A stretch of DNA of 64,000 nucleotides from Halobacterium noricense (GTDB lineage Archaea; Halobacteriota; Halobacteria; Halobacteriales; Halobacteriaceae), in contig NZ_CP089468.1 of the NCBI RefSeq assembly GCF_021233435.1, positions 310,001 to 374,000 on the forward strand. The letters run 5' to 3'. A model generated the notes under the pieces. That model saw only the letters and a program-made list of their open reading frames with translations, was not told the origin of the DNA and made no database searches. This document shows positions 1 through 64,000 of this stretch, in pieces. The position numbers and the translations under genes are program-made. Numbering within the stretch: position 1 is the first letter of the stretch; each line of letters opens with the position of its first letter.

Positions 1-149
1 GCACAGATTTTGTTGGACCACCTACGACGTAGGAATTCTCGAGGTGCGCTCGAAAGCGTGTTAGAATATAACCTAGGCCAGATTCGGCCCGCATACTGAT
101 AGACTGTCAATCGCTGGCTTAACGGCCCAAGCTCGTGAATCCACCTGGC

Positions 150-683
150 ATGCCGCGTCCGAAGAAGTATAGCGACGAGGAACTTCTCGACAACCTCCGC
201 GAACTCGCTGAGCGAGTGTCGGAGGCACCACCGACAAAGGCTCAAATGAACGACCGTGGGCCGCACGGCGCACGCACCTATCAAGACCGATGGGGCAGTT
301 GGTCGGCAGCTGTCGAAGCAGCTGGCTTTGAACCACGCGAGGTACCTGACCACTTCGAAGAACGACCGGACGCATGCCCACTCTGCGGCTCCGAGGAGAC
401 CGGCTTGGACTTCCACCACTGGAAGTACGCAGACGGTCCAGGCGACGATGAGGAAGTCGGCTGCTACTTCTGTCGCGACTGCCACGACCGGATCCACGAG
501 GGCAAAGCGAAGACCGCAAACACAAACTGGTTGGTACACTGCGTCGCGAATCTCGTCGCCGTACACATCGAAAACCACCCAAAAGAGACTGATGTCGAAG
601 CCATCATCGACCGCTACAGCATGACGGACGTCCATCCTCTCGTTAAGCGCGAGCTCCAGAAGCACATCGACACGTCGACGTAG
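150..683 (+). CDS. HNH endonuclease with N-terminal HNH-associated repeat
   Basis: 177 aa. The N-terminal half (roughly residues 4-55, SDEELLDNLRELAE through GSWSAAVEAAGF) looks like the homing-endonuclease-associated DNA-binding repeat. The C-terminal half is an HNH fold: CPLCG, then LDFHHWKY, then CRDCHDRIH, giving two Cys pairs for zinc and the catalytic His-His. It probably nicks or cuts DNA. I prefer the ATG at 150 over the in-frame GTG at 135 because homology-like sequence begins there. It stands alone upstream of the ubiquitin-like operon, in an AT-richer neighbourhood, and may belong to the mobile part of the island. Family call is firm; target is unknown. Confidence 0.8.
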   Translation: MPRPKKYSDEELLDNLRELAERVSEAPPTKAQMNDRGPHGARTYQDRWGSWSAAVEAAGFEPREVPDHFEERPDACPLCGSEETGLDFHHWKYADGPGDDEEVGCYFCRDCHDRIHEGKAKTANTNWLVHCVANLVAVHIENHPKETDVEAIIDRYSMTDVHPLVKRELQKHIDTST

Positions 684-892
684 GCTAATGCCCTGAATTC
701 AGAACACTCTCTTAGCGCGATCCATATAGGATTCAGGTATAAACACGGCTATCAGCCGCTAAACTCCCTGCTAAGTCCGAGGGATTTAACAACCCGTACG
801 ACACTATGGTTAATTGCACTCGACGAAATCGGGGGGCGGATTTTGATGTCCCTCCGTACTTTTCACCCGACAGTCTTGCCTATAGACCTCTG
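684..892. other. Non-coding gap after the HNH gene
   Basis: AT-richer than the surroundings. It contains a perfect 10-base palindrome CTGAATTCAG at 691-700, and AT-rich stretches near 724-740 and 784-790 that could be promoter boxes. No RNA gene recognised. Confidence 0.4.
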
Positions 893-1093
893 TCAGTAGT
901 CTCGATAACCTATCTCTTCTTCCGCAAGAATCCCCCTCAAATATAGCAGTTTTTCAGCCCTCTTGACGGCAAGTATCATCGACTTCGGAGTACTCCTCTT
1001 CGAGGGGGTGAATTTAGCCCGGATAATGTGCTTGAACTCCCGGAGCTTGAAGGAATATTCACCGCATTTTCTACCCCTCTTTCTCTTATACAC
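893..1093 (-). CDS. Possible small basic protein, unrecognised
   Basis: 66 aa, rich in Lys and Arg (MYKRKRGRKCGEYSF at the start) and unusually non-acidic for a haloarchaeon. The ORF lies in a low-GC patch. I recognise no family. It could be a remnant of a virus or plasmid gene, or a chance ORF in AT-rich DNA. No convincing promoter was found. Listed because it is the only ORF in a gap of several hundred bases. Confidence 0.25.
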   Translation of the reverse strand: MYKRKRGRKCGEYSFKLREFKHIIRAKFTPSKRSTPKSMILAVKRAEKLLYLRGILAEEEIGYRDY

Positions 1094-1208
1094 ACAATCA
1101 CCCCACGTCAGACAATAGTAGGGGTGATGATACGGGGTCTAAACGGCGTATATTAGCCAATATCGGTGCTTGAGTAATTGTGTGGTTAATTATTAACCTG
1201 CGTAAGTC

Positions 1209-1215
1209 TTATAAG
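1209..1215 (+). promoter_or_regulatory. TATA box upstream of structured leader
   Basis: TTATAAG, preceded by an AT-rich stretch (1150-1200). Archaeal spacing predicts transcription starting about 1235-1238, exactly at the 5' side of the first stem of the hairpin array. No other TATA-like sequence lies 25-30 bases upstream of the ATG at 1471, so this is the likely promoter of the ubiquitin-like operon or of a separate RNA. Confidence 0.5.
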
Positions 1216-1234
1216 TCGCAGGCGTTGAGATTAA

Positions 1235-1430
1235 GGCGCCGGAGCGCCCCCGATTTCGTCGAGTGCCAGTCGGTTCTCCCGACTGCGACGAGAGTGGGTT
1301 TCTCCGCGCCTACGCCCGCAACGTGCGGGCCGGCTGAGTGAGCCTACTCTCTGGCGTGGCGCCAGGCACATAGCGATGTCCATGTCGCTATTCTCCACCC
1401 TGAACCACCCAGATAGCGGCTACTGTAGCC
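1235..1430 (+). ncRNA. Candidate structured RNA or long structured 5' leader
   Basis: Consecutive perfect stems are visible. An outer stem pairs 1235-1244 with 1302-1310 (one bulged C). It encloses TCGTCG 1256-1261 with CGACGA 1286-1291 and CAGTCGG 1267-1273 with CCGACTG 1279-1285. Then follow GCCCGCA/TGCGGGC (1314-1330, loop ACG), CTGGCG/CGCCAG (1351-1365, loop TGG), ATAGCGA/TCGCTAT (1370-1391) and GGCTA/TAGCC (1418-1430). No ORF fits the region. It ends about 40 bases before the ubiquitin-like gene. Most haloarchaeal mRNAs are leaderless, so a 235-base folded leader would be unusual. I do not recognise it as tRNA, SRP RNA or RNase P RNA. Whether it is a separate RNA or a cis-acting leader is open. 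Confidence 0.5.
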
Positions 1431-1470
1431 AGAGCGCGGACACCTCATCGGGGCTTCTGGCACCCCGAAT

Positions 1471-2121
1471 ATGACGTCTGACCAAACCCCCGCCGATGAA
1501 GGCGGGAACGACACGCAGGAAGCATCGCAGTCCAAAGAGACTACTCTCGGCAACATCGCCGGCAAAGCCCAGACGGTTCAAGCCGCCATCGAGTCCGTCG
1601 AGGACGACGTCCCCACCGAGGTCTTCCGACGGCTGACCCACATGAAGACGGCTATCAAGGCCATCCAGGACTGGGCCAAAGACGCGGACCCCCACGACAC
1701 CGACGCGGTCGTAGGCGCTTCCACCATCGTTGACGCCGAGCGCACGCGCGCAGGCGACATCCGCCAGGAGGTACCCGACGGCAACACCACCCTCCTACAG
1801 AAGTTCGACACTCTCGAGAACCGCCTCGAGGACCTCGCTAACGCCGTCGACGCGCGGAAGTTCAGCACTACCCAGTATGTCGTCTACGTCAACAAACAGT
1901 TCGTCAAGCGGTACGCCGACCGCTCGGTAACCGTGGAGACAATCTTGGTGGACGCCGGCAAGAAGGACCCCGACGAACTCGGACTTTTCCCGCTGGACGG
2001 CCTCCTCGGAAACCGGCAGGAAGACCAGGCCTTCCCCGCTGAACGAGACCTGAACCTCAGCGACGACTACCGCACGTTCTTCGAATCCACCAGCGACGGA
2101 GGCAAGATTGCGCATGAGTGA
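1471..2121 (+). CDS. Ubiquitin-like beta-grasp modifier (multiubiquitin-type)
   Basis: 216 aa. Residues 1-130 are polar and helical, including a likely coiled stretch TTLLQKFDTLENRLEDLANAV. Residues 132-211 resemble a prokaryotic multiubiquitin-type beta-grasp domain: YVVYVNKQFVKRYAD, then VTVETILVDAGKKDPDELGLF, and finally NLSDDYRTFFES. A Gly-Gly at 210-211 is followed by a five-residue tail (KIAHE), as expected for a precursor that needs trimming before activation. It is the first gene of an operon; its stop overlaps the E2 start (ATGAGTGA). Role inferred: protein modifier activated by the downstream E1 and released or trimmed by the JAB domain. The match to the family is by eye; targets are unknown. 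Confidence 0.65.
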   Translation: MTSDQTPADEGGNDTQEASQSKETTLGNIAGKAQTVQAAIESVEDDVPTEVFRRLTHMKTAIKAIQDWAKDADPHDTDAVVGASTIVDAERTRAGDIRQEVPDGNTTLLQKFDTLENRLEDLANAVDARKFSTTQYVVYVNKQFVKRYADRSVTVETILVDAGKKDPDELGLFPLDGLLGNRQEDQAFPAERDLNLSDDYRTFFESTSDGGKIAHE

Positions 2122-2608
2122 GGGTACACCGCCTGACGACTCCGAGAACGACAACGGCGGAGACGGCGACCAGGAGAATCTCCGTCGCCATCTCACCGAC
2201 CGCTGTCGGACCGCCATCGACGAACTCCGAGACGAGCGCCCCGAGGCCGAGCTCATCGCCGTCCACGGCGACTGGGCCTGGGTCAGCATCGGCACCGTCA
2301 ATCCTTCCCTGGTCAACGATGTCTTCGACCAAGAGGAGGTTCTGGCAATCCTCCGAATTCCTACCGACTTCCCGAACGGGCGGCGGCCTTACGGCATCGT
2401 GACCTACCCCTACGTTACGAAGCACGACGGTCAGGAGGTCGACAGCGTCCACCGCAACCACCAGAAAGGCAGGCCAGCACGAGACGCCCTTGACGTCGAC
2501 GAAGTCGCTCTCTGGAGCTACCAGTGGGAGGGATTCACATGGAACGAGCCCGCCGACCTGCGGAAAGCGCCGGAGGTCGTTCGGTCACGCTTCGAAAAGG
2601 AGGACTAA
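2114..2608 (+). CDS. E2/UBC-fold protein (prokaryotic E2 family E-like)
   Basis: 164 aa from the ATG at 2114, overlapping the previous stop by eight bases. After an acidic N-terminus, residues 46-100 give the beta-meander pattern (AELIAVHGDWAWVSIG, then ILRIPTDFPNGRRPYGIVTYPYV). The C-terminal WSYQWEGFTWNEPADLRKAPEVV segment resembles the Trp-rich ending of prokaryotic E2 family E. The only cysteine is Cys31 in the N-terminal helix, not where canonical E2s keep the catalytic Cys. It may therefore act differently or without thioester transfer. Position between a ubiquitin-like gene and a JAB-E1 gene strongly supports the E2 role; sequence alone is moderate evidence. Confidence 0.6.
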   Translation: MSEGTPPDDSENDNGGDGDQENLRRHLTDRCRTAIDELRDERPEAELIAVHGDWAWVSIGTVNPSLVNDVFDQEEVLAILRIPTDFPNGRRPYGIVTYPYVTKHDGQEVDSVHRNHQKGRPARDALDVDEVALWSYQWEGFTWNEPADLRKAPEVVRSRFEKED

Positions 2609-2611
2609 CCC

Positions 2612-4285
2612 ATGCCTAAGGGTACACCAGCGGACTGGTTGAGCGCAGCCGACGCCGACGAAGTCCACTTCGTGCTACCGCGCGAGGTTCACAACGCCCT
2701 GATGGACGTCCTCTTCCCGAGCGAAGGCCACCCCTTCCACGGGATGCACGAACGTGGCGCGTTCGCCGTACTCGCGAAGAGCACCGGCGCTCAGCGCGCC
2801 AACTACATCGTCGAGGATGTCGTCCATCCTGAGTCGAGCGACGACCTCGAACTGAAAGGGAACGTCAGCGGAGGTGAGTCCGACGGCCGTTCCATCGGGT
2901 CGTGGTTCGGGGGTAACTCTGACAACGACGTGTCGAGCGACGACTCGATGGCCGGCTACGAGTTCAGTGAGGCCTACCACGAACGCGCTGTCGAGCGCGC
3001 ACGCGACCGTGGCGGCGGCCTCGTTCGAATTCACACCCAGCCCGGTGGAGTCTCCGAGAGCACGGTGGATACCGCCTCAGCAGCACGGGTCTTCGAAGCT
3101 GACCGCGACCGACTGCCGGGTGGTGCCCCGTTCGCAGCGGCCATCACGAACGAGCCCGGCGACTGGTCAATGCGGGTGTACGAACCAAGTCGCGACCCCA
3201 GTGCGGACCCGCAAGTCACGCACGCAGACCGTGTCCGCGTGGTCGGTCCAAGTCGCGACGAACCCGCTCTGCACGTTCAGGACACCGGCCGTCGAAGCCC
3301 CTCCACGAACCACCTCCGTGGCGACGACGAGCGCGATTCCACAATCCAACTGTGGAGAGAAGAGGGACAAGCCCGATTGGCAGACCTTCGCGTCGGTGTT
3401 GTCGGTTGTGGCGGTGTCGGGTCGATTCTCGCCGAACATCTAGCCCGGCTGGGTGTCGGCGAGCTAGTGTTTGTGGACTTCGACCGTCTTGAGCGCGCGA
3501 ACTTCAATCGTTCTCAAGGCGCTCAACGAATCGACGTCCGCCAAGAGCGCCTGAAGACGGAGGTGGCAGAACGCGTCGCGCGACAGAGTGCGACATCTGA
3601 GGACTTCGACACGCGCGTCGTCGACGGGAGCGTCGTTGAGGACGCGCTGGAGTACGCGGCTGTGCCGGATTTGGTGGACTGCGATATCATTCTTTCCGGT
3701 GTAGACGCTGCGCGTCCCCGTCAAGTCCTGGGAGCGCTCGCTCGCGCACACTGTATTCCCGTAATCGACGGCGGGAGTCTCCTACACGCCGACGAACAGG
3801 GTATGCTGGAGAAAGAAGCGAAAGCCGAGACGGCGGTCGCAGGTCCCGGCTGGCCGTGCTTCGAATGCCAACGGGTGTGGACCCAGGACGCCGTGGACTA
3901 CGAGGGTGGTCATCCCAAATTCCGCGGCGAACGCGGGTACGTTCCCGGCGGAGTAGACCCCGACGAAGAAGATCGCGACCCGTCGGTCATCGGCGTGAAC
4001 GCGATAGTCGCCGGGCTGATGCAGCGGCGATTACTCGCAATCACGCTGGATGTGGCGCGCGCAGTCGTCGGCACGCTACGATTAAATCTCCGGGACGTCG
4101 AGGCGAACATGTCGTCTACGTGGGGATGTGAGTCGGACTGTGACGCGCCAGCCGTCGGTGCCGGTGACCGTGAGGCGCTGCCGACGGGTACGGACTGGGC
4201 GATGCGATATGAACGTGAGGACATGGAAATGCCTGAGAAGAAGACAAAGGACGCGAGCGGACTTGCCGACGACCTCGGTAACTAG
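2612..4285 (+). CDS. JAB peptidase-E1 (ThiF-fold) fusion
   Basis: 557 aa. Residues 15-195 look like a JAB/JAMM isopeptidase: Glu47 in MHERGAF, then the metal motif around 141-153 (IHTQPGGVSESTVD). The usual His-x-His reads His-Thr-Gln. Residues 245-510 are an E1/ThiF domain: P-loop-like GCGGVGS at 265-271, VFVDFDRLERANFNR at 287-300, Asp365, and zinc ligands Cys416/419 and Cys506/510. Expected roles are to adenylate the modifier's C-terminus and trim or remove it. It starts three bases after the E2 stop behind a strong AAGGAGGA ribosome site. No obvious E1 catalytic Cys is identifiable by eye. E1 call is firm; JAB activity uncertain. Confidence 0.8.
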   Translation: MPKGTPADWLSAADADEVHFVLPREVHNALMDVLFPSEGHPFHGMHERGAFAVLAKSTGAQRANYIVEDVVHPESSDDLELKGNVSGGESDGRSIGSWFGGNSDNDVSSDDSMAGYEFSEAYHERAVERARDRGGGLVRIHTQPGGVSESTVDTASAARVFEADRDRLPGGAPFAAAITNEPGDWSMRVYEPSRDPSADPQVTHADRVRVVGPSRDEPALHVQDTGRRSPSTNHLRGDDERDSTIQLWREEGQARLADLRVGVVGCGGVGSILAEHLARLGVGELVFVDFDRLERANFNRSQGAQRIDVRQERLKTEVAERVARQSATSEDFDTRVVDGSVVEDALEYAAVPDLVDCDIILSGVDAARPRQVLGALARAHCIPVIDGGSLLHADEQGMLEKEAKAETAVAGPGWPCFECQRVWTQDAVDYEGGHPKFRGERGYVPGGVDPDEEDRDPSVIGVNAIVAGLMQRRLLAITLDVARAVVGTLRLNLRDVEANMSSTWGCESDCDAPAVGAGDREALPTGTDWAMRYEREDMEMPEKKTKDASGLADDLGN

Positions 4286-4725
4286 CGGCCACTATCTCCG
4301 GACACTTTCCGTTACCTAACTCGGAATAGGATCGGTTCTATCCGACAGAATAGTGGATATCTATACCGGTCTCGTGCACAGATTCTGTCGTTCTAATCTA
4401 CTGGTCGTGGCGCAGCCGTCCTGCTTTAGCTGTTTGGCTTACTACAAACCACCTGCTCAGTGATATGAATGATGCAGTAGTTGACCTCAGTCTATTCTGG
4501 AGCGTAAATTGGCATTAAGTCGATCAATAGGTCTGTAGCTGCGGATGCCAAGATCGCTAAACGAGATTCGTTGGAAGTTCAGAAATGTGTCTCGCAAGAA
4601 ACTAACTCGGTCTGTAGGTTTGCAAATGTACTATGTCCTCTCCTATATTTGGTTATATGTAATACCGACTCCAGAAATAGACGAGCTAATAGAGGATACC
4701 GATGGGTACTAGAACTGCCAGTGAA
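4286..4725. other. Non-coding, AT-rich gap
   Basis: About 440 bases with no credible ORF, tRNA or repeat. Composition is well below the flanking genes in GC, which fits an accessory island. I see no attachment-site-like direct repeats. Confidence 0.4.
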
Positions 4726-5105
4726 CTACCCCGACCTACCGCGCTCGGGCCTACCCGGCCCTCGCTTGTTGAGGTCGGGGCTTCCTGTTTCTGCGTCGGA
4801 GCTTGCATCCGGCTGGACACAGCGGCTCCAGACTCCGCAGGCGGCTTCCCTTCACGGGCGGGTTTGGAGTGTCCCACTCCTACCGATTGGACACTCGGCC
4901 ACAACCGACGTTGCACGCTTCTTGTCGCGTTTGAACAACGCCGACGGCGTGGCGAGCATTGTACTACCTCCTTCGATCGCCGGGATAGTAAGAGTGCTGA
5001 TACACACGAAAATAAACGATGACGGCGCTGTATCCCCACCCTACTCGCTTGTGCTTCCGACACACGTCGGAAGCCCGGTGCTCGTTGAGGGTGGGGGCTT
5101 AGCGC
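4726..5105 (-). pseudogene. TnpB-type transposon remnants (two terminal hairpin modules)
   Basis: On the minus strand two modules share the layout AAGCCCC...AACGAGC/AACAAGCGAG...GGGG. One lies at about 5031-5100 (CCCCACCCT pairing with AGGGTGGGG), the other at about 4728-4790 (CCCCGACCT with AGGTCGGGG). In haloarchaea such hairpins end IS200/IS605-type tnpB genes. Between them a minus-strand frame reading MLATPSALFKRDKKRATSV and later DAETGSPDLNKRG, with an internal stop and ending at 4726, looks like a decayed TnpB C-terminus. No intact transposase remains. Recognition is by pattern memory, so moderate confidence only. Confidence 0.4.
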
Positions 5106-5221
5106 CTGCAAAAAGCTAAATGAGACGGACCCGGCTTGCTCTGCAGATTCTCATTCTGAACTGTTCTGGCTCCCGCCCATCATGGTCAGTCCAACGAGAC
5201 AGTGTCCTGTTAGATCTCCCA

Positions 5222-5249
5222 AAGATTTATTCGTATCGCAAAAATACGA
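5222..5249 (+). promoter_or_regulatory. Promoter and ArsR-type operator
   Basis: A TATA-like AAGATTTATTC (5222-5232) is followed at once by the inverted repeat TCGTAT-N7-ATACGA (5231-5249). The repeat sits between the TATA box and the start codon at 5259, the classic position for repression by the ArsR-family protein encoded two genes downstream. Confidence 0.6.
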
Positions 5250-5258
5250 TATGAGGTA

Positions 5259-5402
5259 ATGGCTCAAAGCACACTCGATCGCATCTGGAATCGCCTCGTA
5301 AACCGCTACGAGCAAGACGGCGAGTCAGACTGTTGTGGTCCTAATATTGAAGAAGTACAATCTGACTTGGCAGAGACTGAATCGGACAGTTGCGGCGAAT
5401 AA
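5259..5402 (+). CDS. Small Cys-rich protein of arsR-permease operon
   Basis: 47 aa: MAQSTLDRIWNRLVNRYEQ, then SDCCGPNIEEVQ and a final DSCGE. The vicinal Cys pair suggests metal or metalloid binding. It is the first gene after the ArsR-type operator, with the arsR gene starting 21 bases downstream of its stop. A role as metal chaperone or co-factor for the permease is inferred from context and the Cys pair. No characterised homologue comes to mind. Confidence 0.55.
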   Translation: MAQSTLDRIWNRLVNRYEQDGESDCCGPNIEEVQSDLAETESDSCGE

Positions 5403-5423
5403 ATCGAACCGTCAAATTACAAT

Positions 5424-5807
5424 ATGTCTGACACAGAATCACCACCTGACGACGCCTACAACGCACTTGACCGGCTGTATGATGACCCGGATGAACGAGT
5501 CGCCGCTCTCCAAGAGATTAAACCATCCGAAGATAATGTCGCCGGTCAGGAGTCCGTGTTCAAGGCCCTCGGGAATAAAGACCGGCTCCGCGTTCTCAGC
5601 GCACTCCGTGAATCTGAATGCTGCGGCTGTGAACTCCAGGTCATTCTCGATGCACCACAGTCAACAGTCGCCACACACCTCCGAAAACTGAAAGACGCGG
5701 GGTTGGTCAAATCCCGCAAGAAGGGCAAATGGAGCTACTACCGCATCGCTGATACCGCCGTCTTCGAATTACTCGATCTCGCCCACGCAATCGAGGAGGA
5801 CACCTAA
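5424..5807 (+). CDS. ArsR/SmtB-family transcriptional repressor
   Basis: 127 aa winged helix protein. The HTH core is roughly residues 43-115: [27 protein letters not shown], then [17 protein letters not shown] and the wing [12 protein letters not shown]. The ECCGC motif near the recognition region is a plausible metalloid-sensing site. Known members derepress efflux operons when their cysteines bind As, Sb, Cd or Zn. The operator is probably TCGTAT-N7-ATACGA upstream of the first gene, which makes the operon autoregulated. The permease ATG is two bases after its stop, so translation is coupled. Inducer unknown. Confidence 0.85.
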
Positions 5808-5809
5808 GA

Positions 5810-6769
5810 ATGCTCTCCCCTGGCCTCTCTAATGCCCTCCTTGACTCGTGGTATTACTTCCTCCACCTCGCAGTTATCCTCGTCCCACTGTTCATCGGCG
5901 CGTCCTTCCTCGTCGGACTTGCACAGGAGTATCTGCCTCCGGAAAAAGTCGAACGGAAACTCCGCGGACACGACGAAGGTAGCGGCAACGTCGCAGCCGC
6001 CGGTCTCGGTGCGGTAACACCGTTTTGCTCCTGCTCCACTGTTCCGGTGCTAGCAGGGCTGCTTCAAGCAGGTGCACCACTCGGGCTGGCGTTCTCGTTC
6101 TTGCTTGCGTCACCACTCGTTAACGAGATCGCCGTGATTCTGCTGATCGGCTTATTCGGCATCGAAGTGACCATCTGGTACGTGGTAATCACATTCGTGG
6201 CAGCTGTGGTCGGCGGGGTTGTCATCGGTCGGCTTGGGCTAACCGAGCACGTGAAAGACGTTCGGGTCACGGCCGATACAGATCAGGCTGTCGCCGCTGA
6301 CGGTGGGACAGTTGACTGCTGTAGAGGAAACTCAGCAGACGTCAAGCAGACCCATCGGCAACACATCGGGACGGCCGCACGCGAAGCATGGTCGTTCTTC
6401 GTCGATACACTTCCATATCTCATTCTCGGGATGACGCTCGGGGCGCTCATTCACGGTGTCGTACCAGTAGATATGGTTCATGCCGTCCTTGGTTCGGAGA
6501 ACCCGCTTGCCGTGCCCCTCGCTGCGGTCGCCGGTGCTCCAGTGTATATCAGCCTCAGCGGAATGTTGCCCATCGCAGCGTCCCTTAGTGAACAAGGTAT
6601 CGCTGTCGGGACGGTCTTAGCGTTCATCATCGGCGGCGCGGGTGTAAGCATTCCGAACCTGATTCTCCTGAATAAACTGTTCAATCGCCGACTGTTACTC
6701 GTCTATGCTGGAACAGTCGTGACAATCGGAATCGTCGTTGGTGTTATCTTTAATAGTTTCATCGTCTAA
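5810..6769 (+). CDS. ArsP-family permease (DUF318)
   Basis: 319 aa, about eight membrane segments in two halves with a cytoplasmic loop (residues 150-190) containing CCRGN. The FCSCSTVP motif near residue 74 is the signature of the ArsP_1 permease family, some of which export trivalent methylated or aromatic arsenicals. The C-terminal half repeats the fold ([11 protein letters not shown], then [13 protein letters not shown]). Located in the cell membrane. With the ArsR regulator and the Cys-rich small protein it forms one operon. Substrate could be another metal or metalloid. Confidence 0.8.
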
Positions 6770-6835
6770 TCAGCGGTCGCAGAATTGGGCCTGAGATTTT
6801 CTGCCCCTGTAATAAGTAGAATTCTTTTGTCCCCG

Positions 6836-6887
6836 CTCTGTTGCAATCCTCTTCTGGAAAAATCTATGGCAGAGGATTTCAACAGAG
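6836..6887. repeat. 16-base near-perfect inverted repeat
   Basis: CTCTGTTGCAATCCTC (6836-6851) faces GAGGATTTCAACAGAG (6872-6887) with one mismatch and a 20-base spacer. Looks like fused ends of an insertion sequence or a MITE remnant. No transposase gene is present. Confidence 0.4.
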
Positions 6888-6897
6888 TCGAGGATTC

Positions 6898-7120
6898 GGA
6901 AATTCCATACTCTTCCCTTCGATAACCGACGGACTGCTCGTGTACGGATCCCGGAAGACACTGGATATCAAATCATTCCACGTCACGTTCGACGAGTCGT
7001 TCTGGCACAATATCGTTCAATAGATGTCAGCACACACCGAGTACGAGGAAGACAGTGAGCTCCCGCCAGCAGACCCTGAACGAGAATGGGAGTGCGCGTA
7101 TTGTTCACCGATTAGGTACG
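6898..7120 (+). pseudogene. Truncated PD-(D/E)XK (Cas4/RecB-like) nuclease fragment
   Basis: One continuous frame is split by a TAG at 7021-7023. Before it reads ITDGLLVYGSRKTLDIKSF and then FDESFWHNIVQ; after it MSAHTEYEEDSELPPADPE and EWECAYC. The last part resembles the C-terminal Cys cluster (W-x-C-x-Y-C) of Cas4-like and RecB-family nucleases. Upstream domains are missing, and the 6836-6887 inverted repeat sits at the break. The frame then runs into unrelated sequence leading to the lipoate ligase gene. Interpreted as a dead gene at the island edge. Confidence 0.4.
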
Positions 7121-7287
7121 TCGCTAACCCCCGTGTTTCGTTTGTATATTCGCCAAACAGCCAAGTCAGGGCCGTTCGCCGGTCTGGACTGGCCACAGAT
7201 TGCCGCGCCGCTCGCCGCCCTCGATGGACGCAGACGAGCCGAACTGCAGACGCACGGCTTTTTGCCGGTGGCCGCGAACCGCGTGGT

Positions 7288-8097
7288 ATGACGCTGGCCG
7301 ACCGCGAATGGCGGCTGATTTCAGAGGAGGACCGCGACGGACCGATGCAGATGGCTCTAGAGGAGGTTGCCGCGGAGACTGCCGCCAACGGTGGTCCGCG
7401 GACGGTCCGCGCGTATCAGTGGTCGCCGTCGACGCTCTCGATGGGGTACCGTCAGGACGCAGGCTCCGTCGACTGGGAGTTCGCCGAAAGTGAGGGAATC
7501 ACCGTGACGCGCCGCCAGACCGGCGGTGGCGGCATCTACCACGACGAACACGCGGACATCTCTTACAGCATCGTCGCGCCCGCCGACGAACTTCCCGGTG
7601 ATTTGATGGACTGCTACGAGGTGCTCTGCGAGCCGATTCTGTCGGCGTTCCACGCGATGGGCGTCGACGCCGAGTTCGTCCCCGAGGAACACCCCGCGAT
7701 TCACGAGCCCGCGTGCTACCTGCGCGCGCTCCACCCCGCCCACGACATCACGGTCGACGGTCGGAAAATCAGCGGGAACGCCCAGTACCGCACCCGAGAC
7801 GCGGTCATTCAGCACGGGTCGCTCTCGTACGCGCTCGCACCCGACGCCCACCTCGGCGTCTTCGTCGACCCAGGTATCGACGCGGAGCGGTTCCGCGAGC
7901 GCGTGACGAACATCCACGAGGAAGCCGGAATCAGCCGTGACGACGCGGTTGAGGCGCTGGAGGACGCGCTCGCGGAGTGGTGTGACGCGCGCGTCGGCGA
8001 GTGGACCGACGACGAACTCGAAGCGGCGCGCGAGCTCGCCGACGAGAAGTACGCGACCGACGACTGGACGCGGGAGCGGACGGCACCGACTAACTGA
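7288..8097 (+). CDS. Lipoate-protein ligase A family protein
   Basis: 269 aa biotin/lipoate A/B ligase fold. Visible motifs: TRRQTGGGGIYHD (substrate loop, RRxTGGG), ADISYSIV, and GRKISGNAQYRTRDAVIQHGS with the catalytic-type Lys. Members attach lipoate or octanoate to the E2 subunits of 2-oxoacid dehydrogenases or the glycine cleavage H protein. The ATG at 7288 starts right at conserved sequence (MTLADREWRLISEED); the longer frame back to 7024 is a nuclease relic fused by chance. The 3' end overlaps the convergent peroxiredoxin gene by eight bases. Confidence 0.85.
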   Translation: MTLADREWRLISEEDRDGPMQMALEEVAAETAANGGPRTVRAYQWSPSTLSMGYRQDAGSVDWEFAESEGITVTRRQTGGGGIYHDEHADISYSIVAPADELPGDLMDCYEVLCEPILSAFHAMGVDAEFVPEEHPAIHEPACYLRALHPAHDITVDGRKISGNAQYRTRDAVIQHGSLSYALAPDAHLGVFVDPGIDAERFRERVTNIHEEAGISRDDAVEALEDALAEWCDARVGEWTDDELEAARELADEKYATDDWTRERTAPTN

Positions 8098-8623
8098 ACC
8101 CGAACGTCTCCGGCTCGCCGCCAACGTGGTCCTCGACGGCTTCTCGAATCTCGCCCAGCGGCGGCTGGTCGCGGGTCGGGTCGAGTGGGTGTTCGCCGAT
8201 CCAACGGTACTGGACGACGCCGTCGGTGTCCACGAGGAACACCGAGCGCTTCGCCCGCGGCAACAGCTTCAGCGCGCGGTACGTGACGCCGAACGCGTCC
8301 GAGACGTCGAGGTCGGTGTCGGCGTACAGCGGGAAGTCGATGTCGAGGTAGTCGATGAACCGTCGGTGGGTCGGCACGCGGGACTTGCTCGCGCCGACGA
8401 CGCGCACGTCCTCGGTGGACGTGAACCAGCCGTAGTCGCGGAACGAACACCACTCGCTCACGCAGTCGGGGCTGAAGTCGTTCGTGTAGAAGACGACGAG
8501 TACCGGCCGGTCGGCGTAGAGCTCCGACAGGGGCGTCTCCGCGATGCTGTCGTCGGGATGGACCAGTGGTGCCGTCACGTCGGGCACCTCGTCGCCTACG
8601 TCGAGCGCGTCCCCCGAGGTCAT
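8090..8623 (-). CDS. Peroxiredoxin (BCP/PrxQ type)
   Basis: 177 aa thioredoxin-fold peroxidase that reduces hydrogen peroxide and organic peroxides in the cytoplasm. The segment [21 protein letters not shown] carries the peroxidatic Cys and a second Cys five residues later, the PrxQ/BCP arrangement. The usual Thr-Pro-Gly-Cys reads Ser-Pro-Asp-Cys. [15 protein letters not shown] is the later conserved strand. Start ATG at 8623 ([11 protein letters not shown]); the longer antisense frame upstream is a shadow of the divergent nfo gene. Confidence 0.85.
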
Positions 8624-8702
8624 ACCGTCACGAGCGCGCTCGGCCGGCAAAGGTGTTGCGACGGTTCGAAGCCTCTTTGCCCCCCGCGGCGAACGACAGC
8701 GT

Positions 8703-9539
8703 ATGCGAGTAGGTGCACACGTCTCTATCGCGGGCGGCGTCGACAACGCCGTCGAGAACGAACTGGACGTCGGCGGGAACTGCGGGCAGATTTTCACGCA
8801 CTCGCCGCAAGTCTGGCAGGACCCGAATATCGGCGACGACGAAGCCGCTACATTCCGGGACGGAACCGACGAACACCTCGACGGCCCGTGGGTCATCCAC
8901 TCGTCGTACCTCGTGAACCTCTGCACGCCCAAAGACGACCTCCGCGAGAAGTCCGTCGACAGCATGCAGAAGGAGGTCGACGCCGCCGACAAACTCGGCA
9001 TCGAGTACGTCAACGTCCACCTCGGCGCGCACACCGGCGCGGGCGTCCAGCAGGGCCTGGACAACGCTGTCAGCGCGCTCGACGAACTCGGCATCCCCGA
9101 CGGCGTCACCGTGCTCGTGGAGAGCGACGCGGGCTCGGGCACGAAGCTCGGTGGCGACTTCGACCACCTCGCGTACGTTCTCGACGAGTCGGCCCACGAC
9201 CTCGGCGTCTGCGTCGACACCGCGCACGCGTTCGCCGCGGGCTACGACCTCTCGACGGCCGACGCCGTCGCGGAGACGCTCGCGGAGTTTGACGACGTCG
9301 TCGGCTTCGAGCACCTCCACTGCGTCCACCTCAACGACTCGAAACACGACTGCGGCACGAACAAGGACGAGCACGCCCACATCGGCGAAGGGCTCATCGG
9401 CGAGGAGGGGATGGACGCGTTCGTCAACCACGACGCTATCACCGACGTGCCGCTCGTGCTGGAGACGCCCCACGAGGACGGCCGCGGCTTCGCGTGGAAC
9501 ATCGAGAAGGTGCAGGAGCTGCGTGGCCGAGCGGAGTGA
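8703..9539 (+). CDS. nfo: Endonuclease IV (AP endonuclease)
   Basis: 278 aa TIM-barrel enzyme of base excision repair that cuts the backbone 5' of abasic sites. Motifs: [12 protein letters not shown] at the N-terminus, [53 protein letters not shown], and VLETPHEDG at the C-terminus, together supplying the three-zinc ligands. Length is normal. ATG at 8703 is favoured because the family begins MRVGAHVS. A hairpin (GTGGCC/GGCCAC) spans its stop codon. Confidence 0.93.
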
Positions 9540-9625
9540 GGCCACGTGAACGCGAGCTGCGAGGCGCGTAAGCGCCAAGCACTCGGACCCCGCTGCTTTT
9601 GCCGACCCCGGTTTTCAGTGGTGGT

Positions 9626-10420
9626 GTGCGCCGATTCAGCGCCGACTACCTCGAGGAGACGCGCCGCGGGATGTGGGCCGAGCGCGAGGCGTTGGACGCG
9701 CTGGAGCTGTCCAGCCGAGAGCGGATTCTCGACGTCGGCTGCGGCACGGGTGAACTCACGGGCGTGTTCCGCGAGGAGTCCGACGCCGACGTGCTCGCAC
9801 TGGACGCGGACACTGACCTCCTCCGGCACGTCGACGCCGACGAGCGCCTCGTCGGGGACGCGACGCGGCTGCCGTTCCGCGAGGACGTCTGCGACCTCGT
9901 CGCCTGTCAGGCGCTGCTCATCAACCTTCCAGACCCCGTGGCTGCCGTCCGCGAGTTCTCACGCGTGTCCTCGGACCTCGTGGCGGCCGTCGAACCGAAC
10001 AACGCCGCCGTCACCGTCGAATCGACGGTCGCGAGCGAGCCGCCGCTCGCGGCACGCGCACGCGACGCCTACATCGAGGGCGTGGAGACGAACGTCTCGC
10101 TGGGCGCGGACGCCGCGGACTGCTTCGAGGAAGCGGGACTCGTCGGCGTCTCGACGACGCAGTACGAGCACGTGCAGGCCATCCAGCCGCCGTACGGCGA
10201 AGCGGCACTGGAGGCGGCTGCGCGGAAGGCGACCGGGGAACGGCTCGCCGAGCAGCAGCCGACGCTCGCTGCGGGCGGGCTCTCCTCGGACACCTACGAC
10301 GCGCTGCGTGCGGAGTGGCGGGAGATGGGGCGCGAGGTCGTCGCGCAGATGCGCGAGAACGACTACGAGCGCGTCGAAACCGTGCCGTTCTACGTGACCG
10401 TCGGCCGCGTTCCCGAGTAA
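9626..10420 (+). CDS. Class I SAM-dependent methyltransferase
   Basis: 264 aa. Rossmann-fold motif I is RILDVGCGTGELTG, motif II VLALDADTDLL, and an acidic loop GDATRLPFRED follows. The C-terminal part (LAEQQPTLAAGGLS) is variable and probably sets the substrate, which I cannot name. GTG at 9626 (VRRFSADYLEETRRGMW) is preferred to the TTG at 9599 because conserved-looking sequence starts there. Single gene between nfo and the aminopeptidase. Confidence 0.75.
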   Translation: MRRFSADYLEETRRGMWAEREALDALELSSRERILDVGCGTGELTGVFREESDADVLALDADTDLLRHVDADERLVGDATRLPFREDVCDLVACQALLINLPDPVAAVREFSRVSSDLVAAVEPNNAAVTVESTVASEPPLAARARDAYIEGVETNVSLGADAADCFEEAGLVGVSTTQYEHVQAIQPPYGEAALEAAARKATGERLAEQQPTLAAGGLSSDTYDALRAEWREMGREVVAQMRENDYERVETVPFYVTVGRVPE

Positions 10421-10487
10421 TCGCCCACGAACTGCGGTGGGTTTCCGCTTCTCCGGAGTTTATTCGCGTCCGGGTCGATTTCGTCGT

Positions 10488-11582
10488 ATGGACGACAGAG
10501 CCCGCCGCCATGCCGAGATTCTCGTCGAGGACTGTACCGACGTCCAGCCCGGGGATATGGTGCTGGTGCGCGCGTCGAAGGAGGCCGAAGCCCTCGTGGT
10601 CGCGCTGTACGAGAAACTCGGCGAGGTCGGCGCGCGACCGACCACACAGTGGGGGAATGCCCGCGCAGCGCGCGCGTACAACCGAGCGATGGACATCGAC
10701 GACTACGAGACGAAAGCCCACGACCTCGCCGCGATGGAGGAGACGGACGTCGTCTTCCTGATTGGGGGTGGCGGGAACGCCTTCGAAACCAGCGACGTGC
10801 CGCCGGCGAAGTCGCAGGCCGCGAGCCGCGCGAACGGCCCGATTCTCGAAGAGCGGCTGGGCAAGCGCTGGGTCATCACCCAGCACCCGACGGCCGCGGG
10901 CGCGCAGAAAGCCGAGATGAGCACGGAAGCCTACGAGAAGTTCGTCTACGACGCAATCAACAAGGATTGGGACGAGCAGCGCGAATTCCAGGCCCAGCTG
11001 GTCGAGATTCTCGGCCCCGCCGAGGAAGTCCGCATCGTCTCCGGCGACACCACCGACGTCACGATGAGCGTCGCGGGGATGGACGCGGCCAACGACTGGG
11101 GCACGAAGAACATGCCCGCGGGCGAGGTGTTCACGTGCCCGGTGCCGGACAGCGTCGAAGGCGAGGTGCTGTTCGACAAGCCGCTCATCCGACAGGGCAA
11201 GGAAATCACGGACGCGTGGCTGCAGTTCGAGGACGGCGAGGTCGTGGACTTCGCCGCGGGGCAGAACGAAGCCGCGCTCGAAGGCATCCTGAACACCGAC
11301 GAGGGGTCGCGCCGCCTCGGCGAACTCGGCATCGGGATGAACCGAGATATCGACCGATTCACCTACAACATGCTCTTCGACGAGAAGATGGGCGACACCG
11401 TCCACATGGCCGTCGGCGGTGCCATCGCGGAGTGCGTCCCCGACGACCAGCCGTTCAACGAGTCCGCGACGCACGTGGACCTGATCGTGGACATGAGCGA
11501 GGACTCGTTCATCGAGGTCGACGGGGAAGTCGTCCAGCGCGACGGGACGTTCCGGTTCGAAGACGGGTTCGAGGACGAGTAA
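10488..11582 (+). CDS. M29-family aminopeptidase
   Basis: 364 aa. Resembles thermophilic-type metallo-aminopeptidases (AmpS/peptidase T). MDDRARRHAEILVEDCTDV at the N-terminus is typical. Metal-site segments are around GEVFTCPVPDSVEG (the Glu-containing motif), LGELGIGMNRDIDRF, and DEKMGDTVHMAVGGAI with the conserved His, ending with ATHVDLIVDM. Removes N-terminal residues from peptides in the cytoplasm using two divalent metals. ATG at 10488 fits the family start. Confidence 0.8.
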   Translation: MDDRARRHAEILVEDCTDVQPGDMVLVRASKEAEALVVALYEKLGEVGARPTTQWGNARAARAYNRAMDIDDYETKAHDLAAMEETDVVFLIGGGGNAFETSDVPPAKSQAASRANGPILEERLGKRWVITQHPTAAGAQKAEMSTEAYEKFVYDAINKDWDEQREFQAQLVEILGPAEEVRIVSGDTTDVTMSVAGMDAANDWGTKNMPAGEVFTCPVPDSVEGEVLFDKPLIRQGKEITDAWLQFEDGEVVDFAAGQNEAALEGILNTDEGSRRLGELGIGMNRDIDRFTYNMLFDEKMGDTVHMAVGGAIAECVPDDQPFNESATHVDLIVDMSEDSFIEVDGEVVQRDGTFRFEDGFEDE

Positions 11583-11711
11583 TCGTACTGGCGTCTCGCC
11601 CACCTTCAGGGCTGACAGGCGGCACCGAATCCGACTGGGACCGCCGCGCTCCCGCCTCCCCCAGCCGGCGAGTCGTCAGGTCACGTGCCGGGTTGGTCCC
11701 GGCTTCGCACT

Positions 11712-12359
11712 TCAAACTACGTCGCCGCGGACGGTCGCGCCCTCGGCCCGTTCGCGGCGGGTTTCGACGGCGTCGGCGGCGATTTCGGCTTCTTCTTCGT
11801 CCGCACCGAGCATTTCCAGCGCGCCAGCGAGCGTGGGGAAGACGAGTTCGCCGTCGCGGAGCTTCCGGAAGGCGTCGTCGCTGCGCTCGCCGTCGGCCCA
11901 CAGGCAGACGCCGCGGGGGTCGAGGACGTTCTCGTAGGTTTCGGTCGCTCGTGCGCCTTCGAGGCGCTGGGTGACGTTGTCCTCGAAGCCCGCGTTACAC
12001 ACTTCGAGGTGAATCGGCTCGTCGTCGTCGAGGAAGTGTGCGGCGAGACAGCGCTCGGGCGCGACGTGGCCGCTCTCGTTCGCACGCAGGTACTCGGGGT
12101 GGTCGTCGGCCCACGACGCGCGCACGGTCTTGCCGACACCCTTCACGCCGTACTCGCGCTCGAACTCCGCGGCGCGGTCGGCGTCGTCCCCGCGCATGAG
12201 GATGTCCTTCGTGAGGTAGACGTCCAGGCGCTCGACGGGGTCGAGGCCGAGCGCGACGTCGCCGTACACCCAAATTTCGTGCACCGGGACCGGCATCTCC
12301 TCGCTCGCGACGGCGTCCACGAGCTCTTCCACCCGGTCGACGGCGGCAGCTCTGTCCAT
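11712..12359 (-). CDS. Conserved haloarchaeal protein, unknown function
   Basis: 215 aa soluble acidic protein. MDRAAAVDRVEELVDAVAS leads into VPVHEIWVYGDVALGLDPVERLDVYLTKD, a pattern faintly like nucleotidyltransferase-fold proteins, but I do not see a confirmed Gly-Ser-Asp-x-Asp motif. Divergent from the HD-domain gene (133 bases between starts). I do not assign a function; codon use is that of a real gene. Confidence 0.65.
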   Translation of the reverse strand: MDRAAAVDRVEELVDAVASEEMPVPVHEIWVYGDVALGLDPVERLDVYLTKDILMRGDDADRAAEFEREYGVKGVGKTVRASWADDHPEYLRANESGHVAPERCLAAHFLDDDEPIHLEVCNAGFEDNVTQRLEGARATETYENVLDPRGVCLWADGERSDDAFRKLRDGELVFPTLAGALEMLGADEEEAEIAADAVETRRERAEGATVRGDVV

Positions 12360-12491
12360 CGATTGCTCGTAGCCCGCGAACGCCGAAAACGGTTCCGCAC
12401 GCGCCCACCGACGGCGGGAATCGAAAGACCGACCCCCGCCGAGCCCGTACTACGGGTAATTCGGGTCGGTCCGCTCGGACCGACGATACAC

Positions 12492-13877
12492 ATGCCAGCC
12501 ACGCAAATCAAAGACCCCGTCCACGGCTACGTCGAACTCGATCAGCCGCTCGTCGACAACGTCCTCGACAACCGCGCGTTCCAGCGCCTCCGCCACGTCC
12601 GCCAGCTCTCGGCGACCTATCTCGTCTACCCGGGCGCGAACCACACGCGCTTCGAGCACTCGCTGGGCGTCTACCACCTCGCGCGCACCGTCTTCGAGAA
12701 CCTCCGCGAGCAGTCGTACTTCTACCGCGACGCCACCACCGCGGAACTCGACGACATCCAGCGCACGCTCGAATGCGCGGCGCTCCTCCACGACGTCGGT
12801 CACCCGCCGTTCTCGCATCTGGGCGAGCGTTTCATCGACACCGACGACCTCCAAGACCGGCTCGCCGACCGCGGGCTCCGCGAGGCGTTCGACGACGCCG
12901 GCGTCGGCGACGCGCCGATTCGAGAGGCGTCTGCGCACGAACTCTTGGGCTGTCTCATCGTGCTCGAGGCGTTCGCCGACGGCCTCCACGAGATGGGCGT
13001 CGACCCCCACGACGTCTGCGCGCACATCCTCGGCTACAGCCTCGAATACGAGCGCGGCGGCCGCTGGCAGCACGGCGTCGCTGCCCAGATTCTGCACTCG
13101 CCCATCGACGTCGACCGCCTCGACTACATCACGCGGGACAACCAGATGACGGGCGCGGACGTCCTCGGTTTCGACACCGACCGCATGGTCGGCTCCTACA
13201 CCGCCCACCCCGAGGAGGGGCTCGCGCTCTCGGACAAAGCCCTCTCGACCATCGGCAACTACCTCGAAGGCCGCATCGCGGTGTACATGTGGGTGACTCA
13301 GCACCACAAGTCCGTCTACGCCCACGTGCTCCTCAGCGAACTCCTCGACGAACTCGCCGCGCTCGCGGACGAACCGCCGGTCACCGCCGACCGCATCCTC
13401 GACGACGAAATCGACGACAACACGCTCATGGAGCGCCTGCGCGTCGCCGCCAGCGAGCACCCCGACTCCACGCTCGCAGCGCTCTACGACCGCTTCCGCG
13501 CGCGCCGCTTCCCCGAGACCTGCTGGAAGCACCGCATCGCGTACGCCGACCGCGTCGACGCGGACTTGGACGCGTTCAGCGACTGGCTCGTCGCCCACGT
13601 TGATCGCCTCGAAGCCGACCTCGCCGCCGAACTCGGCGTCCCCGACCACGAGGTCTGGGTCGAACAGTCGTACGTCCCCGAGTACGAGCCCCAGGACCTC
13701 GAAGACATCCCCATCGCGTACGGCGGCACCACCCGCTCGGTCGGCGACTGGGGGCTCTACGGCGAGCGCGCGTTCGACCGCCCCATCCCGTTCGTCTACG
13801 TCCCCCACGGCGTCGAGAAGGAAGCCACCGGCACGCTCGTCGACTGGTTCCACGCCGAGAAGTACGACCAAGCGTAA
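12492..13877 (+). CDS. HD-domain phosphohydrolase (dGTPase-like)
   Basis: 461 aa. QIKDPVHGYVELDQPLVDN at the N-terminus and the motif series TRFEHSLGVYHLA, LLHDVGHPPFSHLGE, and DVDRLDYITRDNQMTG provide the His...His-Asp...Asp metal site of the HD family, closest in layout to SAMHD1/dGTPase-like enzymes that hydrolyse dNTPs. Cytoplasmic. ATG at 12492 is the family-typical start; the frame extends further upstream without conserved sequence. Nucleotide substrate is inferred only. Confidence 0.85.
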   Translation: MPATQIKDPVHGYVELDQPLVDNVLDNRAFQRLRHVRQLSATYLVYPGANHTRFEHSLGVYHLARTVFENLREQSYFYRDATTAELDDIQRTLECAALLHDVGHPPFSHLGERFIDTDDLQDRLADRGLREAFDDAGVGDAPIREASAHELLGCLIVLEAFADGLHEMGVDPHDVCAHILGYSLEYERGGRWQHGVAAQILHSPIDVDRLDYITRDNQMTGADVLGFDTDRMVGSYTAHPEEGLALSDKALSTIGNYLEGRIAVYMWVTQHHKSVYAHVLLSELLDELAALADEPPVTADRILDDEIDDNTLMERLRVAASEHPDSTLAALYDRFRARRFPETCWKHRIAYADRVDADLDAFSDWLVAHVDRLEADLAAELGVPDHEVWVEQSYVPEYEPQDLEDIPIAYGGTTRSVGDWGLYGERAFDRPIPFVYVPHGVEKEATGTLVDWFHAEKYDQA

Positions 13878-13938
13878 CGGCGGCTGTTCTCTGAATTTTC
13901 GCGATTGATTGGGCTGCTCGTAGTGACGTCGTCGGTAG

Positions 13939-14122
13939 ACGGCCGCTTGCGGGTCGCTTCGCTCACGGTTCACTGCGGTCACCGTTCGCCATTCCGTGCT
14001 CTCCCCTTCGGTCGAGCACGCGCTCCCCGCTCGCCATAACGTGCCCTCCCTGCGGTCGGGCACGCTGCTCACGCATCGCTGCGCTCCGCGTTCGCCTAAC
14101 GCGGCCGTCTGTCGACGGCCGC
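13939..14122. repeat. Cluster of short palindromes
   Basis: Hairpins CGTGCTC/GAGCACG (13995-14020), GTGCCC/GGGCAC (14041-14063) and GCGGCCGTC-TGTC-GACGGCCGC (14101-14122, perfect nine-base stem) fill the gap between the HD gene and the next gene. They resemble palindromes found at 33303-33546 and inside the DUF2070 gene. Some may act as terminators, but the clustering suggests a repetitive palindromic family. Confidence 0.55.
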
Positions 14123-14165
14123 GCTGGCCACAACGGTCAAGCGCCATCCGCCACCGCGCCTACAT

Positions 14166-14534
14166 ATGGGCGACCAGACTTTCCGCGTGCTCGCAGCGCT
14201 CCGCGAACTCGCCGACGAGACACCGCCGACAGACGAAATCGCGACCCGTGCGGCCGTCTCCATCGGCGTCGCGGAACGCGAGTTGAACACGCTCGACGCC
14301 GTCGGGGCCGCCGAGGAACTGAAGCCGGACGGTGAGCGCTTCGAGCCGACGGATATGGCCGTCGAGGACGTGGCGCGACGCGTCGACACCATCGACGAAC
14401 TCGACACCGACGAGCGCTCGGCGTTGCTCAAAGCGCTCCGGCGTGGCGACGTCGACCCCGCAGACGTGCTCTACGACGTCCACGACGCTCGCGACGCCGC
14501 CGACCGCGCCGCGAGTTCCGAATTCGCGGGCTGA
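14166..14534 (+). CDS. Small conserved haloarchaeal protein, HTH-like
   Basis: 122 aa, acidic, mostly helical. TFRVLAALRELADETPPTDEIATRAAVSIGVAERELNTLDAVG resembles a winged-helix arrangement, and DTDERSALLKALRRGDVDPADVLYDVHDARD follows. I do not recognise a named family. ATG at 14166 gives the natural start. It stands alone between the palindrome cluster and ncsA. Confidence 0.6.
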   Translation: MGDQTFRVLAALRELADETPPTDEIATRAAVSIGVAERELNTLDAVGAAEELKPDGERFEPTDMAVEDVARRVDTIDELDTDERSALLKALRRGDVDPADVLYDVHDARDAADRAASSEFAG

Positions 14535-14679
14535 CTCACCGCTCGCGCTTTTTCGCGACCGATTCTGTGCCCGAGATTCCCGCGCAGCCGCCGATTTGTT
14601 ATCCCGAAATGAGGTTTACGGGTCGTGGTGGTTCGTCGAGACGTAACGGTGAAACGCCGGCGCTGCCAACGTGTACGTA

Positions 14680-15642
14680 ATGGATTGCACCAAGTGCGAC
14701 CGCGAGGCCGTGATGCACGCGGCGTACTCAGGCGCGCACCTCTGCGAGGGCCACCTCTTCGAGAGTGTCGAACGCCGGATGCGGCGGCGCATCCGCGAGG
14801 ACGACATGCTGCCCGACGACGCGACGCCCGAGGACCCCGAAACGTGGGTCATCGGACTCTCCGGCGGGAAGGACAGCGTCGTCCTCACGGACATCCTCTC
14901 GGAGACGTTCGCGGAGGACCCGCGCATCGAGATGGTCGCGCTCACCATCCACGAGGGCATCGAGGGCTACCGCGACGAGAGCCTCGCGGCCTGCGAGAAC
15001 CTCACTGCGGACCGCGACATCCGCCACGAGGTCGTCACGTACGCCGACGAGTTCGACGTCGAGATGGACAACGTCGTCGACGACGACCCGCTGGACATGG
15101 CACCCTGCGCGTACTGTGGGGTGTTCCGTCGAGACCTCCTCGCGCGGTACGCCGATGAGTACGACGCGGACAAACTCCTCACCGGCCACAACCTCGACGA
15201 CGAGGCCGAGACCGCGCTGATGAACATCTTCGAGGGGAACGTCGAGCAGGTCGCCAAACACTTCGACGCCAGCCTCGGCCCCTTCGACGAACGCACGCCC
15301 AAGGAGGACATGATTCCGCGCGCGAAGCCGCTCCGCGACGTTCCGGAGAAGGAGGTCGCGCTGTACGCACAACTCCGGGACCTTCCAGTCCACATGGCGG
15401 AGTGCCCACACTCCAGCGAGGCGTTCCGCGGCGAGATTCAGGACCTCCTGCTGAAGTTGGAGGAGAACCATCCGGGCACGCGGCACTCGATTATGGCTGG
15501 CTACGAGGAGCTCGCGGGGCTCGCGGCCGACCAGTACAGCGACGAGGACGCGGACGTGGGCGAGTGCGAGGAGTGTGGCGCGCCGACGACCCGCGACCAG
15601 TGCCGGAAGTGTGCGCTGATCGACGCCGTGAACGCAGTGTAA
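14680..15642 (+). CDS. ncsA: tRNA 2-thiolation protein NcsA (TtuA/Ncs6 family)
   Basis: 320 aa. N-terminal zinc site CTKCDREAVMHAAYSGAHLC, PP-loop GLSGGKDSVVL, central CAYCGVFRR, and C-terminal zinc site CEECGAPTTRDQCRKC match the TtuA/Ncs6 group. In Haloferax volcanii NcsA thiolates wobble uridine of tRNA-Lys with a SAMP ubiquitin-like sulfur carrier. ATG at 14680 is used rather than GTG at 14671. It lies beside and convergent to ftsZ2, a gene order I recall from other haloarchaea. Confidence 0.9.
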   Translation: MDCTKCDREAVMHAAYSGAHLCEGHLFESVERRMRRRIREDDMLPDDATPEDPETWVIGLSGGKDSVVLTDILSETFAEDPRIEMVALTIHEGIEGYRDESLAACENLTADRDIRHEVVTYADEFDVEMDNVVDDDPLDMAPCAYCGVFRRDLLARYADEYDADKLLTGHNLDDEAETALMNIFEGNVEQVAKHFDASLGPFDERTPKEDMIPRAKPLRDVPEKEVALYAQLRDLPVHMAECPHSSEAFRGEIQDLLLKLEENHPGTRHSIMAGYEELAGLAADQYSDEDADVGECEECGAPTTRDQCRKCALIDAVNAV

Positions 15643-15696
15643 CCGTGCGACACCCGCTGCTTCGGGTTCGCTGACGACCGCAAAAGAACAGGACGG

Positions 15697-16887
15697 TTAC
15701 CGGATGACGTCGAGGCCGTTGTTCTTCTCGACTTCTTCCTTACCGCCGTCGGAGTGCGCGCCGAACTCGTTAGTCGTGCCGGCGCCCTCGTCGACGGCGC
15801 GCTGCTTCGCGTCGGCGTCGACGTCCTGGAGCTCCTGCCGGGACTTGTCCGCCTGCTTCTGCGTGCTCGGTCCGAGCACCTGCGCGGACTGCACGCCGGT
15901 CATGATGGCCATGACGCGGACCTTCCCCTTGTAGTTCTCCTGGATGCGGGCGCCCCAGATGACGTTCGCGCTCGCGTCCAGCCGCTCGGTGATGTTGTCC
16001 GCGATGCCCTCGGCCTCTTTCAGCGTGAGGTCCGGGCCACCCGTGATGTGGACGAGGCCACCGCTCGCGCCGCGGTAGTCGACGTCCAGCAGCGGGTGAT
16101 TCATCGCGTCCTTGACCACTTCGTTGGTCTTGTTCTTGTCCTGGGTCTCGCCGACGAGCATCACGGCGACGCCACCCTGATTCATGATGGCGGTCATGTC
16201 GGCGTAGTCGAGGTTGATGAGACTCGGCTGGGTAATCGTCTCGCTGATGCCCTTGACGGTCTCGGCGATGATCTGGTCCATCACGGAGAACGCCTTCCCG
16301 ATCGGGAGGTTGGGCACGTAGTCGAGCAGCCGGTTGTTGTCGAGGACGATGATAGAGTCCGCTTCTTCGCGGAGCTTCTCCAGGCCTTCCTCGGCCTTGA
16401 CCGTACGAGCGCGCTCGACGTTGAACGGCGTCGACACCATGCCAACGACGATTGCGCCCTGCTCTTTGGCGATCTTCGAGACGACGGGTGCAGCACCGGT
16501 GCCGGTCCCACCACCCATGCCGGCGGTCACGAACACGAGGTCCGCGTCGCCGAGCACCTCTTTGATTGTGCCCTGGGCCATCTCGGTGGCGCGCTCGCCC
16601 ATCGAGGGGTCGCCACCCGCGCCGAGGCCGTTCGTCAGGGACTTCCCGACGAGAATCTTCGTGTCGGCCTCGATCATCTTGAGGTGCTGTTTGTCGGTGT
16701 TGATGGCGACCGTGTCGGCGCCTTCGACACCGATGTTGTACAGCCGGTTGACGGTGTTGTTGCCCGCGCCGCCCGCGCCCACGATGACGATTCGCGGGTC
16801 GCCGAACTCGTCGCCGTCGCCGCTGGCGTCCATCTCGCGTTGTTCGGCTTCGGCGTTGTCGAGGGCGTCCTGAACGATGTCCTGCAT
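15697..16887 (-). CDS. ftsZ2: Cell division protein FtsZ2
   Basis: 396 aa tubulin-family GTPase. N-terminal [20 protein letters not shown], nucleotide motifs [13 protein letters not shown] and GGGTGTG at 125-131, and [20 protein letters not shown] match archaeal FtsZ. The C-terminal NNGLDVIR tail and the cdrS neighbour point to FtsZ2, which in Haloferax drives ring constriction. Its start is three bases past the CdrS stop, so the two are co-translated. The acidic linker (330-385) is variable as usual. Confidence 0.95.
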
Positions 16888-16889
16888 CG

Positions 16890-17057
16890 TTACACCTTCG
16901 CCCAGCTGTTCGTGCTGGTCTGTTCGGTTTGTTCGTCTATCATTTCACGGACCGCCGACCGAATCGCCTCGCTGCGATTCGGGAATTTACCCCGTTCGAC
17001 CATCTGTTCGACCTCGTCGATCTGCTGTTTCGGAATGCGGAGTGTCACACGCTCCAT
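16890..17057 (-). CDS. cdrS: CdrS, short ribbon-helix-helix cell-division regulator
   Basis: 55 aa: [19 protein letters not shown], then [19 protein letters not shown], a complete ribbon-helix-helix DNA-binding fold. Located directly upstream of ftsZ2 in one operon. In Halobacterium salinarum and Haloferax, CdrS is a global regulator that controls ftsZ2 and cell division. The gene region upstream carries several GTAAGAC/GTCTTAC operator-like sites that it or CdrL may bind. Confidence 0.9.
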
Positions 17058-17077
17058 ATTTTTGTATCCCCGTTGTG

Positions 17078-17236
17078 GTAAGACGGCATTTGATTCGGTC
17101 TGTGTCTTACAGAATCGTTTGGCAGGTCATAATCCCGCGCTGTCGTGCGATTCTGTGTAAGACAACCGTCTTACGTACCACTACCCACACCGTCACAACG
17201 TATATAATTAACGGCGGATGTAAACGATTGTCTTAC
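17078..17236. promoter_or_regulatory. Array of GTAAGAC/GTCTTAC operator-like sites
   Basis: Five copies in the cdrL-cdrS gap: GTAAGAC 17078-17084, GTCTTAC 17104-17110, GTAAGAC 17157-17163, GTCTTAC 17168-17174 and GTCTTAC 17230-17236. The third and fourth form a perfect inverted repeat with a four-base spacer; the last overlaps the cdrL stop. Best candidates for binding by a ribbon-helix-helix regulator. Confidence 0.6.
17201..17210 (-). promoter_or_regulatory. Candidate TATA box for cdrS-ftsZ2
   Basis: TATATAATTA (TAATTATATA on the minus strand) lies 144 bases upstream of the cdrS start, predicting transcription from about 17175-17180, inside the GTAAGAC inverted repeat. Weaker AT-rich boxes closer to cdrS (near 17090) are alternatives. 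Confidence 0.45.
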
Positions 17237-17751
17237 CGGGCGAACGCGTCCGCCGACGCAGTCCGCCGCCCGCAGTGCGGACAGAACGACCAGTCCGCTC
17301 GCACCTCGTCGCCGCACTCGCAGAACACGCGGTGGGTCGCCTTCTCCCCGCAGTTCGGACAGAACACGTGGTCGTCGGACAGCGACTCCCCGCACTGCGC
17401 GCAGCTCTGCTCGTGGCCGCGGTCCGCTGCCCGCCCGCGATCCTCGCCGCGTGCCGGTTCGCGACGCGGTGCACGCTGGTCGTCGCGCCGCGGCTCCGCG
17501 CGCAGTCCGTCGGCGGTATCGACCGTAATTCGTACGTTTACGTCGTGTTCGCGGGTTCGTGGGCCGAGTCGCCGCTCGACGAGTTCGTCGACGCGCTCGG
17601 CGACGACGTCGTCGATGCTGTCGTCCGCGTCGGCCGCCTCGCCGTCGAGGTACGCCCGCAGCGCCGCGCGCATGACCTCGCTCTTGGACTCGTCGAGGTC
17701 GTCGACGGCGTCCACAAGGTCGTCGTCCGCGCGGAAGGTGATCTTCGACAT
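17233..17751 (-). CDS. cdrL: CdrL, ribbon-helix-helix plus double zinc ribbon regulator
   Basis: 172 aa. Residues 1-40 (MSKITFRADDDLVDAVDDL, KSEVMRAALRAYL) are a ribbon-helix-helix domain. A charged linker follows, then two zinc ribbons: CAQCGESLSDDHVFCPNCG and CECGDEVRADWSFCPHCG. This architecture and place next to cdrS-ftsZ2 match CdrL of haloarchaea. A near-palindrome (17760-17775) lies between a probable TATA and the start, suggesting autoregulation. Confidence 0.85.
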   Translation of the reverse strand: MSKITFRADDDLVDAVDDLDESKSEVMRAALRAYLDGEAADADDSIDDVVAERVDELVERRLGPRTREHDVNVRITVDTADGLRAEPRRDDQRAPRREPARGEDRGRAADRGHEQSCAQCGESLSDDHVFCPNCGEKATHRVFCECGDEVRADWSFCPHCGRRTASADAFAR

Positions 17752-17759
17752 ACCCGTTC

Positions 17760-17775
17760 GGTAGTACGTACCACC
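17760..17775 (-). promoter_or_regulatory. Palindromic operator upstream of cdrL
   Basis: GGTAGTACGTACCACC is nearly self-complementary around GTAC. It sits nine bases before the cdrL ATG, downstream of a weak AT-rich box near 17780-17790, the right place to block transcription. CdrL itself is the obvious candidate ligand. Confidence 0.45.
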
Positions 17776-17799
17776 GCCGGGAACTTCAAACTAGGTAGT

Positions 17800-18070
17800 G
17801 AGGTGGATTCCCCGCCCCACCGTGGGCGGGGAGGAAGCCGACACTCGCTGCCTTAGCCATATATTGAAGTGAATGGCATCCCAACTTAGTGGTACGTGAT
17901 GGGAGGCCAACAGTTGTCGCGGTCACGGGCTGCCGTCAACCGGCCCTGTAGTCAAGGATGCCGACTCGTGAACGCCCGAAAGCCCTTCGGGTACGACGCG
18001 GCGAGTCCACTGACAAGTCTCGCACCACCGTGCGCGGGGTAGTTGACCCCATCCCACGCGTCTGATGCTC
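17800..18070 (+). mobile_element. IS200/IS605 (TnpB-type) terminal remnant
   Basis: Starts with ATTCCCCGCCC and GGGCGGGGAGGAAGCC (eight-base stem 17810-17817 with 17824-17831), a hairpin typical of haloarchaeal tnpB 3' ends. A second tnpB-tail-like segment near 17970-18050 reads VNARKPFGYDAASPLTSLAP and ends GGGGTAGTTGAC. No transposase ORF survives. Sits between cdrL and tRNA-Tyr. Confidence 0.4.
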
Positions 18071-18129
18071 GTCGTCCGTTTCCGAATGGTAACCCTTAAA
18101 TCCGAACCACGGCGTACGCAAGAGTGCAT

Positions 18130-18203
18130 CCGCCCTTAGCTCAGACTGGTAGAGCAGTCGACTGTAGATCGACTTGCCCCCCGTTCAAATCGGGGAGGGC
18201 GGA
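18130..18203 (+). tRNA. tRNA-Tyr (GTA anticodon)
   Basis: Acceptor CCGCCCT pairs with AGGGCGG, followed by discriminator A. D arm GCTCAGACTGGTAGAGC, anticodon arm GTCGA-CTGTAGA-TCGAC with anticodon GTA, T arm CCCCG-TTCAAAT-CGGGG. The C1-G72 pair is the archaeal tRNA-Tyr identity element. No intron. A box A-like CTTAAATC lies about 35 bases upstream. Confidence 0.95.
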
Positions 18204-18303
18204 TTTGCTTTTCCGCGAACCAAACGGTGAGCGGGCCGCACGTCCAACCGACTTTCTCCCCGGTCAATTCGTGGCCGTTTACGCGACATTAGATGTGGTC
18301 GCG

Positions 18304-18492
18304 CTATCGGCTCACGCCCGCCTCGCGTGCACGCAAACCCGTGTGAATGACCGGCGTCGCGAGGAGGACGGACGCGACGCTGAGGAGCGCGGGGACGAGC
18401 ACGCTCCGCACTGGAGTGATGAGGGCTGTCAGGGCGAACGTGGCGAGGAAGACGGCCCAGCCGCCACAGATGACACACGCTTCGTGTCGCAT
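18304..18492 (-). CDS. Small membrane protein, unknown function
   Basis: 62 aa. MRHEACVICGGWAVFLATF and SVLVPALLSVASVLLATPV form two likely membrane helices; a short CVIC motif sits at the N-terminus. The frame continues upstream without a better start. No family recognised. Codon use is compatible with a real gene, but size keeps confidence moderate. Confidence 0.45.
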   Translation of the reverse strand: MRHEACVICGGWAVFLATFALTALITPVRSVLVPALLSVASVLLATPVIHTGLRAREAGVSR

Positions 18493-18673
18493 ACACGAGC
18501 ACGTTTCACAGCAAATACATAAGTGCGGCGTCGTGTTCTCGCGCGCTGCAGTACCACTCACAGCATCGGCCACTCCTTCGACTGCTCCGCACGGGAAATT
18601 CGTACCTAATCTGGGTGGAATTTTCGACAGCCCGCCCGAAAATATTTTGCCGGACAACGCGGAAACACCGCAC

Positions 18674-19144
18674 GTGACACATCTAGTCGCGGACGGCACC
18701 CGGCGGTCACTCGCGGACGTGCTGCCGGACGACGTGGTGACCGTCGACGCTGCAGCAGTCCGCGATGTCGTCGCCCGCGACGACCCCGACGTCGTCGTCG
18801 TGGACGCGGCCACGGTCGTCGACCCCGCTGCCGTCGTGAACACGGTTCGTTCGACCACCGACGCGGCCATCGTCGCCATCGGGACGACCGCGCTCGACGC
18901 CGACGTCGCGTGTGCGTCGACCTGTGAGACGGCCGTCCGTGCCGCCATCGAGCGTGCACGCCACATCGCTTCGTATCGGCGTTCGGTGTCGGACCTCTAC
19001 GAAGCGTGCCGCGAGCGCGGGGTCGGCCGGCCCGACGAAGACGTCCGCGAACGCCGCCGTGCCGCCGACGAGGAGTTCGCGTCGCTGCCCGACGACCGCG
19101 AGGCGTTCGCCGCCGCACTCCGTCCGGGGGACGAAGATGGTTGA
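18674..19144 (+). CDS. Receiver-like/HalX-like protein upstream of ParA
   Basis: 156 aa from a GTG start. The N-terminal 90 residues (ADVLPDDVVTVDAAAVRDVV, DDPDVVVVDAATVVD, AAIVAIGTTALDADVAC) look like a degenerate response-regulator receiver fold. The C-terminal helix YRRSVSDLYEACRERGVG resembles the end of HalX-type domains. It overlaps the start of the ParA-like gene by eight bases, implying a shared operon. Function unknown. Confidence 0.6.
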   Translation: MTHLVADGTRRSLADVLPDDVVTVDAAAVRDVVARDDPDVVVVDAATVVDPAAVVNTVRSTTDAAIVAIGTTALDADVACASTCETAVRAAIERARHIASYRRSVSDLYEACRERGVGRPDEDVRERRRAADEEFASLPDDREAFAAALRPGDEDG

Positions 19145-19910
19145 GGCGTTCGCCGTCGCGTCCGGGAAGGGCGGCACCGGGAAGACGACGAGCACGCTCG
19201 CGCTCGGGATGGCACTCGCCGAGGATTACGACGTCACAGTCGTGGACGCCGACACGGGCATGGCGAACCTGCTGTTCCACGCGGGGCTCGCGGACGTGGA
19301 CGTGACGCTCCACGACCTCCTCGTCTCCGGCGGGAACGCGGCCGTCTCCGACGCCGTCTACGAGCGCTACGGGATGTGCGTCGTCCCCTGCGGCACGGGC
19401 CTGGGCGACTTCCGCGCGGCGGACCCGACCCGGCTCCGCGACGTCGTCGCCGACCTCGCCGCCGACACGGACGTCCTTCTCCTCGATTCGCCGGCGACGC
19501 TCGCGAGCCGCAGCGCCGTCCTCCCAGTGGTGCTGGCGGACCGCGCGGTGCTCGTCGTCCAGCCGACGATTCCCGCCATCTCGGACGCGCTCAAAGTCCA
19601 GGAGTACGCCACGTCGTACGGCACGGGCGTCGCGGGCACGCTCTACAACAAGGTCCAGGACCCCGAGGCGGTCGAGCGCATCGCCGCGAAGTCCGGGCAG
19701 TACTTCGAGGGCGAGACGCTCGGCACCGTCCCCGAGTCCGAGGCGGTCCGGTCCGCGCGCCGCGCCGGCGAGCCGTTGCTCGCGCACGCGCCGGAGAGCG
19801 ACGCCGCGGCCGCGTACCGGCGCGCCGCGGACGCCATCGACGTTCGGGACGCCGACGCCGCATCGGTTGCCGACCGCTTCCGGAGCGCGGTCGTCCCCGA
19901 GCAGCCATGA
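19137..19910 (+). CDS. ParA/MinD-family ATPase
   Basis: 257 aa. The deviant Walker A motif KGGTGKTTS at 11-19 and the switch segment DTDVLLLDSPATL define the MinD/ParA class; VVDADTGMANLLFHAG is the third conserved region. Such ATPases position cellular structures at membranes. It sits in a three-gene run next to the pilus-like operon (opposite strand), so a role in placing the pilus machinery is possible but only inferred. The ATG overlaps the previous gene's end. Confidence 0.85.
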   Translation: MVEAFAVASGKGGTGKTTSTLALGMALAEDYDVTVVDADTGMANLLFHAGLADVDVTLHDLLVSGGNAAVSDAVYERYGMCVVPCGTGLGDFRAADPTRLRDVVADLAADTDVLLLDSPATLASRSAVLPVVLADRAVLVVQPTIPAISDALKVQEYATSYGTGVAGTLYNKVQDPEAVERIAAKSGQYFEGETLGTVPESEAVRSARRAGEPLLAHAPESDAAAAYRRAADAIDVRDADAASVADRFRSAVVPEQP

Positions 19911-20434
19911 CCGAACTGACGTTCGCGCGCGTCGTCGACGACGCGGCGGCCGCGCTGTCGCTCGCGCTCGACCGCGAACTCACCGGACACGCTGTTCTCA
20001 CCCCACAAGAGGCGCTCCTCCTCGACGGCGACGGCGAGGGCGTCGTCGCGTTCACCGACGGCGTGCCGACGCACGTCCACCACACTGCGACGGGCCGTGG
20101 TGGTGCGACGGCGCTCGCGGACCTCGCGATGACCGGCCCGCTGCGCGTGGCGTGTTACGCCGGCGACGACGGTGACGTCCCTCGAACGGACCAGTACGCG
20201 GTCGCGCCTGGGACGCCAGCCGAACGACTCGCCGGCGACGACGCACTCGCCGAGCGAACGCGCGAGGCTGGCCGAGAAGCCGGCATCGCGGACGCCGACG
20301 GCGGCGCGGGCGACCTGGACGCCGTGGAGGCGTTCCTCGCGGACGAGGAGAAGGTCGAGGCGATTCGGGACCGCGCCCGCGAGGAAGCGCGGGAGCGCGC
20401 CGAAGAGTGGGGCTTCGACGACCTCGACGCCTAA
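19907..20434 (+). CDS. Conserved haloarchaeal protein after ParA
   Basis: 175 aa; start overlaps the ParA stop (ATGA). Begins MTELTFARVVDDAAAALSLAL; the middle GEGVVAFTDGVPTHVHHTATG suggests a small beta-rich domain, and the C-terminal third is a charged helix (EEKVEAIRDRAREEARERAEE). No named family. Convergent with the pilus operon, whose last gene ends one base away. Confidence 0.6.
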   Translation: MTELTFARVVDDAAAALSLALDRELTGHAVLTPQEALLLDGDGEGVVAFTDGVPTHVHHTATGRGGATALADLAMTGPLRVACYAGDDGDVPRTDQYAVAPGTPAERLAGDDALAERTREAGREAGIADADGGAGDLDAVEAFLADEEKVEAIRDRAREEARERAEEWGFDDLDA

Positions 20435-20932
20435 CTACTGCGGGCGAGCGACGTGCCCGAACCGCGTCGTCCCGGCCGGCATCGTGACGCGAACGTCGAA
20501 CGCGATGGCGACGACGACCGTCTCGCCCGCGCGCTCCTGAACTACAACACCGCCGTGGACCTCGCACGCGCCGAACGACCGTCCATCAGCGCTCGGACAA
20601 TCCACGCGCTCCGCGAGCGCGCCGTCGTAGGACACGTTCACGACGACGCCGTCGCCGAGCCGCGCCCGCTCGACCGTGCGGAGCCGTGGTGCCAGCGACG
20701 CTTCGACCCGCTCCACTGCAGCCTCTCTGTCTCCCCAAGCGGTTCCCGTGGCGGTCTCCGCCGCGCCGTCCGCGACACGGTCGAGCACCCGAGTGACGCG
20801 CTCGCCGTGGTCCGCGTCGACGTCCGCGACCGCCGGCGCGTAGCCGAACTGGAGGTACGCGGCCGCGACCGGGACGAGCGCGAGTGCAGCGACAGCCGCT
20901 GCGACGAGCACGAGTTGGCCGCGGTCACTCAT
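20435..20932 (-). CDS. Pilin-like secreted protein, distal gene of pilus operon
   Basis: 165 aa. N-terminus MSDRGQLVLVAAAVAALALVPVAAAYLQ is a short charged stretch, Gly-Gln, then one hydrophobic helix, as in archaeal type IV pilin-like proteins. The rest is predicted extracellular beta structure. Last of six overlapping minus-strand genes (ATGA overlap with the gene before it). Expected minor pilin or assembly component. Confidence 0.65.
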   Translation of the reverse strand: MSDRGQLVLVAAAVAALALVPVAAAYLQFGYAPAVADVDADHGERVTRVLDRVADGAAETATGTAWGDREAAVERVEASLAPRLRTVERARLGDGVVVNVSYDGALAERVDCPSADGRSFGACEVHGGVVVQERAGETVVVAIAFDVRVTMPAGTTRFGHVARPQ

Positions 20933-21354
20933 GCGTACCACACCCACACGGTGACGCGACCGCTCCCGGTGGGCACGCGTGCGACACCCACCGCTGCGTT
21001 CGACGGTCGGACGTGACCGACCGCGCCGTGAGGCGTCCGCACCCGAAACATCAGATTGTCCGGGAGGATGCGGTCGACGCGCCGTTCGAGCGCGCCGCGC
21101 TCCCGCTCGAACGTCACCTCCGAGGCCGCGACCTCCGCCAGCCGCGTCGCGTCGCCGTGCTGTGGCGGCTCGTTCGCCAGCACGGTCGCCGCGTCCTGCG
21201 CGTACGCGTCGAGTTGCGCCTGCTCGCCGACGCCGCCCGCGGGCGTGCCGAACGCGAACGCGCTCGCAACGGCGACCACGAACAGCACGCCGACGCCGGC
21301 TTCGACGACCGACAGCGAGAGCTGGCCGCGCTCGCATCTCGTGCCGTCACGCAT
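20929..21354 (-). CDS. Pilin-like protein
   Basis: 141 aa. MRDGTRCERGQLSLSVVEAG then a hydrophobic helix (VGVLFVVAVASAFAFG) gives the Gly-Gln prepilin-like layout. The remaining 100 residues are soluble. Start overlaps the preceding gene by eight bases and stop overlaps the next start by four. Haloarchaea-specific family as far as I can see. Confidence 0.65.
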   Translation of the reverse strand: MRDGTRCERGQLSLSVVEAGVGVLFVVAVASAFAFGTPAGGVGEQAQLDAYAQDAATVLANEPPQHGDATRLAEVAASEVTFERERGALERRVDRILPDNLMFRVRTPHGAVGHVRPSNAAVGVARVPTGSGRVTVWVWYA

Positions 21355-22009
21355 CGACGGTTACCCCGAGCACGGCTTTGGTCGTCGTCTCCACGCGGTA
21401 CGCGATAGTGACGCTGCCCGGCGCGAGTTCGCCGTCGGTGTCGAACGCCAGCGTGACCGTGTCGTATCGCGCGAGGTCGACGTCGTACGCGCCATCCAAG
21501 CCACCCTCGTCGTGGAGGACGACGCGGTCGTTCGCACGCACGGCTGTCACGTTCGCTGTCCCGGTGTCGAACGTCAGCGTGGCGCTCCCCGTCCGTCGCG
21601 GCAGCGTGACCTCCATACTGCCGTCGAACGCCGGCGAGAGTTCGCGCTGACTCGCGTCCGCGACGAGCACGACGCGGCGCATCGTCGCCCCACCTGTCGG
21701 ATTCCCGCGCTCGGCGACCGTCTCGCCGTCGAGCGTGACCCGGACGGCGGTGGCTCCCGGAAGCAAGCGGTCGAGATTCGCGCTCGCGTTCGCGACGGCA
21801 GCCCGCGAGAGCACGTTCGCTCGCACGGTTAGTGGCCCGTTAGCGGTGACGAGGCGCTCGGCGGCGCTGGCCGCGAGCCGGCTGTCCGCGGGGTCAGTGT
21901 TCGCACCTGCGAACGCGCTTCCGGCGAGCCCGATGGCCGCCGCGACGCTCGCGACGACCAGCAGGAGCGCTATCGCGAGCGCGGGGAGGTTCGCTTGCGC
22001 GCGGGTCAC
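21347..22009 (-). CDS. Secreted or membrane-anchored pilus-operon protein
   Basis: 220 aa from GTG. MTRAQANLPALAIALLLVVA with a long hydrophobic segment ending AIGLAGSAFAG looks like a signal anchor. The exported part is beta-rich (VRVTLDGETVAERGN, MEVTLPRRTGSATLTFDTG). Overlaps both neighbours by a few bases. Function inferred only from the operon. Confidence 0.65.
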   Translation of the reverse strand: MTRAQANLPALAIALLLVVASVAAAIGLAGSAFAGANTDPADSRLAASAAERLVTANGPLTVRANVLSRAAVANASANLDRLLPGATAVRVTLDGETVAERGNPTGGATMRRVVLVADASQRELSPAFDGSMEVTLPRRTGSATLTFDTGTANVTAVRANDRVVLHDEGGLDGAYDVDLARYDTVTLAFDTDGELAPGSVTIAYRVETTTKAVLGVTVDA

Positions 22010-22482
22010 GCCGTCGCCTCCGCAAGTTCGACGACCAGGCCGCCGTCTGGGTGTGCTCGTACGCGAACCAATCCTTCGCTGTCGGTCCAGTTTCCCCGAA
22101 CGGCTCGTACGCGGTCCGGGAGCACGAGCGGCGTCGTGCTGCCCACGTCGGCGTGCTCGTGAACGAGGGCGAGGCTGGTGTCGTTCGCGGTGACGCGGTA
22201 GCCTCGGTCACGAATCGTCGCCGGGAGGCTGACGCGGCGCTCCGCGACGACCTCGCCCGCGCCGGCTCTCGTACCCGCCTGTGCTGGGACCGCTGCTTCG
22301 ACGTTCGTGGCCGCGTGCTGGAGCGTGCGCTCGCCGACTTCGTCGGCCGCCGCCGTGCGCGCGTTCGGGACGACGCCGCCGTACAGCGTCGTCGTCAAGA
22401 GCGCGACGAACAGCACGACGATGCCGGCTTCGAGGGCCTTCCCGACTGCGGGCGCGGCGGCCCGACTCGTTTCTCGGATCAC
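22006..22482 (-). CDS. Pilin-like protein
   Basis: 158 aa, GTG start overlapping the previous stop. SRAAAPAVGKALEAGIVVLFVALLTTTLYGG is a hydrophobic N-terminal helix after a short basic segment, as in the sister genes; the remainder is an extracellular-type domain with REGULAR acidic beta segments (LALVHEHADVGSTTPLVLP). Likely a minor pilin-type component. Confidence 0.65.
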   Translation of the reverse strand: MIRETSRAAAPAVGKALEAGIVVLFVALLTTTLYGGVVPNARTAAADEVGERTLQHAATNVEAAVPAQAGTRAGAGEVVAERRVSLPATIRDRGYRVTANDTSLALVHEHADVGSTTPLVLPDRVRAVRGNWTDSEGLVRVRAHPDGGLVVELAEATA

Positions 22483-23189
22483 GTCACGGTCACCGCCGTC
22501 TCGTGAACGACCACGTACGCGGTCCGCGCGCCGGGGAAGTCAGCGACGACGCTCGGTGTCCCGTCGCCGTCGATGTCGCGCTGGCTGACGGTGGCGTTCC
22601 ACCGCTCGAACTGCGCGCGGACCGCGTCGGTGTGCTCCGTCTCGACGGCGACGCGGTAGCCGCCGCGCCCGAGATTTCGGCGTTCGTGGGAGACGTTCGA
22701 CCGCAGCGTGTAGGTCACGCCGCCGCTGGCCGTTCGCGCCACGTCGCCGCGGAGCGCGGGCACACTCACGACGAGCACGTCCGGGTCCGCGGTCACGGTG
22801 ACCGGCGAGCGCGTGCGCGACCAGCCGTCGCCGTGCGCGAGCACCGACCCCGCGAGGTAGGTCGCGCCCCGGTTGCCAGTCGAGAAGCGGAGCGCGTTCG
22901 CGTCCACGACGGAGGCGTTGCCGCCGCTGTCGAGCACGCGCACCTCGCGGTCGAGCGTGTCGAGGCTCCCGCGCGTGAACGAGACGCTGCCGCGGCGCAC
23001 GCCCGTCGTCTCGACGGGCTGGAGCGCCTCGTCGAGGTCGCTGGCGACCCGCTGGGCGTCGCTGGCGGCGGCGTGCTGGTCGACGACGGTGCCGACGCTC
23101 GCCGTCAGCAGGCCGAGCGCGACCACGGTCACGCCGAGCAGGACGGCGACGCCGACGACGTTCGACTGTCCGCGTTCGCTCGCGCTCAC
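22479..23189 (-). CDS. Archaeal pilin-like protein
   Basis: 236 aa. The GTG at 23189 overlaps the platform gene's stop (GTGA) and begins VSASERGQSNVVGVAVLLG, very close to the N-terminal pattern of archaeal type IV pilins, followed by a hydrophobic helix to about residue 35. The rest (ARTASGGVTYTLRSNVSHE and so on) is predicted to be outside the cell. The longer frame upstream is an overlap artefact. Confidence 0.7.
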   Translation of the reverse strand: MSASERGQSNVVGVAVLLGVTVVALGLLTASVGTVVDQHAAASDAQRVASDLDEALQPVETTGVRRGSVSFTRGSLDTLDREVRVLDSGGNASVVDANALRFSTGNRGATYLAGSVLAHGDGWSRTRSPVTVTADPDVLVVSVPALRGDVARTASGGVTYTLRSNVSHERRNLGRGGYRVAVETEHTDAVRAQFERWNATVSQRDIDGDGTPSVVADFPGARTAYVVVHETAVTVT

Positions 23190-25030
23190 AGCATCCCCAC
23201 CCCCGCGAAGACGGCGTACGCGAACGCGACGAGCAGGCCCGAGTGCAGGAGCGCGTCGTACCGGCCGCGGCTCGCCGCGCCCGCGAACCAGCCACACGAC
23301 AGCATCGTCGCCTGCGTCACGAGGTAGAACCGGTAGCGGTCGCGTTCGAGGTCGACCGCACCCGGGTCGATGGCGAGCCCGCCCGCGCTGGCGGCGTTCG
23401 ACACCGACGACAACTGCGCGAAACTATCGAGGACGGCGAGGTTGACGGCGACCGTGATGCCGACGACGAGGATGGCGGTCGTCCAGCCGACCGCGACGTA
23501 GACGAGCAGCCGCGAGCGCAGCGCGCGCTTCTCGTGGTAGAGCCGCCCGACTTCGGCTTGTAGGGCCTCGAAGGCGGCGTCGGCGTCGCTGCCGGCGTCG
23601 AGCGCGCCGGAGACGAGGCCGACGGTCTGGGCGGCGAGCTGGGTGTCGACGCGCTCGACGAATCGGTCGAGCGCGGCTGCTCGCACGTCCTCACCGCGGG
23701 TGGTGACGCCGAGGTTGAACGCGAGGTCGCGGATGTCCGGATTCAATGGGCCGGCGTCCACGTCGCGGGCGACGCGCTCGACGGCGTCCCCGAACGGCCG
23801 CCCGAGGCTGACGTGCCCGGAGACGGCGTGCACGAAGTCCTGAATCTCGCGGTCTTTCGCGTCGTCGATGCGCGCGCGGCGGACGGCGACAAATCCCACA
23901 GGGACGGCGAACGCGACGTACGACAGCAGGACGGCGTTCGCGGGTCGAATATCAATCTTCCAGAGGGCACCGCCGACGACGAGCGTCGGGAGCGCGAGGA
24001 TAATGGCGGCGTCTGCGGGGTTCCGCGTGACGTTCGCGAGGACGGCGAGGCCCGTAGAGCGGTCGTGGCCGCCCCACGTGAACCCGCGCGGGCGCATCGT
24101 CTCCACGAGGTACGCGGCGAGCGCGCCGACGACGAGCACGAACCCGCCGCTGCCGAACACGAGCAGTTCGCGGACGGTCGCAGCTCCGAGCGGCGTCGCG
24201 ACCGTGCGGCCGAGCCCGGGCGCGAGCACGCTCAGGACGGTGGCGACGATGACCAGCAGCGCGGGCAGCACCAGCAACACGATGAACAGTTCGGCGACGA
24301 GTTCGAGGAAGCCCGCGGCGCGCTCGCGGGTGCGTTCACGACGGTTCGCGAGCATCCGGGATTCGAGCTCGAGGTACTGTGCGACCGCATCCGGCCCCTG
24401 CGCGGCGTGCTCGCGCAACTTGAGGAGGAACGGCGCGAGCAACTCCCGGCTCGGGGTGTCGCGGGCGACCACGCGCAGCCCGCGGTCGACGCTCCCGGTG
24501 AGGTCGGCGGTGTTGAGCACGTCCTGAAACGCCGCGGCGGTCTCGCCGTACGCGGTCGGCCGGTCGGCGACCCGCGAGAGCAGTTCGCGCTCGTCCGTGG
24601 TGCCCGACGCGAGCACGGAGAGGTAGCGGACGGCACCCGGGAGCGTACCCACGATGTCCGTGCGGCGGCTGCGCGCCCGCCAGCCGAGGTAGCGGCCGCC
24701 GAGTTCGACCGCGACGCGCTTCGCGACGAGGCCCGACGGCAGCCCGACGACGAGTGCGGCCGTGACCGATGGAGCGAGCGGGGAGGTCGTGGCGAGCGGG
24801 CCGAGCGCCGTGGGCGGCAGCAGGAGCGCGGCAGCTGTGGCTGCGAGCACACTCCCGGACGCGAAGGCTAGCCACGACGCGCCGTAGACGCGCGCGAGGA
24901 ACACGTCGAAGCTCACGGGCAGCCGGCTCGCACGGTAGCGCTTCCGGTCGGCGTCGTGGCGGCCGCGGTCGGCGTGGCGCGCGAACAGCGCGTACAGCAC
25001 GCGGTCGACGACGCCCAGCGACGCCGTCAC
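23186..25030 (-). CDS. Type II/IV secretion platform protein (TadC/PilC family)
   Basis: 614 aa, GTG start 25 bases after the ATPase stop. Two GspF/T2SSF-type halves, each a cytoplasmic helical bundle followed by membrane helices: first around residues 110-330 (LRVVARDTPSRELLAPFLLKL), second around 380-600 (HAVSGHVSLGRPFGDAVERV). About nine hydrophobic segments. It anchors the ATPase and helps pilin subunits leave the membrane. Part of the 20435-27197 operon. Confidence 0.85.
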   Translation of the reverse strand: MTASLGVVDRVLYALFARHADRGRHDADRKRYRASRLPVSFDVFLARVYGASWLAFASGSVLAATAAALLLPPTALGPLATTSPLAPSVTAALVVGLPSGLVAKRVAVELGGRYLGWRARSRRTDIVGTLPGAVRYLSVLASGTTDERELLSRVADRPTAYGETAAAFQDVLNTADLTGSVDRGLRVVARDTPSRELLAPFLLKLREHAAQGPDAVAQYLELESRMLANRRERTRERAAGFLELVAELFIVLLVLPALLVIVATVLSVLAPGLGRTVATPLGAATVRELLVFGSGGFVLVVGALAAYLVETMRPRGFTWGGHDRSTGLAVLANVTRNPADAAIILALPTLVVGGALWKIDIRPANAVLLSYVAFAVPVGFVAVRRARIDDAKDREIQDFVHAVSGHVSLGRPFGDAVERVARDVDAGPLNPDIRDLAFNLGVTTRGEDVRAAALDRFVERVDTQLAAQTVGLVSGALDAGSDADAAFEALQAEVGRLYHEKRALRSRLLVYVAVGWTTAILVVGITVAVNLAVLDSFAQLSSVSNAASAGGLAIDPGAVDLERDRYRFYLVTQATMLSCGWFAGAASRGRYDALLHSGLLVAFAYAVFAGVGML

Positions 25031-25055
25031 GGCTCGCCCTCCGTCTCTCGGCAGG

Positions 25056-27197
25056 TCACTCGCCGGCCCTCCGCTGGAGGCGTTCGACCGTCGCGGTCTC
25101 GTCGGTCCGGAGGTCCGACAGCAGACCGAACAGCTCGTCGAACGCGGAGACGTCCTCGCGGTCGAGGTACTGGACGTACCGGCGTTTCTGCGCGAACTCC
25201 TCGTGGACGTCCTCGACGGGGCGGTCCGTGCGCGCGGCGAGCTGGTCGAAGAAGCCGACGGAATCCGCGCCGGCGAAGTCGAAGCCGCCGTCGGGCGTGC
25301 GCTCCAGTATCCGGCGGTAGTGAACCTCGCTGCCGTCCTTCTCGACGGTTTCGGTGTCGTCGCCGGCGTCGCCGACGAGCTCCACGATTTCGCCGACGTA
25401 GCGCTCGCCGTCGACGTGCCGCGGGAACACCACGAGGTCGACTTCGCGGAGGAGGTACGCGGGTACGCCCTGCTCGATGGCGCGGTTCACGAGCGTCTCG
25501 ACGTTCTCGGCGTGCGTCGTGCCGACGACGCCGTGGCCCGTGTTCAGGACGTTCGCGAAGCTCTCGAAGCTCTCCTCGGTGTTGATCTCCGCGATGACCT
25601 CCACGTCCGGATTCAGATAGTTCGTCTCGGTCATCAGGTCGGCCATCGAGACGCGCTTGAACTCGCGTTCGTGCTCGCGGGTCGTCAGGGAGACACCGGT
25701 CTCGTGGGGGAGTCGGACTTCGCGGCTGCCCTCGTCGATGCTGATGGGGCGGTCGTCGAAGGGGACGAAGGGCATGTGGGCGTTCATCAGCGTGGTCTTC
25801 CCGACGCCCGTCGGGCCGGAGAAGAGGACGACGCCGTGGTGCTCGTAGACCATCCACAGCAGCGCGACGACGTCCACGGAGACGGTGTCCTGCTGGAGCA
25901 AGTCCACGGGCGTCAGCGGCTCCGCGGCCTGTTTCCGGATGGAGACGTGCGGGCCGTCCTCGCTGATGACGGGGAGCGCGACCGCACAGCGAATCGTGAC
26001 GTCCGCGTCGACCTCCGCGGGTTCGAGGTTGACCTTCGCGGAGGGATTGGAGGCGTTCAACTCGACGCCGTCCCGCGCGGCCAACTGGGTAACGAGGTTG
26101 ACGAAGCGCTGCTCGTCGTCCAGCGAGAGGTTCGTCGGGAGGCGGGCGGCGGCCGCGCCGAGGCGGCCACGGGGAACGACTTTCACGCGCTCGCCGACGG
26201 CGTTCGCTTCGACGTCTTCGAGGCGGTCGTCGCGGATGGGGACCGTGAGTTCGCCGTCGCCGACGAAGTCCCGGAGCACGTAGTACGTCAGGTCGTCGAG
26301 GCGGTCGTCGCTGAAGCGGCGGCCGACCGGCGGCACCGCGAGGCCGTACTCGGCGAGCGCGGAGCGGACGCGGTGTCTGGTGGCGTCCAGCCACGCCCGC
26401 GTGTTGCGGACGGTAAGTCGGCGCGTGAGAAACGTGCGTGCGCGGTCGGCGACGAACGCCGCGCGGCCCTCCGCGTCGCCGAGCCGGCCTTCGACGTTGG
26501 CCTCCCAGATGCGGGACTTGCACTCCGCGATGAGTTCGTCGTCACCGGGGAGGCGGTCGGGTTCGCGGACGGCGTACTTGGTGTCGAAGGCGTCCCGACC
26601 GAGCACGCGCTCGCGGTAGACGACGACGGGGACGTCGAAATCCCGGAACGGGACGGTGTAGCGCGCGACGCGCTCGGAGAGGAAGCGGTCGAGGTGTGGT
26701 GGGTCGGCGGGCAAGCCGGTGATGGCGGGCGCGTACTCGCTGGTGTGGACGACCAGCGAGTCGGCCGCGGCGTCCGCGACTTCGACGCCGTCGTCGAGCG
26801 CGAGCGGCGTGAGGTCGCCGAGCCCCCGGAGTTCGCAGAGCGCGTGGAACTCGATGCGCCGGCGGGCGGCCCGCGAGCAGTCGGTGAGGCGAGCGAGCAC
26901 GCGGCGGTGTTTCTCGCCGAGGCCGGCGGCGACGCGCTCCCGCGTTCCCTCCCGGGTGCGTGGCCGGGCGATCTGGGCGTCCACGAAGTAGTCGGTGACG
27001 CGGGCGAGCGCCGTCTCGTCGCCGGCACCGAGCGGCGGCGTCCGGACGCCGTACGCGAACTCGCCGTCCCGCTCGGTGACGGTGACGACGACGCCGGGGT
27101 GGACTTCGTACTGGCTGCGGACGTCGGGTGCGTACCACGCGTCCGGGTCGTCCGGCGGCACCGGCGACGGGACGGCGTGGTCGGCGAGCATGGGCAT
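25056..27197 (-). CDS. Type II/IV secretion system ATPase (PilB/TadA-like)
   Basis: 713 aa. Walker A SGPTGVGKTTLMNAHMP near residue 460, Asp-box/Walker B region NPDVEVIAEINTEESF, and GVVGTTHAENVETLVNRAI (His box) define the GspE/PilB ATPase. The long N-terminal half is haloarchaea-type. It powers pilus assembly. The frame opens at a GTG at 27218, but a TATA-like GTTTTAAATT (27221-27230) predicts transcription near 27199, so the ATG at 27197 is the better leaderless start. First gene of a six-gene operon. Confidence 0.88.
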   Translation of the reverse strand: MPMLADHAVPSPVPPDDPDAWYAPDVRSQYEVHPGVVVTVTERDGEFAYGVRTPPLGAGDETALARVTDYFVDAQIARPRTREGTRERVAAGLGEKHRRVLARLTDCSRAARRRIEFHALCELRGLGDLTPLALDDGVEVADAAADSLVVHTSEYAPAITGLPADPPHLDRFLSERVARYTVPFRDFDVPVVVYRERVLGRDAFDTKYAVREPDRLPGDDELIAECKSRIWEANVEGRLGDAEGRAAFVADRARTFLTRRLTVRNTRAWLDATRHRVRSALAEYGLAVPPVGRRFSDDRLDDLTYYVLRDFVGDGELTVPIRDDRLEDVEANAVGERVKVVPRGRLGAAAARLPTNLSLDDEQRFVNLVTQLAARDGVELNASNPSAKVNLEPAEVDADVTIRCAVALPVISEDGPHVSIRKQAAEPLTPVDLLQQDTVSVDVVALLWMVYEHHGVVLFSGPTGVGKTTLMNAHMPFVPFDDRPISIDEGSREVRLPHETGVSLTTREHEREFKRVSMADLMTETNYLNPDVEVIAEINTEESFESFANVLNTGHGVVGTTHAENVETLVNRAIEQGVPAYLLREVDLVVFPRHVDGERYVGEIVELVGDAGDDTETVEKDGSEVHYRRILERTPDGGFDFAGADSVGFFDQLAARTDRPVEDVHEEFAQKRRYVQYLDREDVSAFDELFGLLSDLRTDETATVERLQRRAGE

Positions 27198-27220
27198 TAC
27201 GAGTAACTGGTTCGTCACTT

Positions 27221-27230
27221 AATTTAAAAC
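27221..27230 (-). promoter_or_regulatory. TATA box of the pilus-like operon
   Basis: AATTTAAAAC on the plus strand (GTTTTAAATT on the minus). Centre is about 28 bases from the ATG at 27197, the spacing of a leaderless haloarchaeal transcript. Shares the 112-base gap with the divergent DUF4129 gene. Confidence 0.55.
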
Positions 27231-27309
27231 TTCACGAATAGCACTGAAAACGAGTGTGGCGAGTGAACTGTTCGCAAGACCTATACTGTGCACATCGTAA
27301 ACGCCGGCA

Positions 27310-28257
27310 GTGGTCCGCAACCGACGCGCCCTCCTGGTCGCCCTCCTCTGCGTGCTCGCGGTGTCGCTGGCGGCCGCGACGCTCGCAAACCCCCAGCAGC
27401 CCGCCGGCGGCAGCGGCATCGGCGGCTCCGGGCCCGACCCCAGTGGCACCGCTGCCCAGTCCGGCGACGGCGGCGACGGCTTCGACAACCCCGAGCCCGC
27501 CGACGGCGAGGAGTCGTTCCGCCTCGAACCGGTGTGCGTCCCAATCCTCGCGACGCCGACCGCGGGCTTCGCCGTCTTCGGGTTCGCCCTGCTGCTCGGC
27601 CTCGTTGCGTACTGGCGCGACGGCATCGTGCCCGCGTTCATCGTCGTGTTCGTCACGTCGTCGGTGCTGTTCCCCGCGTGGCTGTTGCTCACCAACTGCA
27701 GCCGAGACATCGAGGGACGCGGCGGCAGCAGTCTCATCCCCGAACTCCCGTCCGACCCGGCACCTGGCGGCGAGGCCGGCGGCAGTGCCGGCAGCGAACT
27801 GTTGTTCTCGCCGCCGACCGTGCTCCTCGGCTTGCTCGCAATCGCCGTGTTGCTCGGCGCCGTCGCGTTCCGCGCGACCGGCGACGACGAACCACCCGAG
27901 CGCGAGCCCGTCCCCGAACCCGCTCCCGCGGCCGACGACGAGACGCTCGGCGCGCTCGGGAACGTCGCCGGCGACGCGGCTGACCGCATCGCCGCGGACG
28001 CGGACGTCGAGAACGAAGTGTACCGCGCGTGGCGGGAGATGACCGACCACCTCGACGTCGCCAACCCCGAGGCGAGCACGCCCGCGGAGTTCGCGGCCGC
28101 CGCCAGCGACGTCGGAATGGCCCGCGAGCACGTCGACGAACTCACGGACCTCTTCCGGTCGGTCCGGTACGGCGGCGCAGCGGTCACGGCGGACCGCGAG
28201 CAGCGCGCGGCCGACGCGCTCCGCGCCATTGAAGCCTCTTACGGGGGTGACGGGTAG
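27310..28257 (+). CDS. DUF4129-type membrane protein
   Basis: 315 aa. An N-terminal signal-like helix (ALLVALLCVLAVSLAAATLA), two to three further membrane segments (ILATPTAGFAVFGFALLLGLVAYW; VLLGLLAIAVLLGAVAF), and a C-terminal soluble DUF4129-like domain (EVYRAWREMTDHLDVA, STPAEFAAAASDVG). Such proteins travel with DUF58 and MoxR genes. GTG start at 27310 follows CCTATACTG about 27 bases upstream, a leaderless arrangement. First gene of a four-gene operon. Confidence 0.8.
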   Translation: MVRNRRALLVALLCVLAVSLAAATLANPQQPAGGSGIGGSGPDPSGTAAQSGDGGDGFDNPEPADGEESFRLEPVCVPILATPTAGFAVFGFALLLGLVAYWRDGIVPAFIVVFVTSSVLFPAWLLLTNCSRDIEGRGGSSLIPELPSDPAPGGEAGGSAGSELLFSPPTVLLGLLAIAVLLGAVAFRATGDDEPPEREPVPEPAPAADDETLGALGNVAGDAADRIAADADVENEVYRAWREMTDHLDVANPEASTPAEFAAAASDVGMAREHVDELTDLFRSVRYGGAAVTADREQRAADALRAIEASYGGDG

Positions 28258-28832
28258 TGCTGCGGCGCGTCCTGCTCGTCCTCGGCCTCGCGTTCACCGC
28301 GCTCGGCGTCGCCATAGCCGCCGCGCCCTCGATTGCGACCACGCTGCGGCTGCCGGACGTGCCGCGCGTCGTCGTCGCCGCGCTCGCAGTCGTGTTCGCG
28401 CTCGCGACACACGCCGCCCGCAAGAAGGTGGACTTCCGCGACCCCGACGAAGCGGTCGTGCGGGCGTCCGGCCTAGAGGGTCGCTACGAGCCGCCACGAC
28501 CCGGCGCGGAAATCGGCACGGAACTCGCTGTCGGCCCGCGGGACGGTGCGTCGAGCGCCGACACCCGCCTCCGGGAGCGCCTGCGCGTGCTCGCGGTGCG
28601 CGTGCTGTCCGACGCCGAGGGCTGGTCCGCGGACGAGGCGCACCGCCGCCTCGACGACGGCACGTGGACCGACGACCGCACCGCCGCCGCGCTGTTCGCC
28701 GAGGACGTCAACCCGGCAGCACAGCACCTCGTCGCCTCGTTCGCGGGCATCGAGTCGACCCACGAGCGCGAAGTCCGGCACGCGCTCGCCGAATTGGAAC
28801 GCCGCTCGGGCGTCGACGCCGGAGGTGACTGA
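28257..28832 (+). CDS. Haloarchaeal membrane-anchored protein of DUF58 operon
   Basis: 191 aa from GTG overlapping the previous stop by one base. Two N-terminal hydrophobic helices (VLLVLGLAFTALGVAIAAAP; VVVAALAVVFALATHAA) then a soluble helical domain (LRVLAVRVLSDAEGWSADEAHRRL). No characterised function; conserved between DUF4129 and DUF58 genes. Confidence 0.7.
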   Translation: MLRRVLLVLGLAFTALGVAIAAAPSIATTLRLPDVPRVVVAALAVVFALATHAARKKVDFRDPDEAVVRASGLEGRYEPPRPGAEIGTELAVGPRDGASSADTRLRERLRVLAVRVLSDAEGWSADEAHRRLDDGTWTDDRTAAALFAEDVNPAAQHLVASFAGIESTHEREVRHALAELERRSGVDAGGD

Positions 28833-28833
28833 C

Positions 28834-30195
28834 GTGAGTACGAGCACCACCGAGGCGGCCCCGCCAACCGGCGCGGACGGCGCGACTGACGCCGATTCGG
28901 ACGCCGAGGGAATCGGCACGACGCTCACGGGTGTGACCACGCGCGAGACGAACCGCTGGCGTGGCGTCACCGCGCTCTCGCTGCTCGCGGCCGCGGCCGG
29001 CATCGCGTCGTCGTCGCCGGCCGCGCTCCTGCTCGCCGTGCTCGGCGTCACGTACGCGGCCTACGGTGCGCTGTTCGCAGCGTCATCGCCGTCGCTGGCC
29101 GTCGAGCGGACGATTCACGCCGACGACCCCGAGCCCGGCGACGAGGTCGACGTGACGCTGTCGGTCACCAACGACGGCGCGTTCCTCCCGGACCTCCGCG
29201 TCGTCGACGACGTGCCCGCGGGCGTGGAGGTCGTCGACGGGTCGCCGCGGCTCGCGACCGCGCTCCGCTCGGGGAAGTCGGCGACGCTCCGGTACACCGT
29301 CGAGAGTCACCGCGGCCAGCACGACTTCGACTCGGTGCACGTCCGCGCGCGGGACCTCAGCGGGGCCCGCGAGACGGAAGCCACGATTCCGACGCCGTCG
29401 AGCGTCGCGTCCGTCCCCGAACTCCCCGACTTGTCGTCGTTCCCGCTGCGCGAGCAGACCGTCCAGCGCGTCGGCCGCGTCCCCACCTCGCAGGGCGGGT
29501 CGGGCGTGGAGTTCCACGCGACCCGCGAGTACCGGCCCGGCGACCCGCTCTCGCGCGTGGACTGGCACCGGCTCGCGCGAACCGGCGAACTCTCGACCGT
29601 CCAGTACCGCGAGGAGCGCGCCGCGACCGTCGTCGCCGTCGTGGACGCCCGCGACGCAGCGCACGTCGCCGACGAGAACGGGGAGGACGCCGTCGAGTAC
29701 GGCGTCGAAGCCGCGGGCGGGGTCGCGTCCGCGCTGCTCGACGCCGGCGACCGCGTGGGCGTCGCCGCGTTCGGCCCACACTGGGAGTGGCTCGCGCCCG
29801 GGACGGGCCGCGACCACCGCGCCCGCCTCCGGGACGCGCTCGCTCGCGGCCGGGGGTTCGCCGCGCTCGCCCCGGACCGCCGGTTCCTCGGCGCGCTCGT
29901 GTTCCGCCGGCTCCGCAAGCACCTGCCCGCGGACGCGCAGGTCGTGTTCTGTTCGCCGCTGGCCGACGACAACGCCGCCGAGTACGTCCGCCGGCTCGAA
30001 GCCGGTGGCAACCCGGTGACGGTGGTATCGCCGGACGTCACCGGCACCGACACGCTCGGCCAGCAGGTCGCGCGCATCGAGCGCGCCACCCGGATTCGGT
30101 CGCTGCGCCGCGCGGGCGTCCGCGTCGTCGACTGGCCGGCCGAGGACTCGTTCCCGGTCGCCGTCGCTACTGCCAGCCGGAGGTGGTCGCAGTGA
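28834..30195 (+). CDS. DUF58 domain protein
   Basis: 453 aa, GTG start one base after the previous stop. A Ser/Thr/Asp-rich N-terminus, two membrane helices (residues 42-90), a CARF-like beta domain with conserved repeat (VDVTLSVTNDGAFLPDLRVVDD), then DUF58 proper: EFHATREYRPGDPLSRVDWHRLARTGEL, a von Willebrand A-like fold. Works with MoxR ATPases in assembling or maturing envelope protein complexes in other prokaryotes. The moxR gene is convergent here. Confidence 0.85.
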   Translation: MSTSTTEAAPPTGADGATDADSDAEGIGTTLTGVTTRETNRWRGVTALSLLAAAAGIASSSPAALLLAVLGVTYAAYGALFAASSPSLAVERTIHADDPEPGDEVDVTLSVTNDGAFLPDLRVVDDVPAGVEVVDGSPRLATALRSGKSATLRYTVESHRGQHDFDSVHVRARDLSGARETEATIPTPSSVASVPELPDLSSFPLREQTVQRVGRVPTSQGGSGVEFHATREYRPGDPLSRVDWHRLARTGELSTVQYREERAATVVAVVDARDAAHVADENGEDAVEYGVEAAGGVASALLDAGDRVGVAAFGPHWEWLAPGTGRDHRARLRDALARGRGFAALAPDRRFLGALVFRRLRKHLPADAQVVFCSPLADDNAAEYVRRLEAGGNPVTVVSPDVTGTDTLGQQVARIERATRIRSLRRAGVRVVDWPAEDSFPVAVATASRRWSQ

Positions 30196-30689
30196 GCGAG
30201 TTCGACGCGCGCCCGCCCACGCTCGCTGTCGTTCCTGCGACCGCCGCCGCCGCGCTCGTCGTGCTCCCGGTCGCAGCGGGCTCGACGGCCGGCCTCGTGC
30301 TCGCCGGCCCGGGTGCTGCAGCTGTCGTCTTCGGCGCCCGTAGCGCGACCCGGTCGTACGTCACGCTCGGCGGTACGTTCGCCTTCCTCGGTGTCGCCGT
30401 CGGCGCCGCGACTGGCCTTCCCACCGCGCTCGCGCTGATTGCGGGCATCGCCGCGCTCGTCGCCTACGACACCGGCGAGCACGCGGTCACGCTCGGCGTC
30501 GACGTCGGCGCGGACGCGGCGGTCGCACAGTCCATCGCCGTCCACACCGCCGGGAGCGTCGCGGTCGCGTCGCTGGCCGCCGCTCTCGGGTTCGGTATCT
30601 ACCAGTTCGGCCCCACAAGTCTCCCCGTGACCGGTTTGGTTGCGCTGCTGTTCGCGGCCGTCTTCCTCGCCTACGTGCTCGGCGACTGA
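30192..30689 (+). CDS. Small polytopic membrane protein
   Basis: 165 aa, GTGA overlap with DUF58. Nearly all hydrophobic: about five membrane helices (LAVVPATAAAALVVLPVAAG, GLVLAGPGAAAVVFGAR, GTFAFLGVAVGAATGLPTAL, VAVASLAAALGFGIYQFG, LVALLFAAVFLAYVLG). Its 3' end overlaps the convergent moxR gene by 19 bases. Function unknown; conserved with this operon. Confidence 0.7.
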   Translation: MSEFDARPPTLAVVPATAAAALVVLPVAAGSTAGLVLAGPGAAAVVFGARSATRSYVTLGGTFAFLGVAVGAATGLPTALALIAGIAALVAYDTGEHAVTLGVDVGADAAVAQSIAVHTAGSVAVASLAAALGFGIYQFGPTSLPVTGLVALLFAAVFLAYVLGD

Positions 30690-31639
30690 CTCTCGATGGT
30701 CGGCACCGGCACCGAGTCGAGCACGTCGTCGACGACCTCGCGCTTGTCCGTGTTCTCGACGGCCGCGTCCGGCGTCAACACGAGCCGGTGCGCGAGCACG
30801 TTCGGCGCCAGCCGCTTCACGTCCTCGGGAACGACGTACTCCCGCCCGCGGAGCACCGCGCGTGCCCGTGCCGTCTCGAACAGCCGCTGGGTGCCGCGCG
30901 GGCTCACGCCCACCTCGACGCGGCGGTCCTCGCGCGTCTCCCGCGCCACCGACACGACGTACTGGAGGAGGTCGTCGTCGACGCGCACGTCCTCGGCGAC
31001 CGCCCGTACCGCCTGCACGCGCTCGGCGTCGAGGACCGACTCGACGCCCGGGCTGCGCGACGACCGCCCCGCACGCCGTCGGAGGAGTTCCAGTTCGCCG
31101 GCTTCGTCCGGGTAGCCGATGCCCGCCTTCGCGACGAACCGGTCCATCTGGGCCTCGGGGAGCGGGAAGGTCCCCTCCTGCTCGACGGGGTTCTGGGTCG
31201 CGATGACCAAAAAGGGCTCCGGCAGCGCCATCGTCTCCCCGTCGATGGTCGCCTGCCCTTCCTCCATCGCCTCGAGGAGTGCGGCCTGTGTCTTGGGGGG
31301 TGCGCGGTTGATTTCGTCCGCCAGCAACACGTTTGCGAACACCGGCCCGGGCTGGAACTCGAACTCTCGGGACTTCTCGTTGAACACGTGCGTCCCCAGC
31401 ACGTCCGCCGGCAGCAGGTCCGGCGTGAACTGGATGCGGCTGAAATCGAGGCCGAGGGCGGTCGCGACGCTACGCGCGGTCAGCGTCTTCCCGGTGCCCG
31501 GAACGTCTTCGAGGAGGACGTGGCCGTCGGCCAGGAACCCGACGAGGACCGTTTCGAGGAACTCGCGGTCGGTCACGACCGCGCGCTCGACTTCGCTCAG
31601 GACGGCGTCGCAGTCGTCACTCGCAGCAGTGACGTCCAT
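30671..31639 (-). CDS. MoxR-family AAA ATPase
   Basis: 322 aa. Walker A EDVPGTGKT at 44-52, Walker B NVLLADEINRAPPKTQAALLEAMEEGQ, sensor region FLVIATQNPVEQEGTFPLPEAQMDRF, and a C-terminal lid VSPRGTQRLFETARARAVL. A chaperone-like AAA+ protein; partner candidates are the DUF58 and DUF4129 proteins encoded opposite. Convergent rather than co-directional with them. Confidence 0.9.
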   Translation of the reverse strand: MDVTAASDDCDAVLSEVERAVVTDREFLETVLVGFLADGHVLLEDVPGTGKTLTARSVATALGLDFSRIQFTPDLLPADVLGTHVFNEKSREFEFQPGPVFANVLLADEINRAPPKTQAALLEAMEEGQATIDGETMALPEPFLVIATQNPVEQEGTFPLPEAQMDRFVAKAGIGYPDEAGELELLRRRAGRSSRSPGVESVLDAERVQAVRAVAEDVRVDDDLLQYVVSVARETREDRRVEVGVSPRGTQRLFETARARAVLRGREYVVPEDVKRLAPNVLAHRLVLTPDAAVENTDKREVVDDVLDSVPVPTIESQSPST

Positions 31640-31740
31640 AGGCGTTCGTTCACCCCGTCGCGTTTAGTGGTATCGGTTGACACGACCTCGCTCCCGCCAA
31701 CCGTAATCCCTAAATCCGACAACGGCGTTCTCCCGAACGA

Positions 31741-31825
31741 GCCGAGGTAGCCTAGCCTGGCCAAGGCGGTTGCTTCGAGAGCAACTGTCCTCACGGACTC
31801 GAGCGTTCAAATCGCTCCCTCGGCG
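31741..31825 (+). tRNA. tRNA-Ser (CGA anticodon)
   Basis: Acceptor GCCGAGG pairs with CCTCGGC, discriminator G. Anticodon stem GTTGC/GCAAC with loop TTCGAGA, anticodon CGA. Long variable arm GTCC-TCAC-GGAC identifies a class II tRNA-Ser. T arm GAGCG-TTCAAAT-CGCTC. A box A-like CTAAATCC lies about 30 bases upstream. Confidence 0.95.
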
Positions 31826-31911
31826 CTTCTCTCCGACGCTGCACGACCGGTTAGATGTAGCTAGGCCTTTCTAACCACTCTCGATAAATCTCACCTCACA
31901 CGAGCACGAAT

Positions 31912-31919
31912 TTTAAGTA
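31912..31919 (+). promoter_or_regulatory. TATA box of tnpB
   Basis: TTTTAAGT lies about 26 bases before the GTG start at 31942, as for a leaderless transcript, which suggests that the tnpB gene is still expressed. Confidence 0.5.
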
Positions 31920-31941
31920 GTATCTCGATGACATCGGTCGT

Positions 31942-33195
31942 GTGGCCAGTGACTACGTGCGTCGGACGGCCATCACGCGTCTCTCCGTCGACGACGAGCA
32001 GCGCGAACTGCTCGAAGAGACGATTACGGAGTGGCGTCGCGGCTGCCAGATTGCTACAGACATGGCGTGGGAGAAGTGCCGCGCGAAGCGCGACGTGCAG
32101 TCGCTGGCGTACGATTCCGTTCGGGAGGAGACGGCGCTCGGTAGTCAACACGCGATTCTCGCGACGCATCAGGCGGCCGAGGCAATCAACAGTTGTCTCG
32201 AACGTCGCACGGACGGGAAGCCGGTGAGTAAACCAACGTTCACTGCGCCGACAGTCACGTACGACGCGCGGTCGATGACGCTGTTCGACGACGACACCGT
32301 CTCACTGTCGACCTCGGATAGCCGCGTCCGTTGTCCGCTCGTCCTTCCCGACGACGAAGACGGCTATCAGCGCCAGTTCCTCGACTCGGACGAGTGGAGC
32401 GTCACTGAGAGTACGCTTACTGTCCGAGACGGCGACTTCTTCCTGCACCTCGGATTTCGACGCCACAAGACTGACGCCGAGCGTGATACCGCCGAGGACG
32501 GGACGGTCCTCGGGGTAGACCTCGGCGTAGAGAACCTCGTGGTCACCAGCACGGCATCGTTCGTCAGCGGTCGACGGTTGACGCATCGACTTTGCGAGTT
32601 CGAGAACGTGCGCGCAGGACTACAACAGACGGGCACTCGTAGCGCACACCGTACTCTCACCCGAGCGAGCGGCCGTCAGCTGCGCTACATTCGGGACATC
32701 GCCCACCGCGCCGCGAACGACATCGTCGCGGAGGCGAGACGATTCGACTGTGACGTTATCGCGTTCGAGGATTTGACTGGAATTCGCGACCGGACGAACG
32801 CAGCCTGGGGACACAGGTGGACGTTCCGTACCATCTACGAGTACGTCGAATACAAAGCCGAAGCCGCCGGTATCTCTGTTCAGCAGGTCGATTCTGCCAA
32901 CACGTTGGTTCGCTGTGCGGAGTGCGGCTTCACGTCGGCGGCGAATCGCCGTTCACGCGCGCACTTCCAGTGCCAAGAGTGTGGAACTGAGGCGAACGCG
33001 GACTACAACGCGGCGAAGAACGTCGGATTGCGGTACGTCCGTCGCGGCCAACAGTCGTCACGACGGACGGGCGACAGCCAACTCGCCCTGAAGTCCGGAA
33101 CCGTGACGCCGAACGGCCAGTTCTCGGCCTACCCGGACGGGTTCGAGGCAGAGTTCACGGACAACCCCGAACGTTCGGTGACGTCGTCGGACTGA
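31942..33195 (+). CDS. tnpB: TnpB, RNA-guided nuclease of IS200/IS605-type element
   Basis: 417 aa, full length. RuvC catalytic residues are present: Asp193 in GVDLGVEN, Glu276 in IAFEDLTGIR and Asp354 in ANADYNAAKN. The zinc ribbon is Cys325/328 and Cys344/347. N-terminal RRTAITRLSVDDEQRELLEE is the usual helical start. Known TnpBs cut DNA with an RNA guide from the transposon end and favour its retention. No TnpA (Y1) gene is nearby, so it is a solitary element. It lies 116 bases after tRNA-Ser. The guide RNA would cover the gene's 3' end and adjacent bases. Confidence 0.9.
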   Translation: MASDYVRRTAITRLSVDDEQRELLEETITEWRRGCQIATDMAWEKCRAKRDVQSLAYDSVREETALGSQHAILATHQAAEAINSCLERRTDGKPVSKPTFTAPTVTYDARSMTLFDDDTVSLSTSDSRVRCPLVLPDDEDGYQRQFLDSDEWSVTESTLTVRDGDFFLHLGFRRHKTDAERDTAEDGTVLGVDLGVENLVVTSTASFVSGRRLTHRLCEFENVRAGLQQTGTRSAHRTLTRASGRQLRYIRDIAHRAANDIVAEARRFDCDVIAFEDLTGIRDRTNAAWGHRWTFRTIYEYVEYKAEAAGISVQQVDSANTLVRCAECGFTSAANRRSRAHFQCQECGTEANADYNAAKNVGLRYVRRGQQSSRRTGDSQLALKSGTVTPNGQFSAYPDGFEAEFTDNPERSVTSSD

Positions 33196-33302
33196 GAAAG
33201 ACGGGGCGTTGGTATCTCCTCCTCGGCGCTTCGCTTCGACGCGACCGTTTTGTTCCAATTGAATCCAACGCTTCCTCGAAAGCCCCGGCGCGGTCGCCCG
33301 TC

Positions 33303-33546
33303 GGGAGACTCGCAGTGCTCGTCTCCCGTGGTCTCGTTCGCTGCACTCACGAGACTCCCGCGGCTCGCTGCGCTCCTCGCTTCGCTGCGGTGCTTGCGTC
33401 GTCCTCAGAACGCTGCGCGTTCTGATGGGCTGCGGAAGACGCGATGCGTCTTCCGAACGCCGGGGTTCGGCGACCGCGCCGCCCCTTTCAGTCCCGGAAG
33501 ACTCACTGCGTTCGTCTTCCGACCCTCGCGAACGCGTAGCGTTCGC
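33303..33546. repeat. Cluster of short perfect palindromes after tnpB
   Basis: In the 416-base gap between tnpB and the isopropylmalate/citramalate synthase gene: GGGAGAC/GTCTCCC (33303-33327), GTCTCGT/ACGAGAC (33331-33355), CAGAACGC-TGC-GCGTTCTG (33406-33424), GGAAGACGC-GAT-GCGTCTTCC (33434-33454), GGAAGAC/GTCTTCC (33496-33520), and GCGAACGC-GTA-GCGTTCGC (33528-33546). No ORF. The same stem cores recur inside the DUF2070 gene. Confidence 0.7.
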
Positions 33547-33611
33547 TCAGTCCCGCCCTGTGTTAGTGGAACAGCCGATTACGCGGGCCGCGAAAATCAG
33601 CGGAGCGTCCG

Positions 33612-35147
33612 TCAGTCCGCGGTCGTCGTCGCCTCCTTTTCGGGGAGGAGGCGGTCGAGGGCTTCGACGACGGCGTTGACGCTGGCTGCGGTGATGTCCG
33701 CGTCGCTGGCGTCGACGGTGACCGTGCGGTCGCCGCGCGAGACGGTGACGTGGACGGTGACCACGGCGTCCGTTCCACCGGTGATGGCGTCGACGTGGTA
33801 CTCTTCGAGGTGGAAGGTGACGTCGCCGAGGGCGTCGCGGACGGCGGCGATGGCGGCGTCGACGGGGCCGCTGCCGGTGCCGGCGGCGCTGTGCTCCTCG
33901 TCGTCCACGCGCAGGCGGACCGACGCGGTGGGAGTGCCGCCGCCGCTGGCAGCCGTGAGGTCGAGCACTTCGACGCGGCGGTCACGGTCGCCGCCCTGGA
34001 CGTCCTCGGCGACGGCGAGCAGGTCGGCGTCGGTGACGCGCTTGCCGCGCTCGCCGAGCTCATTCACGCGCTCGACGACCGCCGCGAGTTCGTCGTCGGA
34101 GACTTCGACGTCGTGTTCGGCGAGGGCAGCGCTGACGCCCGCGCGGCCGGCGTGCTTCCCGAGGACGAGGCGGCGTTCGCGGCCGACCGCCTCCGGGGAG
34201 TACGGCTCGTACATGCGGTCGTCCTTGAGCGTGCCGTCGGTGTGGATGCCGGACTCGTGGGCGAACGCGTTCTCGCCGGAGACGGCCTTGTTCGGCGGGA
34301 GCGGGACGCCCGTGGCCTCCGCGACCGTCGACGCGAGGTCGTAGAGGCGCTCGGTGTCCAGCGGTTCGACGCCGTAGCAGTGCCAGAGCGCGACCGCGAC
34401 CTCTTCGAGCGCGACGTTGCCGGCGCGCTCGCCGACGCCGTTGACGGTGGCGTGGACGAGATCCGCGCCCGCGGCAACGCCAGCGAGCGCGTTCGTCACG
34501 GCGAGCCCGAGGTCGTCGTGGGTGTGGACGCTCACCGGGCCGTACTCGGCAACCGCATCCACGAGTTCGTAGACGCGCTCGGGGCTGGCGTGGCCGACGG
34601 TGTCCGCGACGCAGAACCGGTCCGCGCCGGCGTCCGCCGTCGTCTCGGCGAGCTCCGCGAGGAACGCGTCGTCGGCGCGCGAGCCGTCCTCGCCGATGAC
34701 TTCGACCCAGAGGCCGTGGTCGGTCGCGTACTCCACGAGTTCGCGGGTCGTGTCCAGGACGCTCTCGCGGCTGGTGCCGACCTTCTCTTCGACGTGGCGG
34801 TCGCTGGCGGGGACGACGAGGTTCACGCCGTCGACGTCGCAGTCGAGCGCGAGGTCGACGTCGCGCTGGATGCCGCGACAGAAGCTCGTGACCGTCGCGT
34901 CCAGGTCGAGGCCGGTGACGCGGCGAATCGTCTCGCGCTCGCCGGCGCTCGTGCACGCACTGCCGGCTTCGACGACGGAGACGCCGGTGTCGTCGAGTTT
35001 GCGCGCGATGGTCGCCTTCTGGTCGGCGGACAACGAGATGCCCGGGGCTTGTTCGCCGTCGCGTAGCGTGGTGTCGAGGAACTGTACGTCGGGTGCGCCG
35101 CCGTCGAGAGCGGCAGGGAAACTAGTGCCGGAGAATTTCTCGGCCAG
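33612..35147 (-). CDS. LeuA/CimA-type acyltransferase (isopropylmalate or citramalate synthase)
   Basis: 511 codons of open frame. TIM barrel with QFLDTTLRDGEQAPGISLS, HTHDDLGLAVTNAL, NGVGERAGNVALEE and GENAFAHESGIHTDG, then a C-terminal regulatory LeuA dimer domain (VEVLDLTAASGGGTPTASV). Catalyses Claisen condensation of acetyl-CoA with a 2-oxoacid for Leu or Ile synthesis. The conserved barrel start lies upstream of any ATG, GTG or TTG in frame; the only in-frame candidate after the upstream stop is a CTG at 35145-35147. An ATG at 35187 is in another frame and stops early. So the start is unresolved: rare CTG, frameshift, or sequence error. Confidence 0.8.
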   Translation of the reverse strand: MAEKFSGTSFPAALDGGAPDVQFLDTTLRDGEQAPGISLSADQKATIARKLDDTGVSVVEAGSACTSAGERETIRRVTGLDLDATVTSFCRGIQRDVDLALDCDVDGVNLVVPASDRHVEEKVGTSRESVLDTTRELVEYATDHGLWVEVIGEDGSRADDAFLAELAETTADAGADRFCVADTVGHASPERVYELVDAVAEYGPVSVHTHDDLGLAVTNALAGVAAGADLVHATVNGVGERAGNVALEEVAVALWHCYGVEPLDTERLYDLASTVAEATGVPLPPNKAVSGENAFAHESGIHTDGTLKDDRMYEPYSPEAVGRERRLVLGKHAGRAGVSAALAEHDVEVSDDELAAVVERVNELGERGKRVTDADLLAVAEDVQGGDRDRRVEVLDLTAASGGGTPTASVRLRVDDEEHSAAGTGSGPVDAAIAAVRDALGDVTFHLEEYHVDAITGGTDAVVTVHVTVSRGDRTVTVDASDADITAASVNAVVEALDRLLPEKEATTTAD

Positions 35148-35187
35148 CCGCCGTGAGGCGACTTACTCTATCCTCCGTGCCGGTGTG
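35113..35187 (-). CDS. Possible 24-residue leader peptide upstream of LeuA/CimA gene
   Basis: ATG at 35187 opens MSDHTGTEDRVSRLTAAGRE and four more residues before TAG. It overlaps the CTG-started synthase frame by 35 bases. Either a short upstream ORF or the original N-terminus of the synthase cut off by a one-base shift. Weakly supported. Confidence 0.3.
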
Positions 35188-35241
35188 GTCCGACATGGTG
35201 TGTGTGTCGTAGCGTGCCACACACGTTTGAAGGTGTGGGGT

Positions 35242-35262
35242 CTGACAGATGTTGCCTGTCAG
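35242..35262. promoter_or_regulatory. Inverted repeat upstream of LeuA/CimA gene
   Basis: CTGACAG-N7-CTGTCAG, a perfect seven-base inverted repeat overlapping the DUF192 stop codon. Could be an operator for the synthase gene or a hairpin ending the DUF192 transcript. Confidence 0.35.
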
Positions 35263-35606
35263 TTCGCGAGGTAGACGCGGTCGCCGACGCGGACGTCGTC
35301 GGCCGCGCCCGCCGGAAGTTCGACGAGCGTGTCGCAGCGCGCCTCGCCGCGTCCCGTCCACGCGGAGAGGCGTTCGACGCGCTGGACTTCCTCGTCCTCC
35401 ACCCAGACGGCGTCGAGGTCGAACGGCACGAACAGCATGTGGACGTCGCGGCTGGCAGCGCCGTCGAAGTCGAAGACGAGCGCGTAGCCGTCGGGAATCG
35501 ACCGCCGGAACATCAGCCCGCGGGTCTGCGCGAACAGCGAGTCGGCGACGTCGACGTCAGTCGCGAGCGTCCGCGCGTCGCCGTCGCGTTCGTGGCGGAG
35601 GTGCAC
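35259..35606 (-). CDS. DUF192 family protein
   Basis: 115 aa. Conserved DUF192 motifs: ADSLFAQTRGLMFRRSIPDGYALVFDF, then HMLFVPFDLDAVWVEDEEV and a closing WTGRGEARCDTLVELPAG. Small beta-barrel protein of unknown biochemical role, often exported elsewhere; no signal peptide is visible here. GTG start at 35606. Confidence 0.85.
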   Translation of the reverse strand: MHLRHERDGDARTLATDVDVADSLFAQTRGLMFRRSIPDGYALVFDFDGAASRDVHMLFVPFDLDAVWVEDEEVQRVERLSAWTGRGEARCDTLVELPAGAADDVRVGDRVYLAN

Positions 35607-35665
35607 ACCCGGAGTCGGCGGCGGGCAGCGAAAAGCGTTACCCCGTTCGGTCGCTACGCCGGGGC

Positions 35666-36181
35666 GTGAAGAAGACGCCGACTGGGACCGCCGTCGGGGT
35701 CGACGACCCCTACGACCACGCCGGCGTCTGCGACTACGCGACCGACGACGGGAAGTGCCGGTACGCGTTCGAGCACGGCCAGCACGACCCCGAGTTCGCC
35801 GCCGAGCGCAGCGCCGACGACTTCGCGTGCCCCGTCGCGGACGGCGACTGGGAGTGGGCTGACTGTCCCCACTATCGGTGCCGCCAGCGCGACCGCGAGT
35901 GCGCGCGCTGCGGGCTCGAAGAGCGCCGGCAGGCCCACGACGACGAGCGCCCGCTCCTCGAAGAACACCACCTCGCGTACGACGACGACGAGGACGTCGG
36001 CCACGAAATCACCGTCTTCCTCTGTCGGTGGTGTCACGCGAAAGTCCACGACTCGTGGGCGCGCATCGACGACGACGCCAGCCCCGACCCCGAGGCCATC
36101 GTGGCCGCGGAGGGCCGGCGCAGCGAGGAGCAGTCCGAGCTCTCCTTCGACACCGCGGCCGACCGGTACGGTGACGAGTAG
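35666..36181 (+). CDS. HNH-like zinc protein, haloarchaeal
   Basis: 171 aa, GTG start. Several Cys/His pairs: VCDYATDDGKCRYAFEHGQHD, CPHYRCRQRDRECARCGLEERRQAH, then LLEEHHLAYDDDEDVGHEITVFLCRWCHAKVHDSW. The last two segments form an HNH nuclease-like core (CxxC, HH, CxxCHxxxH). May be a nuclease or a nucleic-acid-binding zinc protein. Not obviously linked to neighbours. Confidence 0.7.
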   Translation: MKKTPTGTAVGVDDPYDHAGVCDYATDDGKCRYAFEHGQHDPEFAAERSADDFACPVADGDWEWADCPHYRCRQRDRECARCGLEERRQAHDDERPLLEEHHLAYDDDEDVGHEITVFLCRWCHAKVHDSWARIDDDASPDPEAIVAAEGRRSEEQSELSFDTAADRYGDE

Positions 36182-36330
36182 TACTGCTCCGATACTGTTC
36201 AGGTAATGACGGCCATGAAGCTAGTTTCTGCTCGTCGATTTCTCAGTATCCTGGTGGATTGAAAGGACGAGTGAACACTACCACTGCTTCGACCCCCGAC
36301 GGCTAACTGTCCTCGCACCAAACGTCTGGT

Positions 36331-36768
36331 ATGAACGACACGCCGTTCCACCTCGGCCACGTCCACCTCAAGGTCCGCGACCTCGATCGCGCCGTCGCGT
36401 TCTACGAGGACGTCTTCGACCTCGAAATCACGGAGACGGAGGGACGGTTCGCGTTCCTCTCGTGGGGCGAGCACCACCACGACGTCGCGCTGCAAGCCGT
36501 CGGGGCCGACGCGCCGGATGCCGGCCGCGGGGTCGGCCTCTACCACGCCGCAATCGAAGTCGACGCCGAGGAGCATCTGGGTGACGTCTACGACGCACTC
36601 TGCGAGCGCGGCGTCCCCTCCACGCCCGTCGACCACGGCATCAGCAAGGCGCTGTACTTCTCGGACCCCGCGGGCAACGGCCTCGAAGCGTACGTCGACA
36701 CGCGCGCCGAACGCGACCGCTCGGCGTGGGACCGGGAGAATCGGCGCTTCGACCCGTCGGCGCTGTAA
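36331..36768 (+). CDS. VOC-family (glyoxalase/extradiol dioxygenase) protein
   Basis: 145 aa. Two beta-alpha-beta-beta-beta modules: FHLGHVHLKVRDLDRAVAFYEDVFDLEI with metal His, EHHHDVALQAVG, then GLYHAAIEVDAEEHLGDVYD and KALYFSDPAGNGLEAYVDT with the metal Glu. Probably a metal-dependent isomerase or lyase or a dioxygenase-like enzyme. Substrate not deducible. Confidence 0.85.
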   Translation: MNDTPFHLGHVHLKVRDLDRAVAFYEDVFDLEITETEGRFAFLSWGEHHHDVALQAVGADAPDAGRGVGLYHAAIEVDAEEHLGDVYDALCERGVPSTPVDHGISKALYFSDPAGNGLEAYVDTRAERDRSAWDRENRRFDPSAL

Positions 36769-36814
36769 CTCCGAACGAGTGGGTTTTTAGTCGCGAATCG
36801 TGTAGCCCGCCCTA

Positions 36815-37366
36815 ATGACACGCATCCTCGTCGTCGACAACCACGGTCAGTTCACCCACCTGGAGCACCGGGTGCTCCGGGACATGGACGGGGTGGAGAC
36901 CGAGACCGTCGACAACACGACGCCGCCAGCGGACATCGACGCCGACGGCCTCGTGCTCTCCGGCGGCCCCGACATGGACGACGTCGGGAACTGCCCCGAG
37001 TACCTCGACCTCGACGTCCCGATTCTCGGCATCTGTCTCGGCATGCAGCTCATCGCCACGGAGCTCGGCGGCTCCGTCGAATCCGGAGACTACGGCGGCT
37101 ACGCCGACGTCGACGTCGAGATTCTCGACGAGGACGACCCGCTGCTCGGGTCGCTCGCGCCCGAGACCCGCGTCTGGGCGAGCCACGCCGACGAGGTCGT
37201 CGACGTCCCCGAGGGGTTCACGCGCACCGCCCGCAGCGACATCTGCGACGTCGAAGCCATCTCGGACACCGACCGCGACCGCTACGGCGTCCAGTGGCAC
37301 CCCGAGGTCGCGCACACCGAGGAGGGCGAAGCGGTCTTCGAGAACTTCGTCGACATCTGCGAGTAG
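36815..37366 (+). CDS. guaAa: GMP synthase, glutamine amidotransferase subunit
   Basis: 183 aa class I amidotransferase. Triad: Cys74 in GICLGMQ, His162 and Glu164 in YGVQWHPEV. Releases ammonia from glutamine for XMP amination by the separate archaeal ATP-pyrophosphatase subunit, which is not in the window. ILVVDNHGQFTHLEHRVLRD is the family start. The DUF2070 gene follows four bases later. Confidence 0.92.
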   Translation: MTRILVVDNHGQFTHLEHRVLRDMDGVETETVDNTTPPADIDADGLVLSGGPDMDDVGNCPEYLDLDVPILGICLGMQLIATELGGSVESGDYGGYADVDVEILDEDDPLLGSLAPETRVWASHADEVVDVPEGFTRTARSDICDVEAISDTDRDRYGVQWHPEVAHTEEGEAVFENFVDICE

Positions 37367-37370
37367 GCCG

Positions 37371-39323
37371 ATGACGGAGACGCAGGGCGAACTGGCGAGC
37401 CTCTCGAAGTACATCTTCCGCGCGCCCCAGTGGTACACGAGCGTCGCGCTCTCGCTAGTCATCGCGGCGCTGGCCGGCATCGCGGCCTTCGACAGCCAGT
37501 ACGTGCTCGAAGACGCCTGGCAGGGCGTGTTCTTCATCGGCGTGCCGACGGTCGTCGCGAGCCTCGGCACCACGCCGGTCGACCGCTACTTCGGCGGCCA
37601 ACTCACGTACAGTCGGTCGTCGCTGTTGGCGTTCGCCTGTGAGGTCGTGGTCGTGGTCGTGCTCGTGGCCGCCGGCGTCGTCGCCACGCTCACCGGCCGG
37701 TTCGGGCAGAACTTCGTCTTCGACGCGCTCATAGCGGCGCTCGGGCTCGTGTTCGCGATACGGTTCCTCGTGGTGCTGGCGGTCTCCCGGGACTCCCCGC
37801 TGGTCGCCGCGATTCCCGCGAGCATCCAGACCCTGACCGCGGGCCTGCTGTTGTTCGTCTACAGCGGCACGATGAACTACCTCACGACGGGCGGCCGCCT
37901 CCTGAGCGCCTTCCTCTCCCGGCCCGCCGAGGCACCGCCGGAGATCCAGTACGCGTTCGCGCCCCGGGACTTCGTGTTGTTCGTGTTGCTGACCGCGCTG
38001 TACGGCGTCGCCGCCTACGGGCTCGTCGTCGCCATCGACCGCCCGTGGAAGCGCAGCCTCGGCGTCAGCGTCCTCGACTTCGTCAGCGGGTTCATCGGTC
38101 ACATCGCCGAGGGAACCCGGGAACTGGAGGACTTCTTCGAGCAGATTGGCGAGGAAGCGGTCGTCCCCGTGACGGTGCTGGCGTTCCGGAACGCCGACGA
38201 CGGCGAGGAGAAAGCGCGGTTCGTGTTGCCGATGATTCACCCCGGCCCGATGGGGGAAATCGGCGGCGGGAACCTCCCACAGCGCGTCGCCGAGTCCGCG
38301 ACCGGGCTGGCGTTCCCGCCCCACGCTACCGCCGGCCACGACTTCAACCTCGTCACCGAGCGCGAAGTCGACACGCTCATCGACGCCGCCGAGCGCGCCC
38401 ACGCGTCCATCGACTACTCCGACCGCGCGACCCCCGCGGTCCGCGTCCAGGAGGGCGAAGCGAAGCTCCTCGGGCAGGCGTTCGGCGACGACGCGCTCCT
38501 CGTCTCCACGTTCTCCCCCGAGTTCGCCGACGACGTCGAGTACGCGGTCGGCCTCTCCGCGACCGCCGAAGCCCGCGTCGAGGGCATGGACGACGTCCTG
38601 CTGGCGGACGCGCACAACTGCAACAACGGGCTCGGCGGCGACGACCTCGGGCACGTCTACCCCGGGAGCAAGCGCTCGTTCGACATGATTCAGGCCGCCG
38701 GCGAGGCCGCGCGCAGCCTCCGCGACGCCGACGAGGACAGCCTCGAACTCGGCGTCGCGTGGGACCGCACGCCGTGGCGGCCCGAGGACGGCATCGGCCC
38801 GCTCGGCGTCCGCGTCGCCGTCCTCGACACTCGGAAGACAGAGTCTTCCGAGATGACGAGAGACGCCGATGGCGTCTCTCGAACCACCCAGCAGAACTCC
38901 CAGCGTTCTGAGGACACGGCCGGTGACCGCACGGCGTACGTGCTCGTCGACGGGAACAACATGGAACCCGGGCTCCGCGAGGAACTCATCGACGCGCTCG
39001 ACGGCGTCGACCACGCGGAGATCATGACCACGGACACCCACATCGTCAACACCGTCGAATCCACGAACCAGGTCGGCGCAACCATCGACTGGGACGAGCT
39101 CGTCGACCTCGTCGCGGAGCTCACCGCCGAGGCCGTCGCCGACCTCGAACCCGTCGAAGCCGGCATGGCCAGCGAGCGTGCGGAAGTCACCGTGTTCGGC
39201 AACGACCGCACGGAGACGCTCGCCAGCCACGCCAACGCTGTCATCGCGATGGGCGGCGTAATTGTCGCGCTCGCCGTGCTCGCCACCGTCGCCATCAGCA
39301 TTCTCATCTTCTTCCTCACGTAG
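37371..39323 (+). CDS. DUF2070 family membrane protein
   Basis: 650 aa. About seven membrane helices in residues 20-230, a large cytoplasmic or external domain (240-600) with HPGPMGEIGGGNLPQRVAE, DAHNCNN and MTTDTHIVNT motifs, and a final helix (AVIAMGGVIVALAVLATVAI). Function unknown across archaea. Residues about 487-514 (TRKTESSEMTRDADGVSRTT) are encoded by three back-to-back palindromes that look inserted in frame. Downstream of guaAa, probably co-transcribed. Confidence 0.85.
   Translation: MTETQGELASLSKYIFRAPQWYTSVALSLVIAALAGIAAFDSQYVLEDAWQGVFFIGVPTVVASLGTTPVDRYFGGQLTYSRSSLLAFACEVVVVVVLVAAGVVATLTGRFGQNFVFDALIAALGLVFAIRFLVVLAVSRDSPLVAAIPASIQTLTAGLLLFVYSGTMNYLTTGGRLLSAFLSRPAEAPPEIQYAFAPRDFVLFVLLTALYGVAAYGLVVAIDRPWKRSLGVSVLDFVSGFIGHIAEGTRELEDFFEQIGEEAVVPVTVLAFRNADDGEEKARFVLPMIHPGPMGEIGGGNLPQRVAESATGLAFPPHATAGHDFNLVTEREVDTLIDAAERAHASIDYSDRATPAVRVQEGEAKLLGQAFGDDALLVSTFSPEFADDVEYAVGLSATAEARVEGMDDVLLADAHNCNNGLGGDDLGHVYPGSKRSFDMIQAAGEAARSLRDADEDSLELGVAWDRTPWRPEDGIGPLGVRVAVLDTRKTESSEMTRDADGVSRTTQQNSQRSEDTAGDRTAYVLVDGNNMEPGLREELIDALDGVDHAEIMTTDTHIVNTVESTNQVGATIDWDELVDLVAELTAEAVADLEPVEAGMASERAEVTVFGNDRTETLASHANAVIAMGGVIVALAVLATVAISILIFFLT
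38830..38910. repeat. Three palindromes inserted in frame in the DUF2070 gene
   Basis: CTCGGAAGAC-AGA-GTCTTCCGAG (38830-38852), CGAGAGACGCC-GAT-GGCGTCTCTCG (38857-38881), CAGAAC-N7-GTTCTG (38892-38910). Stem cores GGAAGAC, GAGACG and CAGAAC and the GAT loop match the intergenic cluster at 33303-33546. Encoded residues are low complexity. Confidence 0.7.
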
Positions 39324-39389
39324 CCACCGTCGCGCAATCGCGACGGCTGGCGCTACGCGTTGTGCAGTAGCACGAACGAGCGAGAACGG

Positions 39390-39647
39390 TTACTCGTCCG
39401 CGAACAGGTCGTCGACGGCGGCGCGCGCAGCGAGCGCGGCGTCCTCCGCGACCTGGTCGACGTCGGCGTCGGCGTCCGGCGCGTGGACGTAGACGTCTAC
39501 GTCGAGCACGCCCTCCTCGAAGGTGACGGTGACATCGAGGTCGTCGACGTCACCGGTCGCGAGCCGAGAGAACACGAGGCCTTCGGCGGCCTCGGCCGCG
39601 GTCTCGACGACTTCCTCGTCGGACGGCGTCGCGTCGTCAGTCGCCAT
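39390..39647 (-). CDS. DUF3194 family protein
   Basis: 85 aa acidic protein: EEVVETAAEAAEGLVFSRLATGD, then LDVTVTFEEGVLDVDVYVHAPDA and DQVAEDAALAARAAVDDLF. Last gene of the minus-strand operon that starts with the DUF2103 gene; three bases follow the prefoldin stop. Conserved next to prefoldin beta in archaea; role unknown. Confidence 0.8.
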   Translation of the reverse strand: MATDDATPSDEEVVETAAEAAEGLVFSRLATGDVDDLDVTVTFEEGVLDVDVYVHAPDADADVDQVAEDAALAARAAVDDLFADE

Positions 39648-39650
39648 CAG

Positions 39651-40031
39651 TTACGCGCTCGGGCCGCCCATCGGACCGCCGCCGCCGGCACCGCCGAGCA
39701 TCTCCTGGAGCTCCTCCTGGAGTTCCTCGAACTGCTCCTGCACGCGCTCCTCCTGCTTCGAGAGGGTATCGACGCGCACTTTGAGGTTGTCGACCTTCTC
39801 TTCGAGGTCGTCGGCGGCGTCGTCGTAGTCCGTCTCCACGAGGAGTTCGCCGACCTCGCGGTACATCGTCGCGCCCTCTTCGATGTCGTCGAGGGCGTCG
39901 ACGGCGGTCTGGGCTTCCGTGAACTGGGTCTCGGCCTGCTGCTTCTGGGCCGCGACCGTCTGCGCTTTCTCCTGAAGGTCCTGTAGCTGCTCGAGCTTCT
40001 CCTGTGCTTCCGGCGGCAGATTGCCCTGCAT
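39651..40031 (-). CDS. pfdB: Prefoldin beta subunit
   Basis: 126 aa. Two long coiled-coil helices ([31 protein letters not shown] and [31 protein letters not shown]) joined by a beta hairpin ([17 protein letters not shown]). Forms the hexameric cytoplasmic chaperone that passes unfolded proteins to the thermosome. The Gly-rich C-terminal tail is common in haloarchaea. Confidence 0.93.
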
Positions 40032-40117
40032 ACGCCTGGGGAGGCGCGCCCGACAGAAAAACCCCCGTATTACGCTCCGCGAGGCCGACGAGCTTCAGGA
40101 ACCGGTAATCCGGTGAA

Positions 40118-40375
40118 TCAGCGCCGCTCGCCGCCGGTAGCGTCCGCCACGCGCTCGGCGACCTCCACGAGCGTCAGCCACGTGTTGTTCCCGGCGCGCA
40201 GCGCGGTCAGGTCCGCCGCGTCGACGGTCACCGTGACGGTCGCATCGTCGCGCCGGACGGCCGCGTCGCTACGGTCGCCTTCGATGTCGCCGGCTTCGAC
40301 CGCGACGCTGCGCTCGATAGCGCGAGCGACCGCGGGAGAACCGTACTCGAAAACCAGTTCCGTGGAGTGGTCCAC
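40118..40375 (-). CDS. pcc1: KEOPS complex subunit Pcc1
   Basis: 85 aa: STELVFEYGSPAVARAIERSVAVEAGD, then TVTVTVDAADLTALRAGNNTWLTLVEVAERV. Matches the Pcc1 fold. Dimerises within KEOPS, which makes t6A37 on tRNAs reading ANN codons. Lies between rpoP and the prefoldin gene, the usual archaeal order. Confidence 0.9.
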   Translation of the reverse strand: MDHSTELVFEYGSPAVARAIERSVAVEAGDIEGDRSDAAVRRDDATVTVTVDAADLTALRAGNNTWLTLVEVAERVADATGGERR

Positions 40376-40381
40376 CGGCCG

Positions 40382-40516
40382 TTATCGGACTTCGACTTCC
40401 TTGATGTCGCGGCTCCGCTCTTTGAGGAGGACGCGGTGCCCACAGTACGGGCACCGAACCCCGCCGTACTCGTCGAGTTCGACGTCGCGCTTACAGCGGG
40501 AGCACTTGTACGCCAT
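40382..40516 (-). CDS. rpoP: DNA-directed RNA polymerase subunit P (Rpo12)
   Basis: 44 aa: [43 protein letters not shown]. The four Cys bind zinc as in eukaryotic Rpb12. Anchors the Rpo3/Rpo10 end of RNA polymerase. Two bases separate it from the L37Ae stop, within the conserved operon. Confidence 0.95.
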
Positions 40517-40518
40517 GC

Positions 40519-40839
40519 TTACTCCTCGACGGCTTCGACGTCGGCCTCGGCTTCGACGTCCGCTTCGCCCTCGCTCTCGCCGAGCGCCGCGCGGATGGAG
40601 CGGCTGACGGTGCGTCCGCCCGGCGTCTGGGGCTTGTACGCGCCGCCGGCGTACTTGTAGTCACACTTCGAGCACTGCCAGATGCCGGTCCCCTGTCGGG
40701 AGACGGCGTCGGAACCGCAGTCCGGGCAGGCGTGTTTCTCGTTCATCTCGTCCTCGATTTCGGAGACGCGACGCCGAGAGACGCGGCCGTAGCGCGCGCC
40801 GAATCGGCCGGCGCTCCCCGTGGAGCCCTTCTTAGCCAT
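40519..40839 (-). CDS. rpl37ae: Ribosomal protein L37Ae (eL43)
   Basis: 106 aa. [68 protein letters not shown] provides the CxxC...CxxC zinc site of eL43 in the large subunit. The C-terminus is a haloarchaeal acidic extension ([15 protein letters not shown]). Operon partner of rpoP. Confidence 0.95.
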
Positions 40840-40896
40840 AGTGAACGCTTCTACCGTCGGGGCGCACATAAACGCTACGTTGCGTGGTCGAGCGCA

Positions 40897-40975
40897 GCGA
40901 GACCACGTTACCGCGAACGGCGAACGAAGTGAGCCGTGAGCTGCGTGCCCGGGTAGCGCGAGACCACGTTACCGC
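40897..40975. repeat. 18-base direct repeat with hairpin upstream of L37Ae
   Basis: GCGAGACCACGTTACCGC occurs at 40897-40914 and again at 40958-40975. The first copy is part of a hairpin CGTGGTC/GACCACG (40883-40907). Lies in the gap between the DUF2103 and L37Ae genes. Confidence 0.5.
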
Positions 40976-40981
40976 AAGAAT

Positions 40982-41704
40982 TCAGTCCCGTAGTTCTTCC
41001 TCGGCGAGCGCGTCGTTGAGGTCCGCGCGGACGCGCTCGCCGGTGTCGCGGTTCATCGCGGTCGTCACGACGCGGTTCTCCTGGACGCTGGAGCCGTCGC
41101 GGACGAGCAGGCGGAGGTTACCGTTGTCGTCGGCGCGCGTGACTTTCGCACGGACGCCGGTGCGTGAGCCGGAGCCGCCGGCGTCGATGGGGCCCGGGAT
41201 GACCTTCTTGACGTTCGGATGGTCGGCGACCGTGCGAATCGCGCGCTGGCCGTCGCGGTCCCCGATGAGCGTGGAGTGGCGGCCGCCGATTTTCTCGCGG
41301 GCGGGTTTGTCGACGACGTCCAGCGAGCGGTCGCCGCGGCGCTCGACCACCGATTCCACGGGGTTCTCGCGGGGAACGCGGTAGACCTCGTAGTGGAGGT
41401 CCGCGCGCACTGCGCGAATCACATCGTGGTCGCCCGCGACGAAGACGTCCTCGGGGCGCTTGCGCCGGATTTCGTCGGCGATGCGGCCGGCGAAGTTCCG
41501 GAGCTCGACGACGCCGGTCTCGCCGCCCTCCTCGGGAACGGTGGCGATGTCGGTCTGCCCGATGACCTCTTCGTCGTCGAGGAACGTGAGCGTCGCGTGG
41601 TCGCGGTCACAGGCGGCGACGACGGCGTCGCAGTTGGCGGTGTCACAGACCAGGCAGTAGTCGCCCGGCTTGCGCAGGGGCGTGCCACACCGCCGACAGT
41701 CCAT
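40982..41704 (-). CDS. DUF2103 family metal-binding protein
   Basis: 240 aa. N-terminal zinc site CRRCGTPLRKPGDYCLVCDTANCD; core includes TFLDDEEVIGQTDIATVPEE, KIGGRHSTLIGDRDGQRAI and VIPGPIDAGGSGSRTG. Predicted metal-binding protein of unknown action, conserved upstream of the L37Ae-rpoP operon. ATG at 41704 chosen (MDCRRCGTPL); nine residues upstream are not conserved-looking. Confidence 0.8.
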   Translation of the reverse strand: MDCRRCGTPLRKPGDYCLVCDTANCDAVVAACDRDHATLTFLDDEEVIGQTDIATVPEEGGETGVVELRNFAGRIADEIRRKRPEDVFVAGDHDVIRAVRADLHYEVYRVPRENPVESVVERRGDRSLDVVDKPAREKIGGRHSTLIGDRDGQRAIRTVADHPNVKKVIPGPIDAGGSGSRTGVRAKVTRADDNGNLRLLVRDGSSVQENRVVTTAMNRDTGERVRADLNDALAEEELRD

Positions 41705-41814
41705 ATCCCGGGAAACGGTGCCGCCGCGCAAAAGCCCGGTGTTTCGAGCGGTCGCGGACGGACTGTCGCGTCGCCGGTGGTCCTTTCAGCGAGCCGGCAG
41801 TACGCCTCGACGTG

Positions 41815-42141
41815 ATGACGCCCTCCAAAACGGCCGCCGTGCGCGGGCTGACCGTCCTCGTGGTCGCCGCGTTCCTCGGTGTGTTAGGCTGGTACCTCGG
41901 CCAGCCCGGCTACACCTCGGCACGGTTGACGTTGTTCGTGGCGCTCGGCGCGAGCGCAATCGCGGGTGCTGCTGGTGTGGTCTCGGGACGGGCGTTCGTA
42001 GCCGTCGGCGGCGCGTGCGCCCTGTTTCTCCTGGGTTTCTGGCAGGCTGCGCTCTGGCTGTACGTCTTCCCCGTCGCCGGTTTCCTGGTCGTCGCTGCCG
42101 TCGTGGTCGCGGCCGACGGCGGCACGAACGCGGCCGTCTGA
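41815..42141 (+). CDS. Small membrane protein, four helices
   Basis: 108 aa. Hydrophobic segments GLTVLVVAAFLGVLGWYLG, LTLFVALGASAIAGAAGVVSG, FVAVGGACALFLLGFWQAAL and LYVFPVAGFLVVAAVVVAAD. No known family. ATG at 41815, directly after an in-frame GTG; convergent with truD. Confidence 0.6.
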   Translation: MTPSKTAAVRGLTVLVVAAFLGVLGWYLGQPGYTSARLTLFVALGASAIAGAAGVVSGRAFVAVGGACALFLLGFWQAALWLYVFPVAGFLVVAAVVVAADGGTNAAV

Positions 42142-42155
42142 TACGGGGTCGCCCG

Positions 42156-43508
42156 TCAGAGGTCCGTCGGGTCCGACTTCAGGTACTCGCGCAGGACGAC
42201 CGTGGCGTAGCTCCCGGAGGGAAGCGCGAAGTCGAAGGTCAGGGGGTCGCGTTCGACATCAAGGTCCGGGCGGAGCAGGATTGCGCGCCGCGTCCCCGAG
42301 GAGTCGAACTCGCCCGGGAGGTCGAAGTCCCCGGATTCGAGGTCGAGTTCACCGAGGACGGCGCGCTCGATGTCGCCGGGTTCACCCTCGGCGAGTTCGG
42401 TGTCGGTGCCGACGAGCGGCGCGGTGACGAACGCCCGGCCGCGCGCGCAGTGGCGCGCCATCACGTCCACGCGGTCGGCGGTGACGCGCTGCTGGCGGCT
42501 CGAATCTGGGCGGGCGACGCCCTCGGGCGCGTCCGATTCCGCGAACCAGACGACGTCGCCCTCGACGGGCTCGTGGAACGGCAGCCCGCGCTCCATGCGC
42601 TCGGAGAGCATGCGGTTGAACGCGTACGACTGGGCGGCGTGGATGAACAGCCGCTGGAGGTTCGACGGAAACGTCTCGACGGCGTCCCGGAAGCTCCCGC
42701 CGTCCGCCAGTTCGTGCAGCATCGTGCGCTCGTAGCGCAGCCGGTTCGGGAACTCCTCTAAGGCGGCTTCCCAGTCGCGAGTGTCCTCGACGAACCGGCG
42801 GGCGCGCTGGCTGTCCTCCGGCTCGTACTCGCTGGGCGCGCCGAGGTACGCCATCGCCGCGCCCTCCCAGTCGTCGCGGAGGATGGCGAGCCCGACCTCG
42901 TGCGTGATGGGGCGCTTGCTGCCGAAGCGCTGCTGGCCGAAGAAATTGGGGACCGCGGGACGCGCAGCGTCCCGATTCGAGCGAGCGGACGTCGCCCGCG
43001 AGCCCGGTTCGCCGCCGCCGAACGCCGCGAGGTCCGCGGTGACGGCGTCGGCCTGTTCGGGGTCGTCCGGGTCGCGGACGACGACGCGGAACTCGTTGCC
43101 CGCGAGGTCGCCGAACTGGAGGCCGCGGCCCGCGCGGCCCACGACGTCGATGCCCGCGTCCGAAATCTCGGGGACGTCCTCGGGTTCGATGTCGCGGACG
43201 GCGAACAGTTGGGTGGTGACCGCGTGGCGGTCTTTCGTCCCCGCCCACGTCACGCGCTCGCGGCTCATCCCGAGGCGATTGGCGAACTCGCGGGCGAAGT
43301 CGTTGGTGTCCCACGACGTCAGCGTCACGCGCAGGACGAGCCACGGGTAGTCCCCCCGGTCGGCGTCGACGGGCTGCGTGTCGAAGTCCTCGATTTCGGT
43401 GACGCGGAAGTCCGACGGCGACTCACGGAGGCGGCCGCCGGTGCCGTCGCTGTCGCTGGCGTAGTACCACATGCCGACCGCGCGTTCCAATTCGTGAGCG
43501 TCCCGCAT
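42156..43508 (-). CDS. truD: tRNA pseudouridine(13) synthase TruD
   Basis: 450 aa. Conserved TruD pieces: EDFRVTEI-like [26 protein letters not shown] with the catalytic Asp, [14 protein letters not shown], and [13 protein letters not shown]. Isomerises U13 of tRNAs. ATG at 43508 starts [17 protein letters not shown]; the open frame upstream is the pth2 gene's shadow. Pth2 lies two bases upstream. Confidence 0.93.
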
Positions 43509-43510
43509 TA

Positions 43511-43849
43511 TCAGAACAGCGAGAGGTCGCCGGTGATTTCGTCCACGTCGGCGTCGGCAGCCGGACCGACCGCGACCGCCGTGGGCGTCCCCGGCTCCAA
43601 CTGGGTGCGGCCGGCGTCCTCGATGACCGCGGACGGCAGCCCCTTGGCTTTCGCTTCCTCCGCAATCTGGTAGAGTTCGCGCTCGCCGCTGGCTTTCACG
43701 ACGACCTTCGTCTGGCCCTGCTGTTTCCACTGGCGCTGGGCCCGTTCGTCGGCGTACTCGTAGGCTTTCAGGGAGGCGTGTGCGACCTGCGCCGCGAGCT
43801 TCCCCTTCCCCATCCCGATGTCCGTTCGGGCGGCGATGACCTGCTTCAT
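43511..43849 (-). CDS. pth2: Peptidyl-tRNA hydrolase, Pth2 family
   Basis: 112 aa: [79 protein letters not shown]. The whole protein fits archaeal/eukaryal Pth2, which frees tRNA from stalled peptidyl-tRNA. First gene of a pair with truD. Confidence 0.95.
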
Positions 43850-44011
43850 GCCACGGCGTAGGGGCGGCGCGGGCAAAGTGTTGGCTACTCGCGGCCCGAC
43901 TGACGCCGACAGACATTTGCCGGTTCCGCCGGCAGGCCGGGACATGGCCCCGCACACTCCGCTCTCCAGACCGCGCCGGTACTTCCAGGAACGCGGCTTC
44001 GACCTGCGACC

Positions 44012-44272
44012 GTGCCGTCGATTCTCAACGCCGTGCTCGCGTTCGCGCTCCAATCCGCGTCCCTCGACACCCCCGAGGCGTTCGCCCGGCAGTTCCAGTC
44101 GACAGTCGGTTCGACGGGCCTCCTCCACGGCGCGTTCACGTTCCTCGTCGCCGGCTGGCAGACGTACATCTACACCGAGGGGTTGTACGTCGAATTCGAC
44201 GCCGACGAGGGCAGCGCGCTCGTGGTCGCGGTCGTCGTCGCGTACGGCGGCTGGCTGCTCAGCCTGTTCTGA
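44012..44272 (+). CDS. Small membrane protein, unknown
   Basis: 86 aa from [38 protein letters not shown] and [18 protein letters not shown]. Two to three hydrophobic segments. Between pth2 (divergent) and dcd. No recognised family. Confidence 0.5.
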
Positions 44273-44305
44273 AACCTTTAGGCGCTCCGGGGTTCACGAC
44301 CCAGT

Positions 44306-44893
44306 ATGATACTCTCCGACCGGGACATCCTCTCGCGGCTGTCCGAGGGCGACCTCGTCGTCGAACCGCTCGACGACGTCGACCTTCAGGTCCAGCCCGC
44401 GAGCGTCGACGTCCGCCTCGGCCGCCGCTTCCTGGAGTTCGAGCGCGCGAACGTCCCCTGCATCCACCCCAACAGAGAAGAGGAAGTCGAGGACTACGTC
44501 ACCGAGACTGTCGTCGAGGACGGCGACGAGTTCATCCTCCACCCCGGCGACTTCGTGCTCGGCACCACGAAAGAGCGCGTGGAGGTACCGCCGGACCTCG
44601 TCGCGCAAGTCGAAGGCCGGTCGTCCTTGGGACGCCTAGCCGTGGTGGTTCATGCCACAGCAGGTTTTATTGACCCTGGTTTCAACGGAAAAATAACGCT
44701 TGAGCTCTCGAACCTCGGGAAGGTCCCGGTTGCGCTCACGCCGGACATGCGCATCAGCCAGCTCGTGTTCACGAAGCTCTCCAGCCGCGCCGAGCGGCCG
44801 TACGGCGAGGAGCGCGGCTCGAAGTACCAGGACCAGGACGGCCCGCAGGCCAGCCGCATCCGCGGCGACCGCGAGTTCGGGGGCGACCAATGA
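44306..44893 (+). CDS. dcd: dCTP deaminase
   Basis: 195 aa trimeric enzyme of the dUTPase fold. [57 protein letters not shown], then [10 protein letters not shown] and DMRISQLVF. Converts dCTP to dUTP for thymidylate synthesis; some archaeal forms also release pyrophosphate. Codons for residues 111-134 (44636-44707) are strikingly AT-ended compared with the rest of the gene. Start of the next gene overlaps its stop (ATGA). Confidence 0.93.
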
Positions 44894-45792
44894 AGTTTCT
44901 GGAGGAAGTCGTCGTCGAGGAGTTTCTGCCGACGTTCCGCTCGCTGCTCGCCGCCGACCTCCGCGAGCGCGGGCTCACCCAGCACGAGGTCGCGGCCCTG
45001 CTCGGCGTCAGCCAGTCCGCGGTCTCGAAGTACGCCCACGGCGAGGTCACGGTCAACGGTGAGGTCGCCGACGACGAGCGCGTCCGCGAGACCGTCGAGC
45101 GCATCGGCGAGGGGCTCGCGAGCGGCGACGTGTCTCAGGTGCAGGCGCTCGTGGAGGCGGAAGTGCTGATTCGGCGGCTGTCCGCGCGCGGCGACGTTAT
45201 CGCGGCCCTCCACGAGGAGGCGATGCCGGAGCTCGCGGAGTACGAGGGGGACTTTCGGGTCCACGACCCCGAGAGCGAGGTGCGCGTCCGCGAGCGCGTG
45301 CTCTCCTCGCTGCGCCGCGGCGTCCGCATCCTCGAACACGCCAGCGGGTTCGCGACGCTCATCCCCGCGGTCGGCTCGAACCTCGTGGAGTGCACGCCCG
45401 ACGCCGACGGCGTCGAGGACGTGGCGGGCGTCCCCGGCCGGATTCTGGACGTGATGGGGCGCACGGAGATTCCCGCCGACCCCGAGTTCGGCGTCAGCGT
45501 CCACGTCGCGTCCATCCTGCTCGCCGCGCGCGACGCGGGCAGCGACGCTCGCGCGTGCCTGAACGTCCACTACGACCCCGCCATTATCGACGAACTGGAA
45601 TCCCTCGGCTACGAGACGGTCGAGTTCGACCCGGAAGGCGAGGCCTCCTCGGAGGCGCTCCGGCCCGTGGTCGCGGACCACCCGGAGGCGGACGTGCTCT
45701 ACCAGACCGGCGGCTTCGGCGTCGAACCAATCGTCTACGTGCTCGCGGACAGCGCGCCGGCGGCCGCCGAGATGGCGCGCGAACTACTGTAA
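44890..45792 (+). CDS. thiR: ThiR-like regulator (HTH plus ThiN domain)
   Basis: 300 aa. Residues 20-60 are a Cro/C1-type HTH ([25 protein letters not shown]). Residues 110-300 are a ThiN (thiamine-phosphate synthase-like) domain with [38 protein letters not shown] and [19 protein letters not shown]. This fusion is the archaeal thiamine-pathway repressor ThiR, which senses thiamine phosphate. Overlaps dcd by four bases. Confidence 0.8.
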
Positions 45793-46548
45793 GGGAGCGG
45801 TCGCCAATCCTACGGGGCCGCCGTCGAGTCGCGCTCGGACGCCCTCGCCGGCGCGGTCGAAGACTGGTTCTGCGTCGGGTTGCACCGCGAGCACGGCGAC
45901 CGCTGCGGGGAGCGTGACGGCGGCATCGACGACCCGGACCGTTGGGTCGAACCGCCAGCCGTGGGTCGTCTCCGCGAGCGCGTCCACGAGGTCCGCGCCG
46001 GCGACCGTCGCCAGCGCGTCGCCCACACTGGCCGCGTTCGCGGCGAAGTCCGCCCGGCGCGCCGCGTCCGCGAGCACGACCGCCCGCTCGCTGGCTGTGA
46101 GTTCCTCGTCGAGCGTGCGCGCCGTGCACCGCAGCAGGACGACGCAGAGGTCGTCGGGGTCGGTGGTGGCTTCCGCGGCGGCGAAGTACGCGTCCAGAAT
46201 CGTGCGCTCGGCGTCGCGGTGGCCGGCCGCGCTCAACGCTTCGAACACCGCGCCGGTGACGTCGTGGCAGGCGTCCGGCAGGGAGGGCGCGTCCGCTGGC
46301 GGCACGGGCTCGGTTCGCTCGTGGACGACGAGGTCGTAGTGGGGCGCTCGCGGGTCGTAGCGCTCCAGCGTCCGGCGGTACTCGCTCGCCAGCTCGACGG
46401 CGTCGGCGGCCGTCTCGCGGTCCGCGAACCGCAGGCCGCCGACCGGGAACGGGCGTTCGCCGGTCCGCGCGCAGGCGACGTAGAAGCGGCCGTCCTCGCT
46501 GGCGAGGCTATCGAGCCGCTCGCGCATCGTCCGGAGGTCGTCGCCCAT
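45784..46548 (-). CDS. Conserved haloarchaeal protein, possibly iron-regulated
   Basis: 254 aa acidic, helical protein (MGDDLRTMRERLDSLASED, FYVACARTGERPFPVGGLRF). No known domain. ATG at 46548 is preferred to an upstream GTG-type extension. Its promoter region carries a DtxR-type iron box (46598-46611). Overlaps the convergent thiR end by nine bases. Confidence 0.65.
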   Translation of the reverse strand: MGDDLRTMRERLDSLASEDGRFYVACARTGERPFPVGGLRFADRETAADAVELASEYRRTLERYDPRAPHYDLVVHERTEPVPPADAPSLPDACHDVTGAVFEALSAAGHRDAERTILDAYFAAAEATTDPDDLCVVLLRCTARTLDEELTASERAVVLADAARRADFAANAASVGDALATVAGADLVDALAETTHGWRFDPTVRVVDAAVTLPAAVAVLAVQPDAEPVFDRAGEGVRARLDGGPVGLATAPLQ

Positions 46549-46597
46549 CACGCTCCCCTCCCAGCGTCGTCTGGAGCCAGTCGCTCGCACATGAATT

Positions 46598-46611
46598 TTA
46601 GGCTAACCTAA
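46598..46611. promoter_or_regulatory. DtxR/Idr-type iron box
   Basis: TTAGGCTAACCTAA, matching the half-site arrangement TTAGG/CCTAA of DtxR-family metal repressors. Located 50 bases upstream of the minus-strand start at 46548; the other flank is the 3' end of a minus-strand gene, so the 45784-46548 gene is the only promoter served. Confidence 0.6.
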
Positions 46612-46644
46612 AGAATGAAAAAGCTATCGGGACCGACCACGTGC

Positions 46645-47388
46645 TCAGTCGAGGTCCCCCTCCCGAATCCGCCGTTCCGCCGCCTCCAGCGCCACCTCGC
46701 GGTCGAACTCCGCGACGATTTCCTCCAGTTCCTCGCGGGAAGCGTCGCGGAGCGCGCGGGCGTGCTCGGTAATCGACGGGAGCGCGCGGATGATGTTGTC
46801 CACGATGGGGACAGCGGCGCTCTGCGCGGACCGCGACATCGGGTTCAGGTCGACGACGAGTTCGGTCTTGCCCATCGCCGCCAGCGCCTCCGCGCGGTCG
46901 CCGTCCTCCAGAGGAACGAGCACCACGTCGGCGTCGTAGATGCCGTCACGGTCCACCTTCGCGCGCTCGTGTTCGAGCCCGGGAATCCGGGCGTCCGCAT
47001 GCAGCCCTTTCACGTCCTGTGCGCCGTGCTCGCGGAGGTGCTCGGCGATGGTCTCCATCCGTTCGGCCGTGCGGTTGAAGAGGTTCACCTCGACGTCGGC
47101 ACCGACGACCTCCGCGAGCGCGACGACCTCACCCGGCACGAGCGCCGCGACGTTCCCGTTCACCGACAGGACCGGATGTTCGGCGAGCAGGAGGTACGCG
47201 GCCGCGGCGCGCTCGGCGTCGTTCGCGGACGGAATCGTCTCCTCGCCGAGCAAGTAGTCGAACGCCTCCCCGCGGCCCTGCGCAACCAACCCCTGCTTCG
47301 ACGTGATGCCTTTCTCGACCCCCGCCTCGATGCGGTGACGTGTCACCAGCGAGTCGTGGCGCGGGTGGTCGGCGGGAATCTCGGCCAT
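46645..47388 (-). CDS. 4-phosphopantoate--beta-alanine ligase (archaeal PPS)
   Basis: 247 aa. MAEIPADHPRHDSLVTRHRIEAGV, GLVAQGRGEAFDYLLGEET, HPVLSVNGNVAALVPGEVV and VVDLNPMSRSAQSAAVPIVDNI match the archaeal phosphopantothenate synthetase family (former DUF137). Joins phosphopantoate with beta-alanine in CoA synthesis. Follows the pantoate kinase gene by 65 bases on the same strand; both steps of the archaeal route are here. Confidence 0.92.
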   Translation of the reverse strand: MAEIPADHPRHDSLVTRHRIEAGVEKGITSKQGLVAQGRGEAFDYLLGEETIPSANDAERAAAAYLLLAEHPVLSVNGNVAALVPGEVVALAEVVGADVEVNLFNRTAERMETIAEHLREHGAQDVKGLHADARIPGLEHERAKVDRDGIYDADVVLVPLEDGDRAEALAAMGKTELVVDLNPMSRSAQSAAVPIVDNIIRALPSITEHARALRDASREELEEIVAEFDREVALEAAERRIREGDLD

Positions 47389-47453
47389 ACTGTCTCTGGC
47401 GCCCCGTCGCGCAAAAATCGTCCGCTTGCGGGTCGCTGTTGCTGCTCGTTAAC

Positions 47454-48290
47454 TCAGATATCGAGCGTCGCGCCCGCCGGATGCACGCGACACACCTCGG
47501 GGTCGTAGCCGGCGTCGGACAACCCCGTCCCGAGCGCGAACACCGTCCGCCCGAGCATCGCCATCGCGGCCTCGCCGCCCGCGTCCGCGACGGCGTCGAC
47601 GGCCGCTTCGACCTCCCCGTCGAGCAAGCCCGCGTCCCGGGAGAACTCCCGCGAGAGCGCCATGAACCGCGGGAGCGTCGGGTGCTCGCGGAGGGACGCG
47701 AGCGCGTCTTCGCCCGCTTCCGATAGCGTCGCTGTGTCGCCGCCGATGACCTCGCTCGTCGAGAGCCCGCCGAAGGAGACGTACTCGACGCGGCCCGCGT
47801 CCGGCACGCCGTCGAGGCGACCGTAGGCGGGCGCGCCGGGTTCCACGCGAATCGGGACGCCGCCACGGGCTTGCGCCACTACGTCGCCCAGCCCGGTTCC
47901 AGCTTCGACCTCCGCGGCGTGCGCGACCGTCACGAGGTCGTTTTCGGATAGCCCCGCGTCGAATGCACTATTCGCGGCAAGCGCCGCGCCCAGCGCCATC
48001 GCGCCGGAGACGCCGAACCCCGCGCCCAGCGGCAGCGATGTCTCCGCGGACACCGTCGCCGTCGCGCCGAGTGTGTCCAGCACGCGCGTCACGCTCTCGA
48101 CGGCAACCTCCCGGCCGTTCAAGCGCACCCGCGTCTCGTCGCCGGGTTCGACGCGCGTCGTCACGCCCTCCGAGAGCGTGATGCCCGCACCGCGGGACCC
48201 CGTGCGCTCGGGGCTCCCGGTGCGCTCCACGCTGAAGAACCCCGTCACGTGGCCGGGCGCGAACGCCGTCGCCGCGTCGCCGTCGCTCAT
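47454..48290 (-). CDS. Pantoate kinase (GHMP family)
   Basis: 278 aa. AFAPGHVTGFFSVER at the start, ATP loop SLPLGAGFGVSGAMALGAAL, and LSENDLVTVAHAAEVEAGTGLGDVVAQARGG are the archaeal pantoate kinase pattern. Makes 4-phosphopantoate. ATG at 48290 (MSDGDAATAFAPGH). Divergent from the toxin-antitoxin pair. Confidence 0.92.
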   Translation of the reverse strand: MSDGDAATAFAPGHVTGFFSVERTGSPERTGSRGAGITLSEGVTTRVEPGDETRVRLNGREVAVESVTRVLDTLGATATVSAETSLPLGAGFGVSGAMALGAALAANSAFDAGLSENDLVTVAHAAEVEAGTGLGDVVAQARGGVPIRVEPGAPAYGRLDGVPDAGRVEYVSFGGLSTSEVIGGDTATLSEAGEDALASLREHPTLPRFMALSREFSRDAGLLDGEVEAAVDAVADAGGEAAMAMLGRTVFALGTGLSDAGYDPEVCRVHPAGATLDI

Positions 48291-48379
48291 CCTCTCGGAG
48301 TCGGGGGTCGCGCGGATTAAGTGTTGCACTCTCGGCACGCGAACGTTCAAGTGTGTTTACGTCTAAGTACGACGTATAC

Positions 48380-48682
48380 ATGCCTTCGATTAGCGCCCGC
48401 ATCCCCGACGACGAGGAAGAGTCCCTCGCGGAGGTCGCCGACCTGCTCGGCGAGGACAAGAGCGCCACCATCCGGAAGGCGCTCTCGGAGGGCCTCCACG
48501 ACCTCCGCGTGCGCGTCGCCGTCGAGCGCTACCAGTCCGGCGACGTCTCCGTCAACGAGGCCGCCCGCATCGCGGACGTCAGCCTCGGCGAGTGGCTGGA
48601 AATCGCGCGCGAACACAACCTCACCACCCAACTCTCGCCCGACGACCTCGAATCGGACGCCGACGCCGCGCTCGACGTATGA
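48380..48682 (+). CDS. UPF0175 family antitoxin
   Basis: 100 aa. MPSISARIPDDEEESLAEV (ribbon-helix-like start), RVAVERYQSGDVSVNEAARIADVSLGEWLEIAREHN (UPF0175 HTH segment), and an acidic tail. Such proteins are predicted DNA-binding antitoxins. A palindromic TACGACGTA (48368-48376) lies just upstream, a likely autoregulatory site. Stop overlaps the PIN toxin start (ATGA). Confidence 0.8.
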   Translation: MPSISARIPDDEEESLAEVADLLGEDKSATIRKALSEGLHDLRVRVAVERYQSGDVSVNEAARIADVSLGEWLEIAREHNLTTQLSPDDLESDADAALDV

Positions 48683-49197
48683 GCGACGTCGTGCTCGTCG
48701 ACGCGACCGCGCTCATCGCGCTCGGGAGTGTCGGCCGCGTCGACCTCCTGGCGAACCTGGATGGCGACGTTTTGGTTCCGGAGACCGTCGTCGACGAGGT
48801 GACGACCGAGCCAGCGAGGACGAACGTCTCGACGTTCCTCGATTCCCAGCAGGTCACCGACAGTGTCTCCGACGAGTTCACCGCGGACGCGCAGCGCCTG
48901 CTCGGTGACGAGCGCGTTCACGGTGACGTCGAACTCGTCGCTGGCGTGCGCTCCCACCACGCCGACGACCGTTCTGTCGCCGTCGTCTCCGACGACCGAC
49001 GAGTACGTACTGTCGCGGAGGGACTCGGCGCGACGGTCACCGGAACTGTCGGCGTCGTCGTTCGTGCGGTTCACGAGGGGATGGACCCCGAGGACGCGAA
49101 AGATCTGGTCCGAGAAATCGACAGCCACGGCTTGCACATGACCGGGGAACTCCGCGAAAAAGCGTTCGAGTTAATCGACGACGCGGCCGGCGATTAG
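48679..49197 (+). CDS. PIN-domain (DUF3368-like) toxin
   Basis: 172 aa. VVLVDATALIALGSVGRVDLL carries the first PIN acidic residue, VPETVVDEVTT the second, and SVAVVSDDRRVRTVAEGLG the C-terminal Asp pair, followed by GTVGVVVRAVHEGM. Likely an RNase restrained by the UPF0175 partner whose gene overlaps it. Cytoplasmic. Targets unknown. Confidence 0.85.
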   Translation: MSDVVLVDATALIALGSVGRVDLLANLDGDVLVPETVVDEVTTEPARTNVSTFLDSQQVTDSVSDEFTADAQRLLGDERVHGDVELVAGVRSHHADDRSVAVVSDDRRVRTVAEGLGATVTGTVGVVVRAVHEGMDPEDAKDLVREIDSHGLHMTGELREKAFELIDDAAGD

Positions 49198-49239
49198 GGC
49201 TCAGACGTTGCCGGTCCTGCGAGACGCTTCCTGTCCCGC

Positions 49240-50544
49240 CTATGGCGACAGGCGCTGTCTGTCTCGCGGGAAGAGGACGGCCTCCCGGATGTTGTCGAGG
49301 TCGAGCATCGTCATGACGAGGCGCTCGACGCCGTACGCCCACCCGGCGTGGGGCGGCATGCCGTACTTGAACATCTTCGTGTAGTACTCGAACTGGTCGG
49401 GGTCCAGGCCCTGCTGCTTGAAGCCCTCGACGAGCGCGTCGTAGCGGTGCTCGCGCTGGCCGCCCGAAACCAGTTCCATGCGCGGGTGCATCAGGTCGAA
49501 CCCCTTCGAGAGTTCGGGGTCGTCGTCGTCGTCCTGGATGTAGAACGGCTTGATCTCGCTGGGCCAGTCGGTGACGAAGTAGTGCCCGCCGACGTCGACG
49601 CCGAGCGCCTTTTCGCCCTCCGTGGGGAGGTCGTCGCCCCAGACGAGCTGTTCGTCGAGTTCGCCGGTGGCGTTGATGCGCTCGATGGCTTCCTCGTAGG
49701 TGAGCCGCGGGAAGTCCCCAGAGGGTGCCTCGAACTCCTCGGCGAGGCCGAGCGCTTCGAGTTCCTCCTGGCAGTTCTCCTCGACTGCCGAGTAGGCCGC
49801 CTGTAGCGTCCCCTCGCAGATGTCCATCGCCTCCTCGTGGTCGATGAACGCGGACTCGAAGTCGATCATCGTCGCCTCGTTGAGGTGGCGCGGGGTGTTG
49901 TGCTCTTCCGCGCGGAAGATGGGGCCGACCTCGAAGACGCGTTCGAGCCCGGAGCCCACCATCAGCTGCTTGAACAGCTGCGGGCTCTGGTTCATGAACG
50001 CCTCCTCGCCGAAGTACGTCACGGGGAACAGCTCCGTGCCGCCCTCCGTGCCGGTGGCGACGATTTTCGGCGTGTTGATCTCCGTCGAGCCGACGCTCCG
50101 GAAGTACTCCCGGACCGCGCGCAGCACTTCCGCGCGAATCTCGAAGATGGCCTTCGTCTCGGGCTTGCGGGCGTCCAGCGTCCGGTTGTCCAGCCGCGTC
50201 GAGAGGTCGGCGTCGACCTTCCCGGAGGGGTCCAGCGGGAGCTGGGGGTCGGCTTCCGCCATCACTTCGATGGAGTCGGGCGTGATTTCGACGCCCGTCG
50301 GCGCGCGTTCTTCCTCCTCGACGTCGCCGGTGACCTGGACGACGGACTCGCGCTGGACGTCGATGCCCGTCTCCACGAGCTCGTCGTCCATCTCGTCCTT
50401 CTCGAATTTGACCTGAATCTTGCCGGTCTTGTCGCGGAGGATGAGGAACGCGATGCCGCCGAGGTCGCGGACTTCGTGCACCCAGCCCGCGACCGTCGCG
50501 TGGTCGCCGGGTTCGGCGTCCGCTGTGAACGTTCGGTCCTTCAT
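49240..50544 (-). CDS. aspS: Aspartate--tRNA ligase
   Basis: 434 aa, archaeal/eukaryal-type class II synthetase without the bacterial GAD insertion. N-terminal OB domain ([26 protein letters not shown]), motif 2 [21 protein letters not shown], motif 3 [18 protein letters not shown]. Charges tRNA-Asp and perhaps tRNA-Asn; whether it is discriminating cannot be judged by eye. ATG at 50544. Confidence 0.95.
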
Positions 50545-50626
50545 ACCACCCGATTCACGTGGACCGGCCTTAAACGCCGTCATTTCCGGCGTGGCCGAAC
50601 CCGGCCGCGTCGGGGGACGAGCGTCG

Positions 50627-51331
50627 TTACTCGTGGGCGTCGTTGACGCCGCGAACCGTCTCCGTGACGGCGTCCACGCCCTCGTCGTGGAGTAGGTCGC
50701 CGACGACGATGGTGTCCGCGCGCTCGCCCATCTCGTAGGCGGCGTCGTAGCCGCGGATGCCGCCGCCGTAGAATAGCGTCGCGTCGTCGAGCGCGTCGCG
50801 GGCAGCACCGACGGCGTCGGGGTCGCCGAGCATGCCGGAGTACTCGACGTAGACGATGTCCTGGCCGAGCATGCGTTCGGCGACCTCCGCGTACGCGGCC
50901 ACCTCGTCGGCGTCGAGGTCGCAGTCGGCGTCCGTGTACTCGGCAACGCTCGCCTCGTCGTTCAACACGATGTATGCCTCGGTAGCGGTGCGCTCCCAGT
51001 CGAGGTCGCCGATGCGGACCCACTCCTTGTGCGCGCCCGTAATCCAGAACGGGTCGCCGGCGTTCAACACGACCGGCACGAGGTAGCCGTCGAGGGCGTC
51101 GTCCTCGACGACGACTGCGGGGTTCGACGGCTCCTGATAGAGCGGTACGTCGTGTTTCCGGCAGGCGTCGATGACCCGCCGCATCTTCTCGGTCGTCACG
51201 TCCATCGTGCCGCCGATTTCGATGGCGTCGGTGCCCGTCCGGCAGACGTCGTCGAACGTGTCGCCGTCGGCCAGCGACTTGTCCGGGTCCACCTTGAGCA
51301 CGTGGTCCCAGTCGTCCCACGGGGTAGTCAT
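50627..51331 (-). CDS. Geranylgeranylglyceryl phosphate synthase
   Basis: 234 aa TIM barrel. [61 protein letters not shown] and [29 protein letters not shown] (phosphate loop) match GGGPS/PcrB group I. Makes the first ether bond of archaeal lipids from G1P and GGPP. Confidence 0.93.
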
Positions 51332-51434
51332 GTGCCCCCATTAAAATGGCCGGGGCAAAACCCCTTCGATGCGGGTGGACTGCCGGCAGCGGCGCTGCTG
51401 GAGAGGCTGAGAACGGAACCCGAGGCGAGACGGC

Positions 51435-52397
51435 CTAGCTGTGGATGCCCATCGCCTCGATCTGCTCCTGGTAGCGGTTCCGGATGGTGACTTCCGTCAC
51501 CTGCGCGACGTCCGCGACCTCGCGCTGGGTCTTCTTCTCGTTGCAGAGCAGGGACGCGGCGTAGATTGCGGCCGCCGCGTAGCCGGTCGGGGACTTGCCC
51601 GAGAGCAGTCCCTTCTCGGCAGTCGTCTCGATGATTTCGTTGGCTTTCGCCTGGACTTCCTCGGAGAGTTCGAGTTCCGAGCAGAACCGGGGCACGTACT
51701 TCTTCGGGTCCACGGGCTTCATCTCCAGCCCGAGCTCCTGGGAGATGTAGCGGTACGTGCGACCGATTTCCTTGCGCTCGACCCGGGACACCTCCGAAAT
51801 CTCTTCGAGACTCCGGGGGATGCCTTCCTTCCGACAGGCCGCGTACAGCGCGCTCGTCGCGACGCCCTCGATGGAGCGGCCGCGGATGAGGTCCTCCTTG
51901 AGCGCGCGGCGGTAGATGACCGACGCGACCTCGCGCACCGAGCGCGGCACGCCGAGCGCGGAGGCCATGCGGTCGATTTCCGACAGCGCGAACTGGAGGT
52001 TGCGCTCGCCTGCGTCCTTCGTGCGGATGCGCTCCTGCCACTTCCGCAGGCGGTGCATCTGCGAGCGCTTCTTCGACGAGATGGAACGCCCGTAGGCGTC
52101 CTTGTCCTTCCAGTCGATGGTCGTGGTCAGCCCCTTGTCGTGCATCGTCTGCGTGGTGGGGGCACCGACCCGCGACTTCTCCTGTCGTTCCTGGTGGTTG
52201 AACGCGCGCCATTCCGGACCGGGGTCGATCTGCTCCTCCTCGACGACCAGACCACAGTCGTTGCAGACCAGCTCCGCGCGGTCCGAGCTCTTCACGAGGT
52301 TGTCAGAGCCGCACTCCGGGCACTCCCGTACGCCCTCCTCGGACTCCTCCTGCTCTGTCGCCGTTTCTCGCTCCCGCTGGCGAGTGGACCGTGTCAT
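51435..52397 (-). CDS. tfb: Transcription initiation factor TFB
   Basis: 320 aa. Zinc ribbon Cys26/29 and Cys45/48, B-finger region [27 protein letters not shown], then two cyclin repeats (about 115-215 and 220-310), ending [14 protein letters not shown]. Recruits RNA polymerase to TBP-bound promoters. Haloarchaea carry several paralogues; which one this is cannot be told here. Own promoter: TTTAAATCC on the plus strand at 52427-52435. Confidence 0.95.
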
Positions 52398-52426
52398 CGC
52401 ATTTTTATATTAGCGTTTCGCAAACG

Positions 52427-52435
52427 TTTAAATCC
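52427..52435 (-). promoter_or_regulatory. TATA box of tfb
   Basis: GGATTTAAA on the minus strand, 34 bases before the tfb ATG, preceded by purine-rich BRE-like sequence. A second AT-rich run (52401-52411) lies closer but too near to the ATG. Confidence 0.5.
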
Positions 52436-52576
52436 GTTGGCGGTTTGGAACCTCTCACAGGCGACACAAGTGTGACGAGTAACACCGTGAAACCCACGGT
52501 AACGCCGCCGAGACCCTCCCGAACGTGCGTTCCGGGATAGTAACCCATATACGGGAGGCGGGGTGACTTCGCCTTA

Positions 52577-53173
52577 ATGCCCGTCGTAGAGTGTGACGTC
52601 GACGACGCGCGCGAACGGCTCGACGCAGCGGGCGCGTCGTTCAGCGAGGGGAACTCCGAGTACGAGCGCTGGCAGGCCGCCCTCGGGGACGCCCACGCCG
52701 TCGCCTACGACGACAAACTCGTCGTGCAGGGCGGCAACCCCACGGACATCACCGCCGTCGTCGAACCGGACCGCGGCGGCCGCGTCCACGCCTACTTCGA
52801 CGGCGCGAGCCGCGGCAACCCCGGCCCCGCCGCCGTCGGCTGGGTGCTGGTCTCCGGTGACGGCATCGTCGCGGAGGGTAGTGAACGCATCGGCCGCGCG
52901 ACCAACAACCAGGCCGAGTACGAGGCGCTGCTCGCCGTGCTGGAAGCCGCCGCCGACTTCGGCTTCGACGAAATCGAGATTCGCGGGGACTCCCAGCTCG
53001 TCGAGAAACAGGTCAAGGGCGCGTGGGACACCAACGACCCCGAACTCCGGGAGAAGCGCGTCCGCGCCCGGGAACTGCTCGAACAGTTCGAGGAGTGGTC
53101 GCTGACCCACATTCCGAGAGAGGTAAACGACCGCGCCGACGAGCTAGCCAACGAAGCCCTCGACGATGACTGA
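52577..53173 (+). CDS. rnhA: Ribonuclease HI, archaeal
   Basis: 198 aa. A 68-residue N-terminal haloarchaeal extension precedes the RNase H fold: Asp75 in AYFDGASRGNPGP, Glu115 in NNQAEYEALLA, Asp138 in RGDSQLVEKQ and the C-terminal Asp in REVNDRADELANEAL. Degrades RNA in RNA-DNA hybrids. Halobacterium RNase HI has been studied biochemically. The downstream gene overlaps by eight bases. Confidence 0.92.
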   Translation: MPVVECDVDDARERLDAAGASFSEGNSEYERWQAALGDAHAVAYDDKLVVQGGNPTDITAVVEPDRGGRVHAYFDGASRGNPGPAAVGWVLVSGDGIVAEGSERIGRATNNQAEYEALLAVLEAAADFGFDEIEIRGDSQLVEKQVKGAWDTNDPELREKRVRARELLEQFEEWSLTHIPREVNDRADELANEALDDD

Positions 53174-53750
53174 CCTCCCCGACGACGTAGTCGACGAAGC
53201 CGAACGCCTCACTCGCCTCGCCCGCGACGCGGTCGACGACGCCGCGGCCGAAGCGTACCGCGACCGCCGCGAGAGCCTGCTCGCCGAACACGGGTTCGTT
53301 CCGCGCCTGCGCGATCGCGACGACACCCTCGTCTGTTACCCCGGTGAATGGCTCGACGACGACGGCCGCGTCCGGTTGGGCGACGTCGAAGACACCGACC
53401 GCGCGGCCGAAGTGTCGCTGTCCGGCCCCGGCGAACAGGGCGACTACGAGGAAGCCGCCGCGCGCAACGAGCGCCACGTCGAGCGCGTGCGCGAGCGTCA
53501 CGGCGACGTCCACGGCGACAACGCCGCGGCGTTCGCCGAGTTCATGAACAACTACTACGCCCGCCCGATGGACACGGCCGACGACCGCGAACGCGAAGAG
53601 TTCCTCGCGGAGTACTTCCCGCGGAACGCGTGGCCGACCGAGGAACAGCGGGAACGCGTCGAGGCGTCGCTGGAGTTGATTTTCGAGGTCGCGGCCGGCG
53701 AGGAGCGCGACGACTCGGCGTCTGCGTCCGACCCTGCGCCCGAACAGTAG
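53166..53750 (+). CDS. Protein co-encoded with rnhA
   Basis: 194 aa acidic protein; start overlaps rnhA. MTDLPDDVVDEAERLTRLAR, DDTLVCYPGEWLDDDGRVR and FAEFMNNYYARPMDTADDRER. No catalytic motif seen. Haloarchaeal rnhA genes commonly have this partner, so it probably serves the same process. Confidence 0.75.
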   Translation: MTDLPDDVVDEAERLTRLARDAVDDAAAEAYRDRRESLLAEHGFVPRLRDRDDTLVCYPGEWLDDDGRVRLGDVEDTDRAAEVSLSGPGEQGDYEEAAARNERHVERVRERHGDVHGDNAAAFAEFMNNYYARPMDTADDREREEFLAEYFPRNAWPTEEQRERVEASLELIFEVAAGEERDDSASASDPAPEQ

Positions 53751-53805
53751 GCGGCGCTGCCGCTACGAGCCGTCGAGTGTGAAACGTTGTAGCGCTGGAG
53801 AACCG

Positions 53806-54156
53806 TTAGTTCTCGGCGACGATGTCGCGGACCTGCTCCTTGCGGTCCTCGTCGGTGAGGAACTTCGAGAGCGTCCACTCCAGGTCGTCGAGGACGGCGT
53901 CGAAGCCGTCGTCGGTGAGCTCGTACTGGTTCGTGCGCTTGTCGAGCTCGGACTTCTCGACGAGCCCCTTGTTGACGAGGTCGTCGAGGTTCGGGTAGAG
54001 TCGGCCGTGGTTGACTTCCTGCCCGTAGTAATCTTCGAGTTCGCGCTTGATGGCGAGGCCGTAGCGCGCTTCCTCGGCGAGGACGGTGAGGATGTTCTTC
54101 TGGAACGCAGTCAGGTCGCGCACGTCCGTACGTGCAGCAGGTTGTGCCTCTGACAT
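53806..54156 (-). CDS. PadR-like winged-helix regulator
   Basis: 116 aa. DLTAFQKNILTVLAEEARYGLAIKREL, NHGRLYPNLDDLVNKGLVEKSEL and NQYELTDDGFDAVLDDLEWTLSKF match the PadR winged helix and dimerisation helix. Leaderless: the box TATTTAAC (54179-54186) sits 25 bases upstream. Target genes unknown; the pyrophosphatase gene is divergent. Confidence 0.88.
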   Translation of the reverse strand: MSEAQPAARTDVRDLTAFQKNILTVLAEEARYGLAIKRELEDYYGQEVNHGRLYPNLDDLVNKGLVEKSELDKRTNQYELTDDGFDAVLDDLEWTLSKFLTDEDRKEQVRDIVAEN

Positions 54157-54305
54157 AGCTGACCGAAAGGCATCTGGCTATTTAACTTCTGCGAGGTGGC
54201 ATTTTCCGGCCTAACGAGTGATTCACGCAATTTTCTTCGGTGAAAACGTCGAAAAGCAGCCGTTTCCGACCGGTTCATCGACCCTGACCGACCGTACGTT
54301 CGAGG

Positions 54306-54319
54306 CATGTTATAACATG
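54306..54319. promoter_or_regulatory. Perfect 14-base palindrome upstream of ppa
   Basis: CATGTTATAACATG, 60 bases before the pyrophosphatase start and 150 bases from the divergent padR start. A perfect dyad of this length is a plausible site for a dimeric regulator. Confidence 0.4.
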
Positions 54320-54378
54320 GCCTACCTGCTCGTACCGGGATGGAAAAGCCTATTTCCGCCCGACAAACACCGTCCGCC

Positions 54379-54912
54379 ATGGCGAATCTCTGGGAAGACC
54401 TCGAAACCGGACCGGACGCGCCCGACGTGATTTACGCGGTCGTCGAGTGCCTGAAAGGCGAGCGCAACAAGTACGAGTACGACAAGGACATTCCGGGCGT
54501 GGTGCTCGACCGCGTGCTCCACAGCAACGTCCACTACCCCTCGGACTACGGGTTCCTCCCGCAGTCGTACTACGACGACGAGGACCCCTTCGACGTGCTC
54601 GTGCTCGTCGAGGACCAGACGTTCCCCGGCTGCGTCATCGAGGCGCGCCCGGTCGCGCTGATGAAGATGGACGACGACGGCGAGAAGGACGACAAGGTCA
54701 TCGCGGTGCCCGACGAGGACCCCCGCTACGACCACATCGACGACCTCGAAGACGTTCCCCAGCAGCAACTCGACGAGATCGAGGAGTTCTTCGAGACGTA
54801 CAAGAATCTGGAAGCCGGCAAAGAGGTCGAGACGCTGGGCTTCGAGGACGCCCAGGCGGCCAAGGACGCCATCGAGCACGCCCAAGACCTCTACGACGAG
54901 AAATTCGCGTAA
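54379..54912 (+). CDS. ppa: Inorganic pyrophosphatase, soluble class I
   Basis: 177 aa. ECLKGERNKYEYDKDIPGV, HYPSDYGFLPQSYYDDEDPFDVLVLVEDQTFPG with the metal-binding DxDPxD-type cluster, and VIAVPDEDPRYDHIDDL. Hydrolyses PPi from biosynthesis. ATG at 54379 (MANLWEDLETGPDAPD) is the family start; the 13 residues upstream in frame are not conserved-looking. Confidence 0.93.
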   Translation: MANLWEDLETGPDAPDVIYAVVECLKGERNKYEYDKDIPGVVLDRVLHSNVHYPSDYGFLPQSYYDDEDPFDVLVLVEDQTFPGCVIEARPVALMKMDDDGEKDDKVIAVPDEDPRYDHIDDLEDVPQQQLDEIEEFFETYKNLEAGKEVETLGFEDAQAAKDAIEHAQDLYDEKFA

Positions 54913-55048
54913 CGCCGCGACCCTCCTACTCTCACGTTATTCGCGCCGACCAGCGACGACCATAACCACGAGGTATCACGCGCCGCTGCGCCGATGTGTT
55001 ATGCGCATGGGTAATTATTTCTGGGGGTGAGCCGTACAAGTGAGTGTA

Positions 55049-55177
55049 ATGGCTGCCAGTCACCCCGACTTCGGCGTTCGCCACGTCACTGTCGTTCCGA
55101 CGAACTTCCAGCCCGCGGACAGCGACGACGAGGCCGACCGAACGGTCGCCACGAGCGCGACGGATACCACCCGCTGA
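55049..55177 (+). CDS. Possible small protein, 42 residues
   Basis: MAASHPDFGVRHVTVVPTNF then an acidic Thr-rich tail. An AATTATTT box (55012-55019) lies about 33 bases before the ATG, supporting expression. Codon third positions are GC-rich as in real genes here. No family known. Confidence 0.4.
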   Translation: MAASHPDFGVRHVTVVPTNFQPADSDDEADRTVATSATDTTR

Positions 55178-55238
55178 ACCGGCCACAACGTACCCGGCGG
55201 GACAACATACTTAACGATTCGCGTGGACTCTCGGCGTA

Positions 55239-56348
55239 ATGCTCCCCGAGGTCGGCACGGTCTCAGCGCCCGTGCTCGCGCTCGCCGCCGGTGTCGTCGC
55301 AGTCGGCGGTGCCGGCGGGTACGCCGTCACTGCGGCGCTCCGACGCCGCCGCGCCGAGCCGGACGACCAGCACTTCGCGCAGCTCCGCGACACCATCGCG
55401 GGCCTCGAATCCGTCGCGCTCGTCGTCCCCGAGAACCCAAGCGTCGACGCGCTCGCCGCCGCCATCGGTCTCCGCGAACTCTGCAACGACTGGGGTGTCA
55501 CCGCGCGCATCCTCGCCGAGGACGACGTCACCAGCGACGACGCGAAGGCTTTCTGTAACCTATTCAACGTCTCGCTGGACGTCGCCGGCGGCTCCCTCGA
55601 CGACCACGACGGCGCGGTCGCAGTCGGCGGCGGCGGCACCGTACCGTCGTTCGCCAACCGGCTGCCGGTCGTTGCCGTCATCCGCCACCGGCCCGCCGCC
55701 GTCAACCACTCGCTCGTGATTGCCGGCGACGAAGCCGGCTCGACGTCCACCATCGTCGCTCGGTTCGTCGAGCGCGCCGGCCGCACCCCCGAACAGGACG
55801 TCGCCACGGCGCTCCTCTACGGCATCCGCGCCGGCACCAGAGAGTTCCGGCGCGTGCGCTCCCGCGAGGACTTCCGCGCCGCCACCTTCCTCCAGGAGTT
55901 CGCCGACCAGGGCACCATCGATGCGCTCCGCGCGCCCGGCATGAGCGGCGAGACGTTCGACGTCATCGGGCACGCCATCGCCAACCGCGAACGCCGCGCG
56001 AGCTTCGCGGTCACGAACGTCGGCAGCGTCCCCTCCGCGAGCGCGCTCGAAGAAGCCGCCGACACCCTCCTCCGACTCGACGGCGTCTCCTCGGCGGCCG
56101 CGTTCGGCGTCCACGAGGACACCGTCGTCACGGCGTGTCGCGCCGACGACGTACGCACGAGCGCGATGGACGTGCTCTCGTCGGCGTTCGATCAGACGAA
56201 CGCGCTCGGCGGCGACGCCGACACCGCCACCGCGCGCGTCCCGCTCGGGCTGTTCAGCCGCGTGAGTTCCGACCAGCAGTCGACGCTCGACGAACTCATC
56301 GACGCGAGCACGCGGAAGGCGCTGTTCTCGGCGTTCGAGCAGGCCTGA
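55239..56348 (+). CDS. DHH-family-like phosphoesterase with N-terminal helix
   Basis: 369 aa. An N-terminal membrane helix (VLALAAGVVAVGGAGGYAV) and a RecJ/GdpP-like fold: VALVVPENPSVDALAAAIGLREL, VVAVIRHRPAA, DVATALLYGIRAGTREF and a DHHA1-like C-terminus (ASFAVTNVGSVPSASALEEAADTL). The DHH triad position reads Ile-Arg-His and the first Asp motif is altered, so phosphodiesterase activity is doubtful. A membrane-tethered nucleotide-binding or degenerate role is possible. Confidence 0.8.
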   Translation: MLPEVGTVSAPVLALAAGVVAVGGAGGYAVTAALRRRRAEPDDQHFAQLRDTIAGLESVALVVPENPSVDALAAAIGLRELCNDWGVTARILAEDDVTSDDAKAFCNLFNVSLDVAGGSLDDHDGAVAVGGGGTVPSFANRLPVVAVIRHRPAAVNHSLVIAGDEAGSTSTIVARFVERAGRTPEQDVATALLYGIRAGTREFRRVRSREDFRAATFLQEFADQGTIDALRAPGMSGETFDVIGHAIANRERRASFAVTNVGSVPSASALEEAADTLLRLDGVSSAAAFGVHEDTVVTACRADDVRTSAMDVLSSAFDQTNALGGDADTATARVPLGLFSRVSSDQQSTLDELIDASTRKALFSAFEQA

Positions 56349-56435
56349 GCTGGCAAACGTGGCTGGTGTCGCTGACACCGGCCAGTTGCCGCCGTAAGAC
56401 GAACCCTTTAGTGCGTCAGCGGCGACTCGGCGTGT

Positions 56436-57782
56436 ATGGGTCTGTTCGACCGACTCCGCGGCGACGACGGTTCGCGGGTCGCGTTCATCGGCATCGACGG
56501 TGTCCCGTACAGCCTGATCCGGGACGAGCCCGAGACGTTCCCGAACCTCCACGACGTCATCGAATCGGGTGGCGGCGGTGCCATCGACAGCATCGTCCCG
56601 CCCGAGTCCAGCGCCTGCTGGCCGTCGCTCACGACGGGCGTCAACCCCGGTGAGACCGGCGTCTACGGGTTTCAGGACCGCGAGGTCGGCAGCTACGACA
56701 CGTACGTGCCGATGGGCCGGGACGTCCAGGCCGACCGCGTCTGGGACCGCGTGACCGACGCCGGCCGGGACGCCACCGTCCTCAACGTCCCCGTCACGTT
56801 CCCACCCCAGCGCAACGTCCAGCGGATGGTCTCGGGGTTCCTCTCCCCGGGCATCGAGAAGGGCTCCCACCCCGAGGAGGTCGGCGACTACCTCGACTCC
56901 ATCAGCTACCGCATCGACACCAACGCCAAACTCGGCCACCAGGAGGACAAGACCGAGTTCATCGAGGACGCTCACGAGACCATCGACGCCCGCCAGGAGG
57001 CGTTCCTGAACTACGTCAGCGAGGACGACTGGGACCTCTTCTTCGGCGTGTTCATGACGACCGACCGCGTCAATCACTTCCTGTTCAAGGATTACGAGCA
57101 GGACGGCGAGAACAGAGACGAGTTCCTCGAGTTCTACGAGAAGGTCGACGAGTACATCGGCGAAATCCGCGACGAACTCGACGACGACGTCTCGCTCGTC
57201 GTCGCCTCCGACCACGGGTTCACCAGCGAGGACTACGAGGTCCACCTCAACCAGTGGCTCGAGAACGAGGGCTGGCTCTCCTTCGAGGACGAGGACCACG
57301 AGAGCCTCGAAGACATCAGCGACGACACGAAGGCGTACTCGTTCATCCCCGGGCGCTTCTACATCAACCTCGAAGACCGCGAGCCCCGCGGGAGCGTCCC
57401 CGAAGCGGACTACGAGGACGTGCGCGCGGAACTGAAGGAGGAACTCCTCGCGCTGGAGGGCCCGGACGGCGAGCCGGTCGTCGACCGCGTCGTCCCCAAG
57501 GAGGAGGCCTTCGACGGCGCGCACGACGAAATCGCGCCCGACCTCGTCGCCATCCCGAACCACGGCTTCGACCTCAAGGCCGGCTTCTCGGGCGCGGACG
57601 ACGTGTTCAGCGTCGGCCCGCGCAACGGCATGCACTCCTTCGAGAACGCCACGCTGCTGTCCGACGCCGCCGACGTCTCCGTCCCCGAGGGGACGGACCT
57701 CTTCGACATCACGCCGACGCTCTTGGACCTCCTCGACGTCGACTTCGACGCCCGCGAGTTCGACGGCGAGACGCTCGTGTGA
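56436..57782 (+). CDS. Alkaline phosphatase/nucleotide pyrophosphatase superfamily protein
   Basis: 448 aa. Metal and nucleophile motifs: VAFIGIDGVPYSLI, SACWPSLTTGVNPGETGVYGF, FGVFMTTDRVNHFLF, and VVASDHGFTSEDYEVHLNQWL. Matches the type I phosphodiesterase group. No signal peptide, so cytoplasmic. Probably cleaves phosphodiester or pyrophosphate bonds of an unknown compound. Similar genes occur in haloarchaeal glycan and sulfoquinovose contexts, but none is visible here. Confidence 0.85.
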   Translation: MGLFDRLRGDDGSRVAFIGIDGVPYSLIRDEPETFPNLHDVIESGGGGAIDSIVPPESSACWPSLTTGVNPGETGVYGFQDREVGSYDTYVPMGRDVQADRVWDRVTDAGRDATVLNVPVTFPPQRNVQRMVSGFLSPGIEKGSHPEEVGDYLDSISYRIDTNAKLGHQEDKTEFIEDAHETIDARQEAFLNYVSEDDWDLFFGVFMTTDRVNHFLFKDYEQDGENRDEFLEFYEKVDEYIGEIRDELDDDVSLVVASDHGFTSEDYEVHLNQWLENEGWLSFEDEDHESLEDISDDTKAYSFIPGRFYINLEDREPRGSVPEADYEDVRAELKEELLALEGPDGEPVVDRVVPKEEAFDGAHDEIAPDLVAIPNHGFDLKAGFSGADDVFSVGPRNGMHSFENATLLSDAADVSVPEGTDLFDITPTLLDLLDVDFDAREFDGETLV

Positions 57783-57894
57783 GCGGCTGACGCGACCGGC
57801 GTCGTACCGGTTCGCTCGTTCTCGTGCGCGACTCCCGCTTCCCGGAAAATCCGACAGCCTATTGGTCTCCGTCCGGCGACTCCGACCCATCGAG

Positions 57895-58617
57895 ATGTCC
57901 GCACAAACGCTGCTGGTCCCGGTCGTGTTCCCGGACCCCGATGTCTATCCGCTCGACGACGGCAACATCGTCGGCCTGAGCGGGTTCGACGTCGTCCTCT
58001 TCGGGTACTGGGAACTCCCGGAGGGCGTCTCCCCGGAGACCGGGCGCGCGGCCAACGAGGCCGACGCCCAGGCCGTCCTCTACGAGATGGCTGCGCAGTT
58101 CAGCCGCGGCGGCGCGTCGACGTCGGTGCAACTCCACTTCGGCCGGCCCGGCGCCGCGGAGGCGGCGCTCCAGGACCGAATCGCCGAGTCGACGGACGCC
58201 GACGCGGTGCTGGCCGGCGGCCACATCACGATGTGGACCAACGTGCTCGTCCCCCTCCGGGACGCCCGCCGGCGGGACGAGGTCGTCACGTTCCTCTCCG
58301 GGCTGGACGTGGACTCGCTGTTCACGCTGGAACTGTTCCACGCCGCCAGCGACCGCGGCGAAATCGACGCCGCGACGGAGACGCTGGAGTCCGTGAAGGC
58401 GGCCCTCGTCGAACGGGGGTTCGCGGCGGACGCCGTCGACGTCACCGTCGAGGTCCACGAGGACGCCGGCCGCGCAATCGCGGAGCGCGCGCAACGACAC
58501 AACCTCGTCGTCATGGGCGAGACCCAGGAACTCCCCGACGACGCGAAGTTCCTCGGCCCCGTCTCGCAGGCGGTCCTCGACCGGGCCGACACGCCGGTCG
58601 TCGTCCTCCGGGAGTGA
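57895..58617 (+). CDS. Universal stress protein (UspA)-like
   Basis: 240 aa. N-terminal Rossmann-like half (TLLVPVVFPDPDVYPLDDG), middle with GGHITMWTNVLVPLRDAR, and a C-terminal UspA signature RHNLVVMGETQELPDDAKFLGPVSQAVLDRADTPVVVL. Looks like a tandem with one degenerate domain. ATG at 57895. Confidence 0.75.
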   Translation: MSAQTLLVPVVFPDPDVYPLDDGNIVGLSGFDVVLFGYWELPEGVSPETGRAANEADAQAVLYEMAAQFSRGGASTSVQLHFGRPGAAEAALQDRIAESTDADAVLAGGHITMWTNVLVPLRDARRRDEVVTFLSGLDVDSLFTLELFHAASDRGEIDAATETLESVKAALVERGFAADAVDVTVEVHEDAGRAIAERAQRHNLVVMGETQELPDDAKFLGPVSQAVLDRADTPVVVLRE

Positions 58618-58655
58618 CAGGGGACTACAGAAGACTGCGTTCGCGGGTGCCGCGT

Positions 58656-59729
58656 TCAGAGCAGGTCGTCCAGTTCGTCGTTCTGGAAGTCCTCGGTGAC
58701 CTGTTCCTCCTCCACGGACTCGCTGGCCGCCTTCGCGCGCTCCATGAACCGCTCGATGCGCTCGGAGCGTGCGATGCCCGAGAGGAGGACGAGTACGGCG
58801 ATTTTGTCGGAGTCCAGCGGGAAGTCCCCGCCCCGGACCTGCATGCTGCGGGTCTCCGCTTCGACCCACGCCCGCGCCTTCTCGACGCCCTTCCGGGAGA
58901 CGCGGTCGGCTTCGCCCGCGACGACGACGAGCGCCGCGCCCGCTTCCGTCGTCTCGGGGACGCTCATCCCCGTGAGCAGCGACTTGCGCGCCATCGACGT
59001 GATGACGTTGACGTTCTCGCCGGCGTCGGGGGCGGCGTCCGCGCTCGCGAACCCGACCGCGGACATGTTCCCGGACTTGAGCGTGTTGATGACCTCGCTG
59101 GCGTCGACGACGCTCTCCCCGACGCCCTCGACGTTCTCGCCGGCGGCGAGCAGGATGCCGACGCGGCGCGCGATGCGCTCGTTGATGGCGTCGAACGCCT
59201 CCGTGACGCTCTCGCCGGTCTTCCGCCACGCGTCGTTGTCCACGAGCAGCGTGGAGTCGGCCTCCCGCACGAGCGTCTTCAGCGAGCGGCCGGCGTTGGC
59301 CTGATAGATGCCGCCTTCGTCGCGGCCCGGGAGGATGCCGAGCGCGTACACCGGAATCTCGTGGACGCGCTGGAGTTCCTTCGCGAGCACGGGCGCGCCG
59401 CCGGAGCCGGTGCCGCCGCCGAGCCCGGCGACGACGAAGATGGCCTCCGTCTGCGCGTCGACGACGCCGTCGAGTTCGCCGACGACCTCGCCGAGGTCAC
59501 TCTGCATGACTTCCGCGCCGAGTTCGTTGTCCGCGCCGACGCCGTGGCCCTTCACGCGCTCCTGTCCGACGAGCACGGTGTCGATGTCGAGCGGTTCGAG
59601 GTCGGCCTTCGCGGTGTTGACTGCGAGTGCGCCACGGACGGCGTCGTAGCCGGCACGGCGGTCTTCTTCGAGGAGGGCTTCGGTGACCTTTCCGCCGGCC
59701 TGGCCGACGCCGATGAGGGCGGCTTTCAT
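58656..59729 (-). CDS. cetZ: CetZ-family tubulin-like GTPase
   Basis: 357 aa. MKAALIGVGQAGGKVTEALL, the tubulin signature GGGTGSG at 104-110, GIYQANAGRSLKTLV and NDAWRKTGESVTEAFDAIN. The CetZ family in haloarchaea controls cell shape and motility rather than the division ring. C-terminus FQNDELDDLL is acidic. Second tubulin-superfamily gene of the window; paralogue number cannot be set. Confidence 0.9.
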   Translation of the reverse strand: MKAALIGVGQAGGKVTEALLEEDRRAGYDAVRGALAVNTAKADLEPLDIDTVLVGQERVKGHGVGADNELGAEVMQSDLGEVVGELDGVVDAQTEAIFVVAGLGGGTGSGGAPVLAKELQRVHEIPVYALGILPGRDEGGIYQANAGRSLKTLVREADSTLLVDNDAWRKTGESVTEAFDAINERIARRVGILLAAGENVEGVGESVVDASEVINTLKSGNMSAVGFASADAAPDAGENVNVITSMARKSLLTGMSVPETTEAGAALVVVAGEADRVSRKGVEKARAWVEAETRSMQVRGGDFPLDSDKIAVLVLLSGIARSERIERFMERAKAASESVEEEQVTEDFQNDELDDLL

Positions 59730-59808
59730 ACTCCCTGCATCTCGACGGGCAGCCATCAACGTTGCGCCGCCCCGATACTTAACCCGGAGAGCGCGACCAC
59801 TCCGTGGC

Positions 59809-60261
59809 GTGTCCGACGACGACCTCGCCGAACGGCTGCGAGCGGTAGAGCGCGTGGTGACCGACGCCGACACCGCCGTCAGCGACCTCTCCGACGCGGC
59901 GGCCGTCCACGACCGCCTCGACAGCATCGAAGCAGACCTCGCCGAACTCGCGGAGCGACTGGACGCTCTCGACGCCACCGTGCAGTCGCTGCACGGCTAC
60001 GTCGGCGACCTCGAAGCCGTCAACGAGCGCGTCCAGCGGCGCGCGGACGCCGCCCGCGAAGCCGTCGAACGCCTCGAAGAGCAGCAGTCGCAACCGTCCC
60101 GAACCACCCGCGACACGGCACACGACGAGCGCGTCGCCGCCGATAAAACCGGAGACGCTGCGCGCCGCGACCGACCGAACAGCGCCAACGCTCCCACCCT
60201 CGATGCCGAACGCTCCGAGGACGCCGACTCGCTGCTCGACCGCGTTCGGGAGTCGCTGTGA
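59809..60261 (+). CDS. Coiled-coil protein preceding pilus-type ATPase
   Basis: 150 aa, GTG start. VSDDDLAERLRAVERVVTD, then a heptad run DLAELAERLDALDATVQSLHGYVGDLEAVNERVQRRADAAREAVERLEE, and a polar tail ending DSLLDRVRESL. Overlaps the next gene by four bases. Probably an assembly factor for the second pilus-like cluster. Confidence 0.65.
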   Translation: MSDDDLAERLRAVERVVTDADTAVSDLSDAAAVHDRLDSIEADLAELAERLDALDATVQSLHGYVGDLEAVNERVQRRADAAREAVERLEEQQSQPSRTTRDTAHDERVAADKTGDAARRDRPNSANAPTLDAERSEDADSLLDRVRESL

Positions 60262-60746
60262 CCGTCCGAGTGGTGCTGGCCGTTACGTTCGCGCTCGCAC
60301 TCCTCGCGGCCGCCCAGCCGGCAGTCGACCACGCGACCCGAACGCGCGACAGCGCGGCGGTCAGCGCGAGTGCCGACCGCGTCGCTGACGCCGTCGACAG
60401 TCTCCATCGCCGGAGCGACCCCGGGGAGACCGTCGAAACCGCCCCGCGACGCACGCTCCGACTCGACCTCCCCGAGGACGCGACGCTCGCCGTCCGCGAC
60501 AGTCCGCCGCGACTCGTCGCGAAACTCCCGGACAGCCCCGCACACCAGCGCACACTCCCCGTACGTGTCGCGACGTGCAGCGACGACCCGACGCTCGACG
60601 GTCCGACGACGCTGGCGTACGTCGAGCGTGCTGACCGTCCCGTGGTACTCGCGCTGCGAGGGTTTATCCGGGGGAACGCGACCACCGCGCCCCATGCGTG
60701 CGCTCATCGAACGCTTCGCGGCGGACGACCCGGACTGCGGCTGTGA
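60258..60746 (+). CDS. Secreted protein of second pilus-like cluster
   Basis: 162 aa, GTG start overlapping the previous stop. VLAVTFALALLAAAQPAVDHA is a short hydrophobic signal-like segment. The rest is Arg/Asp-rich. Its 3' end overlaps the ATPase start by 53 bases, unusually long for this region; the last residues could instead be non-functional read-through. Confidence 0.55.
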   Translation: MTVRVVLAVTFALALLAAAQPAVDHATRTRDSAAVSASADRVADAVDSLHRRSDPGETVETAPRRTLRLDLPEDATLAVRDSPPRLVAKLPDSPAHQRTLPVRVATCSDDPTLDGPTTLAYVERADRPVVLALRGFIRGNATTAPHACAHRTLRGGRPGLRL

Positions 60747-62490
60747 CGCCACCCACGACGGCAGCGCGCTCCGCGTCGATGCCGGCGGCTGTCCCGGTGG
60801 TGGCGACCTCACCGCCCAGCCGGCGTGTCGCGCGGCGGTCGCGGCCGCGTGCCGGCAGGCCGACGCCGACCGCATCGTCGTGGACGCGTCGGGCTTCCGC
60901 CGTGAGTACGGCCCACGTGCCGTCGCGCTGTTCACCGCAGCCGGTCGGTTCGCCGCGCGAGTCGCGGACCGCGACCAGCGGCTCGCAGCCCGCGCCCGCA
61001 CTGACCCGCTCGTGGCGGCCGCGGAAGCCAGCGGGCGCGCAGGTCCCGTCGCCGAAATCACCGCCGAAACCGGGTTCGCGGCCGCCGCAGGCGACCTCCC
61101 GGACTACGACGCGCTCCGGCCCCGAGTCGGCCCCGCGCTCGCTGACGCTCGCATCGGACCGACGCCCCCGCCGGACGGACGCCTCCGAGACACGCGAACG
61201 CTCGAAACCGAAGCCACCGTCCGCGAGTACGCGGTTCCCGACGACCTCCCGGTCTACCACGTCGTCCCGCCGGAGTACGAGTTCTCGCCCGCGGACTGCC
61301 GCGTGCTCGCCGACGCGCGCCGCCTGCTCGCGGACGGCTCGATTCCCGACGGCGAGGACGCGCCGGGTCGCGCGGTCCGCGAGGCAGCCGGCGAGCACCG
61401 CGAACCGCTGGCGGACGCGCTCCACAAGCACACCCGCGGCTTCGGCGTCCTCGAAGACCTCTTCGCAGACCCCCGAATCTCGGACGTGTACGCGAGCGCG
61501 CCGGTCGCCGAGGGGCCGCTCCGCGTGACCGTCGACGGCGACGACACTCGGACGAACGTTCGGTTCACGGACGCCGGCGCGGAACGCCTCGCGTCGCGGC
61601 TGCGCGCGGAGAGCGGCCGCCCGTTCTCCCGGGCGAACCCCACGCTCGACACCGCCATCGACGGGCTCGGCGCGACGGGGCGCGTGCGAGTCGCGGGCGT
61701 CACGGACCCGGTCAGCGACGGCACCGGGTTCGCGTTCCGCGCGCACGACGCCGACCCGTTCCGGCTCCCGGACCTCGTCGCGAACGGCGCGCTCCCGCCC
61801 CATATTGCCGGCTTCCTCGTCGAAGCGCTACGGCGCGGTGCGTCCGTGCTGTTCGCTGGCGCGCGCGGCGCTGGCAAAACCACGCTCCTGGGTGCGACGC
61901 TCTGGGGACTCGCCGCCGGCACGCGCCTCGTCACCATCGAGGACACGCCCGAACTCCCGGTACGCGCGCTCCGCAGCGACGGCCGCGACGTGCAAGCGCT
62001 GTACGCGAACGCCGACGGTGCGGGCGCGGACGTCTCGATGGCGGACGCGCTCCGCACCGCGCTCCGGCTCGGCGACGGTGCCATCGCGGTCGGTGAAGTC
62101 CGTGGCGAGGAGGCGCGCGTGCTCTACGAGGCGATGCGCGTCGGTGCCAGCGACGCCGCCGTCCTGGGCACGATACACGGCGAGGGCGCGGCCAGCGTCC
62201 GCGAGCGCGTCGTCTCCGACCTCGGCGTCTCCGCGTCGTCGTTCGCTGCCACCGACCTCGTCGTCACGCTCGCCGACACTAACGCCGGGCGGCGCGTCAC
62301 GCGCGTCGAGGAAGTCACGGACGACGGTGCCGCCACGCTCTACGAGGACGACGGGAGCGGTGCAGTACCGACCGGACGCGTCGCGCGCGGGAACAGCAGC
62401 ACGGTCGCCGACCTCGCGGCACCCGGCGAGACGTACGCCGACGTCCGGGCCGCGATTCGCGCCCACGCCGACCACGTTGGCGATGACTGA
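60694..62490 (+). CDS. Type II/IV secretion system ATPase (second set)
   Basis: 598 aa. N-terminal Cys cluster (DCGCDATHDG, GGCPGGGDL), then the GspE-type core: Walker A GARGAGKTTLLG near 387-398, TRLVTIEDTPELPVRALR, GDGAIAVGEVRGEEARVLYEAMRVG and AAVLGTIHGEGAASV. Powers a pilus-like machine with the platform protein encoded next. Divergent from the 25056-27197 ATPase in sequence, so the two are not recent duplicates. Confidence 0.88.
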   Translation: MRALIERFAADDPDCGCDATHDGSALRVDAGGCPGGGDLTAQPACRAAVAAACRQADADRIVVDASGFRREYGPRAVALFTAAGRFAARVADRDQRLAARARTDPLVAAAEASGRAGPVAEITAETGFAAAAGDLPDYDALRPRVGPALADARIGPTPPPDGRLRDTRTLETEATVREYAVPDDLPVYHVVPPEYEFSPADCRVLADARRLLADGSIPDGEDAPGRAVREAAGEHREPLADALHKHTRGFGVLEDLFADPRISDVYASAPVAEGPLRVTVDGDDTRTNVRFTDAGAERLASRLRAESGRPFSRANPTLDTAIDGLGATGRVRVAGVTDPVSDGTGFAFRAHDADPFRLPDLVANGALPPHIAGFLVEALRRGASVLFAGARGAGKTTLLGATLWGLAAGTRLVTIEDTPELPVRALRSDGRDVQALYANADGAGADVSMADALRTALRLGDGAIAVGEVRGEEARVLYEAMRVGASDAAVLGTIHGEGAASVRERVVSDLGVSASSFAATDLVVTLADTNAGRRVTRVEEVTDDGAATLYEDDGSGAVPTGRVARGNSSTVADLAAPGETYADVRAAIRAHADHVGDD

Positions 62491-64000
62491 GCCCGCGAAC
62501 TGGCGACAGGCACTCGTCGCACTCGCCCTTACAGCCGCGGCCGCGCTCGCCGCCGCCAATTGGAACCCGTACGCCGGCACTGCCGCCGCGTTCCTGGGCA
62601 TAGCGACAGCCGCTACGCTCGCGTACGGCCCGCACGTCCGCTCAGTCGCCGACCGTTCGCGTGCGCTCGGTGCCGCACCCGACATCGTCTGTCTAGTCGC
62701 GCTCTCGCTCCGCCTCGATCCCGCGCTCGAACGCGCCACCGACTTCGCCGCCGAGCACGGGAACGGTCGGCTCGCGGCCAGCCTCGCCGCACACGCTCGG
62801 GAATCTCGCGGGACGCCCGGAGCGGGATTTACGGCGTTCGCGGCGACGTGGGACGACCACCTGCCGTCGCTGCGGCGCGCCGCAGCCCTCGCCGACGCCG
62901 CGGTCGACGCGCCCGCTGGCGAGCGCGGACGACTCCTCGACCGCACGCTCGCGGTGGTCGTCGAGGGCGCACAGGAGCGCGCCAGCGAGTACGCCGACGC
63001 CGTCCACGGGCCGACGATGGGCGTCTACGCGTTCGGCGTCGTGCTGCCGCTCGCGCTCGTCGGCGTCGTTCCCGCGGCGGCGAGCGCTGGCCTCCCAGTC
63101 ACGCTCGGCGCGGTTGCACTCGCGTACGGCGTCGTGCTGCCGTTGGCGGTGCTCGCCGTCGTCTGCTGGATTCTCGCACGGCGTCCGGTCGCGTTCCCGC
63201 CTGCGGCCGTGCCGAGCGACCACCCGAAACTGGACGACCGTGCGCGAAACGCCGCTCTCGCGGCAGTCTGTGGCGTCGTCGCTGCGCTCGTCACCTCTCG
63301 GCTGCTGCCGTCGTGGGCGCTCCCCGTGTTGCTCGTCGGCTGGCCGGTCGGCGGCGCGCTCGCCTACTGGTTCCGGCCCGCCTGCGAAGTCCGTGAGGAC
63401 GCCCGGAACGTCGAGGCCGGCCTCGCAGACGCGCTCGCTGTGCTCGGGCACCAACTCCGCCACGGCCGCGCGGTCGAGGCTGCCGTGACAGATGCCGGCG
63501 ACACGCTCGACGGTCCCACGGGTGACGTCTTCGACGAGGCGGCGCGCCGGATGCGACGATTTCGCGTGGGGGTCGCGGATGCGTTCTTTGGGGAGTTCGG
63601 CCCGCTCGCGCGAACCCGGAGTCAGCGCGCCCGTGCCGCGGTCTCGTTGGTCGTCCACGCCGCCGACGCGGGGCCAGCGGGCGGCCGCGTGCTCGTGGAC
63701 GTCGCGGACCTCTTCGACGACCTCACTGACCTCGACCGCGAGGTCCGCCGCGAGTTCGCCTCGACCACGCGCACGCTCCAGTACACCGCGCTCGTCTACG
63801 CGCCCCTCGTCGCCGGCGTCACGGTCTCGCTCGCCGGTAGAGTGAGCGGTCTCGACGGCGCGTCCGCCCTGCCGGCGGGCCAGCTCGCGCTCGTCATCGG
63901 TGCCTACGTGCTGTGGCTGGCGGCCGTGTTACCGGCGCTCGCGGTCGGCCTCGACCGCGGGCTGGACCGCGCGCTCGTCGGCTACCACGCCGGCCTCGCG
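62483..64000 (+). CDS. Type II/IV secretion platform protein, partial (second set)
   Basis: At least 506 codons, running off the window. ATG at 62483 overlaps the ATPase stop by eight bases. Membrane helices (ALVALALTAAAALAAANW, GVYAFGVVLPLALVGVVPAAASA, LGAVALAYGVVLPLAVLAVVCW) and TadC-type cytoplasmic segments, with NVEAGLADALAVLGHQLRHGRAVEAAV as the second GspF motif. Same layout as the gene at 23186-25030. Confidence 0.85.
   Translation, partial: MTEPANWRQALVALALTAAAALAAANWNPYAGTAAAFLGIATAATLAYGPHVRSVADRSRALGAAPDIVCLVALSLRLDPALERATDFAAEHGNGRLAASLAAHARESRGTPGAGFTAFAATWDDHLPSLRRAAALADAAVDAPAGERGRLLDRTLAVVVEGAQERASEYADAVHGPTMGVYAFGVVLPLALVGVVPAAASAGLPVTLGAVALAYGVVLPLAVLAVVCWILARRPVAFPPAAVPSDHPKLDDRARNAALAAVCGVVAALVTSRLLPSWALPVLLVGWPVGGALAYWFRPACEVREDARNVEAGLADALAVLGHQLRHGRAVEAAVTDAGDTLDGPTGDVFDEAARRMRRFRVGVADAFFGEFGPLARTRSQRARAAVSLVVHAADAGPAGGRVLVDVADLFDDLTDLDREVRREFASTTRTLQYTALVYAPLVAGVTVSLAGRVSGLDGASALPAGQLALVIGAYVLWLAAVLPALAVGLDRGLDRALVGYHAGLA

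Follow-up and report, generated by a model that had tools for sequence, protein, structure and literature searches.

A candidate operator array for ribbon-helix-helix proteins, nearly invariant across Halobacteria, at the cdrS-ftsZ2 division-operon promoter

The timing of division in archaea is poorly known. The closest described system is the CdrL region of Halobacterium salinarum (Darnell et al. 2020; PMC7439475), where, according to the main text, ChIP-seq of CdrL gave one reproducible site, resolved at the level of the region, upstream of cdrS-ftsZ2; the array of short boxes described here lies at the same place before the same operon. The word "motif" does not occur in that main text (figures and supplements lie outside this statement), relative to which the boxes, their geometry, their class-wide single copy and their persistence without detected CdrL are new. 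Likewise, no entry among the papers listed for CdrL, CdrS, ftsZ2 and the box words pointed to the motif, figures and supplements again being outside the scope. For Haloferax volcanii, Table 1 of Liao et al. 2021 (PMC8406309) gives 18 ChIP-seq sites of CdrS, including the ftsZ1, dacZ, hisB and threonine ammonia-lyase genes, and the cdrS promoter is absent from these 18; as proposed for the array, a ribbon-helix-helix (RHH) reader and a symmetric motif are involved. In the legend to Fig. 2 of the same paper, a TATA box, a start site and a 5' UTR are marked for Haloferax cdrS.

Three other systems resemble the array in part. The NikR operator of Escherichia coli nikABCDE, read by an RHH family protein, has the arms GTATGA/TCATAC, which resemble the array variants GTATGAC/GTCATAC (PMC7055735, as far as consulted); however, its arms are 16 bp apart and its binding is nickel dependent, whereas the array has a spacer of 2-6, mostly 4 bp, plus extra boxes. 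The resemblance between CdrS and NikR is weak (NF002815 below cut-off; PDB 1q5v, E 0.0028). The heptads to which the RHH protein ParB (omega) of pSM19035 binds are, like the array boxes, 7 bp long and found in both orientations (PMC9499535, consulted in part), but they are contiguous and the array boxes are spaced. In Saccharolobus, the RHH repressor aCcr1 controls the archaeal division gene cdvA (PMC12796447 and PMC7617429, both consulted in part); the division machinery differs from that of cdrS-ftsZ2, and the likeness is drawn at the level of the regulator.

We analysed a window of 64,000 nucleotides from Halobacterium noricense (contig NZ_CP089468.1, positions 310,001 to 374,000); all coordinates below are those of the window. 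The minus strand carries cdrL (17233-17751; with an RHH_1 domain over residues 4-36 and a double zinc ribbon over 117-161), cdrS (16890-17057; a 55-aa RHH regulator, NCBIfam NF058555 and Pfam RHH_1 above cut-off) and ftsZ2 (15697-16887; TIGR00065 above cut-off), so that candidate RHH-domain readers, with RHH_1 above cut-off in both CdrL and CdrS, are encoded beside the array. Five exact copies of GTAAGAC/GTCTTAC lie within 159 bp (17078-17236; Poisson P ~9e-13, about 1e-12), all designated by their minus-strand reading: the outer box F1 (GTAAGAC, 17230-17236) upstream of the TATA element, the core boxes F2 (GTAAGAC, 17168-17174) and R2 (GTCTTAC, 17157-17163), 11 bp apart centre to centre, and the leader boxes F3 (GTAAGAC, 17104-17110) and R3 (GTCTTAC, 17078-17084), the last directly before a ribosome-site-like GGGGAT (17066-17071, minus strand) that is followed by the cdrS ATG. 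The preliminary description had placed five boxes between the two genes; all five are exact, but F1 overlaps the cdrL stop codon, and the array is thus not purely intergenic. Coding constraint was rejected as the cause of the core, which is intergenic, the outermost box alone touching the stop. Since shuffled versions of the window give 3.9 +/- 2.1 box copies in all, the signal is the clustering of five in 159 bp; the one remaining GTAAGAC of the window is a lone copy (56394-56400, plus strand) at chance level. The perfect inverted repeat with a four-base spacer described earlier is present at 17157-17174, and a motif search of the 3.3-Mb genome, as had been suggested, gave this core as the sole match at 0 or 1 mismatch; two mismatches were found at four other places, the reversed control giving 2. 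A chance origin of the cluster is ruled out by the Poisson P, the genome counts and the reversed control.

The core pattern GTAAGAC-N2-6-GTCTTAC was found in 286 of 292 Halobacteria genomes (reversed control, 4), with one copy in each positive genome except G240, which has two. Five of the six genomes without the exact core have a variant core at the same place, with one box altered (GTGAGAC in G018; GTCATAC in G124 and G174; GTATGAC in G014; ATCTTAC in G286), and the sixth (G230) is an assembly without the cdrS-ftsZ2 locus. The array is nearly invariant and one-per-genome across Halobacteria. In a sample of the phylum the core was present in 51 of 53 Halobacteria and in 3 of 241 other genomes, the reversed control matching 17 of those 241; non-Halobacteria thus have the core at no more than chance level, and no cdrS-like gene was found, by the search pattern applied, within 2 kb of the three out-of-class matches. 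In L248 and L250, both outside the class, the chance-level core matches are followed after 9 and 27 nt by small genes that, judged by eye, resemble AbrB-type regulators.

Named haloarchaeal loci were taken as the best 80 of 365 found with FtsZ2 as query; with L077 left out on account of its too short contig, the exact core lies upstream of cdrS in 78 of the 79 loci with readable cdrS, and in the window in addition. The remaining locus, that of H. salinarum (L038), retains the array but for a single base change, GTGAGAC replacing one core box. For the further loci from the genome survey, the core ends 95-117 nt before the CdrS start in 30/30 among the matches listed. All 125 collected cdrS upstream regions comprise 121 with the core, starting 92-135 nt before cdrS, and four with one-box core variants; the 118 distinct regions hold 505 box copies, versus 0.6 predicted from the cdrS-ftsZ2 coding sequence. 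The preliminary description had named absence of the motif from close relatives as the finding that would speak against it; upstream of cdrS-ftsZ2 in the relatives the motif is present.

The layout was compared over 114 regions, namely the 118 distinct ones minus those with variant cores (L118, L119, L120 and L123). Counted from the first base of F2 (17174) on the minus strand, F1 begins at -62, R2 at +11, F3 at +64 and R3 at +90; the TATA element TTAATTATATA (17201-17211, minus strand), matched across the 114 aligned regions by a T/A-rich block equally far from F2, occupies -37 to -27. The predicted transcription start (17176, minus strand; -2) is the purine of a pyrimidine-purine step at -3 and -2 that is kept in 111/114 regions, and it sits about where, we assume, an archaeal promoter with this TATA would initiate. 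The TATA element and the step would therefore place the core near the beginning of the cdrS-ftsZ2 transcript, at roughly +3 to +20. Centre spacing of F2 and R2 was 11 bp in 86 regions, 12 in 20, 9 in 6 and 10 in 2. Exact boxes were counted for F1 in 56 of the 114 regions, R1 in 20, F3 in 80 and R3 in 106, and an exact F1 or R1 in 75. GTNNNAC words were found at -61 to -66 in 59 regions, F1 being mostly 61-65 bp upstream, and at -51 to -53 in 65, the latter versus ~4.5 expected from the background rate (GTCTTAC, 20; GTCATAC, 14; GTTTTAC, 13; GTATGAC, 10; few others). The distance between R1 and F2 is 51-53 bp and that between R2 and F3 is 52-57 bp; from the distances of F1, R1 and F3, the boxes thus repeat on both sides of the core at a distance of five to six helical turns.

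The boxes outside the inverted repeat had been described as three further half-sites. The variants GTCATAC, GTATGAC and GTTTTAC at the outer slot keep GTNNNAC, in either orientation, and the box variants of the outer slot and the core together mostly keep GT and AC while the middle changes; ATCTTAC in the core of G286 breaks the pattern. Because the variants mostly keep GTNNNAC in either orientation, each 7-mer is probably a whole box with twofold symmetry, one for each RHH dimer, and the single boxes are better read as full sites than as half-sites. Short symmetric sub-sites at helical spacing, as expected of an RHH operator (CopG/MetJ/Arc), are present.

A sister motif, GTCWGAC-N4-GTCWGAC, was found in 45 of the 59 genomes of Halobacteria scanned for it, which hold between 0 and 7 pairs each (control 0/59). 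Family models, run on the gene after the pair in 10 of 30 fetched loci, gave FtsZ in L158 and L180, DacZ in L175, HisB in L171, threonine ammonia-lyase in L186 and other families in L161 and L169, and no match in L164, L177 and L182; the genes after the pair in L157, L160 and L176 begin with the FtsZ1 N-terminus. Upstream of ftsZ1 in ten loci, a GTCWGAC-type pair was seen in four (L124, L125, L126 and L132), single GTCTGAC boxes in three (L129, L130 and L131) and degenerate pairs in two (L127 and L128), the start in L133 being unreliable. No pair was seen upstream of dacZ in ten chosen genomes; open reading frame starts in this set were unreliable, and the dacZ support is thus that of L175. 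These neighbours support, and do not prove, that the pairs are read by CdrS, since not every site has a known CdrS target beside it; our interpretation is that GTCWGAC pairs are the sites read by CdrS, the box at the cdrS promoter being related to them but of its own type. The two motifs are alike in box and pair geometry (two 7-bp GTNNNAC boxes, a 4-bp spacer and 11-bp spacing), a comparison made with the pair as derived here; they differ in the centre (CWG versus AAG/CTT) and in number (0 to 7 exact pairs versus one core per genome). The core boxes were accordingly rejected as CdrS sites of the ChIP type. In the window no GTCWGAC pair occurs at up to 1 mismatch, the core centres being GTAAGAC/GTCTTAC, and the window's own genome has no copy; its ftsZ1 region (L127) has a degenerate pair. 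This is in line with ftsZ1 being CdrS-independent in H. salinarum (PMC7439475, discussion), and the degenerate Halobacterium pair may explain why CdrS targets ftsZ1 in Haloferax but ftsZ1 is CdrS-independent in H. salinarum. The degenerate form in the two Halobacterium loci is GTGCGAC-N4-GTCCGAC; several other haloarchaea have GTCWGAC boxes there. As a separate observation, a first clade set of 25 loci (L015, L017, L018 and others) carries GTCTGAC between F3 and R3 in 24, and GTCTAAC in L056, so that the cdrS leader of these loci holds one lone box of the CdrS type.

CdrL is described in the literature, as far as consulted, as encoded in all sequenced Halobacteria. A profile search detected it in 281 of 292 genomes; contrary to the described universality, it was undetected in 11 (G001, G002, G007, G026, G093, G136, G138, G183, G230, G261 and G282), with 11 candidates scored per genome, so that single misses are possible outside the exhaustively scored genomes, and 10 of the 11 keep the operator core. 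When all candidates of G002, G533 and G534 were compared with the full-length CdrL profile, only partial hits were obtained (E 5.9e-5 or worse; positive controls 2.6e-69 or better), mostly over the zinc-ribbon part, and an RHH-only profile gave at best 7.7e-4 in these three, compared with 2.5e-23 or better in five genomes that carry CdrL. The organisms of G261 and G282 are probably also those of G533 and G534, given identical upstream sequences. Within 1.7 kb upstream of cdrS in the CdrL-less genomes, no CdrL signature was found except one short, chance-like match in L236; L006, for which no CdrL was found, was counted neither way, its contig ending 194 nt before cdrS. The ten genomes with cdrS and without detected CdrL belong to seven genera, and the exact core and R3 are kept in 10/10. 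The conservation of the core is independent of CdrL; CdrL alone therefore cannot explain it, and another reader is needed.

The second reader is most simply, and probably, CdrS itself, because its gene is found at every core examined and the protein has the same fold and the same box geometry at its targets. Against CdrS stands that none of the 18 published Haloferax ChIP-seq sites (PMC8406309, Table 1) lies at cdrS. Moreover, with core centres of GTAAGAC instead of GTCWGAC, a second specificity would be required of CdrS, and in an H. salinarum cdrS deletion ftsZ2 is not activated (PMC7439475, discussion), which counts against simple self-repression by CdrS. With somewhat more confidence than doubt, we regard the boxes as a candidate operator array for the RHH proteins of the division locus, bound by CdrL and probably by CdrS. 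At each 7-bp box (consensus GTMWKAC), a single RHH dimer would contact the major groove with its beta ribbon; dimers on F2/R2, at about +3 to +20, would block RNA polymerase, and the outer and leader boxes would allow several dimers to cooperate around the TATA box. CdrL would act in the promoter region that it is published to occupy in H. salinarum, and CdrS at its own promoter would exert negative feedback on the cdrS-ftsZ2 operon. A core spacer that ranges from 2 to 6 bases is unusual for two rigidly paired dimers and counts against this model, as does the structured leader (see below), since a role in DNA alone does not need leader structure. The earlier proposal of a site for CdrS, CdrL or another RHH factor gains from the CdrL ChIP peak, the conservation and the CdrS-target-like geometry; of its candidates, CdrL by itself does not account for the core in genomes without detected CdrL. 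Under the operator reading, two box types would serve two RHH regulators of one locus, and an exact, single-copy, class-wide target at the division-operon promoter is open to direct reporter and base-change tests.

Two narrower assignments of the reader were weighed against this operator model. It is unlikely that CdrL is the sole reader and the array its private operator: the CdrL peak lies solely at this region in H. salinarum (PMC7439475, main text), which matches one core per genome, CdrL is present in most genomes, and its beta strand with the putative DNA contacts K3, T5 and R7 is nearly invariant (identical in 74/74 aligned orthologues), but an operator of CdrL only predicts loss of the array with CdrL, and the ten CdrL-less genomes retain core and R3. 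This retention irrespective of CdrL would suit an unrelated universal haloarchaeal factor on the core, with CdrL binding the accessory boxes only, as would the scarcity of exact accessory boxes in the CdrL-less genomes (outer box, 1/10 versus 75/111 other regions; F3, 1/10 versus 80/111). We consider this improbable, however, because both exact boxes are likewise missing from 17/17 CdrL-bearing loci of three genera within one family, and no candidate factor was found. A link between loss of CdrL and loss of the outer and F3 boxes is not claimed, the pattern largely tracking relationship.

A further alternative places the function in RNA, the boxes being mainly pairing arms (F2 with R3, R2 with F3) in a folded 5' leader through which translation or stability would be controlled. 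The leader segment from R2 to F3 (17111-17156, minus strand) has hairpin potential, its counterparts being more stable than shuffles (mean z -2.21 for 79 sequences versus -0.40 to +0.26 for four control windows); clade-wise folds gave nested F2:R3 and R2:F3 in 5/5 sets, with some compensated flanks, and ftsZ2 mRNA and ribosome occupancy are described as diverging in H. salinarum (PMC8303175, consulted in part). Against this, the outer box lies upstream of the TATA element, four of the five core variants break F2:R2 pairing and three of those four keep GTNNNAC, the sense strand is more stable than the antisense in just 20/32 diverse leaders, and Rfam has no match in the leader; in 16850-17800 an Rfam scan gave two matches far below the gathering score, each on the opposite strand within cdrL. 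A permutation test of flank complementarity was confounded and dropped as proof, since a control pair scored similarly (p 0.0015). Alignment gave no support for a conserved RNA, no column covariation being found across the 32 diverse leaders. A mainly RNA function of the boxes is in our judgement quite improbable, and the operator reading is preferred, to which the leader may add an RNA role. It is a speculative and quite unlikely extension that the 7-bp word has two uses, one in DNA, as the operator of the RHH proteins CdrL/CdrS at the start site, and one after transcription, in the F2:R3 and R2:F3 helices of a leader RNA setting FtsZ2 translation; if true, this double use would couple the transcription of the division tubulin to its translation through the same boxes.

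Upstream of cdrL, the window carries a tRNA-Tyr gene (anticodon GTA; 18129-18204, plus strand). Beside it lies a GC-rich inverted repeat, GGATTCCCCGCCC...GGGCGGGGAGGAAGCC (17800-17860), which had no match in Rfam and which we presume to recall the ends of IS605-type elements.
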